A stretch of DNA of 64,000 bases, from contig JANYDW010000007.1 of the NCBI GenBank assembly GCA_025363455.1, positions 62,001 to 126,000 on the forward strand, written 5' to 3'. Under the pieces are notes generated by a model that ran no database searches, was not told the origin of the DNA, and was given only the letters and a program-made list of their open reading frames with translations. Position numbers and translations under genes: made by a program. This document shows, in pieces, positions 1-64,000 of this stretch. How positions within the stretch are numbered: the first letter of the stretch is position 1; every line of letters begins with the position of its first letter. Origin of the DNA: Oleiharenicola sp. Lineage in GTDB: Bacteria > Verrucomicrobiota > Verrucomicrobiia > Opitutales > Opitutaceae.

Positions 1-4
1 ATTC

Positions 5-787
5 ATGTCCAAATCCAATCAACACTCCAAAGTCACTCTTGAGGACCTCTTGCGCCTGAAACGAGCGGAACGTCCGGGCCCGGAGTTTTGGGCAAATTTC
101 GAGAAGGAATTGCGGCAAAAACAATTGACCGCTCTCGTGCATAAACGCCGTTGGTGGCATGAGCTGCCCGTGCTACTCAACCGCCGGGTCTACATCCCCG
201 CCGGCGCAGTGGCCGTGGCTGCCTTCACCTTGGTTACCGTTAGGTACTCCGTCGCGACCCGCATTGCGCAAGTGACCAACTCGGCTCCGCAGATCACGGC
301 GGCGGGTCCTGCCGTTGAGGTGCTATCTACCAACGAGGTGACCGATGCGGCCCAGGGTCAACGCGGCCACGAGCAAACCGTGGCCCGCGCTCCGGAAGTT
401 GTGGCGGCCAACGAGGTCGTTGGCACTGCTTTCGCCAAGTCCTTGCCGCGCGAAGCTGAAGCCTCCGCCGTCGGTTCTTTGGTCGCCAATCTCTCGCGCC
501 TCGAGCAACCCCAGTCTGAGCTCATGGATTCCAGCTTGGGGAGCCGGCTGAGTGCCCCCGCACGGGTGCAGGCGGCTGCAGCTTCCCAGTCGGAGGTCAC
601 TGCGATTGCGCAGCCCTCCGCCGGCAGATATCAGCTTATTGCCCGCTATGCGGAGCGCTCCCTCAGTCCCGCCCCGGCCGCCCCGGCCGTGGTACGCGAG
701 CGGTTGGCCCGCCGTTTGGGCGACGATCTCGGCGATAGTATCAGTCGCATCGGCGTGGTGGGCAGCCGGGTTTCGCTGAAATTTTAG
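5..787 (+). CDS. Hypothetical single-pass membrane protein
   Basis: I do not recognise this 260-residue protein. It has a charged N-terminal region (residues 1-60), one hydrophobic segment at about 62-79, and a long Ala/Val/Ser/Pro-rich remainder of low complexity, which suggests a cytoplasmic head, one membrane anchor and an extended periplasmic part. The arrangement (short Lys/Arg/Glu-rich head, then TM) recalls anti-sigma-type or sigma-operon partner proteins, but no zinc-finger or other motif is visible. The ATG lies 5 bases from the window edge, so the ribosome binding site and any upstream partner cannot be seen and the true start could lie outside. A hairpin terminator follows the stop. 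Confidence 0.6.
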   Translation: MSKSNQHSKVTLEDLLRLKRAERPGPEFWANFEKELRQKQLTALVHKRRWWHELPVLLNRRVYIPAGAVAVAAFTLVTVRYSVATRIAQVTNSAPQITAAGPAVEVLSTNEVTDAAQGQRGHEQTVARAPEVVAANEVVGTAFAKSLPREAEASAVGSLVANLSRLEQPQSELMDSSLGSRLSAPARVQAAAASQSEVTAIAQPSAGRYQLIARYAERSLSPAPAAPAVVRERLARRLGDDLGDSISRIGVVGSRVSLKF

Positions 788-806
788 TCTGCCCCGCATC
801 CCGCCG

Positions 807-832
807 GCCCGCCCACCGTGGCGGGCTTTTTT
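807..832 (+). terminator. Rho-independent terminator after the first gene
   Basis: A perfect 7-bp stem (GCCCGCC/GGCGGGC) with a 6-base loop is followed directly by a run of six T. It starts about 20 bases after the stop of the upstream + strand gene. Confidence 0.8.
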
Positions 833-880
833 ATTCGCTGTGGTTCCATTACCCCGAAGCTTGCTTCGGCTTGGTCGGGA

Positions 881-959
881 TGTAGGAGCCTGCTTGCAGG
901 CGATTCTGCGGTCGGACCGGCGGCGGGCGTTTCGAATCGCCTGCAAGCAGGCTCCTACA
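881..959. repeat. 79-bp GTAG...CTAC palindromic element (BIME-like), copy 1
   Basis: A perfect 26-bp inverted repeat starts TGTAGGAGCC and ends GGCTCCTACA, with a 27-bp variable centre. Each arm itself folds (GCCTGC-TT-GCAGGC). A second copy of identical length lies at 63743-63821. The arms resemble, from memory, the GTAGGAGC-type REP sequences of Pseudomonas. Two short palindromes flank it: CCGAAGCTTGCTTCGG near 855 and a 20-bp hairpin at 1003-1022 beside the fumarase stop. The rest of the 788-1026 gap shows nothing else. Confidence 0.85.
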
Positions 960-1026
960 AAAAACGACCAGAAACAGCGTGGCCTGGCGGGTCTGATCAA
1001 TGCCTCGGGGCTTGCCCCGAGGATCT

Positions 1027-2667
1027 TTATTTTTCCGCCACACAAATGCCGCAGGTGTCGAAAAAGAAATCGTGGCCCTTGTCGTCCACGAGGATGAACG
1101 CCGGGAAATCCTGCACTTCGATCCGCCACACGGCTTCCATGCCCAGCTCCGCATACTCGAGCACCTCGACCTTCCGGATGTTTTCCTGCGCGAGTATGGC
1201 GGCGGGGCCGCCGATGCTACCGAGATAAAACCCGCCGTGTTGCTTGCAGGAGTCGGTCACGGCTTTGCTCCGGTTGCCCTTGGCGAGCATCACCATGGAG
1301 GCACCTTGGGCCTGGAACGGCGCCACATAGCTGTCCATGCGGCCCGCGGTGGTCGGGCCGAATGAACCCGATGCATAGCCCGTCGGTGTCTTGGCGGGCC
1401 CGGCGTAGTAGACGGGGTGGTTCTTGAAATAGTCGGGCAGACCCTGACCGGCATCGAGGCGCTCCTTCAGCTTGGCGTGGGCACTATCGCGGGCGACGAT
1501 GACCGGGCCGGTCAGCGAGACGCGGGTGGTGACGGGATAGTTCGACAGCTCGGCCAGGATGTCTCCCATTGGCCGGTTGAGATCAATGCGCACGAAGTTG
1601 GTGTCTTTGAAGGTCCGCAGCTCTGACGGGATGAACCGGCCGGGGTCCGTCTCCATTTTTTCGAGGAAGATGCCGTCCTTCGTGATCTTCGCCTTGATGT
1701 TGCGGTCCGCGCTGCAGGACACGCCCATCCCGACGGGGCAGCTCGCCCCGTGCCGCGATAGCCGGATCACGCGGGCGTCGAGGGCGAAATACTTGCCGCC
1801 GAACTGGGCGCCGACTTTCGCAGCCTGCGCCAGCTTCAGGACCTCGGCCTCCATCGCCAGGTCACGGAAGGCCCGGCCGTGCTCGTTGCCCGTCGTCGGG
1901 AGCGCGTCGAGATATTTGGTCGTGGCCAGCTTCAGCGTCTTCATGCAGGCCTCGGCGCTCGTGCCGCCGATGACAAACACGAGGTGGTAGGGCGGGCAGG
2001 CCGAGGTGCCGAGTAGAAGCATTTTCTCAGCGAAGAACTTGGCCAGGCTCTTGGGGTTGAGCAGTGCCTTGGTCTCTTGGAAGAGAAACAGCTTGTTGGC
2101 CGAGCCGCCGCCCTTCGCTACGAAAAGAAACTCATATTTCGCCCCCTCGGTGGCGTGCAGGTCGATCTGGGCGGGCAGGTTGGTGCCCGTGTTGCTCTCC
2201 TTGAACATGTCCAGTGGCGCCACTTGCGAGTAGCGCAGGTTTTCCTTCGTGTAACACTCGTAGACGCCCCGCGCCAGCTGCTCAGCGTCGTTGCCTCCGG
2301 TCCACACCTGTTGGCCTTTCTTGGCGAAGATGGCGCAGGTGCCCGTGTCCTGGCACATCGGCAGGATGCCGCGGGCTGCAATCTCGGCGTTCTTCAGCAG
2401 CGTCAAAGCCACGTAGCGGTCGTTGGCCGAGGCCTCCGGGTCCTGCAGGATCGCCGCCACCTGCCCGAGGTGCTTGGTGCGCAGGAAAAAGTTCGTGTCG
2501 TGAAACGCCTCGCGCGCCAGATAGGCGAGGGTCTCGGGCGCGACCTTCAGGATTTCCTTGCCCTCGAAATTCGTGATCGTGACACCGTCCTTGGTCAGGA
2601 GGCGGTATTCAGTGTCATCGGCGCCGAGCGGCAGGGGATCCTGATAAACGAAGGACGGCGGGGGCAT
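1027..2667 (-). CDS. fumA: Class I (iron-sulfur) fumarate hydratase
   Basis: Interconverts fumarate and malate in the TCA cycle in the cytoplasm, using a [4Fe-4S] cluster. The 546 residues match the single-chain FumA/FumB length (about 548) with the N-terminal alpha and C-terminal beta domains in one chain. Cluster cysteines are at C105 (MCQDTGT), C224 (SACPPYH) and C318 (GVSCSADRN), the same numbers as I recall for E. coli FumA. It begins ATG at 2667, 80 bases downstream of the stop of the arabinose-5-phosphate isomerase on the same strand, so the two could be co-transcribed. An oxygen-sensitive fumarase fits an organism that also uses hemN. Confidence 0.95.
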
Positions 2668-2747
2668 GCGGCCAAGCTAGACGGCTGCCCCGCTGGCGCA
2701 ACACCGCCTTGCAGCTATTACCGTTTCCCTGCCGCCTATTATCCGCA

Positions 2748-3743
2748 CTACAGGATTCGCAGCTTCGGCAGATCCTGCACATCGATGTAGCCCTTCGGCC
2801 GACCCTGGGCGTCCACGGCGAACAGGTCGGATATTTTAAGCAGCTGGAATATCTTCAACGCTTCGACGGCCAGCGCTCCGACCGGCACCGTCTTGCCGCC
2901 CTTGGTCATGAATCCGCTCACCGGCTTCTTCAGGAAATCTGCGCCGCCATTCAGCGCGCTGCGTCGGAAATCGCCGTCGGTGAATATGCCAGTCAGGCGA
3001 CCCTTTGCATTCACCAGCGCAACGGCACCGGCCTTGGCTTTGGTCATGGCAAAGATTGCCTGCTGGACACTCGTCTTGCCCTCCTTGAGCACAGGGCAGC
3101 CGACACCGGTGCGCATGATGTCCTTCACCCGAAGCAGCAGGGTCATGCCCAGCGTGCCGGCAGGATGATATTTGGCGAAATCCTCGCGGGTCAGTCCCCG
3201 GCTCTCCAAAAGCACCATGGCCAGGGCGTCACCGAGGGCGAGTGCGGCGGTCGTGCTGGCGGTCGGGGCGAGGGCCAGAGGACAGGCTTCGCGCGGAGCG
3301 GTATAGACCAGACAGTAGTCCGTGCCGCGGGCAAGCTCACTGGCGGGGGTTCCGGTCAGGGCCACGGTCTTGAGGTTGAATTTCTCAAACAGGGGCAGCA
3401 GGCGTAACATCTCCTGGGTTGCACCGCTGTTGCTGAGCAGGATCGCGAGATCACCGGCCGCGCAAAGTCCGAGATCCCCATGCAATGCTTGGGTGGGGTC
3501 GAGGTAACAGGCGGGTACGCCGATGCTGTTCAGGGTGCCGGTGAGTTTTTGGGCGATGTGCGCGTTCTTGCCCACGCCGGAGCAGATCACCTTGCCTCCA
3601 GCGCGCACCGTGGCTTCGACGGCGCGCACCGCAGCGACGAAGTAATGATCAAGTCCTTTGGCCGTGGCCGCCAGCGCTTCCCGCTCGATGGCGAGGCAGG
3701 TGCGGGCCTGGGCGAGGATGGTGGCGTTATCCAGAGGCATCAA
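2748..3743 (-). CDS. kdsD: Arabinose-5-phosphate isomerase (SIS + two CBS domains)
   Basis: Converts ribulose-5-phosphate to arabinose-5-phosphate, the first step toward Kdo for LPS. Of 331 residues, about 40-180 form a SIS sugar-isomerase domain (GVGKNAHIAQKLTGTLNS, then SNSGATQEML), and about 205-331 hold two CBS domains (IMRTGVGCPVL and the following GIFTDGDFRR). This is the normal KdsD/GutQ/KpsF architecture and length. Two ATG codons are adjacent at the start (MMPL), so the start is uncertain by one codon. It diverges from the LysM lipoprotein gene across 70 bases. Together with lpxA at 54 kb it argues for an LPS-bearing outer membrane. Confidence 0.93.
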   Translation of the reverse strand: MMPLDNATILAQARTCLAIEREALAATAKGLDHYFVAAVRAVEATVRAGGKVICSGVGKNAHIAQKLTGTLNSIGVPACYLDPTQALHGDLGLCAAGDLAILLSNSGATQEMLRLLPLFEKFNLKTVALTGTPASELARGTDYCLVYTAPREACPLALAPTASTTAALALGDALAMVLLESRGLTREDFAKYHPAGTLGMTLLLRVKDIMRTGVGCPVLKEGKTSVQQAIFAMTKAKAGAVALVNAKGRLTGIFTDGDFRRSALNGGADFLKKPVSGFMTKGGKTVPVGALAVEALKIFQLLKISDLFAVDAQGRPKGYIDVQDLPKLRIL

Positions 3744-3813
3744 AAACTTGTGTTGAGTAGGGGCGGCGGCAAACGTAGCTCGCGCTGGTCTCCATTCAAT
3801 TCATTTCCCACCC

Positions 3814-4683
3814 ATGTCACGCCTAACGCCCAAACTATGCTGCATGCTGCCAGTCCTGGCCGCCGCACTGGTTCTGGGTGTGGTCGGCTGTGGCGACAAT
3901 GACCGGCTCTCCTACGCCAACGAATTGGACGAACCCAACTATCGTGAGGGTCAGTCACTGCTGAAATCCGGTCGCCGGCAGGAGGCGCTCTCGGCCTTTC
4001 TCAAGGTTATCGACAAGCGTGATGATGCCGCCGAGTCTCACCTCGAGGTTGGCCTGCTCTACGTGCAGCATATCAACGACCCGCTCTCGGCGATCTACCA
4101 TTTCCGCAAATACCTCGCCCTCCGGCCCAACAGCCCGCAGGCCCCGCTGGTGCGCCAGCGCATCAACGTCGCCATCCTCGAGTTCGCCCGCACCCTGCCG
4201 GCCCAACCGCTCGAGGGCCAGACCCAGCGGGTCGACCTCGTCGCCACTCTCGACAAGCTCAAGCAGGAGAACGAGTCGCTCAAGCAGCAGCTGGCCGGCG
4301 CCAAGGCCGCTCGAGGCATTACTGCTTCGGTTACGACCGGTGAAACCCCGGTGGTTTCCACGGCGACGCCATCGAATAATATCAACTTCACCCTCGAAGC
4401 CGTGCCGACGGTGCGCACTCGCCCGGCGCCGGTCGCGCCGCCGCAGCCTGCTCCGTCCCGGATAGTCACGCCGCCCGTCTCGCGATCGACGGCCCACGCG
4501 CCGGCACCGGCGCCCGCCAGCGGCCCGCGCAAGCACATCGTCCGGCCCGGCGACACGCTCTCGAAGCTGGCCCAGCAGTATTACAACAACCGAGCGAAGT
4601 GGCGGGACATCTACGCGGCCAACCGCAACGTCATGAAGAGCGAATCCGACATGAAGGTCGGTACGGAATTGAAGATTCCCTGA
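3814..4683 (+). CDS. TPR and LysM domain lipoprotein
   Basis: A cell-envelope protein of 289 residues. Residues 1-26 are a lipoprotein signal with lipobox ending VVGC (C26). Residues about 40-115 look like tetratricopeptide helices (EGQSLLKSGRRQEALSAF). A short coiled coil follows at about 140-163, then a Pro/Ala/Thr-rich linker, and a LysM peptidoglycan-binding domain at about 240-289 (VRPGDTLSKLAQQYYNN). It probably sits in the outer membrane or periplasm bound to peptidoglycan. No enzymatic domain is present. The stop is 6 bases from the convergent hemN stop, so there is no room for a separate terminator. The linker contains a TTGETPVV stretch that may be repeat-derived. Confidence 0.85.
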   Translation: MSRLTPKLCCMLPVLAAALVLGVVGCGDNDRLSYANELDEPNYREGQSLLKSGRRQEALSAFLKVIDKRDDAAESHLEVGLLYVQHINDPLSAIYHFRKYLALRPNSPQAPLVRQRINVAILEFARTLPAQPLEGQTQRVDLVATLDKLKQENESLKQQLAGAKAARGITASVTTGETPVVSTATPSNNINFTLEAVPTVRTRPAPVAPPQPAPSRIVTPPVSRSTAHAPAPAPASGPRKHIVRPGDTLSKLAQQYYNNRAKWRDIYAANRNVMKSESDMKVGTELKIP

Positions 4684-4689
4684 GCGGGG

Positions 4690-6093
4690 TCAGACGACCT
4701 TGGAAAATCCCTTGGACCGCGAGTTTGCCAGATAGGCGTCGAAGCGCATCGCGATCACGCGGCGAAAAAGTTCACCCAGGGTTGTGATGTCGAATCCACC
4801 GGGTTGGCGGTGGAGCAGGCCGTCGGTCTCCAGTTCGGACAGTGATTCGATCTCGGCCGCATAGGTTTTGGGCACGTCAAGATGGATGCGTCGCGCCAGG
4901 TCCGCATAGTTCACTTGCTTCCGGCACATGATATCCATGATGACGGCCCGGCGGTTCCGGTCATCCTCACTCAGGAGGCAGCCGCGCTCGACGGGCAACT
5001 CGTTCTGGTTCACTGCAGCGGCGTACTCATCGAGTTCCTTGTAATTTTGGCGAAAGGAACCATCGGTCTGCGAAATCGAGGACATCCCGAAGCCGTAGAG
5101 CGAGGCGCCGGCGCGGGTGGTGTAGCCCTGGAAATTCCGGTACAGCGTGCCCTCGTCGTGCGCGATCGCGAGTTCGTCGTCGGGCCGGGCGAAGTGATCC
5201 ATGCCGATGTGGACATAGCCGGCGGCGGTGAGCGCGCGCGTGGCGGTGGTGAGCATGGCCAGTTTGGCCTCGGTGCCGGGCAGCTGGCCGCGGTCGTCGA
5301 AGATTTTCTGCGCGGGCTTGAGCCACGGCACGTGCGCGTAACTGAAGACGGCGAGCCGGTCGGGGTTCAGCGCGATGACCTCCTCCAGCGTCCCGGCGAA
5401 CGACTCGGGTGTCTGCAACGGCAGGCCGTAGATCAGGTCGACGCCGACCGACTGGTAGCCGGCCTCGCGCAGCCAGGTGATGGCCTGGGCCGTCTGGGCC
5501 AGGGGCTGCCAGCGGTGGATGGCGAGCTGCACCTGCGGGTTGGTGTCCTGCACGCCCAGTGACGCCCGGTTGCAGCCTAGACGGCGGTAGGCCTCGACGT
5601 GCTCCCGGGTCAGGCGGCGCGGATCGATCTCGACGGAGATCTCCGCGTCGGGGGCGAACGCGAAGACCGAGTGGATGGCGCGGCCCATCCGGTCGATCTC
5701 GGCGGGGGGGAGAAAGGTCGGCGTGCCGCCACCGAAATGCAGCTGCGTGACGGGCCGTGCGGGATTAAGCAACGACTGCGTGATCGCGAGCTCCCGGCAG
5801 AGCAGGTCGACGTACTCACCGGCCGACGAGCGGCGCCGCGTGATCACGGTGTTGCAACCGCAATACCAGCAGAGCGACTCGCAGAACGGCAGGTGAAAGT
5901 AGAGGGAGAGGGGCCGGGCGGGGTCCCGGTTGTCCGCGGCGAGCTCCTGGCGCAACGCCTCGCGGTCGACGGCGTTGGAGAATTGCGGCGCCGTGGGATA
6001 GGACGTGTAGCGCGGTCCGGGAATATTGTATTTCCGGACGAGCTCCAGGGCTGGTTCGGCTTGGATTGGTTCGGTGCAGCGGGGTAACACCAT
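4690..6093 (-). CDS. hemN: Oxygen-independent coproporphyrinogen III oxidase
   Basis: A radical-SAM enzyme that decarboxylates coproporphyrinogen III to protoporphyrinogen IX for haem synthesis without oxygen. The 467 residues match the HemN length (about 457). The SAM/[4Fe-4S] motif CESLCWYCGC puts the cluster cysteines at C71, C75 and C78. The N-terminal KYNIPGPRYTSYPTAPQF and the GGGTPTFL motif are typical of true HemN rather than HemW. It starts ATG at 6093. The next gene upstream on the strand ends at 6251, beyond a palindromic repeat, so hemN is probably transcribed on its own or by read-through. Confidence 0.95.
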   Translation of the reverse strand: MVLPRCTEPIQAEPALELVRKYNIPGPRYTSYPTAPQFSNAVDREALRQELAADNRDPARPLSLYFHLPFCESLCWYCGCNTVITRRRSSAGEYVDLLCRELAITQSLLNPARPVTQLHFGGGTPTFLPPAEIDRMGRAIHSVFAFAPDAEISVEIDPRRLTREHVEAYRRLGCNRASLGVQDTNPQVQLAIHRWQPLAQTAQAITWLREAGYQSVGVDLIYGLPLQTPESFAGTLEEVIALNPDRLAVFSYAHVPWLKPAQKIFDDRGQLPGTEAKLAMLTTATRALTAAGYVHIGMDHFARPDDELAIAHDEGTLYRNFQGYTTRAGASLYGFGMSSISQTDGSFRQNYKELDEYAAAVNQNELPVERGCLLSEDDRNRRAVIMDIMCRKQVNYADLARRIHLDVPKTYAAEIESLSELETDGLLHRQPGGFDITTLGELFRRVIAMRFDAYLANSRSKGFSKVV

Positions 6094-6165
6094 GGCCCTA
6101 TCATACGGATTCCGGCCCGCGCCGGCTGCGCATATCTTGCGCTAGCCGGACCGGGGGTTGCCAGG

Positions 6166-6238
6166 GTGGAGCGCACTGACCCCAGTGCGCACTGGCCCGT
6201 CGCTCCCAAACCAGCGCGCTGGGGTCAGCGCGCTCCAC
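6166..6238. repeat. Two-hairpin palindromic element, GTGGAGCGC family
   Basis: Outer ends GTGGA/TCCAC enclose two hairpins: GCGCACTG-ACCC-CAGTGCGC and GCGCGCTG-GGGT-CAGCGCGC. The loops are complementary to each other (ACCC/GGGT), so the whole element is an imperfect palindrome. It fills the gap between the aminotransferase stop and the hemN start. No T-run follows, so it does not look like an ordinary terminator. Confidence 0.8.
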
Positions 6239-6250
6239 CTTTTGGGCCGG

Positions 6251-7591
6251 TCACAGCGCCCCGATCGCCTCGTCGAGCACGGCGAGGAGGAAGTCGGCGT
6301 CGGCCTGCGTGATGTTCATCGGCGGGGCGAAGCGGATCGTCTGGCCCCAGAGGCCGCCCTTGCCGAGCAGCAGGCCGAGTTCGCGGGCGTTCTCGACCAC
6401 CTGCGCGCAGGCTTCCTTGGCGGGTTCCTTGGACGCCCGGTCCTTCACAAACTCGATGCCGAGCATCAGACCCTTGCCGCGTATGTCGCCAATGATCGGG
6501 TATTTGGCCTTCAGTTTTTCGAGTCCGGCGAGGATGTGGCTGCCGAGTTTGAGGCAGTTGGTTTGGAGGTTTTCCTGTTCGATGACCTCGAGCACGGCCT
6601 TGCCGATGGCGGAGACAACGGGGTTGCCGCCAAAGGTGTTAAAGTGGGTCTTCTGCGCGAGCATGGCGGCGATCTTCGGCGTGGTAACGACGGCCGCGAG
6701 GGGCGCCCCGTTGCCGATGCCCTTGGCCATGGTGACGATGTCGGGGATGACTCCCTGCGTCTCGAAACCCCAGAAATGGGTGCCAGTTCGACCGAAGCCG
6801 GTCTGCACCTCGTCGGCGATACACACGCCGCCTGCGGCGCGCACGTGCTCGTAGGCATGCTTGAGGTAACCGTCGGGGAACACCACGAAGCCGCCGACGC
6901 CCTGGATGGACTCGGCGATAAACGCCGCGACCTTGCCGGGCGTGGTGTATTCGATGACCTGCTTGACGTCGTCGGCGTATTTCCGGCCGGCGTCGGCATC
7001 GTCGTAGCCGTGGAGCCCGCGGTAGGGGTAGGGCGCAATGGCATGGTGGACGCCGAAGCTGTGCGGTACATTGAATTTCCAGCCACTGTTGGCGGTGACG
7101 CCCATGCCCGAGGCGTTGCCGCCGTGGTAGGCGTTGCGCAGCGCAACGACATCGTAGTTGCCCGTGTAGAGCCGGGCCATGAGCAGGGCGAGGTCGTTGG
7201 CCTCGGAACCGGAATTGACAAAGTAGCAGACCTTGAGGTCGCCGGGCATTTTTGAGGCGAGCTTCTCAGCATACTGGGTAATGTTCGGGTGCAGGTAGAG
7301 CGTGGTGGCGTGCTGCAGGGTTTCATTCTGCTTGTTGGCTGCCGCGACCACATGCGGGTGGCAATGGCCGACGCTGACCGTCACGATGCCGCCGAGGCCA
7401 TCGAGGTAGCGCTTGCCGTTGTGGTCCCACACCCACTGCATCTTGCCCTCCACGATCATGATGGGCTGCTTGTAGTAGAGCAGGATGCCGGGATTGAGGT
7501 GCTGCTTGCGCAGGGCCAGCACCGACTCGGCCGACGGGCCGGTGTAGGGCGCGGGTTTGAAAGAGGAAGGCGGGAGGGGAATGGATTTCAT
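6251..7591 (-). CDS. Class III PLP aminotransferase (AGXT2/beta-alanine type)
   Basis: A PLP-dependent transaminase of fold type I, class III, 446 residues from the ATG at 7591. I chose this start because the possible 20-codon extension upstream runs into a palindromic repeat. It shows the class III signature around IADEVQTGFGRTGTHFWGF, the GSEAND phosphate-binding motif and MAKGIGNGAPLAAVV with the PLP lysine. The overall sequence resembles alanine-glyoxylate aminotransferase 2. Lying among genes for reductive pyrimidine degradation, it most likely converts beta-alanine to malonate semialdehyde. Substrate choice is inference from context; the family also uses beta-aminoisobutyrate, dimethylarginine and glyoxylate. 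Confidence 0.85.
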   Translation of the reverse strand: MKSIPLPPSSFKPAPYTGPSAESVLALRKQHLNPGILLYYKQPIMIVEGKMQWVWDHNGKRYLDGLGGIVTVSVGHCHPHVVAAANKQNETLQHATTLYLHPNITQYAEKLASKMPGDLKVCYFVNSGSEANDLALLMARLYTGNYDVVALRNAYHGGNASGMGVTANSGWKFNVPHSFGVHHAIAPYPYRGLHGYDDADAGRKYADDVKQVIEYTTPGKVAAFIAESIQGVGGFVVFPDGYLKHAYEHVRAAGGVCIADEVQTGFGRTGTHFWGFETQGVIPDIVTMAKGIGNGAPLAAVVTTPKIAAMLAQKTHFNTFGGNPVVSAIGKAVLEVIEQENLQTNCLKLGSHILAGLEKLKAKYPIIGDIRGKGLMLGIEFVKDRASKEPAKEACAQVVENARELGLLLGKGGLWGQTIRFAPPMNITQADADFLLAVLDEAIGAL

Positions 7592-7605
7592 CGGGAAGGA
7601 AGGTA

Positions 7606-7671
7606 TCTCGCGAAGGATACGAAGGAGTCGAAACAATTGCAGCCTTCGCATACTTCGTGTCCTTCGCGAGA
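7606..7671. repeat. Palindromic element, TCTCGCGAAGG family
   Basis: Imperfect inverted repeat: TCTCGCGAAGGATACGAAG on the left pairs with CTTCGTGTCCTTCGCGAGA on the right. It fills the short gap between the NCS1 transporter stop and the aminotransferase start. I see no other signal there. Confidence 0.75.
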
Positions 7672-7685
7672 CATGTTTGGGTCAA

Positions 7686-9185
<1,500 letters not shown>

Positions 9186-9229
9186 CAGGAAAACTGAGAG
9201 TTAAGGCATGAGTACTGAGAGGCGCTGGC

Positions 9230-9281
9230 TGGAGGGCTCGCGTCCCTGCGAGCCTCGGCCCGCAGAGACGCGGGCCCTCCA
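9230..9281. repeat. Two-hairpin palindromic element, TGGAGGGC family
   Basis: Ends TGGAGGGC/GCCCTCCA enclose two hairpins (GGCTCGC-GTCCCT-GCGAGCC and GGCCCGC-AGAGAC-GCGGGCC). It lies between the NCS1 transporter and dihydropyrimidinase genes, in a gap otherwise without features. Confidence 0.75.
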
Positions 9282-9316
9282 TAAATTTCATTCATGCTCA
9301 TGTATGCCAGCTGTGG

Positions 9317-10699
9317 CTAGAAATGGCTCGGCTTCCGCTGCAAAAACCGCCCGCGCCCGAGGGTGCCGGTGAACTTGCCCTCGCGCGCGGCGACCTGGCC
9401 GCGCACCGTGACGACGCTGGCGCGGCCTTCGAGCTTCCAGCCTTCGAAGGCGCTGTAATCGACGTTCATCGACTGCGTCTTGGCGGAGATGATGCCGCGG
9501 TAATCCGGATCGAACACCACCAAGTCGGCATCGGCGCCGGGTTGAATGCAGCCCTTGCGTGGGAAGAGGTCGAAGAGCTTCGCCACCTGCGTGCTGGCGA
9601 CGTTGACGAAGGTGTGGAGGTCGATCTTTCCCGTTCTCACGCCATAAGTGTAGAGAAGGTTGATGCGTTCCTCGAGGGAGGGAATGCCGTTGGGGATCTT
9701 GGTGAAGTCGGCCTTGCCCATTGGCTTTTGCTTCTCGAAGTCGAAGGGCGCGTGGTCGGTGGCGACCGTTTGAATGAGGCCGTCGCGCAGGCCGTTCCAG
9801 AGCACGCTCTGGTTGCGGGCGTCGCGCAGCGGAGGCGACATGACGTACTTCGCGCCCTCGAAGTCCGGCTTCTCGGCGTAGGTTTTGTCGAGCGTGAGGT
9901 ATTGGATGAGCGTCTCGACGCCTACACGGACGCCGCGCTGGCGGGCGGCGATGGCCTGGTCGAGCGCCTCCTTGCAGCTGAGGTGGACGATGTAGGTGGC
10001 GGCGCCGGTCAGCTCGGCGAAGGTCATCAGGTGGTGCACGCCCTCGGCTTCGACCGCGGGCGGGCGGCTCTCGTGGTGCTGGCCGGGGTCGGTCTTGCCG
10101 GCAGCGAGCAATTCCTTGCAGCGTTCGGCGACAAGGGTTTCGTTTTCGCAGTGGGCCGTGACAATGACGCCGAGTTCTTTGGCGAGCTTGAGCGTCCGGT
10201 AGAGCTCAGTGTCGTCGACACCGAACGCACCCTTGTAAGCGAGGAAGATTTTGAAGGACGCGATGCCGCGCTTCACGATCTCGCGCAGCTGCACCTCGGT
10301 GCCGCCGTCGAACTTGGTCACGCCCATGTGAAAAGTGAAATCACAGGCGGACTTGCCCACGGCCTGGCTCATCCAGAGCTCGAAGCTCTTGAGCGCATCG
10401 TCGGCGCGCGCCGGGCAGCACATCTCGATCAGCGTCGTCGTCCCGCCGACCAGCGCAGCCTTGGAGCCAGTCTCGTAGGTATCCTTGGAGAATGTGCCCA
10501 TGAACGGCAGGTAGATATGCACATGCGGGTCGATGAAGCCGGGAAAGACGTATTTGCCCTTGGCATCGATGACCTCCGCGCCGGCGGGGGCAGTGATGTT
10601 CTGGTCGATGCGGGTGATTTGTTCGCCTTCGCACCAGATGTCGGCGACGTAGCGGCTGTCCGCTGTGACGATTTCGCCATTCTTGATCAGTAAGCTCAT
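9317..10699 (-). CDS. hydA: Dihydropyrimidinase / D-hydantoinase
   Basis: Opens the ring of dihydrouracil or dihydrothymine to N-carbamoyl-beta-alanine or its methyl homologue. The 460 residues are normal for the family. All binuclear metal ligands of the cyclic amidohydrolases are present at canonical positions: H59 and H61 (HVH), carboxylated lysine K150 (SFKIFLAYKG), H183 (TAHCEN), H239 (IVHLS) and D315 (ATDHAPF); Y155 is the usual substrate-orienting tyrosine. It is second in a minus-strand run (mmsA, hydA, NCS1, aminotransferase). Context favours a dihydropyrimidine rather than hydantoin substrate. Confidence 0.94.
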   Translation of the reverse strand: MSLLIKNGEIVTADSRYVADIWCEGEQITRIDQNITAPAGAEVIDAKGKYVFPGFIDPHVHIYLPFMGTFSKDTYETGSKAALVGGTTTLIEMCCPARADDALKSFELWMSQAVGKSACDFTFHMGVTKFDGGTEVQLREIVKRGIASFKIFLAYKGAFGVDDTELYRTLKLAKELGVIVTAHCENETLVAERCKELLAAGKTDPGQHHESRPPAVEAEGVHHLMTFAELTGAATYIVHLSCKEALDQAIAARQRGVRVGVETLIQYLTLDKTYAEKPDFEGAKYVMSPPLRDARNQSVLWNGLRDGLIQTVATDHAPFDFEKQKPMGKADFTKIPNGIPSLEERINLLYTYGVRTGKIDLHTFVNVASTQVAKLFDLFPRKGCIQPGADADLVVFDPDYRGIISAKTQSMNVDYSAFEGWKLEGRASVVTVRGQVAAREGKFTGTLGRGRFLQRKPSHF

Positions 10700-10716
10700 C
10701 AGATTTTCGGATTAGG

Positions 10717-10801
10717 AATGGCCACGAAAAACACAAGAAACACAAAAACTCAGGCGAGTTGAATGTCTGGTTTTGCGTTCTTCGTGTTTTTTGTGGCCAT
10801 T
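10717..10801. repeat. Palindromic element, GGCCACGAAAAACAC family
   Basis: Inverted repeat with arms AATGGCCACGAAAAACAC and GTGTTTTTTGTGGCCATT, A/T-richer than its surroundings. It occupies almost the whole gap between mmsA and hydA. A related element is at 14284-14400. Confidence 0.8.
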
Positions 10802-10807
10802 GAATTG

Positions 10808-12298
10808 TTACTTCTTCCAGACATCACCCACGTCCCCGCCAAACCATCTCGAACTCACAACCTTTTGTTGGGTGTAGAACTGGATGCTTTCCTTCCCCTG
10901 GATGTGGAGGTCGCCGTAGAAGGAATCGTCCCAGCCGGTGAAGGGGAACATCGCCATCGTGGCGGGGACGCCGACGTTGACCCCGACCATGCCGGCCTTG
11001 ACGCGCATCGTGAACTCGCGGGCGGCTCGACCGTTACTGGTGAAGATGGCCGCGCCGTTGCCGAAGGCGGACTTGTTCGCCTGCTCGATGGCGGCGTCGA
11101 GGTCGTCCATGCGCATGACATTAAGCACCGGACCGAAAACCTCCTCGCGGGCGAGCGTCATGTTGTTTTGCACGCCGTCAATGACGGTGGCGCCGAGGTA
11201 GAAGCCCTTCGGGGCGTCGGCGATCTTCACGCCACGACCGTCGGCGATGACCTTGGCGCCTTCCTTCTCGCCGCTGGCGACCAGTTCGAGCACGCGGTCG
11301 CGATGGGCCGCCGTGATGACCGGGCCCATGTCGGGCTGCGCGGGGCGATCAGTGGGGCCGACCTTGATGGCGTTGGCGGCCTTCACCAGTTCGGGCAACA
11401 CGCGGTCGGACGCCGCGCCGACCATGAGGGCAGAGGAGCCCGCCATGCAGCGCTCGCCGGCGCAGCCGAAAGCGGCAGTCGCGAGGTTCTCGACCGTCTT
11501 GCCGACGTCGGCGTCGGGCATCACGACGATGTAGTTCTTGGCGCCGCCATTGGCCTGCACGCGTTTGCCGTGTTTGGTACCGGTGTCGTAGATGTACCTG
11601 GCGATGGGCGTGGAGCCGACGAAGGAGATGGCGCGGACCTTTGGGTGGGTGAGCAGGGCGTCGACCGACGCGCGGCCGCCGTGGACGATGTTGAACACGC
11701 CCTTGGGGCAGCCGGCCTGCTCGAGCAGTTGGCCGAGCAGCACTGCACTGAGTGGGACCTTCTCGCTCGGCTTCAGGACGAAGGTGTTGCCGCAGGCAAT
11801 GGCCGTCGGATACATCCAGAGCGGCACCATGGCGGGGAAATTGAACGGCGTGATGCCGACGCAAACGCCCAGCGGCAGATTGATGGTATCGCAGTCGACG
11901 CCGCGCGCGATGTTTCGCAGCGAATCACCGAAGAGCAGGGTGGGAATGCCACAGGCGTATTCGATGTTCTCGATGCCGCGGAAGATGGAGCCGCGCGCCT
12001 CGGCGTGGGTTTTGCCATGCTCGCGCGAGACGGTCTTGCAGAGCTGCTCGAAATTCGCCTCCACGAGCTGCCGATATTTGAAGAAGACGCGCGCCCGCTC
12101 GATCGGCGGCGTGTCGCGCCACGCGGGGAAGGCCGCGTGCGCAGCCTCGACGGCGGCATTGACCTCGTCGGTGCCGCCCGCCGGGCACTCGGCGATGACA
12201 TCACCGGTGGACGGATTGTAGACGGGCGTGCTGTCGATCTTGGGGGTGAGCCATTCGCCGTTGATGAGCAGGGGGCAGGGAGTGAGGGCTGAGGCCAT
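10808..12298 (-). CDS. mmsA: CoA-acylating (methyl)malonate-semialdehyde dehydrogenase
   Basis: Oxidatively decarboxylates malonate or methylmalonate semialdehyde to acetyl- or propionyl-CoA with NAD+. The 496 residues fit the MmsA/IolA branch of the aldehyde dehydrogenases. The catalytic cysteine is C284 in GCAGERCMAGS. The position that is glutamate in ordinary hydrolytic ALDHs is asparagine here (QANGGAKN, N250), which marks the CoA-dependent branch. TPFNFPAMVPLWM and FVLKPSEKVP are family motifs. With the aminotransferase it would finish beta-alanine degradation from uracil, or beta-aminoisobutyrate from thymine. Confidence 0.94.
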   Translation of the reverse strand: MASALTPCPLLINGEWLTPKIDSTPVYNPSTGDVIAECPAGGTDEVNAAVEAAHAAFPAWRDTPPIERARVFFKYRQLVEANFEQLCKTVSREHGKTHAEARGSIFRGIENIEYACGIPTLLFGDSLRNIARGVDCDTINLPLGVCVGITPFNFPAMVPLWMYPTAIACGNTFVLKPSEKVPLSAVLLGQLLEQAGCPKGVFNIVHGGRASVDALLTHPKVRAISFVGSTPIARYIYDTGTKHGKRVQANGGAKNYIVVMPDADVGKTVENLATAAFGCAGERCMAGSSALMVGAASDRVLPELVKAANAIKVGPTDRPAQPDMGPVITAAHRDRVLELVASGEKEGAKVIADGRGVKIADAPKGFYLGATVIDGVQNNMTLAREEVFGPVLNVMRMDDLDAAIEQANKSAFGNGAAIFTSNGRAAREFTMRVKAGMVGVNVGVPATMAMFPFTGWDDSFYGDLHIQGKESIQFYTQQKVVSSRWFGGDVGDVWKK

Positions 12299-12312
12299 GA
12301 GAAAAGAGGGAT

Positions 12313-12717
12313 TTACTTGGTCAGATTGGTGGAGGGTATCCAGTCCTTGTCCTTCACCTCGACGAGATAGACTTCCACGGTACCGGGGGAAATAGCCTCA
12401 TAACGATGCGTGACGGCGGGTTCCCAGCCAACATCACCCGCGTTGGCTTCTTCCGTGGCGGTCTTGCCGTCGGGCGTCGTGACGCGGAACTTGCCGGCGG
12501 TCTTCATGATGTAGAGATGGGCGGGATGGGAGTGCATGCCGAATCCGCACACGTTTTCCCCGGTGCTTGTATGATAGAGGATGCAACGGACCTTGTCGTT
12601 TTCAAATACCACGGTGGAAGAGTTGGGGGCCGCGGGTTTCGCGGGAGCGTCGGTTGCGGAGAGTCGGACCAAGGAAATGGCCAGCAAGGTGGCGAAACAG
12701 ATGAGTTTGGTTTTCAT
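12313..12717 (-). CDS. Small exported cupin-like protein
   Basis: A 134-residue protein starting at the ATG at 12717, chosen because MKTKLICFATLLAISLVRLSA reads as a signal peptide. The rest looks like a single cupin barrel: VCGFGMHSHPAHLYIMKTAGKF carries the H-x-H-type metal motif and GDVGWEPAVTHRYEAI the second cupin motif. It ends only 14 bases before the mmsA start on the same strand, so it is probably co-transcribed. Its role is unknown; a secreted cupin is not a standard part of pyrimidine breakdown. It may be unrelated to the pathway and only share the transcript. Confidence 0.75.
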   Translation of the reverse strand: MKTKLICFATLLAISLVRLSATDAPAKPAAPNSSTVVFENDKVRCILYHTSTGENVCGFGMHSHPAHLYIMKTAGKFRVTTPDGKTATEEANAGDVGWEPAVTHRYEAISPGTVEVYLVEVKDKDWIPSTNLTK

Positions 12718-12779
12718 GGTTGAGGTGGGGCGGGCAGCAGCTGGCCCGTGGTAGTTATATCCGTGTTCATTGGTGCAAT

Positions 12780-12940
12780 CCGTGGCGTAGAGGTTTGGGG
12801 CGTACCGCCGTCGCCCCATTCGACAGGCTCAGGGCTGCGGCGGAGAAGAAAGCGAGCTGGATTGCCACGTCGCTGTCGCTCCTCGCAATGACGGGTGGGA
12901 GGGTTTGTTTCGTGTCCATTCGTGTGTTTCGCGGGCAAAC
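12780..12940. repeat. Mosaic of repeat fragments between cupin and preA genes
   Basis: The stretch contains pieces of three widespread repeat types: a TTCGACAGGCTCAGGG motif near 12818, a GGATTGCCACGTCGCT...CCTCGCAATGAC motif at about 12863-12892, and a TTCGTGTCCATTCGTGTGTTTCGCGGGCAAA-type arm near 12908-12937 related to the CGCGAATCAC family. Open frames through it give peptides such as HCEERQRRGNPA that recur as false ORFs in many genomes. No gene is likely here. Confidence 0.6.
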
Positions 12941-12941
12941 C

Positions 12942-14066
12942 TCATCCCTTGGACAGCGCGTCCGATTGCTTCACGAACTCATCGCCGGACCACTCGCCGT
13001 CGGATTTTACGACCTTGGTGGCGGCGGCGGCCTTCTGCGCGGCCTTGCGCTCTGTCTGGCGTTTCACGAGGTCGGCGTGGGTGGTGAAGTAGGGGAGGCT
13101 CTTGCCCTTGAAGTCGGCGAGCGTCTCAAACTTGTGCTTCGCCATGAAGGCGAGGAGCTCGTCCTGCATCGGCTTCACGCATTCGTAGCCGAACTTCATG
13201 ACACCGGTGCAGACCTGCACGGTGTCGGAGCCGAGCAGGATGAACTGCGCGGCGTCGTTGCCACTCTCGATGCCTCCGAGACCGGAGAGCGACCGGTCGG
13301 GGAATTCCTTTTGGATCATCGTCGCGAGCTCCATCACCATGCGGAGGGCGATGGGTTTGACGGCCTTCGAGGAATAGCCGCCGGGCGTGGTGAAGCCCTC
13401 GACGCAGGGATCGGGGCGCAAGGTGTCGAGGTTGATGCTTGTGACGCTGCGGATGGTATTGATGGCACTGAGGCCGGTGGCGCCACCGCGGAGGGCGGCC
13501 CGGCCCGGTTCCTCGATGTGCGTGATGTTGGGCGTCATCTTCGCCCAGACGGGTTTCTTCGTCGCCCGGGCGACCCAGCCGCAGACTTCCTCGAGGATAT
13601 CGGGGTCCTGGCCCATGGCAGCGCCCATCTTGCGCTCGGGCAGGCCGTGCGGGCAGGAGAAGTTGAGTTCGAAGGCGTCGACGCCGACGGCCTCGCAGCG
13701 CTGCACGAGCTCCGTCCAGGCGTCCTTGTTGTATTCCTCCATGATGGAAGCGATGAGGGCGCCGGGCGGCTGGGCGTCCTTGCAACGCTTGAACTCGTCC
13801 TCCCAAAGTTTGAACGGCCGGTCGCTGATCAGCTCGATGTTCTCCCAGCCGATGACCTCTCCGCTGGTGGCGAGAAGCTTGGCGTAGCGCGGGGAAACGT
13901 TGACGACTTTCGAGGCGTCGAGGCTGACGGTTTTGGCGATGACGCCGCCCCAGCCCTCCTTGAAAGCACGGTTGATGACGCTGAGGTTAGTGCCGGGAGG
14001 GCCCGAGCCGATGACGAAGGGGTTGGGCAGCTTCAGGCCGTCGACGATGGTGGAGAGCGTGGGCAT
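12942..14066 (-). CDS. preA: Dihydropyrimidine dehydrogenase, PreA-like, lacking the ferredoxin domain
   Basis: An FMN-binding TIM-barrel subunit that reduces uracil or thymine to the dihydro form. The ATG at 14066 gives MPTLSTIVDGLKLPNPFVIGS, the natural beginning of the barrel; 374 residues. Barrel motifs include AFELNFSCPHGLPERKMG, WAKMTPNITHIEEPGRAA, GGYSSKAVKPIALRMV and SGLGGIESGNDAAQFILLGSD. E. coli PreA and mammalian DPD carry a C-terminal pair of [4Fe-4S] clusters; here the C-terminus is a Lys/Ala-rich tail with no CxxCxxC motif. No preT partner is nearby. From memory, the active-site cysteine of mammalian DPD aligns with Met (AAMGQDP). Function by context and fold, electron donor unknown. 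Confidence 0.85.
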   Translation of the reverse strand: MPTLSTIVDGLKLPNPFVIGSGPPGTNLSVINRAFKEGWGGVIAKTVSLDASKVVNVSPRYAKLLATSGEVIGWENIELISDRPFKLWEDEFKRCKDAQPPGALIASIMEEYNKDAWTELVQRCEAVGVDAFELNFSCPHGLPERKMGAAMGQDPDILEEVCGWVARATKKPVWAKMTPNITHIEEPGRAALRGGATGLSAINTIRSVTSINLDTLRPDPCVEGFTTPGGYSSKAVKPIALRMVMELATMIQKEFPDRSLSGLGGIESGNDAAQFILLGSDTVQVCTGVMKFGYECVKPMQDELLAFMAKHKFETLADFKGKSLPYFTTHADLVKRQTERKAAQKAAAATKVVKSDGEWSGDEFVKQSDALSKG

Positions 14067-14283
14067 GGGCGGAGCGGGTTGAGGAGATACATCCCGCCCG
14101 GCGCAAAAGCCGCTCAGCACGAGGGAAGTCAGTCAACTAGGCCGGCTATTCCCAGCGCCGCTACTCGGGCGTCCCGCGACGGCGGGAAAGGATGCTTAGG
14201 TTATTTGGTGGATTGAATACAGCGGGAAAGCCGGTAGTTTCCAAGCAGAAATCAGGCCGGATGGCCGGACCAAGGCACCGGAG

Positions 14284-14400
14284 TTTTGGCCACAAAGAAC
14301 ACAAATATGACCTTCATCCCCGCTGGATATCTTCCGTGCGCCTATAGGCGCCTTGAGGGCTTCATTCGCCGCCGAGGTTTCGTGTTTTTCGTGGCTAAAA
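14284..14400. repeat. Palindromic element in the divergent preA / M20 hydrolase gap
   Basis: Arms TTTTGGCCACAAAGAACAC and GTGTTTTTCGTGGCTAAAA form an imperfect inverted repeat of the same family as 10717-10801, with a central GCGCCTATAGGCGCC palindrome. The divergent intergenic region 14067-14454 must also hold the promoters of both genes, but I see no convincing -35/-10 pair or operator in it. Confidence 0.7.
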
Positions 14401-14454
14401 ATGGTTCGGAGTTCGAGGGCTTGTAGTTCTGCATACTTCCAATTCAAGCGCCCC

Positions 14455-15699
14455 ATGCCACTCAACCCTCAACGCACCATCGCCGAACTCAAGGAACTGC
14501 GCGCGTTCACTGGCGACGAGAATGGCGCGCAGCGCGTGGCGTTCACGCCGGTGTGGGTAAAGACGCGGGCGTGGCTGAAAGGGAAGCTCGCGAGCCTGCC
14601 GGTCGAGACGCACACGGATGCCGCGGGGAACTTCTGGGCAACGCTTCCCGGCGAGAGCGACCGGGCGTTGCTCATCGGCGGACACATGGACTCGGTGCCG
14701 AACGGCGGCTGGCTCGACGGCTGCCTGAACGTCATGGCCGGCGTGGAGATTCTGCGGCGGCTTAACGAGCAATACAAGGGCCGGCCGCCGGTCACGGTGC
14801 GCATTGTCGACTGGGCAGACGAGGAGGGTGCGCGTTTCGGCAAAAGCCTGTTTGGTTCGTCGGCGTGCTCGGGCAAGCTCGACATGGCCGAAGCTCGCGG
14901 GCTGAAAGACAAGCAAGGCATCACGCTGCCCGATGCACTGAAGGCCATCGGCATCGACTTTGAGAAGGTGAAGGACAGCGGCGTGGAACTGAAGAACGCC
15001 GCGGCTTATCTGGAACTGCACATCGAGCAGGGGCCGGTGCTGCTGGACCTGGATTTGCCGCTCGGCGCGGTGCTCGGGACCTTCGGGGTGGAACGACATG
15101 CGGTTACCTTCCACGGCCAGGCGGCGCATTCCGGCAGCACACCGATGAACCGGCGCAAGGATGCCTTCCTCGCCGCCGCCAAGATGAGCGCGGAGAGCTA
15201 CGAGATTGCCCGGCGCAGCGGAAACGGCGTTTGCACGATCGGTTCCTGCACGACCAAGCCCGGCATTGTGACCAGTGTGGTCGAGGAATGCCGGATCACC
15301 CTCGATCAGCGTCATCTCGACGCGAAGGCGCTCGCCCAGATGCTCAAGGAGGCGAGGGAGGCGAGCGAGCGTTTCGCCAAGGAAGGCAATGTGCGCGTGA
15401 CCTGGGAACGCATCTGGCAGATCGAGCCGCGGCCCTTCGATCCCGAACTCATTGAGCTCTGCGATGCGGCAATCAAGGAAACGGTGCCGAAGTTGCACCG
15501 CCTGCCCTCGGGCCCGTTACATGACGCCGCCGAGACCTGCGGTGCGGGTGTACCGACGGTAATGATGTTCGTGCAGAGCCTGCATGGCATCAGCCACAAC
15601 AAGATCGAGGACACGAAGGAGGAGCATCTCGAATTGTGCGTGAAGGCCTTCGACAAGCTGGCAAGCAAGACGATAGCCTGGGTGGCGGCTCGGAGGTAG
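14455..15699 (+). CDS. M20-family amidohydrolase (beta-ureidopropionase / N-carbamoyl amino acid hydrolase)
   Basis: Hydrolyses an N-carbamoyl amino acid to the amino acid, CO2 and ammonia; here most likely N-carbamoyl-beta-alanine from dihydropyrimidinase. The 414 residues from the ATG at 14455 contain the di-metal ligands H77 (GGHMDSV), D88 (GWLDGC), E123/E124 (ADEEGARFG), H189 (LHIEQGPVL) and a C-terminal HGISHN. This is the AmaB/HyuC/PydC group. It diverges from preA. The stop codon TAG (15697-15699) is the TAG of the GGTAG end of the palindromic element that follows. Allantoate amidohydrolase is the main alternative. Confidence 0.85.
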   Translation: MPLNPQRTIAELKELRAFTGDENGAQRVAFTPVWVKTRAWLKGKLASLPVETHTDAAGNFWATLPGESDRALLIGGHMDSVPNGGWLDGCLNVMAGVEILRRLNEQYKGRPPVTVRIVDWADEEGARFGKSLFGSSACSGKLDMAEARGLKDKQGITLPDALKAIGIDFEKVKDSGVELKNAAAYLELHIEQGPVLLDLDLPLGAVLGTFGVERHAVTFHGQAAHSGSTPMNRRKDAFLAAAKMSAESYEIARRSGNGVCTIGSCTTKPGIVTSVVEECRITLDQRHLDAKALAQMLKEAREASERFAKEGNVRVTWERIWQIEPRPFDPELIELCDAAIKETVPKLHRLPSGPLHDAAETCGAGVPTVMMFVQSLHGISHNKIEDTKEEHLELCVKAFDKLASKTIAWVAARR

Positions 15700-15765
15700 G
15701 GCGCGACCGCTGAGCGCGCCGCAAGGACGTTCAGAAGACGGCGGGCCCAGCGGTCCCGCCCTACC
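15695..15765. repeat. 71-bp GTAG...CTAC element, family B; supplies a stop codon
   Basis: GGTAG + hairpin (GGCGCG, loop ACCGCTGAG, CGCGCC) + 19-bp linker + hairpin (GGCGGG, loop CCCAGCGGT, CCCGCC) + CTACC. The loops are nearly reverse-complementary. It fills the gap between two convergent genes: its left TAG is the stop of the M20 hydrolase, and the sufS stop begins 3 bases beyond its right end. Confidence 0.9.
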
Positions 15766-15768
15766 AGC

Positions 15769-17007
15769 TCACCCCGCGAAGAACTTCTGGATCCGCTGCA
15801 GCGAGGCCACCAGGCGGTCGATCTCTTCCTCGGTGTTGTAGAGGTAGAAGCTCGCGCGGGTTGTGCTCGTCAGGCCGAGCTTGCGCATCAGCGGCTGGTT
15901 GCAGTGGTGGCCGCCGCGCAGGGCGACACCATCCTCGTCGGCGAAGGTCACCACGTCGTGGGCATGCACATTGGCGAAGGCGAAGCTGACAAGTCCGCTG
16001 CGCTCGGCGCCGACGCGCGGGCCGATGATGCGGATGCCCGGGAGTGCGGAGAGTTTCTCCATGGCGACCTTGACCAGCGCGGTGTCGTGCGCGGCGATCT
16101 GGTCACGACCTAGTGCGTCGAGATAATTGCAGGCCGCGCCCAGCGCGATGGCGTCGGCAACGTTGGGGGTGCCGGCTTCGAAGCGCTCGGGCGAAGGTTT
16201 CCAGGTGGCCTGTTCGTAGCTGACGTTCACGACCATGCCGCCGCCGGTCTCGTCGGGGGCAAGCTGGTCGAGCAGGTCTCGTCGGCCGTAGAGGACGCCT
16301 ATGCCGGTGGGGCCGCACATCTTGTGGCCGGAGAAGGCGAGGAAGTCGCAGCCAATCTGCCGCACATCGAGCGGGATGTGGCCGATGGACTGGGCGGCGT
16401 CGATCACGGTAACGGCACCGACCGCGCGCGCCTTGCGGCAGAGTTCCGCGACGGGGTTGATCGTGCCGAGCGTGTTGGAAATGTGTGTGAAGGCGAAGAG
16501 CTTCACCTGCGGTGTGAGCAGCTTGTCCAGCGCGGCGAGATCGAGCCCGCCCTCACCGTCGGCGCCGAGCAGGGGGACATACTTCAAAGTCGCGCCGGAG
16601 GCCTTGGCGGCCTGCTGCCAGGGCACGAGGTTGGAGTGGTGCTCGAACTCGGTGGTCAGTACGACGTCGCCGGGCTTCAGGTGGGCGTGGCCCCAACTGC
16701 GGGCGACGAGGTTGATGCTTTCGGTCGTGCCGCGGGTGAAGATGATCTCGGCCGGGTCGGCGGCATTGATGAAATTGGCGATGCGGGTGCGGGCGCCCTC
16801 GTAGGCGTCGGTCGCGCGCATCGAGAGCGTGTGCAGGCCGCGGTGGACGTTGCTGTTGTCGCGCTCGTAGTAGCGGACGAGGGCGTCGATCACGCTGCGC
16901 GGTTTCTGCGAGGTGGCGCCGTTGTCGAGGTAGACGAGCGGCTTGCCGTTGACCTGCTGGTGCAAGACGGGGAAGTCGGCGCGGACGTTGGGCCAGGGGG
17001 GATTCAT
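15769..17007 (-). CDS. sufS: SUF cysteine desulfurase
   Basis: A PLP enzyme that takes sulfur from cysteine for iron-sulfur cluster assembly. The ATG at 17007 gives MNPPWPNVRADFPVLHQQV, the normal SufS start, and 412 residues. Motifs: YLDNGATSQKP, TTEFEHHSNLVPWQ, the PLP lysine in FLAFSGHKMCGPTGIGVLYG, and the catalytic cysteine in GGHHCNQPLM. It follows sufU on the same strand, separated by a 104-bp palindromic element and a GAGAGCTGA direct repeat just upstream of the start. No sufBCD is visible in the window. Confidence 0.94.
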   Translation of the reverse strand: MNPPWPNVRADFPVLHQQVNGKPLVYLDNGATSQKPRSVIDALVRYYERDNSNVHRGLHTLSMRATDAYEGARTRIANFINAADPAEIIFTRGTTESINLVARSWGHAHLKPGDVVLTTEFEHHSNLVPWQQAAKASGATLKYVPLLGADGEGGLDLAALDKLLTPQVKLFAFTHISNTLGTINPVAELCRKARAVGAVTVIDAAQSIGHIPLDVRQIGCDFLAFSGHKMCGPTGIGVLYGRRDLLDQLAPDETGGGMVVNVSYEQATWKPSPERFEAGTPNVADAIALGAACNYLDALGRDQIAAHDTALVKVAMEKLSALPGIRIIGPRVGAERSGLVSFAFANVHAHDVVTFADEDGVALRGGHHCNQPLMRKLGLTSTTRASFYLYNTEEEIDRLVASLQRIQKFFAG

Positions 17008-17008
17008 T

Positions 17009-17040
17009 GAGCTGAGAGCCGAGAGCTGAGAGCTGAGAGC
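17009..17040. repeat. GAGAGCTGA direct repeats upstream of sufS
   Basis: Three to four tandem units of GAGCTGAGAG/GAGAGCTGA directly upstream of the sufS start, where a ribosome binding site would normally be. No good Shine-Dalgarno sequence remains. It resembles an arm of the GGCTGAA repeat family seen in the nuo operon. Confidence 0.5.
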
Positions 17041-17050
17041 CCGAGCCCCG

Positions 17051-17154
17051 ACACACCCCGGCGCTGCGCGCCACCCCTCTTCATAGAGGGGATCACGCGG
17101 TCGCGAAATTCGGAGGTCCCCTCTGGAGAGGGGTGCCCGAAGGGCGGGGTGTGT
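17051..17154. repeat. 104-bp palindromic element, ACACACCCCG family, copy 1
   Basis: Ends ACACACCCCG/CGGGGTGTGT enclose two hairpins, CCCCTCT-TCAT-AGAGGGG and CCCCTCT-GGAG-AGGGG. It lies between sufU and sufS inside a probable operon. A second copy of exactly the same length is at 35353-35456. Confidence 0.85.
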
Positions 17155-17173
17155 GGTTGGGATTGATTCATGC

Positions 17174-17629
17174 TCAGTCCTTGTGCGTCTCGGTCGTGGC
17201 GGTGATCGGGTCGCCTTTAAGCGCGTTGAGGGCGGCGTGCCAGCCGAGCGTGGCGCACTTGATGCGGGCGGGGAACTGGTGGACGCCGGCGAGCGCGGCG
17301 AGGTCGGACAGGTTGTCCTCGTCGACCTTGCCGGTGGTGACAAGTTCATGGACGCCAGCGTAGATGGTCTCGGCCTCCGGGGCGGTCTTGCCCTTCAGGT
17401 TGAGGGTCATCAGCGAGGCGCTGGCCTGTGAGATGGCGCAGCCGGAGCCCTCGAAGGAAATATCGCCGATGCGGTCGCCGTCGAGGCGGAGATAGACCGT
17501 GCACTGGTCGCCGCAACTGGGGTTGTCGCCGTGGGCGACGCGGTTGGCCGTGGGCAGCTTGCCGCGGTTCCGCGGGCGGCGGTTGTGGTCCAGGATGACG
17601 GACTGGTAGAGGTCGGTGAGGTCTTGCAT
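17174..17629 (-). CDS. sufU: SufU-type iron-sulfur scaffold / sulfur acceptor
   Basis: A 151-residue NifU-N/IscU-like protein that accepts sulfur from SufS. It begins MQDLTDLYQSVILDHNRRPRN, typical of SufU. The three conserved cysteines are in NPSCGDQ, GSGCAISQAS and RIKCATLGW, and the conserved Asp follows the first Cys. Length and the insert before the last cysteine fit SufU rather than IscU. First gene of a minus-strand sufU-sufS pair. Most likely the zinc-dependent sulfur-transfer partner of SufS. Confidence 0.92.
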   Translation of the reverse strand: MQDLTDLYQSVILDHNRRPRNRGKLPTANRVAHGDNPSCGDQCTVYLRLDGDRIGDISFEGSGCAISQASASLMTLNLKGKTAPEAETIYAGVHELVTTGKVDEDNLSDLAALAGVHQFPARIKCATLGWHAALNALKGDPITATTETHKD

Positions 17630-17740
17630 CGGCCGGAAAGTGAAGGGCAGAGGCTACGCCGTGCCGGGGTTTTGGCAAACAGAGTTTGGGGCGGGGGCTG
17701 ACTGTTATGACGGAAGAATGGAGGAGGTGAATGCCTTCAA

Positions 17741-17812
17741 TGTAGGGCCCCCGCCTGCCGGCGGGCCGTTCGGCGAATGAAACCCGGCCCGGCGACGAGC
17801 GCCGGCCCTACA
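17741..17812. repeat. 72-bp GTAG...CTAC element
   Basis: Ends TGTAGGGCC/GGCCCTACA enclose two GC-rich hairpins, one built on GGCCC...GGGCC and one on GGCCGGCGC-type sequence. It lies 8 bases from the next element (17820-17875) in the 17630-17870 gap upstream of sufU. No other feature is visible there. Confidence 0.8.
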
Positions 17813-17819
17813 GGTATAG

Positions 17820-17875
17820 GGTAGGGCGCGGACTCCGTTCCGCGCCGCGGCGGTGAGCGGAGTCACCGCCCTACC
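17820..17875. repeat. 56-bp GTAG...CTAC element, family A; supplies the ndh stop codon
   Basis: GGTAG; stem GGCGCGGA, loop CTCCGT, stem TCCGCGCC; GC; stem GGCGGTGA, loop GCGGAG, stem TCACCGCC; CTACC. The layout is 5-8-6-8-2-8-6-8-5, identical to the elements at 41620 and 63096. On the minus strand the GGTAG end provides the TAG stop (17873-17871) of the NDH-2 fusion gene. Confidence 0.92.
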
Positions 17876-19928
17876 CCGCAGGCTGCGTCGGCGCAGTCAT
17901 CCCGGTGGGCGGGGGCACCACCTCAAGGACGCGGGCGATCAGCTTGCGGACGCGCACCACCCCAACGATGCGGCGGCTGGTCTTGTCCTCCACGACAGGC
18001 AGCGTTTTGAAACCGTGTTCGCGGAAAGCCGATGCGGCGATGAGTGCGCTGTCGGTGGCGGCGAGGACGGTGGGCTCCTGCTTCATGAAATCGGCGAGGG
18101 GGGTTTCGGGCTTCACTCCGTTGCTCTGGGCCCGCAGCAAGTCGGTCAGCGTGATCATGCCCACCAGTTTGGCGCCGTCGGGGGAAACGAAGAAAAAATC
18201 CGACGGGTTTCGGGCAAACTGGTAGGTGACCTCGTAAAGCGTGTCGGTCGGCTTGAGCAATGGGGTGGGGGCGGGCTCGATGAAGTCGGCCAGCTTGAAC
18301 TCTCGCAGCGCGGCGAGCACGGCGGGGCGCTCCTGCCAGCTGGCGGAGGAGCGGCGGGTGATGGCGGCGGTGAGCGCGGCACGCAGCGGCGCCAGGGATT
18401 TGGAGATGGTGGTGAAAATGTTACGGCCCATGACCACGACCTCGACCGGCGTGCGGGCGCGCACGGAGGCGCCGCGCGGGCGGTTGCTGAGCAGCGCCTG
18501 TTCGCCGAAGAAGTTGCCGTTGCCCAGGGTGGCGATGACCTCGCCCGCGGGTTTTTCGGGCGAGCTGCGCACGATGTCCACCTCGCCCTGCTCGATCACG
18601 TAAAAGCCGGACGGGGGTTCACCTTGTCTGACGATATAGTCGCCCGGCTCGAAGTGCGCGTGGGTGACGCGCTCGGTGACGTCGATTTTAATGCAGCTCA
18701 GGTCGCGTGGGAAGATCAGCAGCCACGCCCAGTCGAAGCCCACCTGCATGCGCCGTGACCATGACGGGAGCTTAAAGAGATAGACCCCGCGCCAGGTGAA
18801 CCAGGCGAAGAAGCCAAAGAGCTTGAAGCCCAGCATCTCGGCCACGGCACTATGACCGCCGATGGAGCAGAGCTGGCCGAGGACCTTGAACGAGAACGGC
18901 CGGGTCGCTATACCTGTCAGCGTCCGGACGATGTTGTCGGCGCACTGCCGGCCTTGGCGCTCGGCGAACTGGCCGGTGGGTGGCGAGGGTTGGTCATCGT
19001 GGGCGTTGAGGATGTTGGCGCAGTCACCGATGGCCCAGGCATTGGTCCGGCCGCGCAGGCGCATGTCGGGCTCGGTGAGGATCCGCCCTTTTTCCTTCGG
19101 CGTGTCGAGCCGGTCCACGACGGGCGCGGTAGTGCTGCCGATGGTGCAGACGACGGTGCCGCCGCGGATAAAGCCGTCTTTCAGACCCACGCCTTCGCCG
19201 GTGGCGAGCATCACGCGGGCATTGAGCCGCATGGTGACGCCGGCTTTCTCCATCTTCACGCGGGCGAACTCGCGGAGCTGGGGGCTGATCTCGGGCAGCA
19301 GCTGGTCACGCGAATGGATGAGCGTCACGCTGACGTCCTCGTCGCGGATGTTGGAGTAGAAGCGCAGGCTGGAGCGGACGAGGTCATTGATCTCGCCGGC
19401 GGTCTCGACGCCGCTGTAGCCGCCGCCCACGACGATGAAGGACAGATACCAGCGGCGCTTCTCCGGATCGTCGCAGACCTCGGCCTTTTCCATCGCGGAG
19501 AGGACGTGGGTGCGCAGCACGGCGGCGTCACCCACGGTCTTTAACGGGAACGCATGGTCGGCCATGCCGGGGACCACATTCAGGTTGGATATGTTGCCGC
19601 ACGCCAGGATGACATGATCGTAGTCTAGCTGGCGGGGCTGACCGTCGTGGCTTTCAAACTCGATCCGGTTACCGGCGAGGTCGATACCTTTGACCTCCTC
19701 GGTGCGGCATTGGACACCCGGCAGGAGCTGGCGGAGCGGCACGATCACATCGTCGAGGCTCAGGGAAGAGCCGACGGCGTCGGCCAGCAGCGGGCTGAAG
19801 ACCAGATGGTTTTCTTTGTTGAACAGGATCACTTCAGCATCCCGCGAGCGGAGCTGGCGGCAGAGGGTTTGGGCGCACTTCACGCCGCCAAAGCCCCCGC
19901 CGATGATGACAATGCGATTTCGGGTCAT
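17871..19928 (-). CDS. ndh: Type II NADH dehydrogenase fused to cNMP-binding and CBS domains
   Basis: A non-proton-pumping NADH:quinone oxidoreductase with added sensory domains, 685 residues. Residues 1-410 are the flavoprotein: GGGFGG at 10-15 for FAD, VVGGGYSG at 166-173 for NADH, NAWAIGDCA near 296, and a hydrophobic C-terminal region (about 360-405) for membrane contact. Residues about 420-505 form a cyclic-nucleotide-binding domain with a phosphate-cassette-like FFGEQALLSNRPRGASVRA. Residues about 550-670 form two CBS domains. Plain NDH-2 is about 430 residues. The fusion suggests control of respiratory flow by a nucleotide, which is inference. The stop codon lies inside a palindromic repeat. 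Confidence 0.9.
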   Translation of the reverse strand: MTRNRIVIIGGGFGGVKCAQTLCRQLRSRDAEVILFNKENHLVFSPLLADAVGSSLSLDDVIVPLRQLLPGVQCRTEEVKGIDLAGNRIEFESHDGQPRQLDYDHVILACGNISNLNVVPGMADHAFPLKTVGDAAVLRTHVLSAMEKAEVCDDPEKRRWYLSFIVVGGGYSGVETAGEINDLVRSSLRFYSNIRDEDVSVTLIHSRDQLLPEISPQLREFARVKMEKAGVTMRLNARVMLATGEGVGLKDGFIRGGTVVCTIGSTTAPVVDRLDTPKEKGRILTEPDMRLRGRTNAWAIGDCANILNAHDDQPSPPTGQFAERQGRQCADNIVRTLTGIATRPFSFKVLGQLCSIGGHSAVAEMLGFKLFGFFAWFTWRGVYLFKLPSWSRRMQVGFDWAWLLIFPRDLSCIKIDVTERVTHAHFEPGDYIVRQGEPPSGFYVIEQGEVDIVRSSPEKPAGEVIATLGNGNFFGEQALLSNRPRGASVRARTPVEVVVMGRNIFTTISKSLAPLRAALTAAITRRSSASWQERPAVLAALREFKLADFIEPAPTPLLKPTDTLYEVTYQFARNPSDFFFVSPDGAKLVGMITLTDLLRAQSNGVKPETPLADFMKQEPTVLAATDSALIAASAFREHGFKTLPVVEDKTSRRIVGVVRVRKLIARVLEVVPPPTGMTAPTQPAG

Positions 19929-20190
19929 GGGGGCGGATGCGAAGCCAGCCTGCCCGGGCTTATGCCCAATGCAACACGCAGTTAAGGGCCTCGGACGGCA
20001 CTATTCGCGGCCCATGCTAATTTTGGAGTGGACTGAAAAACGACGAAAGCTGTTCGTCGCGCTGGGACGGCAGGCACTGATGAAATCGATAACCAACCGG
20101 ATCGAAAGAATTCGCCGGGCGGGCGGAATCGCAGGCAAGCGCTCGTTCGACGAGCCCACCAATATCTGCCGGCCACTCACATGATGCCGC

Positions 20191-20277
20191 CCATCCTGAA
20201 AAACCCGTAAATGGGTTCAAAGTAGAGTCTTTCTCCATGAGTTGAGTAGCTATGAGTTGTCCCGCGTCGCAGGATGG
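20191..20277 (+). ncRNA. Candidate structured leader upstream of the pseudopilin operon
   Basis: The gap 19929-20389 is less GC-rich than its surroundings and has no gene. Within it CCATCCTG (20191-20198) pairs perfectly with CAGGATGG (20270-20277), closing a domain with an inner AACCC-GTAAAT-GGGTT hairpin (20202-20217) and a repeated ATGAGTTG (around 20238 and 20252). This looks like a multi-branched RNA or a repeat. It does not match the c-di-GMP-I or c-di-GMP-II consensus as I know them. Confidence 0.3.
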
Positions 20278-20389
20278 ATAGGATGTACCGTATGAAGCCC
20301 CACTCGCACCTAGTAGTAAACCGGACCCGGGGATAGGTCGTTGATTCTCCCTTCGTCGTCCTTTCTGGCCTGACCTCAGTTCATGTTCC

Positions 20390-20986
20390 ATGCCGCACTC
20401 CCTCCAGGAAATAGCCGCCGCCGCCATCCGTGACATTGACATCCGCGAGGCCAAGAGGCGCGCGCGCCGTCTGGCTCGCGTAAAAAAACCGGCACCGAAA
20501 CCAAAAACAGTCAGGCCCGACTTGCCCCTGGCGGACGCGTTCGCGGCTTGGGAACATGATGTGGTCAGCAACCCGCTGCCGGTCGAACTCCCCGCCCCGC
20601 ACAAGCGCTATCTGATCCTTTTCACCGCTGGTTTTGTCCTGCTGGTTGCGGTCTGGTTCGGATGGGCGTGGGCCCGCGAATCCGTCGGTTGGCGCAACGA
20701 AGCCGAGGCGCAGCGGCATGCGGCGATTTTGCTGCAGGCGACGGTCCTGCATGGGCAAATGGAAACTTTCACCCGGCAGGCGCAACGACTGGAGGATAAA
20801 GCGCGCATCCTGACAGAATTCGCAACAGACCTGCGCAACAGTCCCACGGGCGACGATGGCTCGCTCCAGCTCAGGCAGGCAGACGTGGTGCTCGCGGAAC
20901 GCGACCGCCTGCTCAATGAAATCGACAAGCACCGCCAGCGGCTGCTGGGGCTGCGTCGGGAATTGGCCGCGGTCCATGCCCCCTGA
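20390..20986 (+). CDS. Membrane-anchored coiled-coil protein, first gene of the pseudopilin operon
   Basis: I do not recognise this 198-residue protein. Residues 1-70 are basic and Pro/Lys-rich, 74-94 form one transmembrane segment, and 100-195 are a charged heptad-like region rich in Arg, Glu, Leu and Gln that should form a coiled coil. The topology (cytoplasmic N-terminus, one TM, periplasmic coiled coil) is like PilN/PilO or FtsL-type assembly proteins. It ends 11 bases before the first pseudopilin gene, so it is probably co-transcribed and may help assemble or anchor the pilus-like fibre. That role is inference from position. Confidence 0.65.
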   Translation: MPHSLQEIAAAAIRDIDIREAKRRARRLARVKKPAPKPKTVRPDLPLADAFAAWEHDVVSNPLPVELPAPHKRYLILFTAGFVLLVAVWFGWAWARESVGWRNEAEAQRHAAILLQATVLHGQMETFTRQAQRLEDKARILTEFATDLRNSPTGDDGSLQLRQADVVLAERDRLLNEIDKHRQRLLGLRRELAAVHAP

Positions 20987-20997
20987 TCATCCCGGCC

Positions 20998-21501
20998 ATG
21001 ACATTTTCAGCTCCTGTGCCACCCCCTGCCACCCGCCCTGCCCGCCGGGAGCGGGGCATGACCATCATGGAGGTGTTAATCGCTTCCACGCTGCTCGTGT
21101 TCACCATCGGATCCTCGATCAGCGCGCTCACCGCCGGGATGGGCTACATGCGCCATGCACGCATGACCACCCTCGCCAACCAGATCACCCAGTCGGCGAT
21201 GGAACAGCTGCGGCTCGCCAACTACGCCGCGATCAGCACCTATGCCGCCTCGGTCCAGCCCGTCAATTTCGACAGCCTCATCGTTTCGGATAATTTCGCC
21301 TCGGGCTTCACCACCGGGATGACCGTGCGCGTCAGGTTCACGACGCTGGTGGCCAGCGCCTCGGGCACCCTGGGCAAGACGCTCCTGACCGTCACCACCA
21401 CCTGGTCCGAAAACGGGGCGACCTACACGCGCAAGACCACCTCGATTTTCACCGAGAAGGGAATGAGCGACTACATCTATGCCGGCTGGTCCAACCTCTA
21501 G
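20998..21501 (+). CDS. Type IV pilin-like minor pseudopilin (PilV/GspI type)
   Basis: A 167-residue exported protein with a class III signal: the leader ends ...RRERG, followed by MTIMEVLIASTLLVFTIG, with the conserved Glu at +5 and a hydrophobic helix of about 20 residues. Prepilin peptidase should cut after G20. The remainder is a small beta-rich domain without cysteines. The gene overlaps the next pseudopilin gene by 23 bases. Together the three pilin-like genes resemble pilV-pilW-pilX minor pilin sets that prime type IV pili or type II secretion pseudopili. No motor ATPase, secretin or prepilin peptidase is in this window. Confidence 0.85.
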   Translation: MTFSAPVPPPATRPARRERGMTIMEVLIASTLLVFTIGSSISALTAGMGYMRHARMTTLANQITQSAMEQLRLANYAAISTYAASVQPVNFDSLIVSDNFASGFTTGMTVRVRFTTLVASASGTLGKTLLTVTTTWSENGATYTRKTTSIFTEKGMSDYIYAGWSNL

Positions 21502-22036
21502 GCCACGCCACCCGCGGGCCGGTTTCACCCTGGTCGAGGTACTGATCTCGGTTACCCTGGCCGCGCTGCTGTCGCTCGCCGCTATCACCGCCTTTCTCTT
21601 CACGCTGCGCGGAGAACGTTCGCTTGCCAATTACGGGGAGATGAACGCCCGGGCCCGGCTGGTCCTGGACAAAATGGGCCGCGATTTCCGGATGGCCGGG
21701 GACGTGCCCGCGGGCGGGTTCAACTCCAGCTCGGTGCTGATCAAGGTACCCACCGACAGCTCGGCCACGGCCTGGCAGGACGTGACTTGGTCCTACAACG
21801 CCGCGACCAAGACCGTGACGCGGACGGTGGGCGGAGTGGGCACCATCTACGCGATCAACGTCACCAGCTTTGTCTTCACCTACTACAACACCGCCGGGAT
21901 GGCGCCGGGCAATGACGTGGAACTGAAGCAAATCCAGCTTAGCATGCGCATGCTGACCATGGTGCAGTCGGCCACCACGTCCGAGTATGTCACGTCCGCC
22001 CAGTTCACCCTCCGTGCAAAATCGACCACCAGCTGA
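21479..22036 (+). CDS. Minor pseudopilin (PilW/GspJ type)
   Basis: A 185-residue protein with a prepilin leader ending PRAG and the mature N-terminus FTLVEVLISVTLAALLSLA, with Phe at +1 and Glu at +5. The rest has the RARLVLDKMGRDFRMAGDV pattern seen in PilW/GspJ-like minor pseudopilins. It starts inside the end of the preceding gene (23-base overlap), which implies translational coupling. It probably forms part of the tip complex with the neighbours. Confidence 0.85.
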   Translation: MPAGPTSRPRHPRAGFTLVEVLISVTLAALLSLAAITAFLFTLRGERSLANYGEMNARARLVLDKMGRDFRMAGDVPAGGFNSSSVLIKVPTDSSATAWQDVTWSYNAATKTVTRTVGGVGTIYAINVTSFVFTYYNTAGMAPGNDVELKQIQLSMRMLTMVQSATTSEYVTSAQFTLRAKSTTS

Positions 22037-23399
22037 GCGGGGGTCCGCCATTCTCGCGGTCATGGTGTTTGCCGCCATCCTGGCGGTCATGGCGGTGTAC
22101 TTCCTGCGGCACGCCTCCACGGAAGCGCTGCTGGCGACCCGGGCCTACCACCTGTCAACGGCTTTGAACCTCGCGGAGGCCGGGGTCGACGAGGCCATGC
22201 TCGACATCAACAACGCCAATGTGGGCGCGGCCACCGGTTGGCGGACGGCCACCGACAATGCGGCGAGCTGGGTGAAGCTCATCAGCGGCGCCAGCAACCC
22301 CAATTACCAATTCGGCGCCGGTACCGGGAACATCTTCGTGCGCATCGACAACTGGACCGCCAACACCACCGCCACCGTGACCGTCACCAGCGCGGGCCAG
22401 GTGGCCTTCACGGGTGCCGCCGCTGTCAACCGGCAGCTTGTGGTGAAGGTCGCCAAGCGCCCGGCCCAAGGCGCGGGCCTGCTCTCCAAAGGGGGAATCA
22501 CCTTCAATGGCAACATCGTGATCGACTCCTACAACTCCCAGCTGGGCGTCCCCAATGATCCCGCCAACCGGACCGACCAGGTCATTGTGGCCACCACGAG
22601 CGCCACTGCCACCGTGGCCGTGGGTGGCAACGCCCAGATCTACGGCTATGTCGCGACCGGCGGCGCCCAACCCACGGTCGGACCAAACGGTCGCATCTAT
22701 GGCGCCAGCACCGCGTCCGGGGTGAAGCTCGACCCGACCCGTGTGCGGAACGATTTTGTCGAAAACATCCCTCTTCCCTCCCTCCCGGCTGGCGCGGCAA
22801 TCAACCTTGGCGCGGTGTCGAGCAACCTGACGTTGCCCCGCGCGGGGGACAGCCCGCAGGTTAACGGTCGCTATCTTTACACCGACAGCACTGGGGGCGT
22901 GCAGCTCAACGGCAGCACCACTCTGACCATCAGCGGACCGGTGGACCTCATCCTCACGGACAACTTGCAGATGAACAGTCATGGCCGGATCCTGCTGACC
23001 AGCGTCAGCGGATCGCAACCCTCCATGAACCTCTACGCCTATGGCGAGGTGGAGATCGCCGGCGACGGATTGCAGAACACCACGAACGTCCCCGCCAAAG
23101 CCAATGTATACTGCATGGGTTCCGCCGCAGTGGATTTGAAGAGCGATATGGATTTTACCGGGGTGCTTTATGCCCCGAACGCCGCGATTCAGCTGAATGG
23201 CAATGGCAACATCAACGGCGCACTCGTCGGCAATGCGATCACCTTCAACGGCAATCCGAAGTTGCACTATGACATCCAGCTGGGCGGCAGCGCGACCAGT
23301 CCGTACTACGCGGTCAAATCCTGGGTCGAACTCACCGACGGCAGCACGACCGGCCAGCCCTTCGCCCGCGATCGGCGCGACCCCTTCACGTACTTTTGA
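21987..23399 (+). CDS. PilX-like pilus assembly protein with a large C-terminal domain
   Basis: A 470-residue protein. Residues about 19-45 are an N-terminal hydrophobic helix after AERG (SAILAVMVFAAILAVMAVYF), as in PilX-type proteins that often lack the +5 Glu. The C-terminal 300 residues contain repeating N-G-N-I/G-N motifs (FNGNIVI, GNAQIYG, LNGNGNINGALVG, FNGNPKLHY), like the beta-helical DUF7305/polymer-forming regions found on such proteins. The ATG at 21987 overlaps the previous gene by 50 bases; a GTG at 22014 would give a 23-base overlap, the same as the preceding pair, and could be the true start. Confidence 0.75.
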   Translation: MSRPPSSPSVQNRPPAERGSAILAVMVFAAILAVMAVYFLRHASTEALLATRAYHLSTALNLAEAGVDEAMLDINNANVGAATGWRTATDNAASWVKLISGASNPNYQFGAGTGNIFVRIDNWTANTTATVTVTSAGQVAFTGAAAVNRQLVVKVAKRPAQGAGLLSKGGITFNGNIVIDSYNSQLGVPNDPANRTDQVIVATTSATATVAVGGNAQIYGYVATGGAQPTVGPNGRIYGASTASGVKLDPTRVRNDFVENIPLPSLPAGAAINLGAVSSNLTLPRAGDSPQVNGRYLYTDSTGGVQLNGSTTLTISGPVDLILTDNLQMNSHGRILLTSVSGSQPSMNLYAYGEVEIAGDGLQNTTNVPAKANVYCMGSAAVDLKSDMDFTGVLYAPNAAIQLNGNGNINGALVGNAITFNGNPKLHYDIQLGGSATSPYYAVKSWVELTDGSTTGQPFARDRRDPFTYF

Positions 23400-23471
23400 G
23401 ACGGTGCGGCATGACGTTTACAAAAAGTCCGCTTGGGCCTCGGTAAGTGCAATGCATCTGGCTGAACGTGT

Positions 23472-23500
23472 CATCCGGAGCTCCGCCGGAGCGAAGGATG
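23472..23500. repeat. Short hairpin next to the tRNA 3' end
   Basis: CATCC...GGATG ends enclose GGAGC-TCC-GCC-type complementary sequence (CCGGAGCTCCGCCGGAGCG). It directly abuts the tRNA 3' CCA end and could be a processing or termination hairpin, or a fragment of a repeat. Confidence 0.4.
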
Positions 23501-23586
23501 GCGGAGGGGGGGGGATTCGAACCCCCGGTGGGTTGCCCCACGTCCGCTTTCCAAGCGGGTACTTTAAACCACTCAGCCACCCCTCC
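23499..23586 (-). tRNA. tRNA-Ser (anticodon GGA)
   Basis: Read on the minus strand, the 7-bp acceptor GGAGGGG (from 23586) pairs with CCCCTCC (ending 23503), followed by discriminator G and an encoded CCA. The anticodon loop TTGGAAA gives GGA at 23552-23550. A long variable arm (GTGGGGCAACCCAC) marks a class II tRNA, and the T arm has GGTTCGAATCC. It reads UCC/UCU serine codons. It lies between the pseudopilin operon and nuoB, opposite in strand. Confidence 0.95.
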
Positions 23587-23739
23587 GTGACTCCAATGAG
23601 GGTCAAATAAAGGGAAGACCATTAGCTGCGGTCAACGGAAATTCCTGCGGGCATTATTCCCGTCACAAAGGGGTTTTTGTAAACAAATCCTCCTTGCCGG
23701 GTGGAGGAGGGGTGGTAGCGTGGCTCGAATTTTTCCTCC

Positions 23740-24249
23740 ATGGTCACCGCCAATCCGGAACTCACCTATAACAGCAAAATTGAGGGCGATATCGTCGTCA
23801 CCCGGGCCGATGCTGCGATCAATTGGGTGCGGAACAACTCCATGTGGCCCATGCCGATGGGTTTGGCTTGCTGCGCGATCGAGCTGATGGCGGCGGCATC
23901 CAGCCGGTTCGACATCGCCCGCTTTGGCGCCGAGGTCATGCGCTTCTCCCCTCGCCAGGCGGATTGCATGATCGTGGCCGGCACGGTGACCTACAAGATG
24001 GCCCCGGTCGTCCGCCGCATCTACGACCAGATGGCCGCCCCGAAATGGGTTATCGCCATGGGAGCCTGCGCCAGCTCCGGCGGCATGTACCGCAGCTACG
24101 CCACCCTGCAGGGCGTGGACCGCATCGTCCCGGTCGACGTCTATGTCAGCGGCTGCCCGCCGCGCCCCGAGGCCCTCCTCGACGCACTTTTGAAACTCCA
24201 GGAAAAGGTCAAACGCGAGCGTTCGGCCTCCAAGCTGCTTAGCGCCTGA
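23740..24249 (+). CDS. nuoB: NADH-quinone oxidoreductase subunit B
   Basis: Carries the terminal cluster N2 of complex I at the junction of peripheral and membrane arms. 169 residues. Cluster cysteines are in [10 protein letters not shown], near [10 protein letters not shown], and in [12 protein letters not shown]. First gene of the operon visible here; nuoA, which normally precedes it, is absent, and the region upstream is only a tRNA gene and about 150 bases of non-coding DNA. nuoC follows after 17 bases. The start ATG is preceded by an ordinary spacing but no strong Shine-Dalgarno. Confidence 0.95.
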
Positions 24250-24266
24250 CGCCATCGCCGCCGCGC

Positions 24267-24884
24267 ATGACCACCGACGTCGAAATCACGACCGCCGTTA
24301 GCCAGCAATTTCCCTCGGCCAAGCCCCGGGCCAGCCTCGACTGCCCGGCATTCGACGTCCCCGCCGGCGACGTCATCGCCGTCCTGGAACTCCTGCGCGA
24401 CAAGCAGGCCTACGATTTCCTGATGGACGTGACCGCCATCGACTGGAGTGCGGAGAAATCCCCGCGCTTCACCGTCGTCTGGCACCTCTACTCGAGCACC
24501 AAGCACACCTACGTCCGCCTCGCCGCCGACTGCACCAGCGACAGCGAGCCGGCGATGCCGACGGCCTCGGGCCTCTGGTCCGGCGCCGACTGGCACGAGC
24601 GCGAGACCTACGATATGCTTGGCATCAAGTTCACCGGCCACCCCGACCTGCGCCGCATCCTGATGTGGGACGCCTATCCGTATTTCCCGCTCCGCAAAGA
24701 TTTCCCCCTCGCCGGCTTGCCGACGGAGTTGTCCGACGCCGACATCACCGAGGAAATCAAGACGGGCGTCATCTCCGCGCCGATGGTCGGCGGGCCTTTC
24801 GTGGCCACCCCGGGTGAGCCGATGAGCGAAGCCGAACCGCGCGCCAAGGATGAGGCCTGGAGCGAACAGAGGCCAAAGGGCTGA
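24267..24884 (+). CDS. nuoC: NADH-quinone oxidoreductase subunit C
   Basis: The 30-kDa-type subunit of the peripheral arm, 205 residues, separate from nuoD rather than fused as in E. coli. The signature WHERETYDMLGIKFTGHPDLRRILMWDAYPYFPLRKDFPL is split here across residues about 110-150 and is diagnostic (key parts: WHERETYDM, GHPDLRRIL, PLRKDFPL). A short acidic tail follows. Its TGA stop (24882-24884) lies inside the first arm of a palindromic repeat (24878-24982) that fills the gap to nuoD. Confidence 0.95.
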   Translation: MTTDVEITTAVSQQFPSAKPRASLDCPAFDVPAGDVIAVLELLRDKQAYDFLMDVTAIDWSAEKSPRFTVVWHLYSSTKHTYVRLAADCTSDSEPAMPTASGLWSGADWHERETYDMLGIKFTGHPDLRRILMWDAYPYFPLRKDFPLAGLPTELSDADITEEIKTGVISAPMVGGPFVATPGEPMSEAEPRAKDEAWSEQRPKG

Positions 24885-24982
24885 ATGACTGAAGAACTGA
24901 AAAGCTGAATGTACCATCCCAGCACATCTCTCTCTCCCGGCGTCGAACGGTTCAGCCCTTCAGTTCTTCCGGCTTTCAGCCC
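24878..24982. repeat. Palindromic element, GGCTGAA family, nuoC-nuoD gap
   Basis: Left arm GGGCTGAATGACTGAAGAAC and right arm GTTCTTCCGGCTTTCAGCCC are inverted, each extended by further CTGAA/TTCAG words. It overlaps the nuoC stop codon and ends 9 bases before the nuoD ATG. A second member is at 32263-32407. Confidence 0.75.
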
Positions 24983-24991
24983 ATTCGCGTA

Positions 24992-26230
24992 ATGCCCACT
25001 GATTTTTCATATCCCGATGCCGCCGCGAAGGCCGCCAACGCCAGCCTGCCGAAGGAATACGATGCCGAGAAGATGTCGCTTTCGATGGGCCCGTCGCATC
25101 CGTCCACCCACGGCGTGCTGCGCATCCAGTTCGAACTCGATGGCGAGGTGGTGACCAAGGCCGATCCGGTCGTGGGCTATCTGCATCGCGGCGACGAGAA
25201 GATCGCCGAGAACATGACCTACAACCAGTTCGTGCCCTACACGGACCGGCTGGATTACCTCGCCCCGCTGGCAAACAACATGGCCTACGCGATCGCGGTC
25301 GAGCGCCTCGCCAAGCTCGAAGTGCCGGCCCGCTGCCAGGCGATCCGCGTCATCACCGCTGAGATGGCCCGCGTCTCCGCGCACCTGATGGGCCTCGGCG
25401 CCTACGGCATCGATGTCGGTGCGTGGACGGTGTTCATGTATTGTTTCGAGGAGCGCGAGAAGCTCTACAAGCTCTTCGAGGAGCTGACCGGCGCGCGCTT
25501 CACCACCAGCTACAGCCGCATCGGCGGCCTGCAGCGTGACGTGCCCGAGGGCTGGGTGCAGAAGGTCGACGCCTTCTGCGACCAGTTCCTGCCCATCCTC
25601 GAGGAGATCCTCGGCCTGCTCTCGCGCAACAAGATCTTCCTCGACCGCACGGTGGATGTGGGCGTCATCTCCCACGCTGACGCCATTGGCTACGGCCTCT
25701 CCGGCCCGAACCTGCGCGGCTCCGGGGTGGCCAACGACCTGCGCAAGGACCGGCCCTATTCCGGTTACGAGCAATATGAGTTCGACGTGCCCGTCGGATC
25801 GAAGGGCGACTGCTACGACCGCTACCTCTGCCGCGGCGAGGAGATGAAGCAGTCGGTGCGCATCCTAAAGCAGGCCGTCGCGAAATTTCCCGGTGGCGAC
25901 TGGTACGCGAAGGACGCCCGCAAGATCTTCGCGCCGCCGAAGGATAAGATCCTCACGTCGATGGAGGAGCTCATCAATAACTTCATGATTGTGACCGAAG
26001 GCCCGCAGATGCCGGCCGGCGAGGTCTACTTCGAGGCCGAGAACCCGAAGGGCGTGCTCGGCTTCTACATCGTGAGCAAGGGCGGCGGTGTGCCGTGGCG
26101 CCTGAAGATCCGCAGCCCCTCGTTCTGCAACCTCTCCATCCTCCCCAAGCTCTGCGTCGGCAACATGGTGTCCGACGTCGTCTCGATCCTCGGTTCGCTC
26201 GACTTCGTCATGGGCGAATGCGACCGGTGA
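24992..26230 (+). CDS. nuoD: NADH-quinone oxidoreductase subunit D
   Basis: The 49-kDa-type subunit forming the quinone site with NuoB, 412 residues. Family motifs: LSMGPSHPSTHGVLRI, GYLHRGDEKIAEN, NQFVPYTDRLDY and the C-terminal IVSILGSLDFVMGECDR. The histidine and tyrosine of the quinone-binding loop (SHPSTHG; YTDRLDY) are present. Separate from nuoC. The gap to nuoE is a repeat of the CGCGAATCAC family. Confidence 0.95.
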   Translation: MPTDFSYPDAAAKAANASLPKEYDAEKMSLSMGPSHPSTHGVLRIQFELDGEVVTKADPVVGYLHRGDEKIAENMTYNQFVPYTDRLDYLAPLANNMAYAIAVERLAKLEVPARCQAIRVITAEMARVSAHLMGLGAYGIDVGAWTVFMYCFEEREKLYKLFEELTGARFTTSYSRIGGLQRDVPEGWVQKVDAFCDQFLPILEEILGLLSRNKIFLDRTVDVGVISHADAIGYGLSGPNLRGSGVANDLRKDRPYSGYEQYEFDVPVGSKGDCYDRYLCRGEEMKQSVRILKQAVAKFPGGDWYAKDARKIFAPPKDKILTSMEELINNFMIVTEGPQMPAGEVYFEAENPKGVLGFYIVSKGGGVPWRLKIRSPSFCNLSILPKLCVGNMVSDVVSILGSLDFVMGECDR

Positions 26231-26236
26231 GCTTTT

Positions 26237-26313
26237 GCCCGCGAATCACGCCAATGCACACGAATCAAAAAACTCCGCTTCTCGCCTTCGCGCAAATTCG
26301 CGTGACGAGCGGG
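26237..26313. repeat. Palindromic element, CGCGAATCAC family, nuoD-nuoE gap
   Basis: Left arm GCCCGCGAATCACGCCAAT and right arm ATTCGCGTGACGAGCGGG pair imperfectly. The right arm ends GCGGGAGG and so also supplies the Shine-Dalgarno-like GGGAGG just upstream of the nuoE ATG at 26325. Related copies: 28537-28622 and 42016-42082. Confidence 0.75.
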
Positions 26314-26324
26314 AGGTTGTGCTG

Positions 26325-26810
26325 ATGAATCTCAAAGCCGAAACGCTCAAGAAGATCGACGAAGTGATCACCCATTACCCGGTGAAGCGCAGCGCCACGC
26401 TGCCGCTGCTGCATCTGGTGCAGGAGGACGCCGGCTGGATCTCGACCGAGGCCATTGAGTGGATCGCCGCCAAACTCGAGCTGCCACCGATCAACGTTTA
26501 CGAGGTCGTCACGTTCTACCCGATGTTCCGGCAGAAGCCGATCGGCCGCCGCCACATCAAGGTCTGCCGCACGCTCTCCTGCGCGCTGGTGGGCGGCTAC
26601 AAGGTTTGCGAGAAGTTCGAGCAGGAATTCGGCTGCCACCGTGGCGAGATTTCCGCCGACGGCGAGGTGACCATCGATTTTGTCGAGTGCCTGGCCAGCT
26701 GCGGCACCGGCCCGGTCGTCATGATCGACGACGATCTCCACGAGAAAGTTGACGCGACCAAGGCGGTGGCGCTCAGCGAACAGATCCGCCAGGAGGCAAA
26801 GCAGAAATGA
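26325..26810 (+). CDS. nuoE: NADH-quinone oxidoreductase subunit E
   Basis: The 24-kDa-type [2Fe-2S] (N1a) subunit of the NADH module, 161 residues. The start at 26325 gives MNLKAETLKKIDEVITHYP and follows a GGGAGG sequence; the upstream in-frame extension is repeat-derived. Cluster cysteines: KVCRTLSC and VECLASCGTGPVV. Its last codons overlap the next small gene by 4 bases (ATGA). Confidence 0.94.
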   Translation: MNLKAETLKKIDEVITHYPVKRSATLPLLHLVQEDAGWISTEAIEWIAAKLELPPINVYEVVTFYPMFRQKPIGRRHIKVCRTLSCALVGGYKVCEKFEQEFGCHRGEISADGEVTIDFVECLASCGTGPVVMIDDDLHEKVDATKAVALSEQIRQEAKQK

Positions 26811-27130
26811 AGAAACTGCGCATACTCAGCATTCCGCCGATCCGTTTCGGGATCGTGCTTGCCGTGATCAATGGGTTTGCCGGCATGATCCTGGCCCCGC
26901 TGTTCCTGATCACGCTCGGCATCGCGTTCACCGCCACGGAAAGCGGCGTCGTAATCGTCCCCAAGATTTTCCCGGCCGTGCCGTGGTTCCTCGCCGGCGG
27001 CCTGGCCTTCTTCACGCCCGTCATCAACGCGGTCGGGGGATTCCTCGCCGGGGTTTTGATCGCCACCGTCTACAATTTCTCCGCCCGCTGGACCGGCGGC
27101 ATCGAGATCGTGACCGACGACAAATCCTGA
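26807..27130 (+). CDS. Small two-TM protein inside the nuo operon
   Basis: A 107-residue membrane protein not part of the standard 14-subunit complex I. It has two hydrophobic segments (about 15-45 and 55-90) and a conserved-looking ending GVLIATVYNFSARWTGGIEIVTDD. That ending recalls small DUF3566-like membrane proteins, a comparison made from memory. It overlaps nuoE by ATGA, so it is translated together with complex I. It could be an accessory or assembly factor, or a passenger. NuoA has three TM segments and different motifs, and this protein does not look like NuoA. Confidence 0.8.
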   Translation: MKKLRILSIPPIRFGIVLAVINGFAGMILAPLFLITLGIAFTATESGVVIVPKIFPAVPWFLAGGLAFFTPVINAVGGFLAGVLIATVYNFSARWTGGIEIVTDDKS

Positions 27131-27176
27131 CCTCCGGTCAGTCCAAAATCGAGAATCCAAAACCGAAAAGTTCCAG

Positions 27177-28535
27177 ATGCCCGCTCCTCAACAACGTCGC
27201 CTGATCTTCGCTCACATCGACGAGCCCGGCTACACCAAGGACCTCGCCTGCTACCTGAAGCACGGCGGCTACGCGGTGATGAAGAAGGCGTTCACGCGCA
27301 AGCCCGAGGAGCTGATCGACGAGGTTAAGAAGTCCGGCCTGCGCGGCCGCGGCGGCGCGGGCTTTCCCTGCGGCGTCAAGTGGACGCTGGTCGACCGCAA
27401 GAGCGGCAAGCCCATCTATCTCATCGTCAACGCCGACGAGTCGGAGCCTGGCACGTTCAAGGACCGCTACATCATGCACCAGGATCCGCACCAGCTGATC
27501 GAGGGCACGATGATCTCCTGTTTCGCGAACAACGTGAAGCAGGCCTACATCTACATTCGCGGCGAGATGCCCCACGGTGCCCGCATCCTCGAGGAGGCCA
27601 TCCGGGAGGCGCGCGACGCCAACCTCGTCGGCCAGAACATCCTCGGGTCGGCCTACAGCTGCGACATCTTCGTCCACCGTGGCGCCGGCGCCTACATTTG
27701 CGGGGAGGAGACCGGTCTTATTGAGTCGCTCGAGGGCAAGCGCGCCAACCCGCGCATCAAGCCGCCGTATTTCCCCGCTGTCCTCGGCCTCTACCAGTGC
27801 CCGACGATCGTCAACAACGTCGAGACGCTCTGCCATGTGAAGCACATCGTCGACATGAGCGGCGAGGCCTACACGAAGATCGGCACGCCGAACAACTCCG
27901 GTACCCGTATCTTCTGTGTCTCGGGCCACGTGCAAAAACCCGGTTACTACGAGTTCGAGGCGGGTAAGATCACGATGGGCCAGCTGCTCAACGAGGTCTG
28001 CGGCGGCCCGCTGCCCGGCCGCACCTTCAAGGCCGTCATTCCTGGCGGCTCGTCGGCCAAGATCATGCGCTTCGGTGAGCGCTACAAGGGCAAGCGCAAG
28101 GTCGGCACCGAGATGGTCGACTATGACTGGGGCGTCGAGGACGTCCCGATGGATTTCGATTCGCTCGGCATGATCGGCACGATGGGCGGCTCCGGCGGCG
28201 TCATCGTGATGGACGACACCGTCAACATGGTCGAGGCTTTGGCCAACATCAACGCGTTCTACTCGCACGAGAGCTGCGGCCAGTGCACACCCTGCCGCGA
28301 GGGCTCGCTGTGGATGAAGAAGATCACCACGCGCATGGTCCACGGCGACGCGCGCGAGCAGGACGCCACGCTGCTTAAGAGTGTGGCCGACCAGATCCCC
28401 GGTCGCACCATCTGCGCCTTCGGCGAGGCCTGCTCATGGCCGACCCAGAGCTTTCTCGCGAAGTTCGGCGACGAGTTCAAAGGCTACGCCGACGCCAAGA
28501 AGACCAAGGTCCCCGCCGAGACTCCACTGATTTGA
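27177..28535 (+). CDS. nuoF: NADH-quinone oxidoreductase subunit F
   Basis: The NADH- and FMN-binding subunit, 452 residues. NADH/FMN motifs: GLRGRGGAGFPCGVKW and IVNADESEPGTFKDRYIM; [4Fe-4S] N3 ligands in ESCGQCTPCREG and the distal Cys in FGEACSWP. ICGEETGLIESLEG is also diagnostic. The stop TGA is immediately followed by a palindromic element that fills most of the gap to nuoG. Confidence 0.96.
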   Translation: MPAPQQRRLIFAHIDEPGYTKDLACYLKHGGYAVMKKAFTRKPEELIDEVKKSGLRGRGGAGFPCGVKWTLVDRKSGKPIYLIVNADESEPGTFKDRYIMHQDPHQLIEGTMISCFANNVKQAYIYIRGEMPHGARILEEAIREARDANLVGQNILGSAYSCDIFVHRGAGAYICGEETGLIESLEGKRANPRIKPPYFPAVLGLYQCPTIVNNVETLCHVKHIVDMSGEAYTKIGTPNNSGTRIFCVSGHVQKPGYYEFEAGKITMGQLLNEVCGGPLPGRTFKAVIPGGSSAKIMRFGERYKGKRKVGTEMVDYDWGVEDVPMDFDSLGMIGTMGGSGGVIVMDDTVNMVEALANINAFYSHESCGQCTPCREGSLWMKKITTRMVHGDAREQDATLLKSVADQIPGRTICAFGEACSWPTQSFLAKFGDEFKGYADAKKTKVPAETPLI

Positions 28536-28536
28536 T

Positions 28537-28622
28537 TTTTCGCCCGCGAATCACCCGAATGCACACGAATCAAAACCCCTCTTTCAATCATTCGCGTTTA
28601 TTCGCGTGATTCGCGGGCAAAA
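28537..28622. repeat. Palindromic element, CGCGAATCAC family, nuoF-nuoG gap
   Basis: Left arm TTTTCGCCCGCGAATCAC and right arm GTGATTCGCGGGCAAAA, each continued by further matching sequence (CGAATGCACACGAATC / TTCGCGTTTATTCGC). It begins one base after the nuoF stop codon and ends 11 bases before the nuoG ATG. Confidence 0.85.
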
Positions 28623-28633
28623 CGTATTTCGAA

Positions 28634-30343
28634 ATGTCCTCCGCTCCCGCCAAACCCGCCGACCTCGTGACCGTCAACATTGACGGCAAGGAAATCGCCG
28701 TGCCGAAGGGTACGAACGTGATCGAAGCGGCCAAACTCGTCGGCGTCGAGATCCCCCATTACTGCTACCACCCGAAGCTGACCATCGTCGGCAATTGCCG
28801 GATGTGTCTCATCGAAATGGGCATGCCGGCCGTCGATCCCGCCACCAAGGCCCCGGTGATGGACCCGGCCACGGGCAAGCAGAAGGTCAACTGGATCCCG
28901 CGCCCGCAGATTGGGTGCGGCACCAACGCCTCGCCCGGCCTCCACATCCGTACGAACTCGCCGATGGTGAAGGATTGCCGCGAGGGCGTGACGGAGATGC
29001 TGCTCATCAACCACCCGCTGGATTGCCCGATTTGCGACCAGGCCGGCGAGTGCAAGCTGCAGGAACACTCCACCGCCTATGGCCGCGGCTACTCGCGCTT
29101 CGTCGAGCAGAAGAACGTGAAGCCGAAGCGCACCGAACTTGGCCCTCGCGTCACGCTCGACGACGAGCGCTGCATCCTCTGCTCCCGCTGCATCCGCTTC
29201 TCCAAGGAGATCGCCAAGGACGACGTCCTTGGCTTCATCGACCGTGGCAGCTACAGTACGCTCACCTGTTACCCGGGCCGGAAGCTCGAGAACAATTACT
29301 CGCTCAACACCGTCGACATCTGCCCGGTCGGCGCACTCACGAGTACCGATTTCCGGTTCAAGATGCGCGTCTGGTTCCTCAAGCAGACGCCTGGGATCGA
29401 TCCCGAGTCGTCCGTCGGCGCCAACACCGAGGTCTGGAGCCGCGAGGGCGTGATCTACCGCATCACCCCACGCCAGAATGATGCCGTGAACGACACGTGG
29501 ATGTCCGACTCCGGCCGCATGCTCTACAAGCAGGTCAAGGCCGCCGACCGCCTGCTCGCCCCAATGATTGACGGTCTCGCCACGGCGCCTGAAATGGCCC
29601 TCAAGGCCGCGAACGACCTGCTCAAGGCCGGCTCCGTAGCCATCGTCGGTTCCGGCCGCAGCAGCGTCGAGGAACAGTTCCTCACGAAGAAGCTGGCCGA
29701 AGCGCTCAAAGTTCCCGCATCGCTCGTCAGCCGGGTGGGGCAGGGGGACCGTCTCCTCATCTCCTCCGACCGCAACCCGAATGTCCGCGGTGCACTGGTC
29801 ACCGGCCTAATCTCCGCTCTGCCGACGCAACAGCTCACGTCGCTGGCGTCGGACATCGACGCTGGCAAGGTGAAGACCGTGCTCTCCGTTGGGGAGGACC
29901 TTACTGCCGCCGGTCTCGCCGCCGCACAGCTGGCCAAGGTTTCCGTCGTCTTTCTCGGGACGCACAAGAATGCGACAAGCGACGCTGCCAAGGTCGTTGT
30001 TCCCACGCTCACCATTTTTGAGAAGTCCGGCTCGTTCGTGAACCAACAGTTCCGCCTCCAGAAGTTCGCCAAGGCTGTCCCCGGCCCGGCAGGCGTCGCC
30101 GACGATCTCATCACCCTCAGCAACCTGGTCTCGTTCGCGAGCCGCATCATCACCCCAGCCGACCTCGGCGGGCTCTGGTCGAGCATCGCGGCAGAAGTGA
30201 AGCCGCTGGCCGGGCTCAGCCACGCTTTACTGCCCGCCACCGGCCACGTACTCGACGCCTCCGCGTGGGCTGACCTGCCCGTCTGCGAGGGCGAGACGCT
30301 TCATTACAAACCCGCCGCCGTGCCCGCGGCCGTCAACGCATGA
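28634..30343 (+). CDS. nuoG: NADH-quinone oxidoreductase subunit G
   Basis: The 75-kDa-type iron-sulfur subunit, 569 residues. The N-terminal [2Fe-2S] ferredoxin ligands are around HYCYHPKLTIVGNCRMC, then a [4Fe-4S] site in DCPICDQAGECKLQ, and CILCSRCIRFSKEIA with DICPVGALTS. The C-terminal part is a shortened molybdopterin-oxidoreductase-like domain with no cofactor residues. E. coli NuoG is about 900 residues, so this is the short form typical of mitochondrial-type complex I. A 65-bp GTAG element follows in the gap to nuoH. Confidence 0.94.
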   Translation: MSSAPAKPADLVTVNIDGKEIAVPKGTNVIEAAKLVGVEIPHYCYHPKLTIVGNCRMCLIEMGMPAVDPATKAPVMDPATGKQKVNWIPRPQIGCGTNASPGLHIRTNSPMVKDCREGVTEMLLINHPLDCPICDQAGECKLQEHSTAYGRGYSRFVEQKNVKPKRTELGPRVTLDDERCILCSRCIRFSKEIAKDDVLGFIDRGSYSTLTCYPGRKLENNYSLNTVDICPVGALTSTDFRFKMRVWFLKQTPGIDPESSVGANTEVWSREGVIYRITPRQNDAVNDTWMSDSGRMLYKQVKAADRLLAPMIDGLATAPEMALKAANDLLKAGSVAIVGSGRSSVEEQFLTKKLAEALKVPASLVSRVGQGDRLLISSDRNPNVRGALVTGLISALPTQQLTSLASDIDAGKVKTVLSVGEDLTAAGLAAAQLAKVSVVFLGTHKNATSDAAKVVVPTLTIFEKSGSFVNQQFRLQKFAKAVPGPAGVADDLITLSNLVSFASRIITPADLGGLWSSIAAEVKPLAGLSHALLPATGHVLDASAWADLPVCEGETLHYKPAAVPAAVNA

Positions 30344-30370
30344 CATGATTTCCGCTGTCCATTGTCTTAA

Positions 30371-30435
30371 GGTAGGGACGGACCGCCGGGCCGTCCGCGA
30401 ACGTCATTCGGCGCGCCCAGCGGTCGCGCCCTACC
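30371..30435. repeat. 65-bp GTAG...CTAC element, family B, nuoG-nuoH gap
   Basis: GGTAG; GGACGG-ACCGCCGGG-CCGTCC; 13-bp linker; GGCGCG-CCCAGCGGT-CGCGCC; CTACC. The copy at 33346-33410 has identical stems and loops and the same length but a different linker. The loops are nearly reverse complements. It ends 13 bases before the nuoH ATG. Confidence 0.9.
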
Positions 30436-30448
30436 AGCCTGCCCACGC

Positions 30449-31615
30449 ATGACCGCCGTCTTCACCTTCTGGGCTGGGCTCCACCCGCTTATCCAAGGCC
30501 TAATCAAAGGCCTCGCGGTGATCGGCGTCATGTTTCCCATCGGCGGCGCCTGTTCGCTGGTCGAGCGCAAGGTCTCCGCGTGGATGCAGGGCCGCCCGGG
30601 TCCGAACCGCGCGCTCCCGCCTTGGTTGGCTTGGGTCCCGGGGATCGGCTTACTGCAGCGACTCGGCCTGTTCCACCTCATGGCCGACGGCATCAAGATG
30701 TTCCTCAAGGAGGACTCATTGCCTGGGCACGTGAACAAGTTCTACTTCCTTCTCGCGCCGGTGGTGGGGATGATCCCCGCCCTGACCACCGTCACGGTCG
30801 TGCCCTTTGGTGCGTACTTCGATTCGGCCGGGCAGATGGTTCCGCTCGTGCTGGCCAACCTTGACGTGGGGATTCTCGCGGTATTCGCCGTCGGCTCGCT
30901 GGGCGTCTACTCGCTCATCCTCGCGGGTTGGGCCTCCAACTCGAAGTATCCCTTCCTCGGCGGCATCCGCGCCTCGGCGCAGCTTATCTCCTACGAACTG
31001 GCGATGACCCTTTCGGTGGTCCCGGTTTTCCTGATGATCAACGCGCCGGGCGGCACGGGTACGCTGAGCCTGACCGATGTCGTGCGCTTCCAGAGCGGCA
31101 CGAGCGGCCTACACGGCACCTGGTTCATCATGACGATGCCGCTGTCGGCGGTCGTCTTCCTCGTCTCGCTCTTCGCCGAGACCAACCGCCTGCCCTTCGA
31201 CATGGCCGAGGGCGAGGCCGACCTCGTCGGCGGATTCCACACGGAATACGGCTCGATGAAATGGGGCCTGTTCTTCGTGGCGGAATATTCGCACATGCTC
31301 ATCGGATCCGGCGTGTTCACCCTGCTGTTCCTCGGCGGCTGGAACCCGCTGCCGTGGGTGCCGCTGCAGACGGTGATTGGCTGGCTGGCGCACCTCTCGC
31401 CGCTGCTGGCGCACCCGCTCGCGGTCGGCCTGATCTCCATCGGCATCTTCATGGGCAAGGTGCTGTTCTTTATGTTCGTTTTCATGTGGGTGCGCTGGAC
31501 GGTCCCGCGCTTCCGCTACGACCAGGTCATGAAGCTCGGCTGGCAGAAGCTCCTGCCCCTCGCCATCGGCAACCTCATCTTCTACGCGATCGTGATCGCA
31601 GTGCTGCAGAAATAA
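30449..31615 (+). CDS. nuoH: NADH-quinone oxidoreductase subunit H
   Basis: The ND1-type membrane subunit that lines the quinone chamber, 388 residues with about eight TM segments. Motifs: GGACSLVERKVSAWMQGRPGPNR, split here into ERKVSAWMQ and GRPGPNR; GWASNSKYPFLGGIRASAQ; AETNRLPFDMAEGEADLVGG; MKWGLFFVAEY. The start ATG is at 30449 after the repeat. The gap to nuoI holds a perfect 48-bp palindrome. Confidence 0.95.
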   Translation: MTAVFTFWAGLHPLIQGLIKGLAVIGVMFPIGGACSLVERKVSAWMQGRPGPNRALPPWLAWVPGIGLLQRLGLFHLMADGIKMFLKEDSLPGHVNKFYFLLAPVVGMIPALTTVTVVPFGAYFDSAGQMVPLVLANLDVGILAVFAVGSLGVYSLILAGWASNSKYPFLGGIRASAQLISYELAMTLSVVPVFLMINAPGGTGTLSLTDVVRFQSGTSGLHGTWFIMTMPLSAVVFLVSLFAETNRLPFDMAEGEADLVGGFHTEYGSMKWGLFFVAEYSHMLIGSGVFTLLFLGGWNPLPWVPLQTVIGWLAHLSPLLAHPLAVGLISIGIFMGKVLFFMFVFMWVRWTVPRFRYDQVMKLGWQKLLPLAIGNLIFYAIVIAVLQK

Positions 31616-31620
31616 CCAAC

Positions 31621-31647
31621 CGCGAATGGACACGAACAAACACAAAT
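31621..31647. repeat. Half-arm of the GGACACGAAT repeat family, nuoH-nuoI gap
   Basis: CGCGAATGGACACGAACAAA and its continuation lie directly before the 48-bp palindrome and 5 bases after the nuoH stop. Similar words occur at 33296-33325 and 12908-12937. Confidence 0.5.
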
Positions 31648-31695
31648 GTAGGTCGGGCTTTATGCCCGACATGTCGGGCATAAAGCCCGACCTAC
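31648..31695. repeat. Perfect 48-bp palindrome, GTAGGTCGGGC family, nuoH-nuoI gap
   Basis: The element is its own reverse complement over all 48 bases. It begins GTAGGTCGGGCTTTATGCCC and each half is a hairpin (GTCGGGC-TTTAT-GCCCGAC and its mirror). It has the same GTAG...CTAC ends as the other elements. The perfect symmetry suggests a recent arrival or gene-conversion-like upkeep. Confidence 0.92.
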
Positions 31696-31728
31696 CGGGA
31701 TTGATCGTGGTTAAATACTGATCCAGCC

Positions 31729-32265
31729 ATGGCCTACACCGTCGAACGCAAGCCCCTGACGCTCCTGGAGCGCATCTACATCCCGCAGATCCTGGCGGGC
31801 ATGCGGGTGACGCTGAAGCACCTCTTCGCGCCGAACGTCACGATGCAGTATCCCGAGGAGCGCCCGGCGATTCCCTCCGGCTACCGCGGCGTGCCGACGC
31901 TGGTGATGGACCCGCACGGCCGCGAAAAATGCGTTTCCTGCCAGCTCTGCGAGTTCGTTTGTCCGCCCAAGGCCATCCGCATCACGCCGGGTGAGATTCC
32001 GCCGGACGCGCCCACCGGCCATGTCGAGAAAGCCCCCAAGGCCTTCGACATCGACATGCTCCGCTGCATCTATTGCGGCCTGTGCCAGGAAGTCTGCCCT
32101 GAGGAGGCGATCTTCCTGCAAAACCAGTATTCCATGACAGGTTACACCCGCGCCGAGATGGTCAACGACAAGGCCCGCCTCTACGAGCTCGGCGGCACGT
32201 TGCCCGACCAGCATTTCAAGTGGGACAAGAAGAAGGCCGCCGCCGAGCACGGCAACGCCCATTGA
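31729..32265 (+). CDS. nuoI: NADH-quinone oxidoreductase subunit I
   Basis: The TYKY-type subunit with two [4Fe-4S] clusters (N6a, N6b), 178 residues. Cluster motifs CVSCQLCEFVCPPKAI and CIYCGLCQEVCPEEAIF both have the CxxCxxCxxxCP pattern. The TGA stop (32263-32265) is the first word of the GGCTGAA-type repeat that fills the gap to nuoJ. Confidence 0.96.
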   Translation: MAYTVERKPLTLLERIYIPQILAGMRVTLKHLFAPNVTMQYPEERPAIPSGYRGVPTLVMDPHGREKCVSCQLCEFVCPPKAIRITPGEIPPDAPTGHVEKAPKAFDIDMLRCIYCGLCQEVCPEEAIFLQNQYSMTGYTRAEMVNDKARLYELGGTLPDQHFKWDKKKAAAEHGNAH

Positions 32266-32407
32266 AAAGCTGAAAAACTGAATGACTGAAAAGCTGAACA
32301 TGCTCTCTTTCCCGACACAACTCGCCTGCCAACGGAGCCGCTTGCGTACGTCCAGCTTTGGCGGTTCCCAGCTTCAGCCCTTCAGCCCTTCAGCCTTTCA
32401 GCCCTTC
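32263..32407. repeat. Palindromic element, GGCTGAA family, nuoI-nuoJ gap
   Basis: Left arm TGAAAAGCTGAAAAACTGAA with more CTGAA words, right arm built of CAGCCCTTCAGCCTTTCAGC words. It begins on the nuoI stop codon and ends 7 bases before the nuoJ ATG at 32415. Longest member of this family in the window. Confidence 0.75.
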
Positions 32408-32414
32408 CCCAACC

Positions 32415-32921
32415 ATGGCTGACACCCTCTTCATCATCCTCGCGGTCCTCACCGTCGCCTCGGCGCTTCTGGTCGTGGTGAACAAGAACGCCGTCAATGC
32501 CGCGCTGGGCCTCCTCATCTCGCTCCTCGGCCTGGCCGGGCTCTTCGTGCTGCTCGACGCCCCGCTGCTGGCTTTCGTGCTCCTGATGGTCTACGCGGGC
32601 GCAGTCGTCGCGCTGTTCCTCTTCATCATCATGCTGCTCGACACCACGCCGGGCGCGGCGAAGCCGTTCAGCAAGATGACTCTCGTCGCCACGCTGATCG
32701 GCGCCGGCCTACTGTTCACAGGAATCTATTCGCTCGCGCACCGCGCGGTGCTCCCTGCGGCGCCGGCTACCCTGCCGGTGCCGACGATGAAAAATTACGC
32801 CGAGCAGCTCTTCACGACCTATCTCCTGCCGGTGCAGGTCGTCGGATTCATGCTCCTCATCGCCATGCTTGGCGTCATCGTCTTGAGCAAGAAATTTGAC
32901 CAGACGGAGGGAGCCAAATGA
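32415..32921 (+). CDS. nuoJ: NADH-quinone oxidoreductase subunit J
   Basis: The ND6-type membrane subunit, 168 residues with five TM segments. I chose the ATG at 32415 ([20 protein letters not shown]) because the upstream in-frame extension is repeat DNA. Conserved [17 protein letters not shown] in TM3 contains the pi-bulge region of ND6. It overlaps nuoK by 4 bases (ATGA). Confidence 0.94.
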
Positions 32922-33295
32922 TCGCTTTGCTCAACCACGCCCCGCTGTTTGGCCTCATTCTGAACAACGGCGACACAGGCCCCGTCGTCCCCGCCTACGG
33001 CCTGCCGGCCTATCTGCTGCTGAGCGCCGTTCTCTTCGCCCTCGGCTTTATTGGCGTGCTACTGCGCAAGAACACGCTCGTGATCTACATGTGCCTTGAG
33101 CTGATGCTGCTGGCCTCGACGCTCGCACTGGTGGCCTTCTCGCACTTCCAGGGCACGCTCGACGGGGCCGTCTTCGTCTTCTTCATCCTCACCATCGCGG
33201 CGGCTGAGGTCGCCGTCGGCCTCGCCATCATTGTCGCGCTGTTCCGCCGGCGGCACACCGTCTCGGTCGAGGAATTGAATCATCTGAAACATTAA
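32918..33295 (+). CDS. nuoK: NADH-quinone oxidoreductase subunit K
   Basis: The ND4L-type membrane subunit, 125 residues with three TM segments. [18 protein letters not shown] carries the conserved membrane glutamate, and [25 protein letters not shown] the second. It is about 25 residues longer than usual at the N-terminus. A start further in, at a later codon, is possible, but the ATGA overlap with nuoJ supports this one. Confidence 0.94.
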
Positions 33296-33325
33296 CCACG
33301 AATGGACACGAATGGACACGAATTT
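33296..33325. repeat. GGACACGAAT direct repeats after nuoK
   Basis: Directly after the nuoK TAA there are tandem ATGGACACGA units (CCACGAATGGACACGAATGG and continuation). This is a partial arm of the repeat family also seen at 31621 and 12908. Confidence 0.6.
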
Positions 33326-33345
33326 GCGCTGAATCCCTGCCTTGG

Positions 33346-33410
33346 GGTAGGGACGGACCGCCGGGCCGTCCGCGGACGTGTTGCGGCGCGCCCAGCGGTC
33401 GCGCCCTACC
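33346..33410. repeat. 65-bp GTAG...CTAC element, family B, nuoK-nuoL gap
   Basis: Same stems, loops and length as the element at 30371-30435; only the 13-bp linker differs (GCGGACGTGTTGC here, GCGAACGTCATTC there). It ends 4 bases before the nuoL ATG, so it occupies the place of the ribosome binding site. Confidence 0.92.
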
Positions 33411-33414
33411 TGCC

Positions 33415-35337
33415 ATGACCATGCTCCAGCACGCCATTCTCGTCCTCCTGTTGCCGCTCGCCTCGGCGGCGGTGATCGCCCTGTTCCTGCGCCAGCGCGG
33501 GGCGCTGGCTTCCTACCTCTCGGTGGCCACGGCGGGGGCGATCGCGGCGATCTCGATCATCCTGCTGGTGCACGGTGAGCGTGATTTCCCTAACGCATCT
33601 TGGGAATGGCTGCGCTTCGGTGACTTTACCATTTCGCTCGGCATCAAATACGACGACCTCGCCGCGCTGATGCTCTTCATCGTCGGCTTCGTGGGGTTCC
33701 TAATCCATTTCTTCTCGCTCGGCTACATGCACGACGACCCGGCCCGGGCGCGGTTCTTCGGCGGCCTTTCCATCTTCATGTTCTCGATGATCGGCATCGT
33801 GCTCGCCGACAATCTGTTCATGATTTTCATTTTCTGGGAGCTGGTCGGCTTCAGCTCCTGGCTGCTGATCAACCACTATCACCACAAGCAGTCGGCAGCG
33901 GACGCCTCGAAGAAGGCCTTCATCGTCAACCGTGTCGGCGACTTCGGTTTCCTGCTCGGGATCATCATGTGCTATTGGCTGAACGGCGCCGTCAGCTTCG
34001 GCGAACTGGCGAAACTGGGTGAGACCAATCATCTGGCCTTTAGCACACTGGTTCCCCTGCTCCTGTTCTGCGGTGCCGTCGGCAAGTCGGCCCAGATGCC
34101 CCTGCAGGTGTGGCTGCCCGACGCGATGGAGGGCCCGACGCCCGTGTCCGCCCTCATCCACGCCGCCACGATGGTGGCCGCCGGTATTTTCATGCTTTGC
34201 CGCATCAACGTCCTGATGGTTGCCGATGCTCTCAGCGTCATCATGTGGACCGGCACGATCACGGCACTCTACGCCGCCCTCTGCGCCATCACCCAGCGCG
34301 ACATCAAGAAGGTGCTGGCCTACTCAACACTCTCGCAGCTCGGCTACATGGTGGCGGCGTTTGGGTTGGGGTCGACTCTCCAAGGAGGACATGACGCATT
34401 GCTGACCGATGCTCATGGCGCTGTGATCGGAAATGCTAGTGGATTTATCGTGCTGGCTACCGGCGTCGGCGCCGCGATGTTCCATCTGACGACCCACGCC
34501 TTCTTCAAGGCCCTCATGTTCCTCGGCTCGGGTTCCGTCATCCACGGCTGTCACCACGAACAGGACATCTTCAAAATGGGTGGCCTGGCAAAGAAGATGC
34601 CGATCACGTTCTTCACTTTCACTATCGGCGTCCTGGCGATCATTGGCATGCCCTTCCTCGCCGGTTTTTTCTCGAAGGACGCCATCCTCTATCTTGCGAT
34701 GGAGAATAACAAGGCGGTGTTCGCGATCCTGGCGTTCACTGCCGTGCTGACCTCGTTCTACATGGTCCGGCTGTGGAAGATCACCTTTTTCGGCGAAGCG
34801 CGCTCTAAGGAGGCCTCGCACGCGCATGAGAGTGGCCTTGTAATGACCCTGCCACTCATCGTTCTCGCGGTCCTGTCCATCGCAGGGGGCTACTCGGGAG
34901 TGTTCGGCAAACTGGCGGGTTCGATCCACGAGATGGTGCCCGAGGCTCACGGTTCGGCCCATACGACCATTCTCCTCGTTTCGCTGGCGGTTATGACCAT
35001 CGGTGCCGGCTCGGCGTGGTTCTTCTACAAACCTTCTATCAATGACACGCTGGAGGAGAAGTCGGCCGGGCTGTTCCGCCTGCTGGGCCAGCTCAAGGAG
35101 TCCTTCGACAACCTTTACGATTACTACGTGGCCAAGGTGCAGCAGCGCTTCGCCATGCTTCTGAACTTCCTCGAGCGGGTCTTCCTGGCCGACACGATCA
35201 TTCAGGGTGCGGCGCGAGTCGTCGGGTACATCGGCCTCGGCGCCCGCGCGCTCTACACCGGCAGCCTGCATGTCTACGTTTACTGGTTCCTGCTCGGCGC
35301 GGTTGTACTCTGGGCCTTCGCCACCGGAGTTTTCTAA
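33415..35337 (+). CDS. nuoL: NADH-quinone oxidoreductase subunit L
   Basis: The ND5-type antiporter-like subunit with the long lateral helix, 640 residues. Conserved pieces: FWELVGFSSWLLINHYHH with the TM5 glutamate, KSAQMPLQVWLPDAMEGPTPVSALIHAAT, split in the protein as KSAQMPLQVWLPDAM and GPTPVSALIHAAT, with the TM7 lysine region. Start ATG ACC ATG leaves a second ATG two codons on. No Shine-Dalgarno is visible because the repeat abuts the start. Confidence 0.95.
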   Translation: MTMLQHAILVLLLPLASAAVIALFLRQRGALASYLSVATAGAIAAISIILLVHGERDFPNASWEWLRFGDFTISLGIKYDDLAALMLFIVGFVGFLIHFFSLGYMHDDPARARFFGGLSIFMFSMIGIVLADNLFMIFIFWELVGFSSWLLINHYHHKQSAADASKKAFIVNRVGDFGFLLGIIMCYWLNGAVSFGELAKLGETNHLAFSTLVPLLLFCGAVGKSAQMPLQVWLPDAMEGPTPVSALIHAATMVAAGIFMLCRINVLMVADALSVIMWTGTITALYAALCAITQRDIKKVLAYSTLSQLGYMVAAFGLGSTLQGGHDALLTDAHGAVIGNASGFIVLATGVGAAMFHLTTHAFFKALMFLGSGSVIHGCHHEQDIFKMGGLAKKMPITFFTFTIGVLAIIGMPFLAGFFSKDAILYLAMENNKAVFAILAFTAVLTSFYMVRLWKITFFGEARSKEASHAHESGLVMTLPLIVLAVLSIAGGYSGVFGKLAGSIHEMVPEAHGSAHTTILLVSLAVMTIGAGSAWFFYKPSINDTLEEKSAGLFRLLGQLKESFDNLYDYYVAKVQQRFAMLLNFLERVFLADTIIQGAARVVGYIGLGARALYTGSLHVYVYWFLLGAVVLWAFATGVF

Positions 35338-35352
35338 CATGTCTTTCAATCA

Positions 35353-35456
35353 ACACACCCCGTCGCTTCGCGCCACCCCTCTTGATAGAGGGGACCCAAT
35401 CCCCGCCGTCGACAGTCCCCTCTATCAAGAGGGGTACCCGTCAGGGCGGGGTGTGT
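35353..35456. repeat. 104-bp palindromic element, ACACACCCCG family, copy 2 (nuoL-nuoM gap)
   Basis: Ends ACACACCCCG/CGGGGTGTGT and two long internal arms CCCCTCTTGATAGAGGGG and CCCCTCTATCAAGAGGGG that are exact reverse complements. Same length as 17051-17154. It lies between the nuoL stop (35337) and nuoM start (35476). Confidence 0.9.
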
Positions 35457-35475
35457 CGATCGTCACTTCACTTTC

Positions 35476-36999
35476 ATGATCGGTTCCAACGCCCAACTTC
35501 TGCAGCTCGCCATCGTCATCCCGCTTGGGGCGGCGCTCGTCATCGCGCTCGGGTTGCCCAAGCGATTCGGGACCAAGCTGGCTGGCGCGGCTTTCACTTT
35601 GCCCGCGCTGATCGCGCTCTGGCTTTGGGCCCAGTATCCCGCCGAGGGTGGCACAGGCTACCACTACCTGAGTTCAGTCGATTTGGGTCTCGGTTCCTTT
35701 GGCATCAACCTGAAGCTCGGCCTCAATGGCATTGCACTGCCAATGTTCCTGCTGGCCGCCATTGTCGGCCTGGCGGCCGGGCTCTTCGCGCTGCGTTCGC
35801 AGGCGGAGCGACTCAAGACCTACCTCCTGCTTCTGCTCATCATGCACGGCGGCCTGCTGGGCGTGTTCGCCTCGGTGGACATCTTCTTCTTCTATTTCTT
35901 CCACGAACTGGCCCTCATCCCGACGTTTATCATGGTTGGCATCTGGGGCGGGCGTGACCGCAACTACGCGGCGATGAAGATGACGATCTACCTCACGGTC
36001 GGCGCCATGCTGTCGTTGATCGGGCTCATTGCCATCTACGTGAAAAGCGGCGCGAACAGCTTTGACCTGATCGAGCTAAAGCGCGCCATCGCCGCGCAAG
36101 GCCTCGGCGCCGCAACCCAGAACAATATTTTCGGCGTCCTGATGTTTGGCTTCGGCATCCTCGTTTCGCTCTGGCCGCTGCACACCTGGGCACCACTGGG
36201 CTACGGGGCGGCGCCGAGCTCCACCGCCATGTTGCACGCCGGCGTGCTCAAGAAGTTCGGCCTGTACGGCCTGATCCAGATCGCGCTGCCGCTGCTGCCC
36301 GAGGGGGCGGCCCACTGGGCCTGGAAACTGGCCCTGCTCGCTGCATTCGGCAACGTGCTGGTCATCGGCTTCGTCACCATGGCCCAGCGCGATCTGAAAC
36401 AGATGCTCGGTTACAGCTCGGTCATGCACATGGGTTACTGCTTCCTCGGCATCGCGGCGCTCTCGACCCTCGGCACCGGCGGCGTGGTGCTGCTCATGGT
36501 GGCGCACGGCCTGTCCGTGGCACTGTTGTTCATGCTGGCGACCAGCATCCATCATCGGACGCACACCTTTGACCTGTCCGAAATGGGGGGATTGGCGCAG
36601 AAGACGCCCGTGCTCGCGGCCTTCTTCGTGGCCGCCACGATGGCCAGCATCGGCCTGCCGGGTTTCGCCAACTTCTGGGGCGAATTGACGGTCTTCGTGG
36701 CGCTGTGGAATGTCTCACCGTGGATCACCGCGGTCGCCGTGGCCGGCGTGGTTGTCTCAGCCATCTACGGCCTGCGCGCGGCGGCTCGGGTGTTTTTCGG
36801 TCAGCCAACCGAAGCCCTGCAGCGCGTCACGGCGGCGCATCCCCCCGCGGACCTCGATTGGGTTGAGCGTCTGCCCGCGCTGATTCTCCTGGCGGCGCTG
36901 CTGTTCTTTGGCTTCTACCCGAAGGCTCTGTCCCAGCCGGTGGACCAGGCGCTCACTCCGGCGAGCACGCTGTTCCGGTCGATCAATCACCACCGCTGA
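35476..36999 (+). CDS. nuoM: NADH-quinone oxidoreductase subunit M
   Basis: The ND4-type antiporter-like subunit, 507 residues and about 14 TM segments. FFYFFHELALIPTFIMVGIWGG carries the TM5 glutamate; WPLHTWAPLGYGAAPSSTAMLHAGVLKKFGLYG carries the TM7 lysine region (split: WPLHTWAPLG, SSTAMLHAGVLKKFG). It is followed 7 bases later by nuoN, with no repeat between them. Confidence 0.95.
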   Translation: MIGSNAQLLQLAIVIPLGAALVIALGLPKRFGTKLAGAAFTLPALIALWLWAQYPAEGGTGYHYLSSVDLGLGSFGINLKLGLNGIALPMFLLAAIVGLAAGLFALRSQAERLKTYLLLLLIMHGGLLGVFASVDIFFFYFFHELALIPTFIMVGIWGGRDRNYAAMKMTIYLTVGAMLSLIGLIAIYVKSGANSFDLIELKRAIAAQGLGAATQNNIFGVLMFGFGILVSLWPLHTWAPLGYGAAPSSTAMLHAGVLKKFGLYGLIQIALPLLPEGAAHWAWKLALLAAFGNVLVIGFVTMAQRDLKQMLGYSSVMHMGYCFLGIAALSTLGTGGVVLLMVAHGLSVALLFMLATSIHHRTHTFDLSEMGGLAQKTPVLAAFFVAATMASIGLPGFANFWGELTVFVALWNVSPWITAVAVAGVVVSAIYGLRAAARVFFGQPTEALQRVTAAHPPADLDWVERLPALILLAALLFFGFYPKALSQPVDQALTPASTLFRSINHHR

Positions 37000-37006
37000 T
37001 TTTCCC

Positions 37007-38521
37007 ATGTCCACGGAACTCCTCAAGCTCGTCGCCGGCTCCAACCAATGGTGGGCGCTCACGCCGGAAATCACGGTGGCCTGTGCCGCGTTGGCCCTGC
37101 TCGTGCTGGAGATTTTCCTGCCCAAGGAACAGCACCGCTTCATCCCGCATTTTGCCGTGGTGACCCTGGTCATGGTCCTGGGCAGTGTGGCTGTCACGTT
37201 CGAGCACGCCTGGCTCGGCGAACAGCTGTTCGGCGGACTCATCAAGTTGAGCCAGTTGGGTCAGATCGCCCGGGTATTCTTCCTGCTGTCGTCGTTGCTG
37301 GTCTGTTTCCTCGCCACGATCTGCCTGCCCCGCACCCGGATGCCCCGCGTCGAGTTCTACCACATCGTGCTGGTGGTGACGGCGGCGCTTATGCTCCTGG
37401 CGCAGAGCAACCACTTCGTGATGTTCTTCGTGGCCCTTGAGACGGTGACGATCGGATTCTACATTCTCGTCAGCTATTTCCGCGACAACGCCCTGACGCT
37501 GGAGGCCGGTCTGAAATACCTGGTGCTCGGCGCGCTCAGCTCGGCCATCATGCTCTTCGGCATCGTGCTGATTTACGGCGCGGTCGGCCGGGTGGAGATC
37601 GACGGGGTCGTGCACACGGGCTTTGAATACGGCGTCGTGGCCGATTTCCTCCGCCACAATCCGCACAACTTTCTCGCCACCGCCGGCGCGCTGCTCGTGC
37701 TTTGCGGCGTGGCCTTCAAGATCGGCGCGTTTCCCTTCCAGATCTGGATCCCCGATGTCTACCAAGGGGCGCCGACCCCGGTGACGGCGTTTCTCGCCGT
37801 CTCGTCCAAGGCGGCGGGCTTCGCCGTGCTGCTGACGCTCGTGCTTAACGTGTTCGCCCCGCTGTCGGCGGTGCTGGTACCGGTGCTGTCCGTGCTGGCG
37901 GCGGCCACGATCATCGCGGGCAACCTGGCCGCCCTGTCGCAGCGCAACGCCAAGCGCCTGATGGGTCTGTCCGGCGTTTCGCATGCCGGCTATCTGCTGA
38001 TGGGCGTGATTGCCGCGCTGAGCGTCCCGGCGGCGGCCAACGCCGTGTGGTTTTACCTCTTCACCTACCTGCTGGCTTCGATGGCGGTGTTCGGCGTGAT
38101 GGCCCACTTGGCCGGCGCGGACGATACACATCAAGAGCTCGACCATTACGAAAAAATCGCCCGAGAGCGGCCCCTGCTGGGCGCCGTGTTGGCCGTGGGC
38201 CTTGGTTCGCTCGCGGGCATCCCACCACTCGCCGGCTTCATGGGGAAACTATTGATCTTCGTCGCGGCCTTCCAGGCGCACCTCTACGGGCTGCTGGCTG
38301 TGGCCATCGGCGGCGTGGTGCTCTCGATCTATTACTACTTTGGCTGGATCAAGGCGGCCTGGTTCGAGACCTGGTCGCTCAATCCCGCCGGCTCCGAGGT
38401 TTCCGTCCGTCCGGTCACCGTCCCGTCGTGGATCGGCCGCACGGTCCTGACCGCGCTGGCCCTCGCCACGGTGCTGCTTGGTTTCTACCAGGAACCGCTG
38501 ACGAGCTGGCTGATGAAGTAG
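37007..38521 (+). CDS. nuoN: NADH-quinone oxidoreductase subunit N
   Basis: The ND2-type antiporter-like subunit and last gene of the operon, 504 residues. The ATG at 37007 (MSTELLKLVAGSNQWWALTPE) follows the nuoM stop closely. Conserved FKIGAFPFQIWIPDVYQGAPTPVTAFLA (split: KIGAFPFQIWIPDVY, GAPTPVTAFLAVSSKAAGF) contains the TM7/8 lysines. No terminator hairpin is obvious downstream. Confidence 0.95.
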   Translation: MSTELLKLVAGSNQWWALTPEITVACAALALLVLEIFLPKEQHRFIPHFAVVTLVMVLGSVAVTFEHAWLGEQLFGGLIKLSQLGQIARVFFLLSSLLVCFLATICLPRTRMPRVEFYHIVLVVTAALMLLAQSNHFVMFFVALETVTIGFYILVSYFRDNALTLEAGLKYLVLGALSSAIMLFGIVLIYGAVGRVEIDGVVHTGFEYGVVADFLRHNPHNFLATAGALLVLCGVAFKIGAFPFQIWIPDVYQGAPTPVTAFLAVSSKAAGFAVLLTLVLNVFAPLSAVLVPVLSVLAAATIIAGNLAALSQRNAKRLMGLSGVSHAGYLLMGVIAALSVPAAANAVWFYLFTYLLASMAVFGVMAHLAGADDTHQELDHYEKIARERPLLGAVLAVGLGSLAGIPPLAGFMGKLLIFVAAFQAHLYGLLAVAIGGVVLSIYYYFGWIKAAWFETWSLNPAGSEVSVRPVTVPSWIGRTVLTALALATVLLGFYQEPLTSWLMK

Positions 38522-38567
38522 GTTCGTCGAGAAACAATAACCCGCCTCCTGCTGAAGAATCTTGGCT

Positions 38568-39227
38568 ATGATTACACGCGTGAGCAGCCTCTTAGTGGTC
38601 GTTTCGGTCACAGGGCTTGCTGGTTGCAGCGGTTATGTTCCGGGCGATGCGGCCCACAACCTTGGCCACCCGGTGGAGGCGAGGGAAATATATGAATCCA
38701 AATATAAAGCGGGAAGTCAGGCGGCTGGCCTGCGGCTGGCCGAAATGTATGCCGCCGGAATGGGGGGCGCGGCTGATCCGAAAAAAGCAGTAGCAGTCTA
38801 TGAAGAACTCGCGGCCCAGGGAGTTGTTGCCGCGGAACACAATCTGGGCTACTGTCACGAGTATGGCTTGGGTATACCCGTGGACTATCAGCAAGCGGCA
38901 ATTTGGTATGAGAAAGCAGCCCATCACCGCTATGTTCCCGCGATCTACAATCTTGGAACACTTTACGCCAACGAGCGGCTTATGCCGAAGAATGATGTCG
39001 AAGGGTTGACCCTCCTGCTTGAGGCGGCGGAATTGGGAAAGGGCAGGCCCGACGAAAAAGCACGCTTCATCTGTGAAGATCCTCCCGGGCATCGCCACCG
39101 GCTCATTGCGCGGATGAGCCCAACCGAAGTCAGCCTGGCCAGAAAGCAGGCCGGAGAGAGAACCAAGGAGTTTCGCCAGAGACCCGAGGCAGCGAATGGC
39201 CTAGAAGATGTAGGCAAGGTGAAATGA
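38568..39227 (+). CDS. Sel1-repeat lipoprotein
   Basis: A 219-residue exported protein. Signal and lipobox: MITRVSSLLVVVSVTGLAGC with C20. Three or so Sel1-like repeats follow, for example AGLRLAEMYAAGMGGAADPKKAVAVYEEL, split as LAEMYAAGMGG and DPKKAVAVYEEL, then HNLGYCHEYGLGIPVDYQQAAIWYEKAA. Such repeats mediate protein contacts in the envelope. The base composition is less GC-rich than the neighbours, which may indicate later acquisition. An in-frame TTG lies 2 codons upstream; I chose the ATG. Function unknown. Confidence 0.82.
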   Translation: MITRVSSLLVVVSVTGLAGCSGYVPGDAAHNLGHPVEAREIYESKYKAGSQAAGLRLAEMYAAGMGGAADPKKAVAVYEELAAQGVVAAEHNLGYCHEYGLGIPVDYQQAAIWYEKAAHHRYVPAIYNLGTLYANERLMPKNDVEGLTLLLEAAELGKGRPDEKARFICEDPPGHRHRLIARMSPTEVSLARKQAGERTKEFRQRPEAANGLEDVGKVK

Positions 39228-39326
39228 AGCCGGCTGGAGTGAATTGCGACAGGACGGAAGAAGCAGCGCGAGGCGCTTATTTCCTTCGCACCGGCGGGCG
39301 AATCTGTTTCGTGTGAGCTTCCCTTC

Positions 39327-40673
39327 ATGAAAGTTACCGGACTCGCCATCGTGCCGCCGCCTGCGGCCGCCGCCCTCCCCAAGGTCACCCCCGAATTGCT
39401 CGCCTCCGTCCTTGCCCGCTACTCGCGGAGCAACGAGGGCATCGGCAAGATCATGGAGAAGGTGGATCTCGCCAATCCGGACGAGTCCATCGACCGCATT
39501 TTGAAGTTCGTGGACTACGGCCATGCCTCGATCGGCGGCCTGACCGGCGGCCTGGCGATCGCGCTCGATGACGTCTCGATGTGGCTCGCCTACAAGATTT
39601 TTGAGATCGCCCAAATGGCGGACGGCCAGGAATCGAGCACGCGGTACATCACGATGTCGGCGGCTAACCTGCCGTTGGCGGAAGAGATTGGGGTTCCGCC
39701 TGACCTCGCGCCCCGCTGGTCCGCGCTGATGGCGAAAGCGTTTGCCGCCTATCACGCGGAATACACCCGGCTCGACCAGGCTGCGCTGGCAAATCCGGGA
39801 CTCGTGCGTCTGCCCAAGGACGCCAAGCCCGGCGTCGTCACGCGCCTCCGGAAAAACTACGCCCTCGACCGCGCCCGCTACTTCATCCCGCTCGCCACGC
39901 GCACCAACCTCGGGCTCGTGCAGAGCTCGCGCATGTGGGCGGCGACGGTAAAACACCTCGACTCGCTGCCGATGCCTGAGGCTCAGGCGGCGGCGAAACT
40001 CATTCGCGACGAGCTCCTCAAGATGTCCCCGCGGCTCATGCGCCACAGCTTTGCCGAGCCGTCCTTCCAGGCCCAGGCGCAGCAGGAGCTGGCGGAGAGC
40101 CTCAAGCTCGGTCTGGTCCGGCTCTCGACCAAGCCGCTGGCCGACGAGATCTGGGTGAAGACCGACCGTGACTCGCCTCCTTGGCTGCGCGAGGAGCAGC
40201 CGCTGGCCGAGGCGTTGCGCCACCGCGCCAACCGCTATGGGTACCAGGGCAAGGCCACCCGGCGCATGCGCGTGACCTTTGCCTGGAACAACATGGCGGT
40301 CGCCGAGCTGCGGGATCTCAATCGCCACCGAACCGGCCACCGCTACACGCCGCTGATCCAGGCCGGGTTTTATCTGCCGCCCGAGATCGCTCACGCACCG
40401 CACCAGGCCCTGCTCGACGAACAGGCGGCTCTGACCCGCGAGCTCATGCAGCGGGGCTCAGCGGCGTATGTGTATACCCTGTTGCTGGGGGCTCAGACAC
40501 CGTTCGAGCACAGCACGCACGCCGACAAGTTCATCTATGAGGCCGAGCTGCGCACCGGGATGGGGGCGCACTTTCGTTATGCGGAGCACCTCAGCGCCGT
40601 GCTGCGTGAATTCATCCGGCAGGTGCCGGAGGCGAAAGACTGGGTCATAGAAGGTACGGCCGAGCCAGAATAG
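39327..40673 (+). CDS. thyX: Double-domain ThyX-like flavin-dependent thymidylate synthase
   Basis: Would methylate dUMP to dTMP with FAD and methylene-THF. At 448 residues it is about twice a normal ThyX (about 220) and looks like two ThyX halves. The N half (about 1-230) has GHASIGGL, then QESSTRYITM at 101-110 and LDRARYFIPLATRTNLGLVQ-like helix (180-199), but lacks the RHR motif. The C half (about 230-448) has RHR at 333-335 (DLNRHRTGHRYTPL) but lacks the S-x-RY part. The motif is thus divided between halves. I know a similar long ThyX in Chlamydia. Most likely a pseudo-dimer; whether it is active is unproven. Confidence 0.8.
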   Translation: MKVTGLAIVPPPAAAALPKVTPELLASVLARYSRSNEGIGKIMEKVDLANPDESIDRILKFVDYGHASIGGLTGGLAIALDDVSMWLAYKIFEIAQMADGQESSTRYITMSAANLPLAEEIGVPPDLAPRWSALMAKAFAAYHAEYTRLDQAALANPGLVRLPKDAKPGVVTRLRKNYALDRARYFIPLATRTNLGLVQSSRMWAATVKHLDSLPMPEAQAAAKLIRDELLKMSPRLMRHSFAEPSFQAQAQQELAESLKLGLVRLSTKPLADEIWVKTDRDSPPWLREEQPLAEALRHRANRYGYQGKATRRMRVTFAWNNMAVAELRDLNRHRTGHRYTPLIQAGFYLPPEIAHAPHQALLDEQAALTRELMQRGSAAYVYTLLLGAQTPFEHSTHADKFIYEAELRTGMGAHFRYAEHLSAVLREFIRQVPEAKDWVIEGTAEPE

Positions 40674-40836
40674 GCTTGCCGCTTTTTGGGCCAGTAACGA
40701 CCCTTTGGGCAGTGCCGTTGCCCATGCCAAGTCGAGCAATAATCAGCACCGGGTTTGTCCTGATCGGCACCCTGTCCGGGTTGGCGACCTTGTTGAATCC
40801 CGTCGCGGCGAAGGTCGTGGCCGGCCCGTGAACAGC

Positions 40837-41616
40837 ATGAGCGGTACTTTCAAAGTCCTCCAGTTCAACATGCAGTTTGGGCAACCTTGGGACGATGCCT
40901 ATCCCGACCACGCCCCGATCCGTCTGCAGGCCACAATCGACGAGATCCGCGCCCACGATGCCGATATTTTCATGCTGCAGGAAGTCGAGCAGGCCATGCC
41001 GGGCGGAAAACAGGCCCAGCCCCCGCCGCATTACTCGCAGCTCCAGCGCGAATTCAAGGACTACGACAGTTATTTCTCCTATCCCAAGCCGGATGCGCGT
41101 GAGCTGCCCTTCGGGATCGGGCTGGCCATTTTTTCCAAGACGCCCCTGCAGGAGCACATCTGCGAGAACCTGCCTTCGCCCCCGGTGGAGTTTGATTTTT
41201 TCGGCGAAAAGAAAACTCCCACCGACCGCCTGCTCATCGGCGTGACCACCATGGTGGCCGGACGAAAAGTACGGCTGTTCAACACCCACTTGCTGGCGTT
41301 TTTCATGCTGAAGTCCAGCAGCGAGACCCATCTTGAGCAGCGCAAACTGGTCGAGGAGCAATTACGCGCCACCGCCGGCATGCCGACCCTGCTCACTGGC
41401 GATTTCAACGTGAGCAAGCACCAGTCGCTCATCCAGCAGTTTGCCGATGCCGGTTATCAGACGGTGCAGTCAACCGAGACCACCTGGCGCCGGCGGCCCT
41501 ACGTGCTCGACCACATTTTCTACAACGATTGGCTCAAGCCCATCAAGTGGGAGGTCAAGCCCACGCCCTCGTCGGACCATCATGTCCTGACGGCCGAATT
41601 CGAGTTTGTGAAGTAG
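40837..41616 (+). CDS. Endonuclease/exonuclease/phosphatase-family hydrolase
   Basis: A 259-residue EEP-superfamily enzyme. The start ATG at 40837 (MSGTFKVLQFNMQFG) begins right at the first conserved strand; a GTG 9 bases upstream is an alternative. Metal and catalytic motifs: FNMQFG (Asn), MLQEVEQ (Glu), LLTGDFNVSKH (Asp, Asn) and SSDHHVLTAEF (Asp-His). No signal peptide. The superfamily covers DNA repair nucleases, inositol phosphatases and sphingomyelinases, so the substrate is not predictable. The stop TAG is 4 bases before the 56-bp element. Confidence 0.85.
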   Translation: MSGTFKVLQFNMQFGQPWDDAYPDHAPIRLQATIDEIRAHDADIFMLQEVEQAMPGGKQAQPPPHYSQLQREFKDYDSYFSYPKPDARELPFGIGLAIFSKTPLQEHICENLPSPPVEFDFFGEKKTPTDRLLIGVTTMVAGRKVRLFNTHLLAFFMLKSSSETHLEQRKLVEEQLRATAGMPTLLTGDFNVSKHQSLIQQFADAGYQTVQSTETTWRRRPYVLDHIFYNDWLKPIKWEVKPTPSSDHHVLTAEFEFVK

Positions 41617-41619
41617 GCG

Positions 41620-41675
41620 GGTAGGGCGGCGAGTCCCTTCGCCGCCGCGGCGCGGAACGGAGTCCGCGCCCTACC
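41620..41675. repeat. 56-bp GTAG...CTAC element, family A; supplies a stop codon
   Basis: GGTAG; GGCGGCGA-GTCCCT-TCGCCGCC; GC; GGCGCGGA-ACGGAG-TCCGCGCC; CTACC. Same 5-8-6-8-2-8-6-8-5 layout as 17820 and 63096. Turned round, its GGCGCGGA lobe matches the first lobe of the 17820 element exactly. Its minus-strand GGTAG end gives the TAG stop of the small coiled-coil gene. Confidence 0.92.
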
Positions 41676-41955
41676 GTTTGGAGCGCCGCACGCGTTCCTT
41701 CTCCTCCTCGCGTTCCTCCTCGAGTCGCGCCTTCTCGCTGGAGATCTGCTTTCGGATCTTGTCCGCCTCGTCGAGTTTCCGGGCCGCGAGCACCTCCCCC
41801 AGTTGCTGTTTCAGGAAAATCTCGCGCTCGGCGAGCTTGCCCTGGTAGACGCGGTCGATCTCGGCCAGCCGGGCCTTTTGCTCCGCGTTCAGCGGGGCGG
41901 CGGCGGGCTCGGCTTTGGCCAAGCGTTCCATGGCGAGTTCGTAGGCGCTCTTCAT
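41671..41955 (-). CDS. Small coiled-coil protein
   Basis: A 94-residue protein that is almost entirely predicted helix, with a very charged second half (KIRKQISSEKARLEEEREEE) and a basic end (VRRSKR). It has no signal peptide and no known motif. It begins MKSAYELAMERLAKAEP, which resembles the N-terminus of small conserved proteins I have seen in verrucomicrobia and planctomycetes. An AGGAGG Shine-Dalgarno-like sequence is not seen on the minus strand. Its stop codon comes from the palindromic element at 41620-41675. Function unknown. Confidence 0.7.
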   Translation of the reverse strand: MKSAYELAMERLAKAEPAAAPLNAEQKARLAEIDRVYQGKLAEREIFLKQQLGEVLAARKLDEADKIRKQISSEKARLEEEREEEKERVRRSKR

Positions 41956-42015
41956 GAAGGAGGGTTAAACCATGAAATGCCCGGAGCGCACGGAAAAATT
42001 AGACCAAAACAGATT

Positions 42016-42082
42016 GCCCGCCAATGACGCGAATTCTTGCGAATCAGGATCGATTGGCGTGCATTCGCGTGGTTCGCGGGCG
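42016..42082. repeat. Palindromic element, CGCGAATCAC family, comEC 3' side
   Basis: Left arm GCCCGCCAATGACGCGAAT and right arm ATTCGCGTGGTTCGCGGGC pair imperfectly, with GCGAATC...GATTGGCGTGC inside. It ends 5 bases from the comEC stop codon, between comEC and the small coiled-coil gene. Confidence 0.75.
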
Positions 42083-42086
42083 GTTG

Positions 42087-43730
42087 CTACCCGAACTTCA
42101 CGCCAAAAATAACCAGCAGCACCAACACGACGAAGGGCGGCCAGTAGCCGCCGTATCGGCGCGACCAACGCCCGGCGGCGCCCGCGAGCATCACGGCCGT
42201 CAACAGGACCAGTGACACCGGAGCCAGCCAATCTGCACGAAACCGGGCGATGAAAAACATCCCGGGTAGGTTGATACCGTGCTGCAGCAACCAGTCCGCC
42301 ACCTTGATAATCGCAGCGGCGACCAGGTTGCAGAGAGCGCTGAGCGGCAGCAGACCCACCAGGCCACAGACGAGGGAGATGAAGCCCGCGATCATGGCGG
42401 CCGAGGAGAGCGGGATGATAACCAGGTTGGCCAGCAGCGAACCTGGAGAGAAGAGGCCGAAAAAACCGATGCCGGAAGGGACACTCGCCAGAAACGCGGT
42501 CCAGCAGGCAGCAGCGGCCCCAATTAGCCACCGGCCCCGTGCGTCTATGGCGTGGTGCCACCAGCGCCAGTCCACCTTGGGGAGGAGGGCGAAGGGTTTC
42601 CAACGGGAGAGCCACTGTTCGGTGAGAGGCCGGCTCATGACGATGAGGGCCGCCACGACGGAATAGGACATCTGGAAGCCGGTGCTGAACAGTTGCAGCG
42701 GGTCGAGCAACAGGGTGACCAGGGCCGACGCAGTGAGCGCGGCGAAGGCGTTGCCCGGCAGCCGGAAGACGTGCGAGGAAAGCAGGAACGCGGTCATCAC
42801 GAAGGACCGCAGGGCGGGCGAACTGGCGCCGGTTATCTGCACGTAAAGCCACAGCACTCCCAGGGTGACGGCTACTGCCGGCGGGCGTGGCACGCGCAGG
42901 AGGCGGAGACAGCCCTGCAAAGCCATGGCGATCACCCCGACGTGCAGCCCGCTGACGGAAAAAATGTGGAAGGTGCCGCTGCGCATGAAGGCATTCTGCT
43001 GTTCGGGACTCAGCACCGCCTTCTCGCCGAGCAATATGCCGAGGTAGAGCGAGAGGGTTTCCGGGTACGCGGCCAGTCCGTGACTAAGAATGGACTTCAG
43101 CCGATCCTGCGCGGCGCCGCAGAACACCTGGAACCGGCCCGGCGGGGTCACTTCGCGTTGTAGCCTGGCCCGGGTGAGGCGGTGGCGGATGCCGAGGTTG
43201 GCCAGGTAGTCGTTGAAGCCACCGGCGGACTGGTCGCGGGATAATGGTTCGAGGACACCCTGGATCAGGTACCGGCCCGAGCGCAGAGGCGTCAGGCTGA
43301 TCCGCCGGATGGCGGAGTAATAGACGCGCCGGCCGACCAGCTCGCGATCATACTCGCCGGTGGTGACGATGGTGGCCAGCCCGGTCAGGTTGCGGGCCCG
43401 GGGCGCAACAGGAAATGGCTGCCAGACTTCCAAGGTGACGGTGATCTCGCGGGGCGGACGGGATTCCCACTGGTGCAAGCCGGGATAGCGGGTGTGGAGA
43501 AGCACAAAGCCACTGAGCCCGACCGAAACAAAGAGGCAGGTCATCCAGAGCTTGGTCCGGTCAAACCAAGCCACTCCGAGTGCGACGAGTCCCGCACAAC
43601 CTGCGCCCACGACGAAGGGCCACAGCCCGCAGGCTGGCGCGGGCCATTGCTGCGCGACGGCCAGCCCGGCCATCAAGGGCACGAGCAGCCACAGGAGCGG
43701 GGCGCGAAGTTGCAGAGCGGGCGAGGGCAT
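42087..43730 (-). CDS. comEC: ComEC/Rec2-type DNA uptake channel, no metallo-beta-lactamase domain
   Basis: A membrane protein of 547 residues from the ATG at 43730 (MPSPALQLRAPLLWLLVPLMAG). The N-terminal part has TM segments and an OB-like DUF4131 region (about 60-200), then the Competence domain (about 210-480) with FMRSGTFHIFSVSGLHVGV. Full-length ComEC is 700-800 residues and ends in a metallo-beta-lactamase-like domain; here the protein ends after the TM region, with no HxHxDH motif. It could still import single-stranded DNA with a separate nuclease. Divergent from rarA across 107 bases. Confidence 0.85.
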   Translation of the reverse strand: MPSPALQLRAPLLWLLVPLMAGLAVAQQWPAPACGLWPFVVGAGCAGLVALGVAWFDRTKLWMTCLFVSVGLSGFVLLHTRYPGLHQWESRPPREITVTLEVWQPFPVAPRARNLTGLATIVTTGEYDRELVGRRVYYSAIRRISLTPLRSGRYLIQGVLEPLSRDQSAGGFNDYLANLGIRHRLTRARLQREVTPPGRFQVFCGAAQDRLKSILSHGLAAYPETLSLYLGILLGEKAVLSPEQQNAFMRSGTFHIFSVSGLHVGVIAMALQGCLRLLRVPRPPAVAVTLGVLWLYVQITGASSPALRSFVMTAFLLSSHVFRLPGNAFAALTASALVTLLLDPLQLFSTGFQMSYSVVAALIVMSRPLTEQWLSRWKPFALLPKVDWRWWHHAIDARGRWLIGAAAACWTAFLASVPSGIGFFGLFSPGSLLANLVIIPLSSAAMIAGFISLVCGLVGLLPLSALCNLVAAAIIKVADWLLQHGINLPGMFFIARFRADWLAPVSLVLLTAVMLAGAAGRWSRRYGGYWPPFVVLVLLVIFGVKFG

Positions 43731-43837
43731 CGATCGGGACTGCGCCCTGGCCCGGCGCTGGCAGGTAAAGAGCAGCACGATTGGCCCCCGCCTTCAAACT
43801 TGTTTCTCCCTTGGTGCGGCGCACACTGCCCGGACCC

Positions 43838-45190
43838 ATGGCCCGCCCGGCAGACGAAACCAGTTCACTCTTCGGCGACGAGACGCCGCTGGCTCCGCTT
43901 GTCGCCGCACCCAAGTCCACCGCATTGCAGCCGCTGGCCGCACGGATGCGCCCGCGCAAGCTGGAGGAAATCGTCGGCCAGGAGCATATCCTGCAGGCCG
44001 GCAGCCTGCTGCCGCGCCTGATCGCCGGCAACCGGTTTGGCAGCTTATTGTTCTATGGGCCCCCCGGGTGCGGCAAGACGAGCTTGGCCGAAGTGATCGC
44101 CCGCGAGACGAAAAGCCGGTTTGTGCGGGTCAACGCCGTCATGTCCAATGTGGCCGAGCTGCGGGAGATCCTGGCGGCGGCCCGGCGGCAACCCGAGGCC
44201 GCGACGATGCTCTTCATCGACGAACTGCACCGGTTCAACAAGTCCCAACAGGATCTGCTGCTGCCCGACGTGGAGGAGGGTAACGTCCGGCTCATTGGCG
44301 CCACGACGCACAATCCCGGTTTTTATGTGAACCCGCCGTTGCTCAGCCGCAGCCACCTGTTCCGGCTCGAGCCGCTCTCGGCCGCGGCGGTGGCGGGCGT
44401 GTTGCGCCGGGCCCTGACGGATGTCGAGCGCGGCTTGGGTGGGCGGAGCCACACGGCGGAAGACAAGGTGCTGAACGATCTCGCGGGGCTGTGCGATGGA
44501 GACCTCCGCCGCGCTCTCAATGCATTGGAGGTCATTGCGCTCAGCCTGCCGGAGCAGGCGGTCATCGGCGAGAAAGAGCTCGAGCTCTTTGCACGCGAGC
44601 GGCGCATCCGTTATGATGCCGACGAAGATGAGCACTACGACACGATCTCGGCCTTCATCAAAAGCTGCCGCGGCAGCGATCCGGACGCGGCGATGTACTG
44701 GCTGGCCAAGATGCTCGCCGGGGGCGAGGACCCGCGGTTCATCGCCCGCCGGCTGGTGATCCTGGCGAGCGAGGACGTAGGGCTGGCCGATCCCCAGGCG
44801 CTGCCACTCACCGTGGCGGCGCACCACGCCTGCGATTTCATCGGTTTGCCGGAGGCGGAGCTGACGCTGGCGCACGCCACGCTGTACATCGCCACGGCGC
44901 CGAAAAGCAATTCAGCGACGCTGGCTCTGGCCGAGGCTCACCGGTTGCTGAAGGAGCAACCTGTGCAGACGATACCGGCGTCCCTGCGCAGCAAGAGCGG
45001 ACAGGCCAACAAGCGGATCGGTCAGGGCCAGGGTTATCTATACGCCCACGATTTCCCCGAGAACATTTCAGGCCAGAACCACCTGCAGAATCCCACGGCG
45101 ATTTACACGCCCAAGACGGCCGGTTGGGAGGCCAAGATAGCGGAAAGACTGGCCCGCTGGCGTGAATTGCGTGCGAAATTGCCTCAATAA
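43838..45190 (+). CDS. rarA: RarA/MgsA replication-associated AAA+ ATPase
   Basis: A clamp-loader-like AAA+ ATPase acting at stalled replication forks, 450 residues from the ATG at 43838 (MARPADETSSLFGDE). Walker A LLFYGPPGCGKTSLAE, Walker B MLFIDELHRFNKSQQDLLLP, sensor 1 IGATTHNPGF, and the C-terminal tetramer region ending ...YTPKTAGWEAKIAERLARW. MRPRKLEEIVGQEHIL near the start is typical. Upstream in-frame codons overlap the comEC promoter side, so I chose the inner start. Confidence 0.92.
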   Translation: MARPADETSSLFGDETPLAPLVAAPKSTALQPLAARMRPRKLEEIVGQEHILQAGSLLPRLIAGNRFGSLLFYGPPGCGKTSLAEVIARETKSRFVRVNAVMSNVAELREILAAARRQPEAATMLFIDELHRFNKSQQDLLLPDVEEGNVRLIGATTHNPGFYVNPPLLSRSHLFRLEPLSAAAVAGVLRRALTDVERGLGGRSHTAEDKVLNDLAGLCDGDLRRALNALEVIALSLPEQAVIGEKELELFARERRIRYDADEDEHYDTISAFIKSCRGSDPDAAMYWLAKMLAGGEDPRFIARRLVILASEDVGLADPQALPLTVAAHHACDFIGLPEAELTLAHATLYIATAPKSNSATLALAEAHRLLKEQPVQTIPASLRSKSGQANKRIGQGQGYLYAHDFPENISGQNHLQNPTAIYTPKTAGWEAKIAERLARWRELRAKLPQ

Positions 45191-45249
45191 CCGGTCTGGC
45201 CGGCCAACCGGGGCTTGCGGAGTGCACCGGCAGAACTAGATTGGGCCCC

Positions 45250-45780
45250 ATGAAAACCATCGCTGCTTTCCTCTGTCTCGTGGTTGCCGCCAGTGTAGCC
45301 GGTGCGGAAGCCACTCCCACGGTGAAAACAGTCGACGCCAAGGACGCCTCGGCCGCGGCCAAAGTGACAGATACCAAGTCGGTCCCGGCTAAGACGGTGG
45401 ATCCCAAGGCTGCAGCCGCGGCCAAGAAAGACGCCAAGAAGGAGGCCCCGTTGCCCAAGATTCCTGGGACGGTGATCGAACGGACCAACGGCACCTTTCT
45501 CAGTCTTCAGGTGGTGGGAGGAAATTTCACCCTCACCTTCTACGACAAAAAGCACAAGGTAATGGCGATCGATGTCACTCGGGCCACTGCGCGTTGGCCC
45601 AACACCAGGACCAGCCTGCCCAAGGATTACCGCACCGTGCTCAACGGAAGCGGCACGGCACTGGTGGGTTCCAGGCCGGTGCTGCCACCCTTTAATTTCA
45701 GTGTCTCCATCAACCTGCAGATGGGTGAGGGCGACGATGCCAAGGTGGTCGAGAGCTACACGGTGACCTTCGGCGGCTGA
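45250..45780 (+). CDS. Exported protein of unknown function
   Basis: A 176-residue protein with signal peptide MKTIAAFLCLVVAASVAGAEA, a Lys/Ala/Asp-rich linker (about 25-70) and a C-terminal beta-rich region (about 75-176) with GTFLSLQVVGGNFTLTFYDK and ALVGSRPVLPPFNFSVSINLQ. I do not recognise the domain. It sits alone between rarA and ribB on the + strand. A TTG three codons earlier is possible, but the ATG is preferred. The linker looks like a periplasmic spacer. Confidence 0.75.
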   Translation: MKTIAAFLCLVVAASVAGAEATPTVKTVDAKDASAAAKVTDTKSVPAKTVDPKAAAAAKKDAKKEAPLPKIPGTVIERTNGTFLSLQVVGGNFTLTFYDKKHKVMAIDVTRATARWPNTRTSLPKDYRTVLNGSGTALVGSRPVLPPFNFSVSINLQMGEGDDAKVVESYTVTFGG

Positions 45781-45835
45781 ACCAGCCGGGATTTGACAGC
45801 CGGTCGCGGGCGGGGGATGCTGCCACCCTTTCGTC

Positions 45836-46921
45836 ATGTCCAGTCTCGCGCCATTTGATTCCATTGAAACCGCGATCCAAGCGATCGCGTCCGGTGGGCT
45901 CGTGATCGTGACCGACGACGAGGGCCGCGAGAACGAAGGCGACCTGATGATGGCGGCGGAAAAGGCCACGCCCGAGCTCGTGAACATGATGATCCGCCAT
46001 GCCCGCGGCCTGATCTGCGTGCCGATGACCGAGCCGCAGCTGAAGCGCCTCGGCATCAACCCGATGGTGCAGCAGAACCGCGAGGCGCTCCGTACCGCTT
46101 TCACCGTGTCGGTGGACGCGGCCGAGGGCATCACCACCGGCATCAGTGCTTTCGACCGGGCCCGGACCATCCAGTTGCTGGCTAATCCCGCCACGCGCAC
46201 CGACGAGCTGGTGCAACCCGGTCATATTTTTCCGCTGTGCTCCCGCCCCGGTGGGGTGTTGGAACGGGCCGGGCATACCGAAGCAGCGGTTGATCTCGCC
46301 GCGCTGGCGGGGTTGAAACCAGCGGGGGTGATCTGCGAGATCCTGAACGAGGACGGCACCATGGCGCGCCTGCCCGAGCTGCTGGAATTCAAGCAATGCC
46401 ATCACCTACCGCTCATCTCCATCACGGCCCTCATCGAATATCGCCACCGGCGCGAGCAACTGGTCGAGCGGGTGGCGCAACGGCCGTTTTCCTCCGAATA
46501 CGGTGAATTCACCCTGCATGTCTTCCGCAGCAAGGTGGACGGGCGCCATCACCTGGCCTTCACCATGGGCCGGCTCGACAGCTCGCCGACCTTGGTGCGG
46601 GTGCACACGGAGAACCTGTTGAGCGACGTGTTTCACGCCAAGGACCAGGGCAGCCACCGGTCCCTCGTCGCCTCGCTGCAGCACGTGGCGCAGGTCGGCC
46701 ACGGAGCGATCGTCTACATGGAACAGACTGGGCGGATGCAGGAGACGCTGCTCAGTCCCGACAAGCTGGCGAACCCCCAGAATTTGCGGGACTACGGCAC
46801 GGGCGCCCAGATCTTAACCGCTCTCGGCCTGCGCAAGATCCGGCTGCTCCAGCGCGCAACCCGCCGGGTCGTGGGTCTGGAGGGTTACGGCCTTGAGATC
46901 GTCGAGCAAGTGTCGGTATGA
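45836..46921 (+). CDS. ribB: 3,4-dihydroxy-2-butanone-4-phosphate synthase with degenerate GTP cyclohydrolase II domain
   Basis: Makes the four-carbon unit of riboflavin from ribulose-5-phosphate. Residues 1-205 are RibB with VTDDEGRENEGDLMMAAE, HARGLICVPM, GITTGISAFDRARTI and RPGGVLERAGHTEAAVDLA. Residues about 206-361 have the RibA fold, but the zinc cysteines are missing: where GCHII has the C-x-GD-x-F-x-S-x-R-C-D-C region, this protein has LLSDVFHAKDQGSHRSL with no Cys. It is therefore probably a RibB with an inactive RibA-like (RibX-type) domain, and a separate RibA should exist elsewhere. ribH follows after about 50 bases. Confidence 0.9.
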   Translation: MSSLAPFDSIETAIQAIASGGLVIVTDDEGRENEGDLMMAAEKATPELVNMMIRHARGLICVPMTEPQLKRLGINPMVQQNREALRTAFTVSVDAAEGITTGISAFDRARTIQLLANPATRTDELVQPGHIFPLCSRPGGVLERAGHTEAAVDLAALAGLKPAGVICEILNEDGTMARLPELLEFKQCHHLPLISITALIEYRHRREQLVERVAQRPFSSEYGEFTLHVFRSKVDGRHHLAFTMGRLDSSPTLVRVHTENLLSDVFHAKDQGSHRSLVASLQHVAQVGHGAIVYMEQTGRMQETLLSPDKLANPQNLRDYGTGAQILTALGLRKIRLLQRATRRVVGLEGYGLEIVEQVSV

Positions 46922-46974
46922 CGGAGGTTTTCGGATTGCGGTAAACCGCCCAAGCCCCAGCCAATAGACCCTCC

Positions 46975-47454
46975 ATGAGCCAGCACTCTCCTTCAGCCCG
47001 CCGGATCAACGGTGCGAAACTGCGCATCGGGGTCGTGGCTGCGCGATTTAACGAGGCGCTGGTGGATGGACTGCTGGACGGCGTGCTGGCCGGACTTGGC
47101 GCCGCCGGCGTTGACGCCGGGCGAATCCGGGTCGTACGCGTGCCCGGCTCGCACGAGGTGCCTTGGGCGGCAGGCCGATTGGCCGCCACCCGCCGCTTCG
47201 ATTGTATCGTTGCGCTGGGTGTGCTGATTGGCGGCGATACCAACCATCACGAGATGGTCGGACAGAGCGTTTCGCATGCCTTACAGCGCGTCGCTCTGAC
47301 CGCGGACATCCCGGTGATCAATGGCGTGATCGTGACCGCGACGGCTGCGCAGGCCCGCGCCCGGTGCATCGGGAAAATAAACCGTGGGGCCGAGTTTGCC
47401 TTCGCGGCGCTGGCGATGGCGGAGCTGAAGACCTCTTTGAAAGGAATATCATGA
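46975..47454 (+). CDS. ribH: 6,7-dimethyl-8-ribityllumazine synthase
   Basis: Condenses the RibB product with the pyrimidine intermediate to lumazine, the penultimate step of riboflavin synthesis; assembles as pentamers or capsids. 159 residues. Motifs: VVAARFNEALVDGLLDG, VPGSHEVPWAA, ALGVLIGGDTNHHEMV with the catalytic histidine, and VINGVIVTATAAQAR. It overlaps nusB by ATGA at 47451, so ribB-ribH-nusB form one translation unit, as in many bacteria. Confidence 0.95.
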   Translation: MSQHSPSARRINGAKLRIGVVAARFNEALVDGLLDGVLAGLGAAGVDAGRIRVVRVPGSHEVPWAAGRLAATRRFDCIVALGVLIGGDTNHHEMVGQSVSHALQRVALTADIPVINGVIVTATAAQARARCIGKINRGAEFAFAALAMAELKTSLKGIS

Positions 47455-47897
47455 GCAGCCAATTCACCCAGCGGCGCGAATGCCGGGCGGCGGCCTTCCA
47501 GTATCTCTACGCCTGGAGCGTCAACCAGCCGGCCAACGTCGCCAACGACCTCCAGCTGTTCTTCGAGCACTTGGAGAAGCCGCGCGACCACTACGCCTTT
47601 GCCGAGGAATTGATCCACGGCACCATCGAGCATGTCGTCGAGCTCGATGGCCACATCAAGGCGCTGGCGCACAACTGGGAGTTCGAACGCGTGGCCAAGA
47701 TCGACCTGGCCATCCTGCGCCTCGCGATGTTCGAAATGCTGCACCGGAAGGACATCCCGCCGGTGGTCTCGATCAATGAGGCCATCGACCTCAGCAAGCA
47801 GTATTCCACGGTGGATTCGAAGCGCTTCATCAATGGGATCCTGGACCGGATGAAGGACAAGCTCGGGCGCGACGCGCGGAAACCCAGTAGTGAGTAG
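47451..47897 (+). CDS. nusB: Transcription antitermination factor NusB
   Basis: Binds boxA RNA with NusE in rRNA antitermination, 148 residues. The start at 47451 overlaps the ribH stop and has AAAGGAA a few bases upstream. RRECRAAAFQYLYAW opens the helical bundle; ELDGHIKALAHNWEFERVAKIDLAILRLAMFEM, split as NWEFERVAKIDLAILRLA, and PPVVSINEAIDLSKQY are diagnostic. The last codons and the TAG stop (SSE-stop) lie within the left arm of a palindromic repeat. Confidence 0.94.
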   Translation: MSSQFTQRRECRAAAFQYLYAWSVNQPANVANDLQLFFEHLEKPRDHYAFAEELIHGTIEHVVELDGHIKALAHNWEFERVAKIDLAILRLAMFEMLHRKDIPPVVSINEAIDLSKQYSTVDSKRFINGILDRMKDKLGRDARKPSSE

Positions 47898-47989
47898 CGG
47901 GTCGTGAGTGGTGAGCATGTCAAATCCAAGGCGGACCGGATTCTGCAGTAACGGGATGCTCGCTACTCGCTAGTCACTACACGCTACTT
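47886..47989. repeat. Palindromic element, GTAGTGAGTAGCG family, nusB-ftsY gap
   Basis: Left arm AGTAGTGAGTAGCGGGTCG and continuation to GTGAGCAT pairs imperfectly with ATGCTCGCTACTCGCTAGTC...GCTACT on the right. It overlaps the nusB stop codon and ends 6 bases before the ftsY ATG. Confidence 0.75.
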
Positions 47990-47995
47990 CTTCCC

Positions 47996-48991
47996 ATGCT
48001 TTCCATTTTCAAGAAATTCCGGGACGGGCTGACCAAGACAGTCTCAGCCATCGCGGCGAAGACCCACGGCCTGTTCGGCGGCCGGAAGATCGACCCGGCT
48101 TCCCTCGACGAGCTCGAGGAGGCACTCTACACTGCGGACTTCGGGGTCGAAACCACCACGGAGATCCTGGAGGAGATCAAGGCCGCCTATAAGAAGGACC
48201 CCACGCTGCAAGGCGGACAAGCGGCGGTCATCGGGGCGGCTGTATTGCAACGCGTGCTGGCGGGATCGGAGGGAAAGTTGGAAGGTGGAGCCCAACCTTC
48301 CGCCAACGCTACGGTGGACGGGCTGGCCGGGCATTCTCCCGAAAACGCGTCGGGAATCCGCATTCCACCGCACCCTCAGGTCATCTGCATGATCGGCGTG
48401 AACGGGTCGGGCAAGACGACCACGACCGCCAAGCTGGCGTACAAGTTCAAGCTTGCGGGGCAATCTGTCCAAATGGCGGCTTGCGACACTTTCCGGGCGG
48501 CAGCTGTGGAACAGCTCAAAAGCTGGGCGACGCGCTTGGAACTCGACCTAGTGGCAAGCCACAGCGGGGCAGATGCGGCCGCCGTTGCCTTCGATGCCTG
48601 GCAGGCGGCCAAGGCGCGCGGCAAGGATTGGCTGATCGTAGACACTGCCGGTCGGCTGCACACCAAGGGCAACCTGATGGAGGAGCTGGCCAAGATCCGC
48701 CGCGTGTTGCAGAAACACGACCCGACGGCGCCGCAACACCGTTGGCTCGTGGTCGACGGTAGCCTCGGAGTAAACTCCATCGAGCAAGCCAAAGTATTTC
48801 ACCAGAGCTTCGGCTTGACCGGATTGATCGTGACCAAACTCGACGGCACCAGCCGGGGCGGGGCGATTGTGGGCATCTACCGGCAGCTCAAGATACCAAT
48901 TTATTTCATCGGTCTCGGCGAACAGCCGGAGGATCTGCAGCCATTTTCGGCGGAGAATTACGCCAAGGCGATCTTCGGTCTGAACCAGTAA
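47996..48991 (+). CDS. ftsY: Signal recognition particle receptor FtsY
   Basis: The SRP receptor GTPase that delivers ribosome-nascent chains to the membrane, 331 residues. Residues 1-90 are the N domain, with no long acidic A domain. The G domain has the P-loop GVNGSGKT (134-141), DTFRAAAVEQL, DTAGRLHTKGNLMEEL and TKLDGTSRGGAIVG. Between the N and G domains, residues about 93-121 (LEGGAQPSANATVDGLAGHS and on) form a low-complexity linker that other FtsY proteins lack; its DNA contains hairpins and may be a repeat insertion. Confidence 0.94.
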   Translation: MLSIFKKFRDGLTKTVSAIAAKTHGLFGGRKIDPASLDELEEALYTADFGVETTTEILEEIKAAYKKDPTLQGGQAAVIGAAVLQRVLAGSEGKLEGGAQPSANATVDGLAGHSPENASGIRIPPHPQVICMIGVNGSGKTTTTAKLAYKFKLAGQSVQMAACDTFRAAAVEQLKSWATRLELDLVASHSGADAAAVAFDAWQAAKARGKDWLIVDTAGRLHTKGNLMEELAKIRRVLQKHDPTAPQHRWLVVDGSLGVNSIEQAKVFHQSFGLTGLIVTKLDGTSRGGAIVGIYRQLKIPIYFIGLGEQPEDLQPFSAENYAKAIFGLNQ

Positions 48992-49061
48992 TCGCGGGAT
49001 AGCTGGAAAGGTTCGCCCCTCAAAATGGGCCCGAGGCGCACAATCAGATTCAGATGACCTG

Positions 49062-49235
49062 AAAATAGGTTGTATTAGGAAGTTAGCCCAAGCGGTTCCA
49101 TCTGCTTGGTTTACGTCGTGATTTTTCGTGCCCTGAGAGGGGTGCGAGAGGTGACCAAAAGGGGCTCACGGGCGTTTGACTGGCCCGTTGCGCGCACGTG
49201 AGCCCTCAACCTTTTTTAGTTGGGTGCATACCTAA
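49062..49235 (+). ncRNA. Candidate structured small RNA downstream of ftsY
   Basis: No reading frame is convincing in 48992-49265. AAAATAGGTTG (49062-49072) can pair with CAACCTTTTTT (49207-49217). Inside are a CCAAGC/GCTTGG hairpin (about 49089-49111), and GGGCTCACG...CGTGAGCCC enclosing CGGGC...GCCCG (about 49167-49205). A strong terminator follows. This looks like an independent RNA of 170-200 nt. It lacks the GGAA-tetraloop region of SRP RNA and the tmRNA tRNA-like end. A 6S-type RNA is possible, but I cannot confirm it. Confidence 0.35.
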
Positions 49236-49264
49236 AGACGCGGACTTACCTCCGCGTCTTTTTG
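49236..49264 (+). terminator. Rho-independent terminator
   Basis: 8-bp stem AGACGCGG/CCGCGTCT (49236-49243 and 49252-49259) with loop ACTTACCT and then TTTTTGTTT. It ends directly at the stop codon of the convergent gene at 49266, so it may work in both directions. Confidence 0.85.
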
Positions 49265-49265
49265 T

Positions 49266-49790
49266 TTACCGGCCGGGTGAACCAAACTTCGCACCCTCGC
49301 GAACGGCCACAAGCTGCATCGGCCGTTCTGTGGTATCGGGGCGAAAGGCCGCGATAACGATACCAACAAAGTTATCCGGGCTGACCGCCTCCATGTCATG
49401 GGTCATGTTGTTCAGACCCTGGACCCGCCAGCCGTCCCGGACCTTGGCCACCAGCAGGTGAGCCACAATTTTCTGCTGTTTGTTACGGTAGAGCACGGTC
49501 TGCCCGCGCTTGAGTTCACTGTAGGCCAGTTTCCGCAACACCAGGATCGTGCCGGTACGGTAAAGCGGATGCATGGACAGGCCAGATCCGACAAGGACAA
49601 AGGCGTTCGGAGTGTTTTCCGCCATTGTGGTGGCCCTTTGCCAGGCGTCCGCCTCAGCAGTCACCACTAACTCGGGAGATCCGCCCGTGTAGACGCCGTG
49701 AATCCATGCCCCATTGGTTTCTCCGGCCAGACTGACTGCGGTTGAGAGCATCAACATGCCACCCCAAGCCGTTAAGCTACACCGGAACAT
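49266..49790 (-). CDS. Exported protein with an S24/S26 signal-peptidase-like fold
   Basis: A 174-residue protein from the ATG at 49790 (a GTG lies two codons upstream). It has a signal peptide (MFRCSLTAWGGMLMLSTAVS) and then a region like LexA/signal peptidase: FVLVGSGLSMHPLYRTGTILVLR has the S-M-x-P serine motif, RGQTVLYRNKQQKIVAHLLVAK the strand with possible catalytic lysine, and VQGLNNMTHDMEAVSPDNFVGIVIAA matches the D-(S/N)-N...G-V ending. Length is short for LepB, and there is no C-terminal TM. It may be a soluble periplasmic member; its target is unknown. Confidence 0.65.
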   Translation of the reverse strand: MFRCSLTAWGGMLMLSTAVSLAGETNGAWIHGVYTGGSPELVVTAEADAWQRATTMAENTPNAFVLVGSGLSMHPLYRTGTILVLRKLAYSELKRGQTVLYRNKQQKIVAHLLVAKVRDGWRVQGLNNMTHDMEAVSPDNFVGIVIAAFRPDTTERPMQLVAVREGAKFGSPGR

Positions 49791-49983
49791 GGCCACAGTT
49801 TCTGCCTAATCCGTGCCAAAGCCAGCAATCGCCACTAGTGTTCATTACCCACACCACGTGGATATAACACACCTACCTGCATGACCTTAAATCAGGCGTT
49901 ATGAACGGGGTTGCTGGAGAATCGGTGACACGCAGGTGGTGTATGCGATGACTGTAGGAGGGCCGGATGAAAGCGACAGAAAC

Positions 49984-52143
49984 TCAGAATCCGGTGGTCA
50001 GACTGACTCGGATTGCGCGGGGTGACCCGGGCGTAATGTTCGTGTTGCTGTTGGCCGTGGCGTAATAGGCCCGGTCGAAGGCGTTCTCGAGATTGAGCTG
50101 GGCGCGCACTTTCTGGGTGAGGCGGCAGAAAACCGCAAAGTCGAAACGGATAAAGCTGGGAAGCTTCACGGTGTTGTCCGTTGCGGCGTAGATCTCGTCG
50201 CGGTAGATCGCACCCAAGCCGACCCCCCAGCGCTGGTTCAGGTCGTAGCGGTTCCAGAGGGAAAAAGTGTGGCGCGGAAGCTGGGCGAGGCGGGCGCCGG
50301 CGAGCACCGTGGCCGACTGGGTGGCCTTGATCCGGCCGTCCTGATAGGCGTAGCCCCCCGCCACGCTCCAGCGCTTGGTGATCCGGCCCGTTATGCCGAG
50401 TTCTACGCCCTTGGCCTGCTGGCCGTCGACGAGCAGGGACTTGGTCGCGTCGACGGGGTCGGGAATAACTACATTGCTGCGGTCCAGACGGTAGGCGGCG
50501 GCGGTTAATGCCAGGTCGGGACGGCAATCCCACTTCAGACCGATTTCGTAATTCTTGAATTCCTCGGGATCGAGCGAGCGGTTGGTGAGCGTCAGCGAGG
50601 ACAGCTGTTCGCCGGCCCGCGGGACGTAGGACATGCTGTAGCTGGCGTAGAGCGAGATGGTGTCGGTCGGCTTGAACAGGAGGCCAGCGCGGGGCGAGAC
50701 CAGGTTGTCGGCGTTGTCCACCGGCATCCCGGTGCGGTGATTCAGGAAATCCACCGCCAGTTTTTCCCAGCGCACGCCGACGATGGCCTGTAGTTTCGGC
50801 AGCAGCGTCATCTGATCCTGCGCATAGAGGGCCACGGTTTTCGCGACGCCTTGATTGTCGGCATCGGTGGCGTTCGGTTGGAATGTCAGCGGCAGCGTGG
50901 TGCGCGGGTTCGAGAGCGGCACCAGCACGGATGTGGTCGTGGAGCTGATCGTCGTAAAATAGCCGGTCTTGCGCAGGTTGTCCGTCGCTTGGCGGGAGAG
51001 TTCGAGGCCGGTCAGTATCTCGTGATACACGGAACCGGTCGTGAGGGGGAAGACCACATCAGTCTGATTGAACAGATTTTCCCGGTCCGTCGCGTTGCGG
51101 TAGGCCGAAATCGCCACACTCGTGCCGGTCGCATCCACTGCGCCCGGGAACACGTTCTGGTACATTTTCTGGTAGCGGCTGAAACGGGTGTTGTTGCGCA
51201 GGCTGACGCCGTTGGCGAAACGATGCTCGAGCACGGCGAACCCAGTGTGCACCGTCGCATCGACGGGACTCTGCGCGGGATCCCCGAAGAAGGTCGAGGC
51301 GGCGGTCTGCACCGGACGACCGTGAAATGAGGTGATGCCGCGATCGGCCACGCGCTCGTCGTGGAAAAACTCGACACCGGCGCGGAACGTGGTCTGCGGA
51401 GCCAGATTCCAAGTCAGGGTCGGGTTCACGCCATAGCGCTTGAGCGTGACGTCGTCGCGGTAACTGCCGGCGTCTTCATACAGGCCGGTGACGCGGAACG
51501 CCAAGGTGCTGGAGATGGCCTGTCCGACGTCGATGGTGGCTCGGTACTGGTTCCCCGCACCGGCCTGGAGTGTCAGCTCGCGCACTTTGACGCCTGTGGC
51601 CTGCCTGCTAACGCGGTTGATGACACCCCCCGAGCCGCCACGCCCGAATATCATAGCGTTGGGACCCTTCAGTACCTCGATACGATCTACATTGTAGAGA
51701 TCGCGGAAATATTGGACGTCGTCGCGGGTACCATCGATGAAAAAGTCGGCGGTGGTGCTATTGCCGCGCATCACGGGCGTATCGCGGTTGCCCTCGCCCT
51801 GCGCGATGCCCACGCCGGGCACGTAACGCGTCACATCCCCGATGCTCCGCATGGCCTGGTCGGCGATCAACTCGCGGGTGATGACGGTGACGGCCTGTGG
51901 CACATCGACCAAGGCTGTGTCGGTCTTGGTGGCAGTAACACTGCGTTGGATCGCATAGCTTTGGTCGTTCCGGCGGGCGTTTACCTCGAGTTTGTCCAAG
52001 TGCAAAACCCCGTCTTTGGGCGGAAGGTAGCTGGGGGTGAAATCGTGTTCTGCAAGGATCGGGCCGGGCAGGACAATGGCGACTAGCAGACTGGTTGAAA
52101 TCCACTGCAGAGTGATACGGCGTGTGAGCGGGCTTGAGTGCAT
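49984..52143 (-). CDS. TonB-dependent siderophore receptor
   Basis: An outer-membrane 22-strand barrel receptor of 719 residues. Signal peptide at 1-31 (ends ILA), plug domain at about 65-175 (VPQAVTVITRELIADQAMRS, MRGNSTTADFFIDGTRDDVQYFRDLYNVDRIEVLKGPNAMIFGRGGSGGVINR, quoted here in parts: DGTRDDVQYFRDLYN and VLKGPNAMIFGRGGSGG), then beta strands, ending in RVSLTTGF with the terminal Phe. The pattern fits ferric-siderophore receptors of the FhuA/FpvA group. No TonB, ExbBD or siderophore genes are near. Upstream lie repeated TGAGAC half-sites, probably an iron-responsive operator. Confidence 0.9.
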   Translation of the reverse strand: MHSSPLTRRITLQWISTSLLVAIVLPGPILAEHDFTPSYLPPKDGVLHLDKLEVNARRNDQSYAIQRSVTATKTDTALVDVPQAVTVITRELIADQAMRSIGDVTRYVPGVGIAQGEGNRDTPVMRGNSTTADFFIDGTRDDVQYFRDLYNVDRIEVLKGPNAMIFGRGGSGGVINRVSRQATGVKVRELTLQAGAGNQYRATIDVGQAISSTLAFRVTGLYEDAGSYRDDVTLKRYGVNPTLTWNLAPQTTFRAGVEFFHDERVADRGITSFHGRPVQTAASTFFGDPAQSPVDATVHTGFAVLEHRFANGVSLRNNTRFSRYQKMYQNVFPGAVDATGTSVAISAYRNATDRENLFNQTDVVFPLTTGSVYHEILTGLELSRQATDNLRKTGYFTTISSTTTSVLVPLSNPRTTLPLTFQPNATDADNQGVAKTVALYAQDQMTLLPKLQAIVGVRWEKLAVDFLNHRTGMPVDNADNLVSPRAGLLFKPTDTISLYASYSMSYVPRAGEQLSSLTLTNRSLDPEEFKNYEIGLKWDCRPDLALTAAAYRLDRSNVVIPDPVDATKSLLVDGQQAKGVELGITGRITKRWSVAGGYAYQDGRIKATQSATVLAGARLAQLPRHTFSLWNRYDLNQRWGVGLGAIYRDEIYAATDNTVKLPSFIRFDFAVFCRLTQKVRAQLNLENAFDRAYYATANSNTNITPGSPRAIRVSLTTGF

Positions 52144-52164
52144 CGGGTTGATTTAATATGTTCA

Positions 52165-52216
52165 TGAGACGCAGTCTCACGTCAACAGCATACTTGCGAC
52201 ATAGTCTCATGTCTCA
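52165..52216. promoter_or_regulatory. Candidate operator upstream of the TonB-dependent receptor
   Basis: A perfect 6-3-6 palindrome TGAGAC-GCA-GTCTCA (52165-52179) lies 22 bases upstream of the receptor start, followed by two direct GTCTCA half-sites (52204-52209, 52211-52216). Fur boxes have related TGAnAnT symmetry, so a Fur-like repressor is a reasonable guess. The divergent aroB start is at 52264, so the sites could affect both genes. Confidence 0.5.
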
Positions 52217-52263
52217 ATATGAGTGACATTGACTTGTGCAAGTAGCTGGTTTTAAAGGCATCT

Positions 52264-53349
52264 ATGACAAGCGAGCTCGCAGTCAAATTGGGTGATAAAA
52301 GTTACCCAATCCATTTTCGCGATGATACGGCTGTAGCGATTCGCGAAATGCTGGCGGCGAATACGAGCAGTGGGCGGGTGAACATCCTGCTCACTGACGA
52401 CGGCGTGGCGCGGGCGCAGTCCGGGTTTCTGGCCGAGGCTTTTGGCGCAACGCCCCGTTTGATCGTCACGGCAGGGGAGCGGACGAAGTCGCTCGAGACT
52501 TTCGGGAAGGTGCTGGATTTCCTGGCGGCGAATCGCATCAACCGGCAGGGCGTACTCTGGGTCGTAGGCGGAGGTGTGGTGGGTGATCTCGGTGGGTTTG
52601 CGGCTGCGAGTTACCTGCGCGGAATCAAATACGTGCAGGTCCCGACCACGCTGTTGGCGATGGTGGACAGCTCCGTCGGCGGCAAAACCGGCCTCAACCT
52701 GTCTGCGGGAAAAAACCTGGTCGGAGCCTTTCATCATCCCTGCGCGGTCTTCATCGGGCGCGAATTTCTGCAGACGCTCCCGGCGCGCGAGCTCGCCGCC
52801 GGCATGGCTGAGGTCGTCAAATACGGCCTGCTGGGTGATGCCGCGCTCTTTGCCCAGCTCGAGCAAAAACCCCTGGATGCGCGCAGTGCCGAGTTGCCTG
52901 CCGTCATCCAGCGTTGCTGCCAGCTTAAGGCGGACATTGTCCGGGCCGACGAACTCGAACTGGCGGCCGAGGGCGGGAGGGCCTTGCTTAACCTCGGCCA
53001 CACCTTCGGCCATGCGATCGAACAGGTCACCGGCTACACGACCTATCTGCACGGCGAGGGCGTGGCTATCGGCCTGGCCGGGGCGGCCCGCCTTTCGCAC
53101 AAGCTCGGGTTATTGTCCGCCGCGGACATCGAGCGGGTCGAGCGCACGGTGGGGGCCCACCAGCTGCCAGTGCGTTTGCGCGGCCCGCTTCCGCTGGCGG
53201 AACTGCAGACCGCCACGACGCGCGACAAGAAGAACCGGGCCGACGGTTTGCGCTTTGTCATTCTCAACTCACTGGGTCAGGCCGCCACCCGCTCGGGCAT
53301 CGCGCCGGCCACGGTCGAGGCGGTCTGGCGGGAGCTCGGTGCGACCTAG
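52264..53349 (+). CDS. aroB: 3-dehydroquinate synthase
   Basis: Second step of the shikimate pathway (DAHP to 3-dehydroquinate), NAD+ and metal dependent, 361 residues. Motifs: WVVGGGVVGDLGGFAAASYLRG (split: GGGVVGDLGGFAAA), QVPTTLLAMVDSSVGGKTGLN (split: PTTLLAMVDSSVGGKT), EVVKYGLLGD, NLGHTFGHAIE and HGEGVAIG with the zinc histidines, and RDKKNRADGLRFV. First gene of a + strand series that continues through crcB. A candidate operator for the divergent receptor lies in the shared upstream region. Confidence 0.96.
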   Translation: MTSELAVKLGDKSYPIHFRDDTAVAIREMLAANTSSGRVNILLTDDGVARAQSGFLAEAFGATPRLIVTAGERTKSLETFGKVLDFLAANRINRQGVLWVVGGGVVGDLGGFAAASYLRGIKYVQVPTTLLAMVDSSVGGKTGLNLSAGKNLVGAFHHPCAVFIGREFLQTLPARELAAGMAEVVKYGLLGDAALFAQLEQKPLDARSAELPAVIQRCCQLKADIVRADELELAAEGGRALLNLGHTFGHAIEQVTGYTTYLHGEGVAIGLAGAARLSHKLGLLSAADIERVERTVGAHQLPVRLRGPLPLAELQTATTRDKKNRADGLRFVILNSLGQAATRSGIAPATVEAVWRELGAT

Positions 53350-53393
53350 ATTTTGGGTGCCTTCCCGGGGTAAACCAGTAATCTGATCCTCCC

Positions 53394-54035
53394 ATGTCAG
53401 CCATCGACGAAGGCATTGTCCGCGAGTATTTCGAGCAGAACGGATTTTTGGTCCGCCAGCCGCGAAAATATCAGGTCGCGGCGCGCCGCAAGACCGGGGA
53501 CGAGGAGGTGGATCTCGTGGTGTTCAACCCAGCCTGGCAGCGCGGAGCCCGCAAGCCCGGCTTTTTCCTTTTCTCGAATGAGCTGCCCTTCGTCCGTCAG
53601 GCCGTGGTGGCGGTCAAGGGCTGGCACACGGGCGTCTTCACCCCAACAATGCTGAAGAGCAGTCCGGAGATCTTTGGCTTCCTGGAGGAGAAGGTCCTGA
53701 AGGATGTGACCCGCTTTTTCCCGCCGGCCGTCGCGGACGATCCGGCCGGGGGGTTCACCAAGATCCTCGTGTTGCCGAGCCTGCCCACGGCCGAGCCATT
53801 CCGCTCCCAGAGCGTGGAGCTGCTCAAGGAACACGGCGTGGACGCGATCATCTCGTTTCGGGCCATGCTGCTCGACCTCCTCGACAAAGTGGAGATTAAC
53901 CAAAACTACACCAAGAACGACACGCTGCAGGTCATGCGCATCCTGAAAAATTACGACCTGCTGAAGGACACGCAGATGGACTTCATGCCTGACCGATCAG
54001 CGCCCCGCCGGGGTCGGGGAGGAGCGGCCGAATGA
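53394..54035 (+). CDS. Conserved-looking protein of unknown function, possibly PD-(D/E)XK-like
   Basis: A 213-residue cytoplasmic protein that I do not recognise. Its first 80 residues have VREYFEQNGFLVRQPRKYQ, GDEEVDLVVFNP and QAVVAVKGWHTG. This helix, D-strand, x-V-K strand order resembles restriction-endonuclease-like folds, although the usual E before x-K is Ala. The C-terminal part is helical (SQSVELLKEHGVDAIISFRA). It overlaps lpxA by 4 bases (ATGA), so it is coupled to lipid A synthesis genes. A nuclease role is only a guess from pattern. Confidence 0.75.
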   Translation: MSAIDEGIVREYFEQNGFLVRQPRKYQVAARRKTGDEEVDLVVFNPAWQRGARKPGFFLFSNELPFVRQAVVAVKGWHTGVFTPTMLKSSPEIFGFLEEKVLKDVTRFFPPAVADDPAGGFTKILVLPSLPTAEPFRSQSVELLKEHGVDAIISFRAMLLDLLDKVEINQNYTKNDTLQVMRILKNYDLLKDTQMDFMPDRSAPRRGRGGAAE

Positions 54036-54775
54036 GTCTTCACGCCACGGCCATCATTGAAGAGGGCGCCAGCCTGGGGGCGGGCTGCGTGATCCACGCC
54101 CACGCGATCATCAAGCGCGGCACGGTACTCGGGGACGGGGTCATCGTGCATCCATTTGCCGTCGTGGGCGGCGATCCGAATTTCCTGAAGTTCGATCCTG
54201 CCACGGTGAGTGGGGTTCGCATTGGTGCGCATACGGTCATCCGCGAGCACGTCACGATCAACCGCTCAATCTATGCCGGTAAAGATACGGTGGTAGGCTC
54301 ACGCTGCTACCTGATGGCCAATGCGCACGTCGGTCACGACTGCACGGTGGGTGACGAGGTGGTTCTCGCCACCAACATCATGCTTGGCGGCCATGTAGAT
54401 GTGGGCAGTTTCACGTTTTTCGGCGGTGGGGCGGGCGCGCACCAGTTCAGCCGCATCGGCGAGGGCGTGATGATCGCCGGGCTCGCCCGTATTACGCAGG
54501 ACCTCGCTCCGTTTCTCCTCGTGGCGGAGCGCAACGAGGTCTCGGGCCTCAATCTTGTCGGACTCAAGCGCCGCGGCGCCAGCCGCGAGGCCATCGCCGA
54601 GGTGAAGGAATGCTACGCCGCCGTCTTTGCCGGTGGCGACCCGCGCAAGCTCGCGGCATCTCGAACGGCGAAAACCGCCGAGGCGCGGCGCTTCCTGGAA
54701 TTTTTCGCCGGAGGCAAACGCGGCTTCGCGCGGCCCGATCCGCTGGCGTCGCCCGACATGGCAGGAGCGGAATGA
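54032..54775 (+). CDS. lpxA: UDP-N-acetylglucosamine O-acyltransferase
   Basis: First committed step of lipid A synthesis: transfers a 3-hydroxyacyl chain from ACP to UDP-GlcNAc. 247 residues of left-handed beta helix with hexapeptide repeats (GASLGAGCVIHAHAIIKRG) and the catalytic His at H102 in ANAHVGHDCTVGDEV. The C-terminal helical part is about 15 residues shorter than E. coli LpxA. It is not next to lpxD/fabZ/lpxB here but between an unknown gene and pdxA, both with ATGA-type overlaps, so all three should be co-translated. Confidence 0.93.
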   Translation: MSLHATAIIEEGASLGAGCVIHAHAIIKRGTVLGDGVIVHPFAVVGGDPNFLKFDPATVSGVRIGAHTVIREHVTINRSIYAGKDTVVGSRCYLMANAHVGHDCTVGDEVVLATNIMLGGHVDVGSFTFFGGGAGAHQFSRIGEGVMIAGLARITQDLAPFLLVAERNEVSGLNLVGLKRRGASREAIAEVKECYAAVFAGGDPRKLAASRTAKTAEARRFLEFFAGGKRGFARPDPLASPDMAGAE

Positions 54776-55692
54776 ATCCGCTCGCCATCACCTGCGGTGA
54801 TCCCGCCGGCGTCGGCCCGGAAATCATTGCGGCGTGGCTGGCGGCCAATCCCGCCGAGGCGTCCACCGTGGCCGTGATCGGCCCGGCTCGCTGGCTGGAG
54901 ACGCTGCCGGCGGCGGTGCTCAGGATTCCCGCTGGTTTGGAGGACTATATCGCGACACCGGGCCAGCCTGATGGTGACGGCGCACTTGTCGCCTGGGCAG
55001 CGATGGAACGGGCGGCCACCGGCACGAAGTTGGGCGAATTTTCTGGCGTCGTCACCGCCCCTGTCAGCAAGGAGCGGTTAGCTGCGATCGGTTACTCGTT
55101 TCTCGGCCAGACGGAATTTTTTGCGGCCCGCTGGAGCGGTGATCCGGTGATGTGCTTCTGCGGCGGCCGGCTGCGAGTCGCGCTGGCTACGTGGCACATG
55201 CCGCTTCATCAGGTGGGACGGTCGCTGGGCCCGCACCTGTTGCATCGCACGGTGGCGGCGGCGGATCAGCTGGCGAAGGCGGACGGGGTGACGGCACCAC
55301 GCATCGGAGTGTGCGGGCTCAATCCCCATGCCGGTGAAGGTGGCCTGCTGGGGTACGAGGAAAGGGATTTCATCAACCCGGCGCTGGCGCAACTTCGCGT
55401 GGAGTTTCCGGGCCTCTCGTTGTGCCAGGCAGGCGACACTTTATTCGCCCGGGCCCTGCGCGGGGAGTTCGATGTCATTGTGGCGCTGTACCACGACCAG
55501 GGCCTGGCGCCGCTCAAGGTGATCGATTTTGACGAGGCGGTGAACGTCACCCTCGGCCTGCCGTTTGTGCGCACGAGCTCGGACCATGGCACGGCTTTCG
55601 GTCTGGCCGGACAGGGGAAGGCCAGCCCGCGCAGTTTCACCAACGCCGTGACCGTGGCCCGACGCTTGATTAAACTCCGGTCCGGGGCATAG
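54772..55692 (+). CDS. pdxA: 4-hydroxythreonine-4-phosphate dehydrogenase
   Basis: Oxidises 4-phosphohydroxy-L-threonine in the DXP-dependent pyridoxal phosphate pathway; 306 residues from the ATG at 54772, which overlaps the lpxA stop and follows GCAGGAGCGGA. Motifs: ITCGDPAGVGPEI, VTAPVSKERL, LGQTEFFA, the metal histidines in ATWHMPLHQV and YHDQGLAPLKVIDF, and GLPFVRTSSDHGTAFGLAG. Slightly shorter than E. coli PdxA (329). Confidence 0.94.
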   Translation: MNPLAITCGDPAGVGPEIIAAWLAANPAEASTVAVIGPARWLETLPAAVLRIPAGLEDYIATPGQPDGDGALVAWAAMERAATGTKLGEFSGVVTAPVSKERLAAIGYSFLGQTEFFAARWSGDPVMCFCGGRLRVALATWHMPLHQVGRSLGPHLLHRTVAAADQLAKADGVTAPRIGVCGLNPHAGEGGLLGYEERDFINPALAQLRVEFPGLSLCQAGDTLFARALRGEFDVIVALYHDQGLAPLKVIDFDEAVNVTLGLPFVRTSSDHGTAFGLAGQGKASPRSFTNAVTVARRLIKLRSGA

Positions 55693-55703
55693 GTGTGCGG
55701 CAG

Positions 55704-56084
55704 ATGAGCACCGCCACCACCGTCCTGCCGCCCGCCGAGGGCATTCGCGAGGGCAACGAGAACCTCGTGCGCCTGACCACATCTGCTGGCACCAAGGTGG
55801 CCGCCCTCATCGCGCGCGACCGGGCGGGAGACTTCCTGCGCATCGCCATCACGGGCGGTGGGTGCAACGGCCTGAGCTACAAGCTGCGTTTCGCCCTCGA
55901 ACCGAAGCGCGGCGACATCCTGGTACGCAGCGCCGGCACGGCGGTGCTGGTGGACGCCAAGACGGCGCTCTACCTCAAGGGCACGGAGCTGGATTATTCC
56001 GACAAGATGATCGGCGGCGGATTCAAATTCGCCAATCCCAACGCCAAGGCCTCCTGCTCCTGCGGCGAAAGCTTCAGTGTCTGA
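55704..56084 (+). CDS. HesB/IscA/ErpA-type iron-sulfur carrier
   Basis: An A-type carrier that passes [2Fe-2S] or [4Fe-4S] clusters to targets, 126 residues from the ATG at 55704 (a GTG three codons upstream is possible). The three conserved cysteines are in ITGGGCNGLSYKL and SCSCGESF. The order LRIAITGGGCNGLSY and YSDKMIGGGFKFANPNAKASCSCG (split: IGGGFKFANPNAK) is that of ErpA/IscA. It follows pdxA by 11 bases. Related in role to sufU-sufS at 16-17 kb. Confidence 0.9.
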   Translation: MSTATTVLPPAEGIREGNENLVRLTTSAGTKVAALIARDRAGDFLRIAITGGGCNGLSYKLRFALEPKRGDILVRSAGTAVLVDAKTALYLKGTELDYSDKMIGGGFKFANPNAKASCSCGESFSV

Positions 56085-56088
56085 GGGC

Positions 56089-56157
56089 GGAGATCGCGAT
56101 TTTTGCCTCTGGAAATAGATATTGTCATTCCCGGCGATCGCGGCAAAAACGACCTCC
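56089..56157. repeat. Inverted repeat upstream of infC
   Basis: GAGATCGCGATTTTTGCC on the left pairs imperfectly with GGCAAAAACGACCTC on the right, around a TCATTCCCGGCGATCG-type centre. It lies between the iscA-like gene and infC and ends 29 bases before the infC ATG. It could be a repeat or part of a regulatory leader. Confidence 0.45.
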
Positions 56158-56186
56158 CGATACACCCAGCAACGCAAACCACCTGA

Positions 56187-56837
56187 ATGGCACTTCCTTC
56201 CTCTTCGTCCGGTCCCGCCCGTACCCCGTATAATCGCGATAACCGTCGCAACAACGACCCCTTCGCCGCCATCCGCCGCAACATGCGGATCAAGTCGCCT
56301 CAGGTGCGCGTCATCAGTCCCGAAGGCCGTCAGCTGGGCATCATGGATACGCCCAAGGCCATCGCCCTCGCGTTGCAGTTCAACCTCGACCTGGTCGAGG
56401 TCGCCGCCGCCGCCACGCCGCCCGTCTGCCGCATCATGGATTTCGGCAAGTACGTCTACGAGGAACAGAAGAAACACGCGCACAGCAAGCCCGCGGGTAC
56501 AAAGCTGAAGGAGATCGAGTTCACCGTCCGCATCGAGGCGCACGACTTTGAGACCAAGCTCCGTCATGCCGAGGAATTCCTCAGCCATGGCAACAAGGTG
56601 AAGCTCCGTCTCAAATTCCGCGGTCGCGAGATGGCCCACCCCGAGATCGGTTTTGCCATGATGAAAAAAGCGCTGGGCGAACTGGCGAACATGGGTCACC
56701 CCGACGCGGATCCCAAGCTGAACGGCAAACAGATCAACGTCATGCTCACGCCGCTCCCCGTGAATAAGCGCAAGCCCAAGTTCCACGTGCCCACGCATCA
56801 GGTCGAGCACGAGCCCGCTCCGCCGGCGGCGGAGTGA
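56187..56837 (+). CDS. infC: Translation initiation factor IF-3
   Basis: Binds the 30S subunit and checks initiation, 216 residues. N-terminal domain: VRVISPEGRQLGIMDTPKAIALA and LDLVEVAAAATPPVCRIMDFGKY (split: LVEVAAAATPPVCRIMDFGK). C-terminal domain: KEIEFTVRIEAHDFETKL and GNKVKLRLKFRGREMAHPEIG (split: VKLRLKFRGREM). It has a longer N-terminal tail than E. coli IF-3. In most bacteria rpmI and rplT follow; here an amidase gene follows, its GTG start overlapping the infC stop. Confidence 0.95.
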   Translation: MALPSSSSGPARTPYNRDNRRNNDPFAAIRRNMRIKSPQVRVISPEGRQLGIMDTPKAIALALQFNLDLVEVAAAATPPVCRIMDFGKYVYEEQKKHAHSKPAGTKLKEIEFTVRIEAHDFETKLRHAEEFLSHGNKVKLRLKFRGREMAHPEIGFAMMKKALGELANMGHPDADPKLNGKQINVMLTPLPVNKRKPKFHVPTHQVEHEPAPPAAE

Positions 56838-58018
56838 ACCGGAGGGCCCATGCTGTGGCGCGGCTCTCTGCACGCGGCCTGCTGGTGATCACCGTGGCCG
56901 CGCTGGCGGCCTGCCACGCTCCCGCCCAGCCGCCGCCCGCCGCGGCATCGCCCCCCCTGCCGGTCCCGGTTGCTCCCGCGGCCAAAGCCGAGGCTCCGCC
57001 CGCTCCCGTCCGCACCGCCCCCACGCGCCCGGCCCACCTGTGGCCGTTCACCCGGTTGCAGGACGCCGACTACGTGAGTGTGGACGATCTCGCCAAGCAC
57101 TACGGGCTCAAGACTGCCTGGGTCAAAATGGGCTTCGCCCGCACGCTCGCCGACGCGGGCGGGGTGCGCTTCAAGTTCGAATCCAACCAGCGCGACTGCT
57201 ACTTCGACGGGGTGAGGGTTTTCCTCGGCGCGCCCGTGCAATTCCACTTTGGCGAGCTGTGGGTCAGCAAGCTCGACGTGGTCAAGACGATCGACCCGTT
57301 GTTCCGGCCGGAGGACCACCTGGCCCAGCTGCCACCGGGCCCGCCGAAGCTCATCGTGATCGATGCCGGCCACGGCGGCGCCGACCCGGGCAAACAAAAC
57401 CTCAAACTCAAGTTGAATGAGAAGGACCTCACGCTCGATGTCGTGCTGCGGTTGAAAAAACTGCTGGAACTGCAGGGCTATGCCGTGCGCCTCACGCGGA
57501 GCGAGGACGTCAAGCTCGCCCCCGAGCAGCGCACGGACCTGGAGCGCCGCGCCGCCGTCGCCGATGAGGTGAAGGCGGACCTGTTCCTCAGCGTGCATTT
57601 CAACGCCGTCGAGGCCCGGGACGCCCCACGGGTCAGTGGCACGGAGACCTACGTGATGACGCCGCAGTTTCAGCTTTCCAGCACCGACAACAACGGGGAC
57701 TCACTGACGAAAACCGCATTCCCCGGCAACCGGCAGGACACGGCCAACGTGGTGCTTGGTTATCATCTCCACCGCAGCCTGCTGGAAAGTTTGAAGACTT
57801 CGGACCGCGGCTTCAAGCGCGGCCGCCTGCGCGTGTTGTGCTTTCCCACCTGTCCGGCTGCGTTGCTGGAGGCCGCCTATCTTTCCAACGACACCGAGGC
57901 CGCGCGCCTCGGCACCCCGGAGTTTCGCAGGCAGATCGCCGAGGCCATTGCGAGCGGCGTGCAGGCCTACAGTGCCACGCTGGCCGGCTTGCGTCCGGCG
58001 CCGACTCCTCCAAAATAA
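56834..58018 (+). CDS. N-acetylmuramoyl-L-alanine amidase (Amidase_3)
   Basis: A zinc enzyme that cuts the bond between MurNAc and the stem peptide in peptidoglycan, 394 residues. It starts GTG at 56834, overlapping the infC TGA. Residues 1-27 are a lipoprotein signal (LAAC at about 27), 28-70 a Pro/Ala linker, 75-170 an AMIN-like or stalk region, and 175-385 the catalytic domain with zinc ligands in VIDAGHGGADPG (His), NEKDLTLD (Glu), FLSVHFNAVE (His) and the catalytic Glu in LLEAAYLSN. Probably involved in daughter-cell separation or turnover. Confidence 0.9.
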   Translation: MNRRAHAVARLSARGLLVITVAALAACHAPAQPPPAAASPPLPVPVAPAAKAEAPPAPVRTAPTRPAHLWPFTRLQDADYVSVDDLAKHYGLKTAWVKMGFARTLADAGGVRFKFESNQRDCYFDGVRVFLGAPVQFHFGELWVSKLDVVKTIDPLFRPEDHLAQLPPGPPKLIVIDAGHGGADPGKQNLKLKLNEKDLTLDVVLRLKKLLELQGYAVRLTRSEDVKLAPEQRTDLERRAAVADEVKADLFLSVHFNAVEARDAPRVSGTETYVMTPQFQLSSTDNNGDSLTKTAFPGNRQDTANVVLGYHLHRSLLESLKTSDRGFKRGRLRVLCFPTCPAALLEAAYLSNDTEAARLGTPEFRRQIAEAIASGVQAYSATLAGLRPAPTPPK

Positions 58019-58023
58019 CCCTC

Positions 58024-59088
58024 ATGCGTCACCTCAAACCGTTCCTCTTGCTGGCCGTTCTCCCGCTCGCCGCCTTCGCTTGGGACCATCCCGGCCACTC
58101 CATGGTCAACGAAATCGCGCTCAACTCGTTGCCGGCTGATTTTCCCAGCTTCGTGCGAGAACCCGCCAACGCGGCGCGGATCAAGTTCCTTTCAGGTGAA
58201 CCCGACCGCTGGAGCCACGCGCCCGACATGCCGCTCAAACACGACGACTGGGTGAACCACTTCTTCGACATCGAGCAAATCCCGGCGGCGGGGCTGGACC
58301 TGGCGGCGGTGCCGTCGCTGCGTTACCAGTTTGCCGCGCAGTTCGCCGCGGCTCGGGCCGCGCACGCCGACAAGCTTCCGCCGACCGTCGCGACGAAAAC
58401 CCCCGACATCGTCCCCGAGCACACCCGCGAATGGTGCGGCTTCCTGCCATGGGAAATCGCGGAGCAATATGGGAAGCTGAAGGCCGCCTTGGCTTCCTTG
58501 CAGGCCTACGAGCAGTTCGGCACTCCCGAGGAGGTCGCCAACGCCCGGGCCGACGTCGTCAGCGTGATGGGCATCATGGGCCACTATGTCGGCGATGGGG
58601 CGGAGCCCTTGCACACGACCGTGCACCATGCTGGCTGGACCGGCGACAATCCCAAGGGCTACACCACGTGGTATGGCATCCACTCCTGGATCGACAGCGG
58701 ACTGATCAACAAGTCCCACATCGTCTCCGCCGACCTGGCGGGGCGGGTGGTACCGGCGCAGCCCCTGTCAGTTGCGGCGCGGGCCGACGGCCGGGATCCC
58801 GTCTTTACCGCCGCACTGGATTTCATCGTCGAGCAGAACAAGTTCGTCGAGCCGATCTACCAGCTGGAGAAAGAGGGCAAGCTGGGCAACGTGCCCCCCA
58901 ACACGGCCGACCGGTTGGTCAGTCCCGAGGCCCGGGCCCTCATCGAAAGCCAGCTGCTGAAGGGCGGCCAGGTGCTCGGCGCCCTCTGGCTCACGGCCTG
59001 GAAGAATCTCAAGCCCGACGCTTTCCTGATCGGCGTGCTGCAGCGCCGGCAGACGGCTGCGGCCGCGCCGGTCAAGGCCACGCCGTGA
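58024..59088 (+). CDS. S1/P1-type zinc nuclease
   Basis: A secreted nuclease or phosphodiesterase with a trinuclear zinc centre, 354 residues. The signal peptide MRHLKPFLLLAVLPLAAFA leaves Trp as the mature N-terminus (WDHPGHSMVNEIA), which is typical since the N-terminal Trp amine binds zinc. Further ligands: DWVNHFFD, IMGHYVGDGAEPLHTTVHH and the following HSWIDSG. It follows the amidase by 5 bases. Likely degrades external nucleic acids for nutrients, which fits the nucleobase-degradation cluster; the periplasmic or extracellular site is inferred from the signal peptide. Confidence 0.88.
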   Translation: MRHLKPFLLLAVLPLAAFAWDHPGHSMVNEIALNSLPADFPSFVREPANAARIKFLSGEPDRWSHAPDMPLKHDDWVNHFFDIEQIPAAGLDLAAVPSLRYQFAAQFAAARAAHADKLPPTVATKTPDIVPEHTREWCGFLPWEIAEQYGKLKAALASLQAYEQFGTPEEVANARADVVSVMGIMGHYVGDGAEPLHTTVHHAGWTGDNPKGYTTWYGIHSWIDSGLINKSHIVSADLAGRVVPAQPLSVAARADGRDPVFTAALDFIVEQNKFVEPIYQLEKEGKLGNVPPNTADRLVSPEARALIESQLLKGGQVLGALWLTAWKNLKPDAFLIGVLQRRQTAAAAPVKATP

Positions 59089-59456
59089 ACAACCTGGGCG
59101 CACTCGTCTGGATCGCCCTCGGCGGGGCCGCGGGCTCCGTGCTACGGGCCCTGGTCGGCATGGCGCTGCGCACCTCGTTTCCCTGGGCGACCCTGCTGAT
59201 CAATGTCGCCGGCTCGATGTTCATCGGCTGGCTGATGGTGCGCTTCGGCTCCGCCGAGCCGGTGGTCTCGGCGCGGATGCTCAACCTGCTGGCGGTTGGA
59301 TTTTGCGGCGGGTTCACCACCTTTTCCGCCTTCAGCTGGCAGACGTTCGACCAGATGCTAAAGGGCCAGTGGGGCGCGGCGGTCGCGAACGTGCTCCTTT
59401 CGGTTTCCCTCGGCCTGCTGGCCGTCTGGCTGGGTTTTCGGCTGGGACGGGCGTGA
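59085..59456 (+). CDS. crcB: Fluoride ion channel
   Basis: A small membrane protein that exports fluoride, 123 residues with four TM segments. It starts GTG at 59085, overlapping the nuclease stop. Signature motifs: GGAAGSVLRALVG, ATLLINVAGSMFIGWL and FCGGFTTFSAFSWQ (with the Phe-box residues and the central sodium-binding GGxTTFS). No fluoride riboswitch is visible, and the overlap leaves no space for one. Coupling to a nuclease gene is unusual. Confidence 0.92.
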   Translation: MNNLGALVWIALGGAAGSVLRALVGMALRTSFPWATLLINVAGSMFIGWLMVRFGSAEPVVSARMLNLLAVGFCGGFTTFSAFSWQTFDQMLKGQWGAAVANVLLSVSLGLLAVWLGFRLGRA

Positions 59457-59548
59457 AATACTCTTCCGGCCGTTTAGTGCTGAGGTGGGCAGATTCAGCC
59501 GTATGAAGGCGGAGGCCTGGCTCCACTTTGGGCAGCGCGGAATGTCGC

Positions 59549-60196
59549 TCAGAGCTGGTCGACGATCTTGTCGGCCAGGCCGTAGGCGATGGCTTCCTCG
59601 GCGTTGAGGTAGAAATCGCGGTCGGAATCCTTGGCGACCTTGTCGAACGACTGGCCCGAAGCCGTGGCGAGGATCTGGTTCAACTCCATGCGGAGTTTTT
59701 CCATTTCCTTGGCCTGAATGTTGATGTCGGAAGCGGGGCCGACCATGCGGCCGGTGATGAGCGGCTGGTGGATGAGCACCCGGGCGTGCGGATAGATGTA
59801 GCGGTTGCCCTTCTTGGCGGCGGAGAGGAGAATCGAGCCCATCGAGGCGGCCATGCCGGTGACGACGATCTTCACGGGCGAGGTGATGAGCTTGATGGTG
59901 TCATACACGGCCATGCCGGCGGTGATGGAGCCGCCGGGGGTGTTCATGTAGAAGGTGATCTCCTTGCCCGGCCCGGTGGTCTCGAGGTAGAGCAGTTTTT
60001 CCGTCAGATCCTTGGCGGTCTCGTCGGTCACCGCGCCCCACAGGAAAATCTTCCGCTGTTCCAGGAATTTTTTCTGGATCATCGCGCCGACCGGCGCCGG
60101 GGTGGGCTTCGGGGTCGCTTCGGCCTCGTCGTCATCATCGTCCATGCGGGGCACAACGGGGTTCTGGTAATCGCGGGTAAGGTTATGGGCGGACAT
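59549..60196 (-). CDS. clpP: ATP-dependent Clp protease proteolytic subunit
   Basis: Serine protease subunit that forms 14-mer chambers with ClpX or ClpA, 215 residues from the ATG at 60196. The catalytic triad is S118 (TGMAASMGS), H143 (VLIHQPL) and D190 (KDSDRDFYLNAEEA). The N-terminal 35 residues (RMDDDDDEAEATPKP) are an acidic extension not found in typical ClpP and could be a propeptide. TGMAASMG instead of the common GQAASMG suggests a secondary ClpP paralogue. clpX is not adjacent. Confidence 0.92.
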   Translation of the reverse strand: MSAHNLTRDYQNPVVPRMDDDDDEAEATPKPTPAPVGAMIQKKFLEQRKIFLWGAVTDETAKDLTEKLLYLETTGPGKEITFYMNTPGGSITAGMAVYDTIKLITSPVKIVVTGMAASMGSILLSAAKKGNRYIYPHARVLIHQPLITGRMVGPASDINIQAKEMEKLRMELNQILATASGQSFDKVAKDSDRDFYLNAEEAIAYGLADKIVDQL

Positions 60197-60306
60197 GCGT
60201 GTCAGGGAATACCGGCAGGCCGGTTTTGCGAGTAGTTTTTGTTCACAGGGTTTCTCCCTGACCATCGTCCCAACCACCGCGGGCTTAAGCGGAAGAAAGC
60301 CTCGGC

Positions 60307-61917
60307 TTATTTGGCCGGCTTGGCCTTCCAGACCTCGAGCAATCCGGGTGAGGCTTGGTCACGGATACCGTTGTCGGAGAGCAGATCGTCCGTTGCGGCC
60401 ACCATGTCGCTGCGAGGGAAGATCAGGGTCTCGCCCCGGCCCGCGAACTCGAAGGTAAGGAATTCGTCCTTTGAATCACGGAGCACCTCGACGAGGTGCC
60501 GGAGGTTCTTGATTGTGACACCGTTGACCGCGCGTACGACCCGGGACATGGGACTGTCGTAGCCCTTCGCGAGCTTGTGCGGGAAGAATGGCGAGGAGAC
60601 GACCACCAGTTCCTCATCGGGAAAGGCGGGCTTGTCGGCTCGCCGCGTGATGAGCGGGCTGCCCACGAAAGACAGGCCGAGAAGGGCCCGGGCGTTGTTG
60701 CTAAGTGGGCCGACAAAGAGCGCGGTCCCGGTGGAAAAGGCCAGCGGTCCAAGGATGAAGTAAGTTGGATATTTCCCGGCCAGGTCCTCGACCAACATGG
60801 GTCGCGAGGTCGGGACCGGCAGATTGATGGTCATCGTTTTTTGGGCGCGCAGGACGGTGAGTGGCACGGTGCCGTTTCGGGCGATACTTTGGATCAGATA
60901 CATGAATCGCACCCGCAGGTTTGACCCCAGCTTGACCATGCCCTCGTTGTCCACCGTTGTGTCGCCGATTTTGGTGATCACATCCCAGGCCTTGAGCGGG
61001 TAGGCCGGATCCGTGGAGTCCGTTTCCTGCACGACCATCCCCTCGGCCGATTTGTCGAGTTTGAGAAAGGCGCGCAACGCCGGGTTCTCGAGGGTCTGCA
61101 GCGAGTCGAACATCGCCGGTTTTCCGTCATACCGGCCGTCGGCGATATCCTGGAGAAAGAGTGCGATTTCCTCACAGGGAATGATGTAACCGATGTTGTC
61201 CGCGCCGCCGAGGCGGCTGAAGGCCAGGCCGATCATCTGGTCGCCGGCCAGGGCGGGACCGCCGCTGTTGCCGGGGTTGATGGCGGCGTCGATCTGGATC
61301 CGCAGGCCGGAGGTCGGATAGTTGTAGGGGGCGAACTCGATGCGCGAGACGATCCCTTTGGTGATCGAAAGGCTCGTGCCTCCGGTGGGAAAGCCGTAGA
61401 CCATGACCGCATCCTTCACCGCGGGCAGGGCCTTGGCCCGAACGAGTGCGGGATGAGTGGCGAAGAACGACTCGTCCTCGAGCTTGAGCACGGCGAGGTC
61501 GATGCCCGGGGCGACAAACTCGACCGTGGCGGGAAGTTTGTCGCCGGACTGGTTGGCCTGCACCTGCACCTGGCTGGCGTAGAGTGCGACATGGGCGTTG
61601 GTGAGGATGCGGTTACCCTCAATGACCACACCCGTGCCGCTGATCTCGTTCGGGGCCTGCTTGCTCCAAGGCTTGAAGGGGTCCGGATAACGCATCGTCG
61701 CGAAAACCTTGACGACGGAATTTTCCACCATCGGGTCGGGCGTGGCGGCAGGTGCGGTGACCGCCACCGGCGCTGGCGCCATCGCGGGTGAAGGCGTGGT
61801 AGCCGGCGCGACGGCAGATTTAGGTTTGGCTTCCGCCGCGCGGGCGCAAGGGCCGGCCGCCAGGGCCAGAACAAAAGCGAAGACACAGGTTTGCCGGCGA
61901 TGGAATCGGTTGCGCAT
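60307..61917 (-). CDS. Deg/HtrA-type serine protease with PDZ domains
   Basis: A periplasmic protease of 536 residues. Signal peptide to about residue 28 (ARAAEA), a Pro/Ala linker to 60, and a trypsin-like domain at about 65-270 with triad H109 (ILTNAHVAL), D140 (GIDLAVLK) and S218 (AINPGNSGGPA). Two PDZ-like regions follow (about 285-370 with GMVVQETDSTDPAYPLKAWDVI, and about 440-536). The layout with an atypical second PDZ resembles plant Deg/DegP9-type proteases more than E. coli DegP. Probably protein quality control. Confidence 0.88.
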   Translation of the reverse strand: MRNRFHRRQTCVFAFVLALAAGPCARAAEAKPKSAVAPATTPSPAMAPAPVAVTAPAATPDPMVENSVVKVFATMRYPDPFKPWSKQAPNEISGTGVVIEGNRILTNAHVALYASQVQVQANQSGDKLPATVEFVAPGIDLAVLKLEDESFFATHPALVRAKALPAVKDAVMVYGFPTGGTSLSITKGIVSRIEFAPYNYPTSGLRIQIDAAINPGNSGGPALAGDQMIGLAFSRLGGADNIGYIIPCEEIALFLQDIADGRYDGKPAMFDSLQTLENPALRAFLKLDKSAEGMVVQETDSTDPAYPLKAWDVITKIGDTTVDNEGMVKLGSNLRVRFMYLIQSIARNGTVPLTVLRAQKTMTINLPVPTSRPMLVEDLAGKYPTYFILGPLAFSTGTALFVGPLSNNARALLGLSFVGSPLITRRADKPAFPDEELVVVSSPFFPHKLAKGYDSPMSRVVRAVNGVTIKNLRHLVEVLRDSKDEFLTFEFAGRGETLIFPRSDMVAATDDLLSDNGIRDQASPGLLEVWKAKPAK

Positions 61918-62033
61918 GGGTCCGTCACCAATGAACCAATGCGGGAAAAAGACCAGTCCGGTATTGGGGGGCGGGGGGGCCGGCTGATTAATGTAGGCTG
62001 ACAGCCAGCCCGGCTTCGCCCATCCTCCGGGCC

Positions 62034-63710
62034 GTGAAGACCCAGAGAATTTCCGGCCAGATCGTGGACCTGCGGACCCGACGCATTTATCCCGGGGTGG
62101 TCGAGTGGGCCGGCGGCCGGATCACGCGGATCGGCGCCGATGCCGGGGTGCGCGAGCGGCAGTTCATCGCGCCGGGTTTTGTCGACGCCCATATCCATAT
62201 CGAGAGCTCACTCCTGCCGCCGGCAGAATTTGCGCGCTGGGCCGTGGTGCACGGCACCGTGGCGACGGTTAGCGACCCGCACGAGATTGCCAACGTGTTG
62301 GGCGTGCCGGGGGTCGACTACATGATCCGCGAGGCCCGGCGCTCGCCCTTCAAGTTCAACTTCGGGGCCCCGTCGTGCGTGCCGGCCACGACCTTCGAGA
62401 CCGCCGGCGCCGCGCTGGACGCCCGGACCGTTGCGCGGCTCCTGGCCCGGCCCGAGATCAAGTATTTGAGTGAGGTCATGAATTTTCCCGGCGTGCTCGC
62501 TCGCGACGCTTCGCTGCTCGCCATGATCACGGCGGCGAAAAAACACGGCAAGCCGGTCGATGGCCATGCGCCGGGCCTGCGCGGGACGGCCGCTGCCCGG
62601 TACGCCGCGGCGGGCATCACGACCGACCATGAGTGCTTCACGCTGCCCGAGGCTCTGGACAAACTGAAGGCGCACATGAAAATCCTGATTCGCGAGGGCT
62701 CGGCCGCGCGAAACTTTGCCGCGCTGGCCCCGCTGGTGCGGTCGCATCCAGCGCAGGTGATGTTCTGCAGCGACGACCTGCATCCCGATTTGCTGATGGT
62801 GCGGCACCTCGACGAGCACGTGCGCCGCGCCCTGCGCGCCGGGGCTGACCGGTTCGACGTGCTGCGCTGCGCCTCGGTCAATCCGGTGGAGCACTACCAT
62901 CTGGATGTCGGTCAGCTGCGCGTGGGCGACCCGGCGGATTTCATCGTGTTCGAGGGTTGGAAGAATCTGAAGGTGCGACGCACTTACCTGCGCGGCGAAC
63001 TCGTCGCGCGCGATGGCCGGAGCCTGCTGCCGCGCCAGCCGGCTAAAACTCCGAACCACTTTAAGGCAAGGCCGAGAAGAGTGGGGGATTTTGCTTGTAG
63101 GGCGGCATCTCCGAATGCCGCCAAGGCGGGGTTCGGAGACCCCGCCCTACAGCTCAACGTCATTGAGGCCCTCAACGGCCAGCTGATCACGCACCATGGG
63201 CGGGAAGCCCCGCGCATTGTGGGGGACGCCGTGGGTTCGGATGTCAAACGCGACCTGTTGAAAATTGCCGTGATCAACCGCTATTCGCCGGCGGCGCCGG
63301 TGGCCATCGCCATAATCAAGGGCTTCGGGCTCAGGGCCGGAGCCATTGCCTCGTCGGTGGCGCATGATTCCCACAACATCGTGGTGGTCGGCGTGGACGA
63401 CGCCTCGCTTTGCGCCGCCGCCAACCTGGTGATCAAGGCGCGCGGCGGGCTCAGCGTGGTCGGACGCGGGCGGCGGGCCGTCTTGCCGCTACCCATCGCA
63501 GGACTGATGTCGGATCGAGACGGCCGGGTCGTGGCGCGGCGTTACACACAGCTGGATCGGATGGCCAAGGTCCTGGGCTCGAAACTCGATGCTCCCTTCA
63601 TGACCCTTTCCTTCATGGCCCTGCTCGTCATACCCGATTTGAAACTGAGCGACCGGGGGCTCTTCTCGGCTGCGTCGTGGGGGTTCGTTCCGGTCGCGGC
63701 GCCGGCCTGA
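62034..63710 (+). CDS. ade: Adenine deaminase carrying an in-frame palindromic insert
   Basis: Converts adenine to hypoxanthine in purine salvage, metal dependent. 558 residues from a GTG at 62034. Amidohydrolase domain: FVDAHIHIESSLLPP, VSDPHEIANVLG, MNFPGVL, GHAPGL, DHECFTLPE, SDDLHPDLLM. C-terminal domain: LITHHGRE, VAHDSHNIVVVG, LPLPIAGLMSD. Between DFA (residue 354) and LNVIEAL (374) are 19 residues (CRAASPNAAKAGFGDPALQ, 355-373) encoded exactly by a 56-bp GTAG...CTAC element plus one base. The E. coli enzyme, as I recall it, has only a few residues there. The frame is kept and all active-site motifs are intact. Confidence 0.93.
   Translation: MKTQRISGQIVDLRTRRIYPGVVEWAGGRITRIGADAGVRERQFIAPGFVDAHIHIESSLLPPAEFARWAVVHGTVATVSDPHEIANVLGVPGVDYMIREARRSPFKFNFGAPSCVPATTFETAGAALDARTVARLLARPEIKYLSEVMNFPGVLARDASLLAMITAAKKHGKPVDGHAPGLRGTAAARYAAAGITTDHECFTLPEALDKLKAHMKILIREGSAARNFAALAPLVRSHPAQVMFCSDDLHPDLLMVRHLDEHVRRALRAGADRFDVLRCASVNPVEHYHLDVGQLRVGDPADFIVFEGWKNLKVRRTYLRGELVARDGRSLLPRQPAKTPNHFKARPRRVGDFACRAASPNAAKAGFGDPALQLNVIEALNGQLITHHGREAPRIVGDAVGSDVKRDLLKIAVINRYSPAAPVAIAIIKGFGLRAGAIASSVAHDSHNIVVVGVDDASLCAAANLVIKARGGLSVVGRGRRAVLPLPIAGLMSDRDGRVVARRYTQLDRMAKVLGSKLDAPFMTLSFMALLVIPDLKLSDRGLFSAASWGFVPVAAPA
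63096..63151. repeat. 56-bp GTAG...CTAC element, family A, inside the ade coding sequence
   Basis: TGTAG; GGCGGCAT-CTCCGA-ATGCCGCC; AA; GGCGGGGT-TCGGAG-ACCCCGCC; CTACA. Same 5-8-6-8-2-8-6-8-5 layout as the intergenic copies at 17820 and 41620, with different stems. Read in the ade frame it has no stop codon: the GTAG is split as TGT AGG. The two loops are exact reverse complements. Confidence 0.93.
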
Positions 63711-63742
63711 GCGGAAAGGAGACGGAACACCAAAGTGATTGT

Positions 63743-63821
63743 TGTAGGAGCCTGTTTACAGGCGATTCGAAACTCGCGCCGACCGGCAACGTTCTGGATC
63801 GCTTGTAAACAAGCTCCTACA
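63743..63821. repeat. 79-bp GTAG...CTAC palindromic element (BIME-like), copy 2
   Basis: Begins TGTAGGAGCCTGTTTACAGG and ends AACAAGCTCCTACA; the arms pair with a few mismatches (CTGTTTACAGGCGAT / ATCGCTTGTAAACAAG). Exactly the length of the copy at 881-959, but with TTTACA where that has CTTGCA. It lies between ade and the last partial gene. Confidence 0.85.
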
Positions 63822-63833
63822 ACCCGCACAATT

Positions 63834-64000
63834 TTATTCCTGGATCGAGGTGCGGCGGCGTTCCTGCCAGCGCTCGCGGCCGGCGAAAATGGGCAGCGAG
63901 TCGTTCACGGGCTCATCCTTCACGAGGAGAAAATAGCGTGAGAACAAGTCATCCGCAGTGCCCCACGCAAAGCCGTAGGGCGGTCCCTCGGAGAGGACCG
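63834..64000 (-). CDS. C-terminal end of an unknown protein (partial)
   Basis: The minus strand reads 54 codons and a TAA stop (63836-63834) in an open frame that runs off the window. The visible end is VLSEGPPYGFAWGTADDLFS, then RYFLLVKDEPVNDSLPIFAG and RERWQERRRTSIQE. I do not recognise it. The codon use resembles the neighbours, and the element at 63743-63821 lies just beyond the stop. Confidence 0.65.
   Translation of the reverse strand, partial: VLSEGPPYGFAWGTADDLFSRYFLLVKDEPVNDSLPIFAGRERWQERRRTSIQE

Follow-up and report, generated by a model that had tools for sequence, protein, structure and literature searches.

A GTAG-type REP dimer lies in frame in a linker of an Opitutaceae adenine deaminase, a site that holds different REPs in related genomes

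Introduction

Rickettsia palindromic elements (RPEs) are palindromic repeats that lie in frame within conserved genes, and their translation has been reported (PMC2229807, PMC3733652); PMC2229807 reviews them along with further coding repeats. GTAG REPs, as presented in sections of Di Nocera et al, 2013 (PMC3733652), have stems of 6–9 bp and form dimers, with a spacer of 1–2 bp in some Opitutus terrae families; they are mostly intergenic, and some sit wholly inside ORFs, where dimers or groups code for 20–30 residues. Most of the intragenic copies described in those sections are in O. terrae, and at roughly one position in recB two Xanthomonas species carry REPs that differ. The GTAG motif is recognized by TnpA-REP, as stated in part of PMC8266576; for this group, passages of PMC12306157 contribute nothing further.

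The window analyzed here (the whole stretch of DNA, 64,000 nucleotides) comes from an Oleiharenicola genome of 4.23 Mb in 83 contigs, referred to hereafter as G000. Its family, Opitutaceae, also includes O. terrae. An earlier note on this DNA had taken a coding GTAG BIME to be without precedent in the group; this was wrong, since such intragenic repeats had already been described there (passages of PMC3733652), and the phenomenon is therefore not new. Our literature search, which did not extend to the supplementary gene list of PMC3733652, retrieved no report of the ade case. New here is the occurrence of different REPs at one ade linker in related bacteria, mostly matched to lineage.

Results

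A 56-bp REP dimer lies in frame within ade

Within ade, which looks intact, positions 63096–63151 of the window are occupied by a GTAG-type REP dimer (BIME) of 56 bp that keeps the reading frame. The gene, its domains, the element and two comparison copies are as follows:

62034..63710, plus strand: ade, adenine deaminase, 558 aa, GTG start (TIGR01178, E 3e-167, above cut-off)
62163..63005, plus strand: amidohydrolase domain, residues 44–324 (Pfam Amidohydro_1 PF01979, E 5.6e-36)
63180..63671, plus strand: Adenine_deam_C domain, residues 383–546 (Pfam PF13382, E 2.5e-58)
63096..63151, plus strand: BIME (REP and inverted REP), 56 bp, codons 355–373 (evidence: sequence, genome copies, RNA fold, pLDDT)
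63097..63122, plus strand: left REP, GTAG and 8-bp stem, loop CTCCGA (26/26 against one hairpin of G000:C15:48202-48262)
63125..63150, minus strand: right REP, inverted, hairpin and CTAC (26/26 against the other hairpin of G000:C15:48202-48262)
17821..17874, no strand assigned: comparison BIME of the same layout, no spanning ORF above 90/60-nt thresholds
41621..41674, no strand assigned: comparison BIME of the same layout, spanned by a minus-strand open frame that is not supported as a gene

The element follows a 5-8-6-8-2-8-6-8-5 layout (T-GTAG / GGCGGCAT / CTCCGA / ATGCCGCC / AA / GGCGGGGT / TCGGAG / ACCCCGCC / CTAC-A), and shows the marks of a GTAG REP/BIME, with GTAG at the foot of the stem-loop and two REPs inverted relative to each other. 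The earlier note had attributed the same layout and GTAG/CTAC ends to copies near 17820 and 41620, and the layout is borne out at 17821–17874 and 41621–41674. Likewise, translation of the 62034–63710 ORF agrees with its claim that codons 355–373 are in frame and free of stops; they read CRAASPNAAKAGFGDPALQ, and position 63152 is the final base of codon 373, outside the 56-bp element. As RNA the element folds to -45.8 kcal/mol (z = -9.2), a value equaled by none of 200 shuffles.

Other palindromes occur in the window. Directly after ade, at 63742–63824, lies a second type with two inverted arms (TTGTAGGAGC...GCTCCTACAA), unlike the GTAGGGC family. Further BIMEs are present at 15696–15764 and 17742–17811, the latter of a different stem type (GTAGGGCCCCCGCC...) and adjoining the 17821 copy.

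The element had been placed in the stretch that joins the barrel to the C-terminal domain, and the Pfam matches (ending at residue 324 and resuming at residue 383) put it there. Outside the linker, dN/dS of ade was 0.13–0.17 against six relatives (Nei–Gojobori), with dS between 0.77 and 1.33 and thus near saturation. An AlphaFold2 model of Ade (42 aligned sequences) has a mean pLDDT of 91.3, and residues 360–367 are its sole run of at least three residues with pLDDT below 50; the closest solved structure to the model is the adenine deaminase 3nqb (TM 0.86, 30% identity), which a sequence search with Ade also retrieves. The TIGR01178 match, both Pfam domains, the dN/dS range and the 3nqb-like predicted fold uphold the claim of an intact gene. 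Because pLDDT, fold match and domain evidence concur, the element is modeled as a stretch of low predicted order, a floppy linker, between two intact domains. Judged from its sequence, it would be translated into 19 linker residues of a presumably active deaminase.

The element belongs to the resident repeats of the genome

A 91-bp query gave 46 matches in G000 (a count that includes ade and, at some places, both strands), and a strict two-ended pattern found 57 copies genome-wide versus none for the reversed control. Genome counts were taken from exact two-ended patterns because the generic GTAG-hairpin scan (stem of at least 7) was too noisy, returning 12 hairpins in 30 kb versus 8 in one mononucleotide shuffle. 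Both 26-nt ade hairpins are identical (26/26 and 26/26) to those of G000:C15:48202-48262, where the spacer differs; this copy lies 9 bases from a contig end and has no spanning open frame above the 90/60-nt thresholds. The ade element is one of G000's own resident GTAG repeats.

That we are looking at an ordinary linker, palindromic by chance and with no mobile origin, is scarcely credible. Linker length does vary in rows without a recognized REP (10–33 residues, 40 rows), but against this reading stand the identity of both hairpins to another G000 copy, the 57 genome copies versus a control of 0, the fold z of -9.2, and the absence of the element in G181 and G182 (below); we rejected it, since the genome copies already refute it.

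G000 has 11 Y1_Tnp (PF01797) matches. Among the 10 of these 11 that were inspected, one Y1 transposase gene (locus L158) has inverted GTAGGGCGGGATCG(C/T)TGATCCCGCC hairpins on either side, the layout of a REPtron; the loop of these GTAGGGCG hairpins is related to, but different from, that of the ade copy. Two further loci, L159 and L161, have the REPtron layout with other hairpin types, so that inverted GTAG or GTGG hairpins of three different types lie beside Y1 genes at these three loci. The ade element may have been mobilized by a RAYT of this kind.

In-frame copies elsewhere in the genome

We examined 57 two-ended copies in the window and 40 stretches chosen around copies (320 kb); this set, from a regular expression run on those sequences, differs from the equally numerous whole-genome pattern set, for which 50 places are listed. 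Eleven of the 57 (ade included) lie in frame inside genes with domain or homology support, so the proposal that the element can enter other coding sequences is answered by ten more in-frame copies in G000:

MiaB (locus L190): in-frame BIME between UPF0004 and radical SAM
MutL (L193): in-frame BIME between DNA_mis_repair and MutL_C
HrpA (L174): in-frame BIME in DUF3418
U32/TrhP-like gene (L183) and LpxB (L170): in-frame BIMEs
five TIR-TPR genes: in-frame BIMEs, two genes assigned by Pfam and three by homology

The TIR-TPR genes lie near one another (L195 and L178; contigs C64 and C42 of G000), and in all five paralogues the BIME sits in the linker that follows the TIR domain.

All 57 copies are open in two to four of the six frames. 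At thresholds of 250/150 nt (upstream/downstream), 22 of 57 had some spanning open frame, chance frames included, and 11 of these lacked gene support; the other 35 had no such frame, in keeping with a mostly extragenic repeat. A spanning frame at L163 was not counted as a gene, having no Pfam match, and the minus frame at L175 was not counted as an in-gene copy since its epimerase domain starts downstream of the element; also outside the gene count are spanning frames at L172, L175 (plus), L178:2197-3186, L178:8567-9469 and L183 (plus). About 85–90% of bacterial DNA is usually coding, and the 11/57 share is far below this, as expected if most gene insertions are purged.

Sites of the MiaB, MutL, LpxB, U32 and TIR-TPR copies were compared across 22 chosen genomes. 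The MiaB element is common to G000 and G116, where it is decaying, and absent from the remaining 19 genomes in which MiaB was matched. In MutL, a half-remnant is present in G180. Of 20 genomes in which LpxB was matched, G000 alone has the BIME. The U32 gene was matched in 20 genomes besides G000, none with a clear BIME at its site; G182, G027, G180 and G021 have other inserts there, and the insert of G180 may be what remains of a decayed element. A BIME is present in 6 of 25 aligned TIR-TPR linkers; one of the six belongs to a different genus (G127, L301), and another, in G000 (L313), is of a different type.

The ade linker in relatives

Close Ade sequences were found in 69 of 252 family genomes, and the linker was compared in all 69 (48 rows plus 21 rows). 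A REP or BIME occupies the linker in 10 of the 69, seven recognized by objective scans and three by eye. The exact two-ended pattern is positive in G000, G096 and G027; a hairpin scan adds G037, G180, G120 and G122 and, with G000 as the fifth, is positive in 5/69 linkers versus 0/1380 shuffled ones. This strict scan misses G096 and G027, which the two-ended pattern covers, and G171, G068 and G073, whose elements were recognized by eye.

All ten elements begin 4–10 nt past the same Asp/Glu-Phe (DF/EF) codons: at 4 nt in G000, G171 and G073, 8 in G122, 9 in G096, G027, G068, G180 and G120, and 10 in G037. The same-genus genomes G181 and G182 have a plain linker, so the residues are missing in close relatives. 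The refuting observation named in the earlier note, the same 19 residues on non-palindromic DNA, was found in none of the 69 genomes, with G095 similar at the ends only. In the ade gene of G095 (L015), which is sister to G073 on the tree, a short linker has end residues like those of filled linkers (ACR...LQLN); it may be a shrunken REP remnant and is counted as without element.

The interval after DF is 22 residues in G000 and 10 in G181 and G182. Across the 48-row alignment it spans 22–31 residues in the eight element-bearing rows and has a median of 11 (range 10–33) in the 40 rows where no element was seen; several rows without a recognized element are thus also long, and linker length alone is not diagnostic. 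Nineteen codons do hold the element, as had been claimed, but the net gain of G000 over plain-linker orthologues is only ~11–12 residues, with some 20 nt of the plain linker missing in G000; the event is therefore not a clean insertion of 19 residues. In G122 (L340) the decayed REP adjoins three tandem 30-nt units (LHPQTNVIEP LHPQANVIEA LHPKINVIEA).

Might the element be kept in ade for an advantage, for example as an mRNA hairpin tuning expression or stability, and not merely be tolerated? Both G000 stems are perfect despite wide divergence of the gene from its nearest relatives (dS about 1), as this would predict. We nonetheless consider it quite improbable: in G171, G180, G073 and G122 the palindrome is decaying without loss of the frame, no element is recognized in 59 of the 69 genomes, and similar in-frame copies sit in unrelated genes.

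Element types and number of events

The elements are of several types: CTCCGA/CGCCGA loops in G000 and G171, GTAGGGG in G037, GGCGA-stems in G096, G027, G068 and G120, GCGTTA in G180 and GGGGATT in G073. Each half-element of seven genomes was compared with the repeats of all seven genomes and with the other ade elements. For the six relatives, 74 of 133 two-ended repeats were used after removal of similar ones by hand (G096 26/48, G027 15/19, G171 5/5, G037 18/43, G180 2/3, G073 8/15), and the elements that G096 and G027 carry in ade were left out of their pools. The G000 pool was drawn from fetched stretches, and G068, G120 and G122 were not included. For 10 of 14 half-elements no other genome offered a closer repeat than the own genome, whose repeats were strictly best for 7. 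Ties involve the G096 halves (with G037) and the right half of G000 (with G073), and the own genome was not best for the right half of G171, both halves of G073 and the right half of G180. Set against every other ade element, own repeats were better for 11 halves, tied for 2 and worse for 1, in a comparison that favors the own pools, whose 4–48 halves mostly outnumber the 12 from the other ade elements. The G096 element matches a second G096 copy at 53/53 positions and is also identical to one G037 copy.

An Ade tree was built from the 48 rows with linker columns removed (24 of 45 inner branches starred; G120 and G122 absent). Presence in 8 rows requires 5 changes on the best tree versus a mean of 7.6 (minimum 5) over 500 shuffles, and is therefore phylogenetically clustered, although the backbone is weak and change counts cannot tell gain from loss. 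This clustering would suit one old ancestral insertion that descended vertically, was lost several times and was kept like the local repeats by gene conversion or recombination, as would the inner sequence GCCGAATGCCGCCAAGGCGGGG common to G000 and G171, whose elements may come from one insertion, and the start of all ten elements within 7 nt of each other. Such a history is possible, if rather doubtful, given that the elements are not alike in loop, stem, start (GTAGGGG, GTAGGGC, GTGGG) or frame of reading (CRA or VGR), that elements are mostly nearer to local repeats than to orthologous elements (the own pools being mostly larger), and that sister genomes with plain linkers are interleaved on the tree. 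Types that differ and are mostly like local repeats indicate either that insertion recurred or that inserts were converted to match the local family, alternatives that the data do not separate.

Discussion

It is highly probable, in our judgment, that the ade element is a GTAG REP dimer of the BIME/REPIN class, drawn from the resident repeats and carried in frame in a linker that has been repeatedly colonized or converted. We infer the order of events from the sequences compared. RAYT transposases (TnpA-REP, Y1 HUH) are thought to copy REPs of this class, and copies would land in many places; those in genes would survive mainly where the frame is kept and a linker tolerates extra residues. The ade linker would be such a sieve, occupied in several lineages by different resident REPs through repeated insertion or through conversion of an older insert.

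A stronger proposal is that the linker was colonized independently at least four or five times across the family, by different resident REP families, within 7 nt and with frame kept, which would make REPs a recurrent source of protein linkers; the TIR-TPR genes would show the same pattern in two genera. We hold the case for and against this to be evenly balanced. As for the earlier note as a whole, its mobile GTAG-type repeat, in frame in the linker of an intact gene, stands; its novelty and its clean addition of 19 residues do not, and the case is not unique.

On the reading of resident REPs entering or converting at this site, ade illustrates how a permissive linker lets REPs contribute new sequence to a conserved enzyme, and how one site can receive different repeats from lineage to lineage. 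The gene, with a product that is easy to assay, provides a natural test of the frequency at which small mobile repeats turn into protein.

Comparison with known systems

The ade element resembles RPEs in being palindromic and in frame within a conserved gene, and here the frame, domains and dN/dS fit a product that would stay functional, as read from sequence. It departs from them in size and sequence, RPEs being 105–146 bp or CGTC-tagged and the ade element 56 bp with GTAG ends. With the REPIN/BIME systems associated with RAYTs (passages of PMC8266576) it has in common two inverted GTAG hairpins and Y1 transposases in the genome; it differs in lying inside a gene, and the RAYT at L158 is flanked by a subtype with a different loop. 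The nearest likeness is to the GTAG REPs in the sections of Di Nocera et al (PMC3733652) cited above, with their GTAG end, short stems, dimers and some intragenic copies, to which the present work adds the comparison of one site, in ade, across 69 genomes and against each genome's own repeats.
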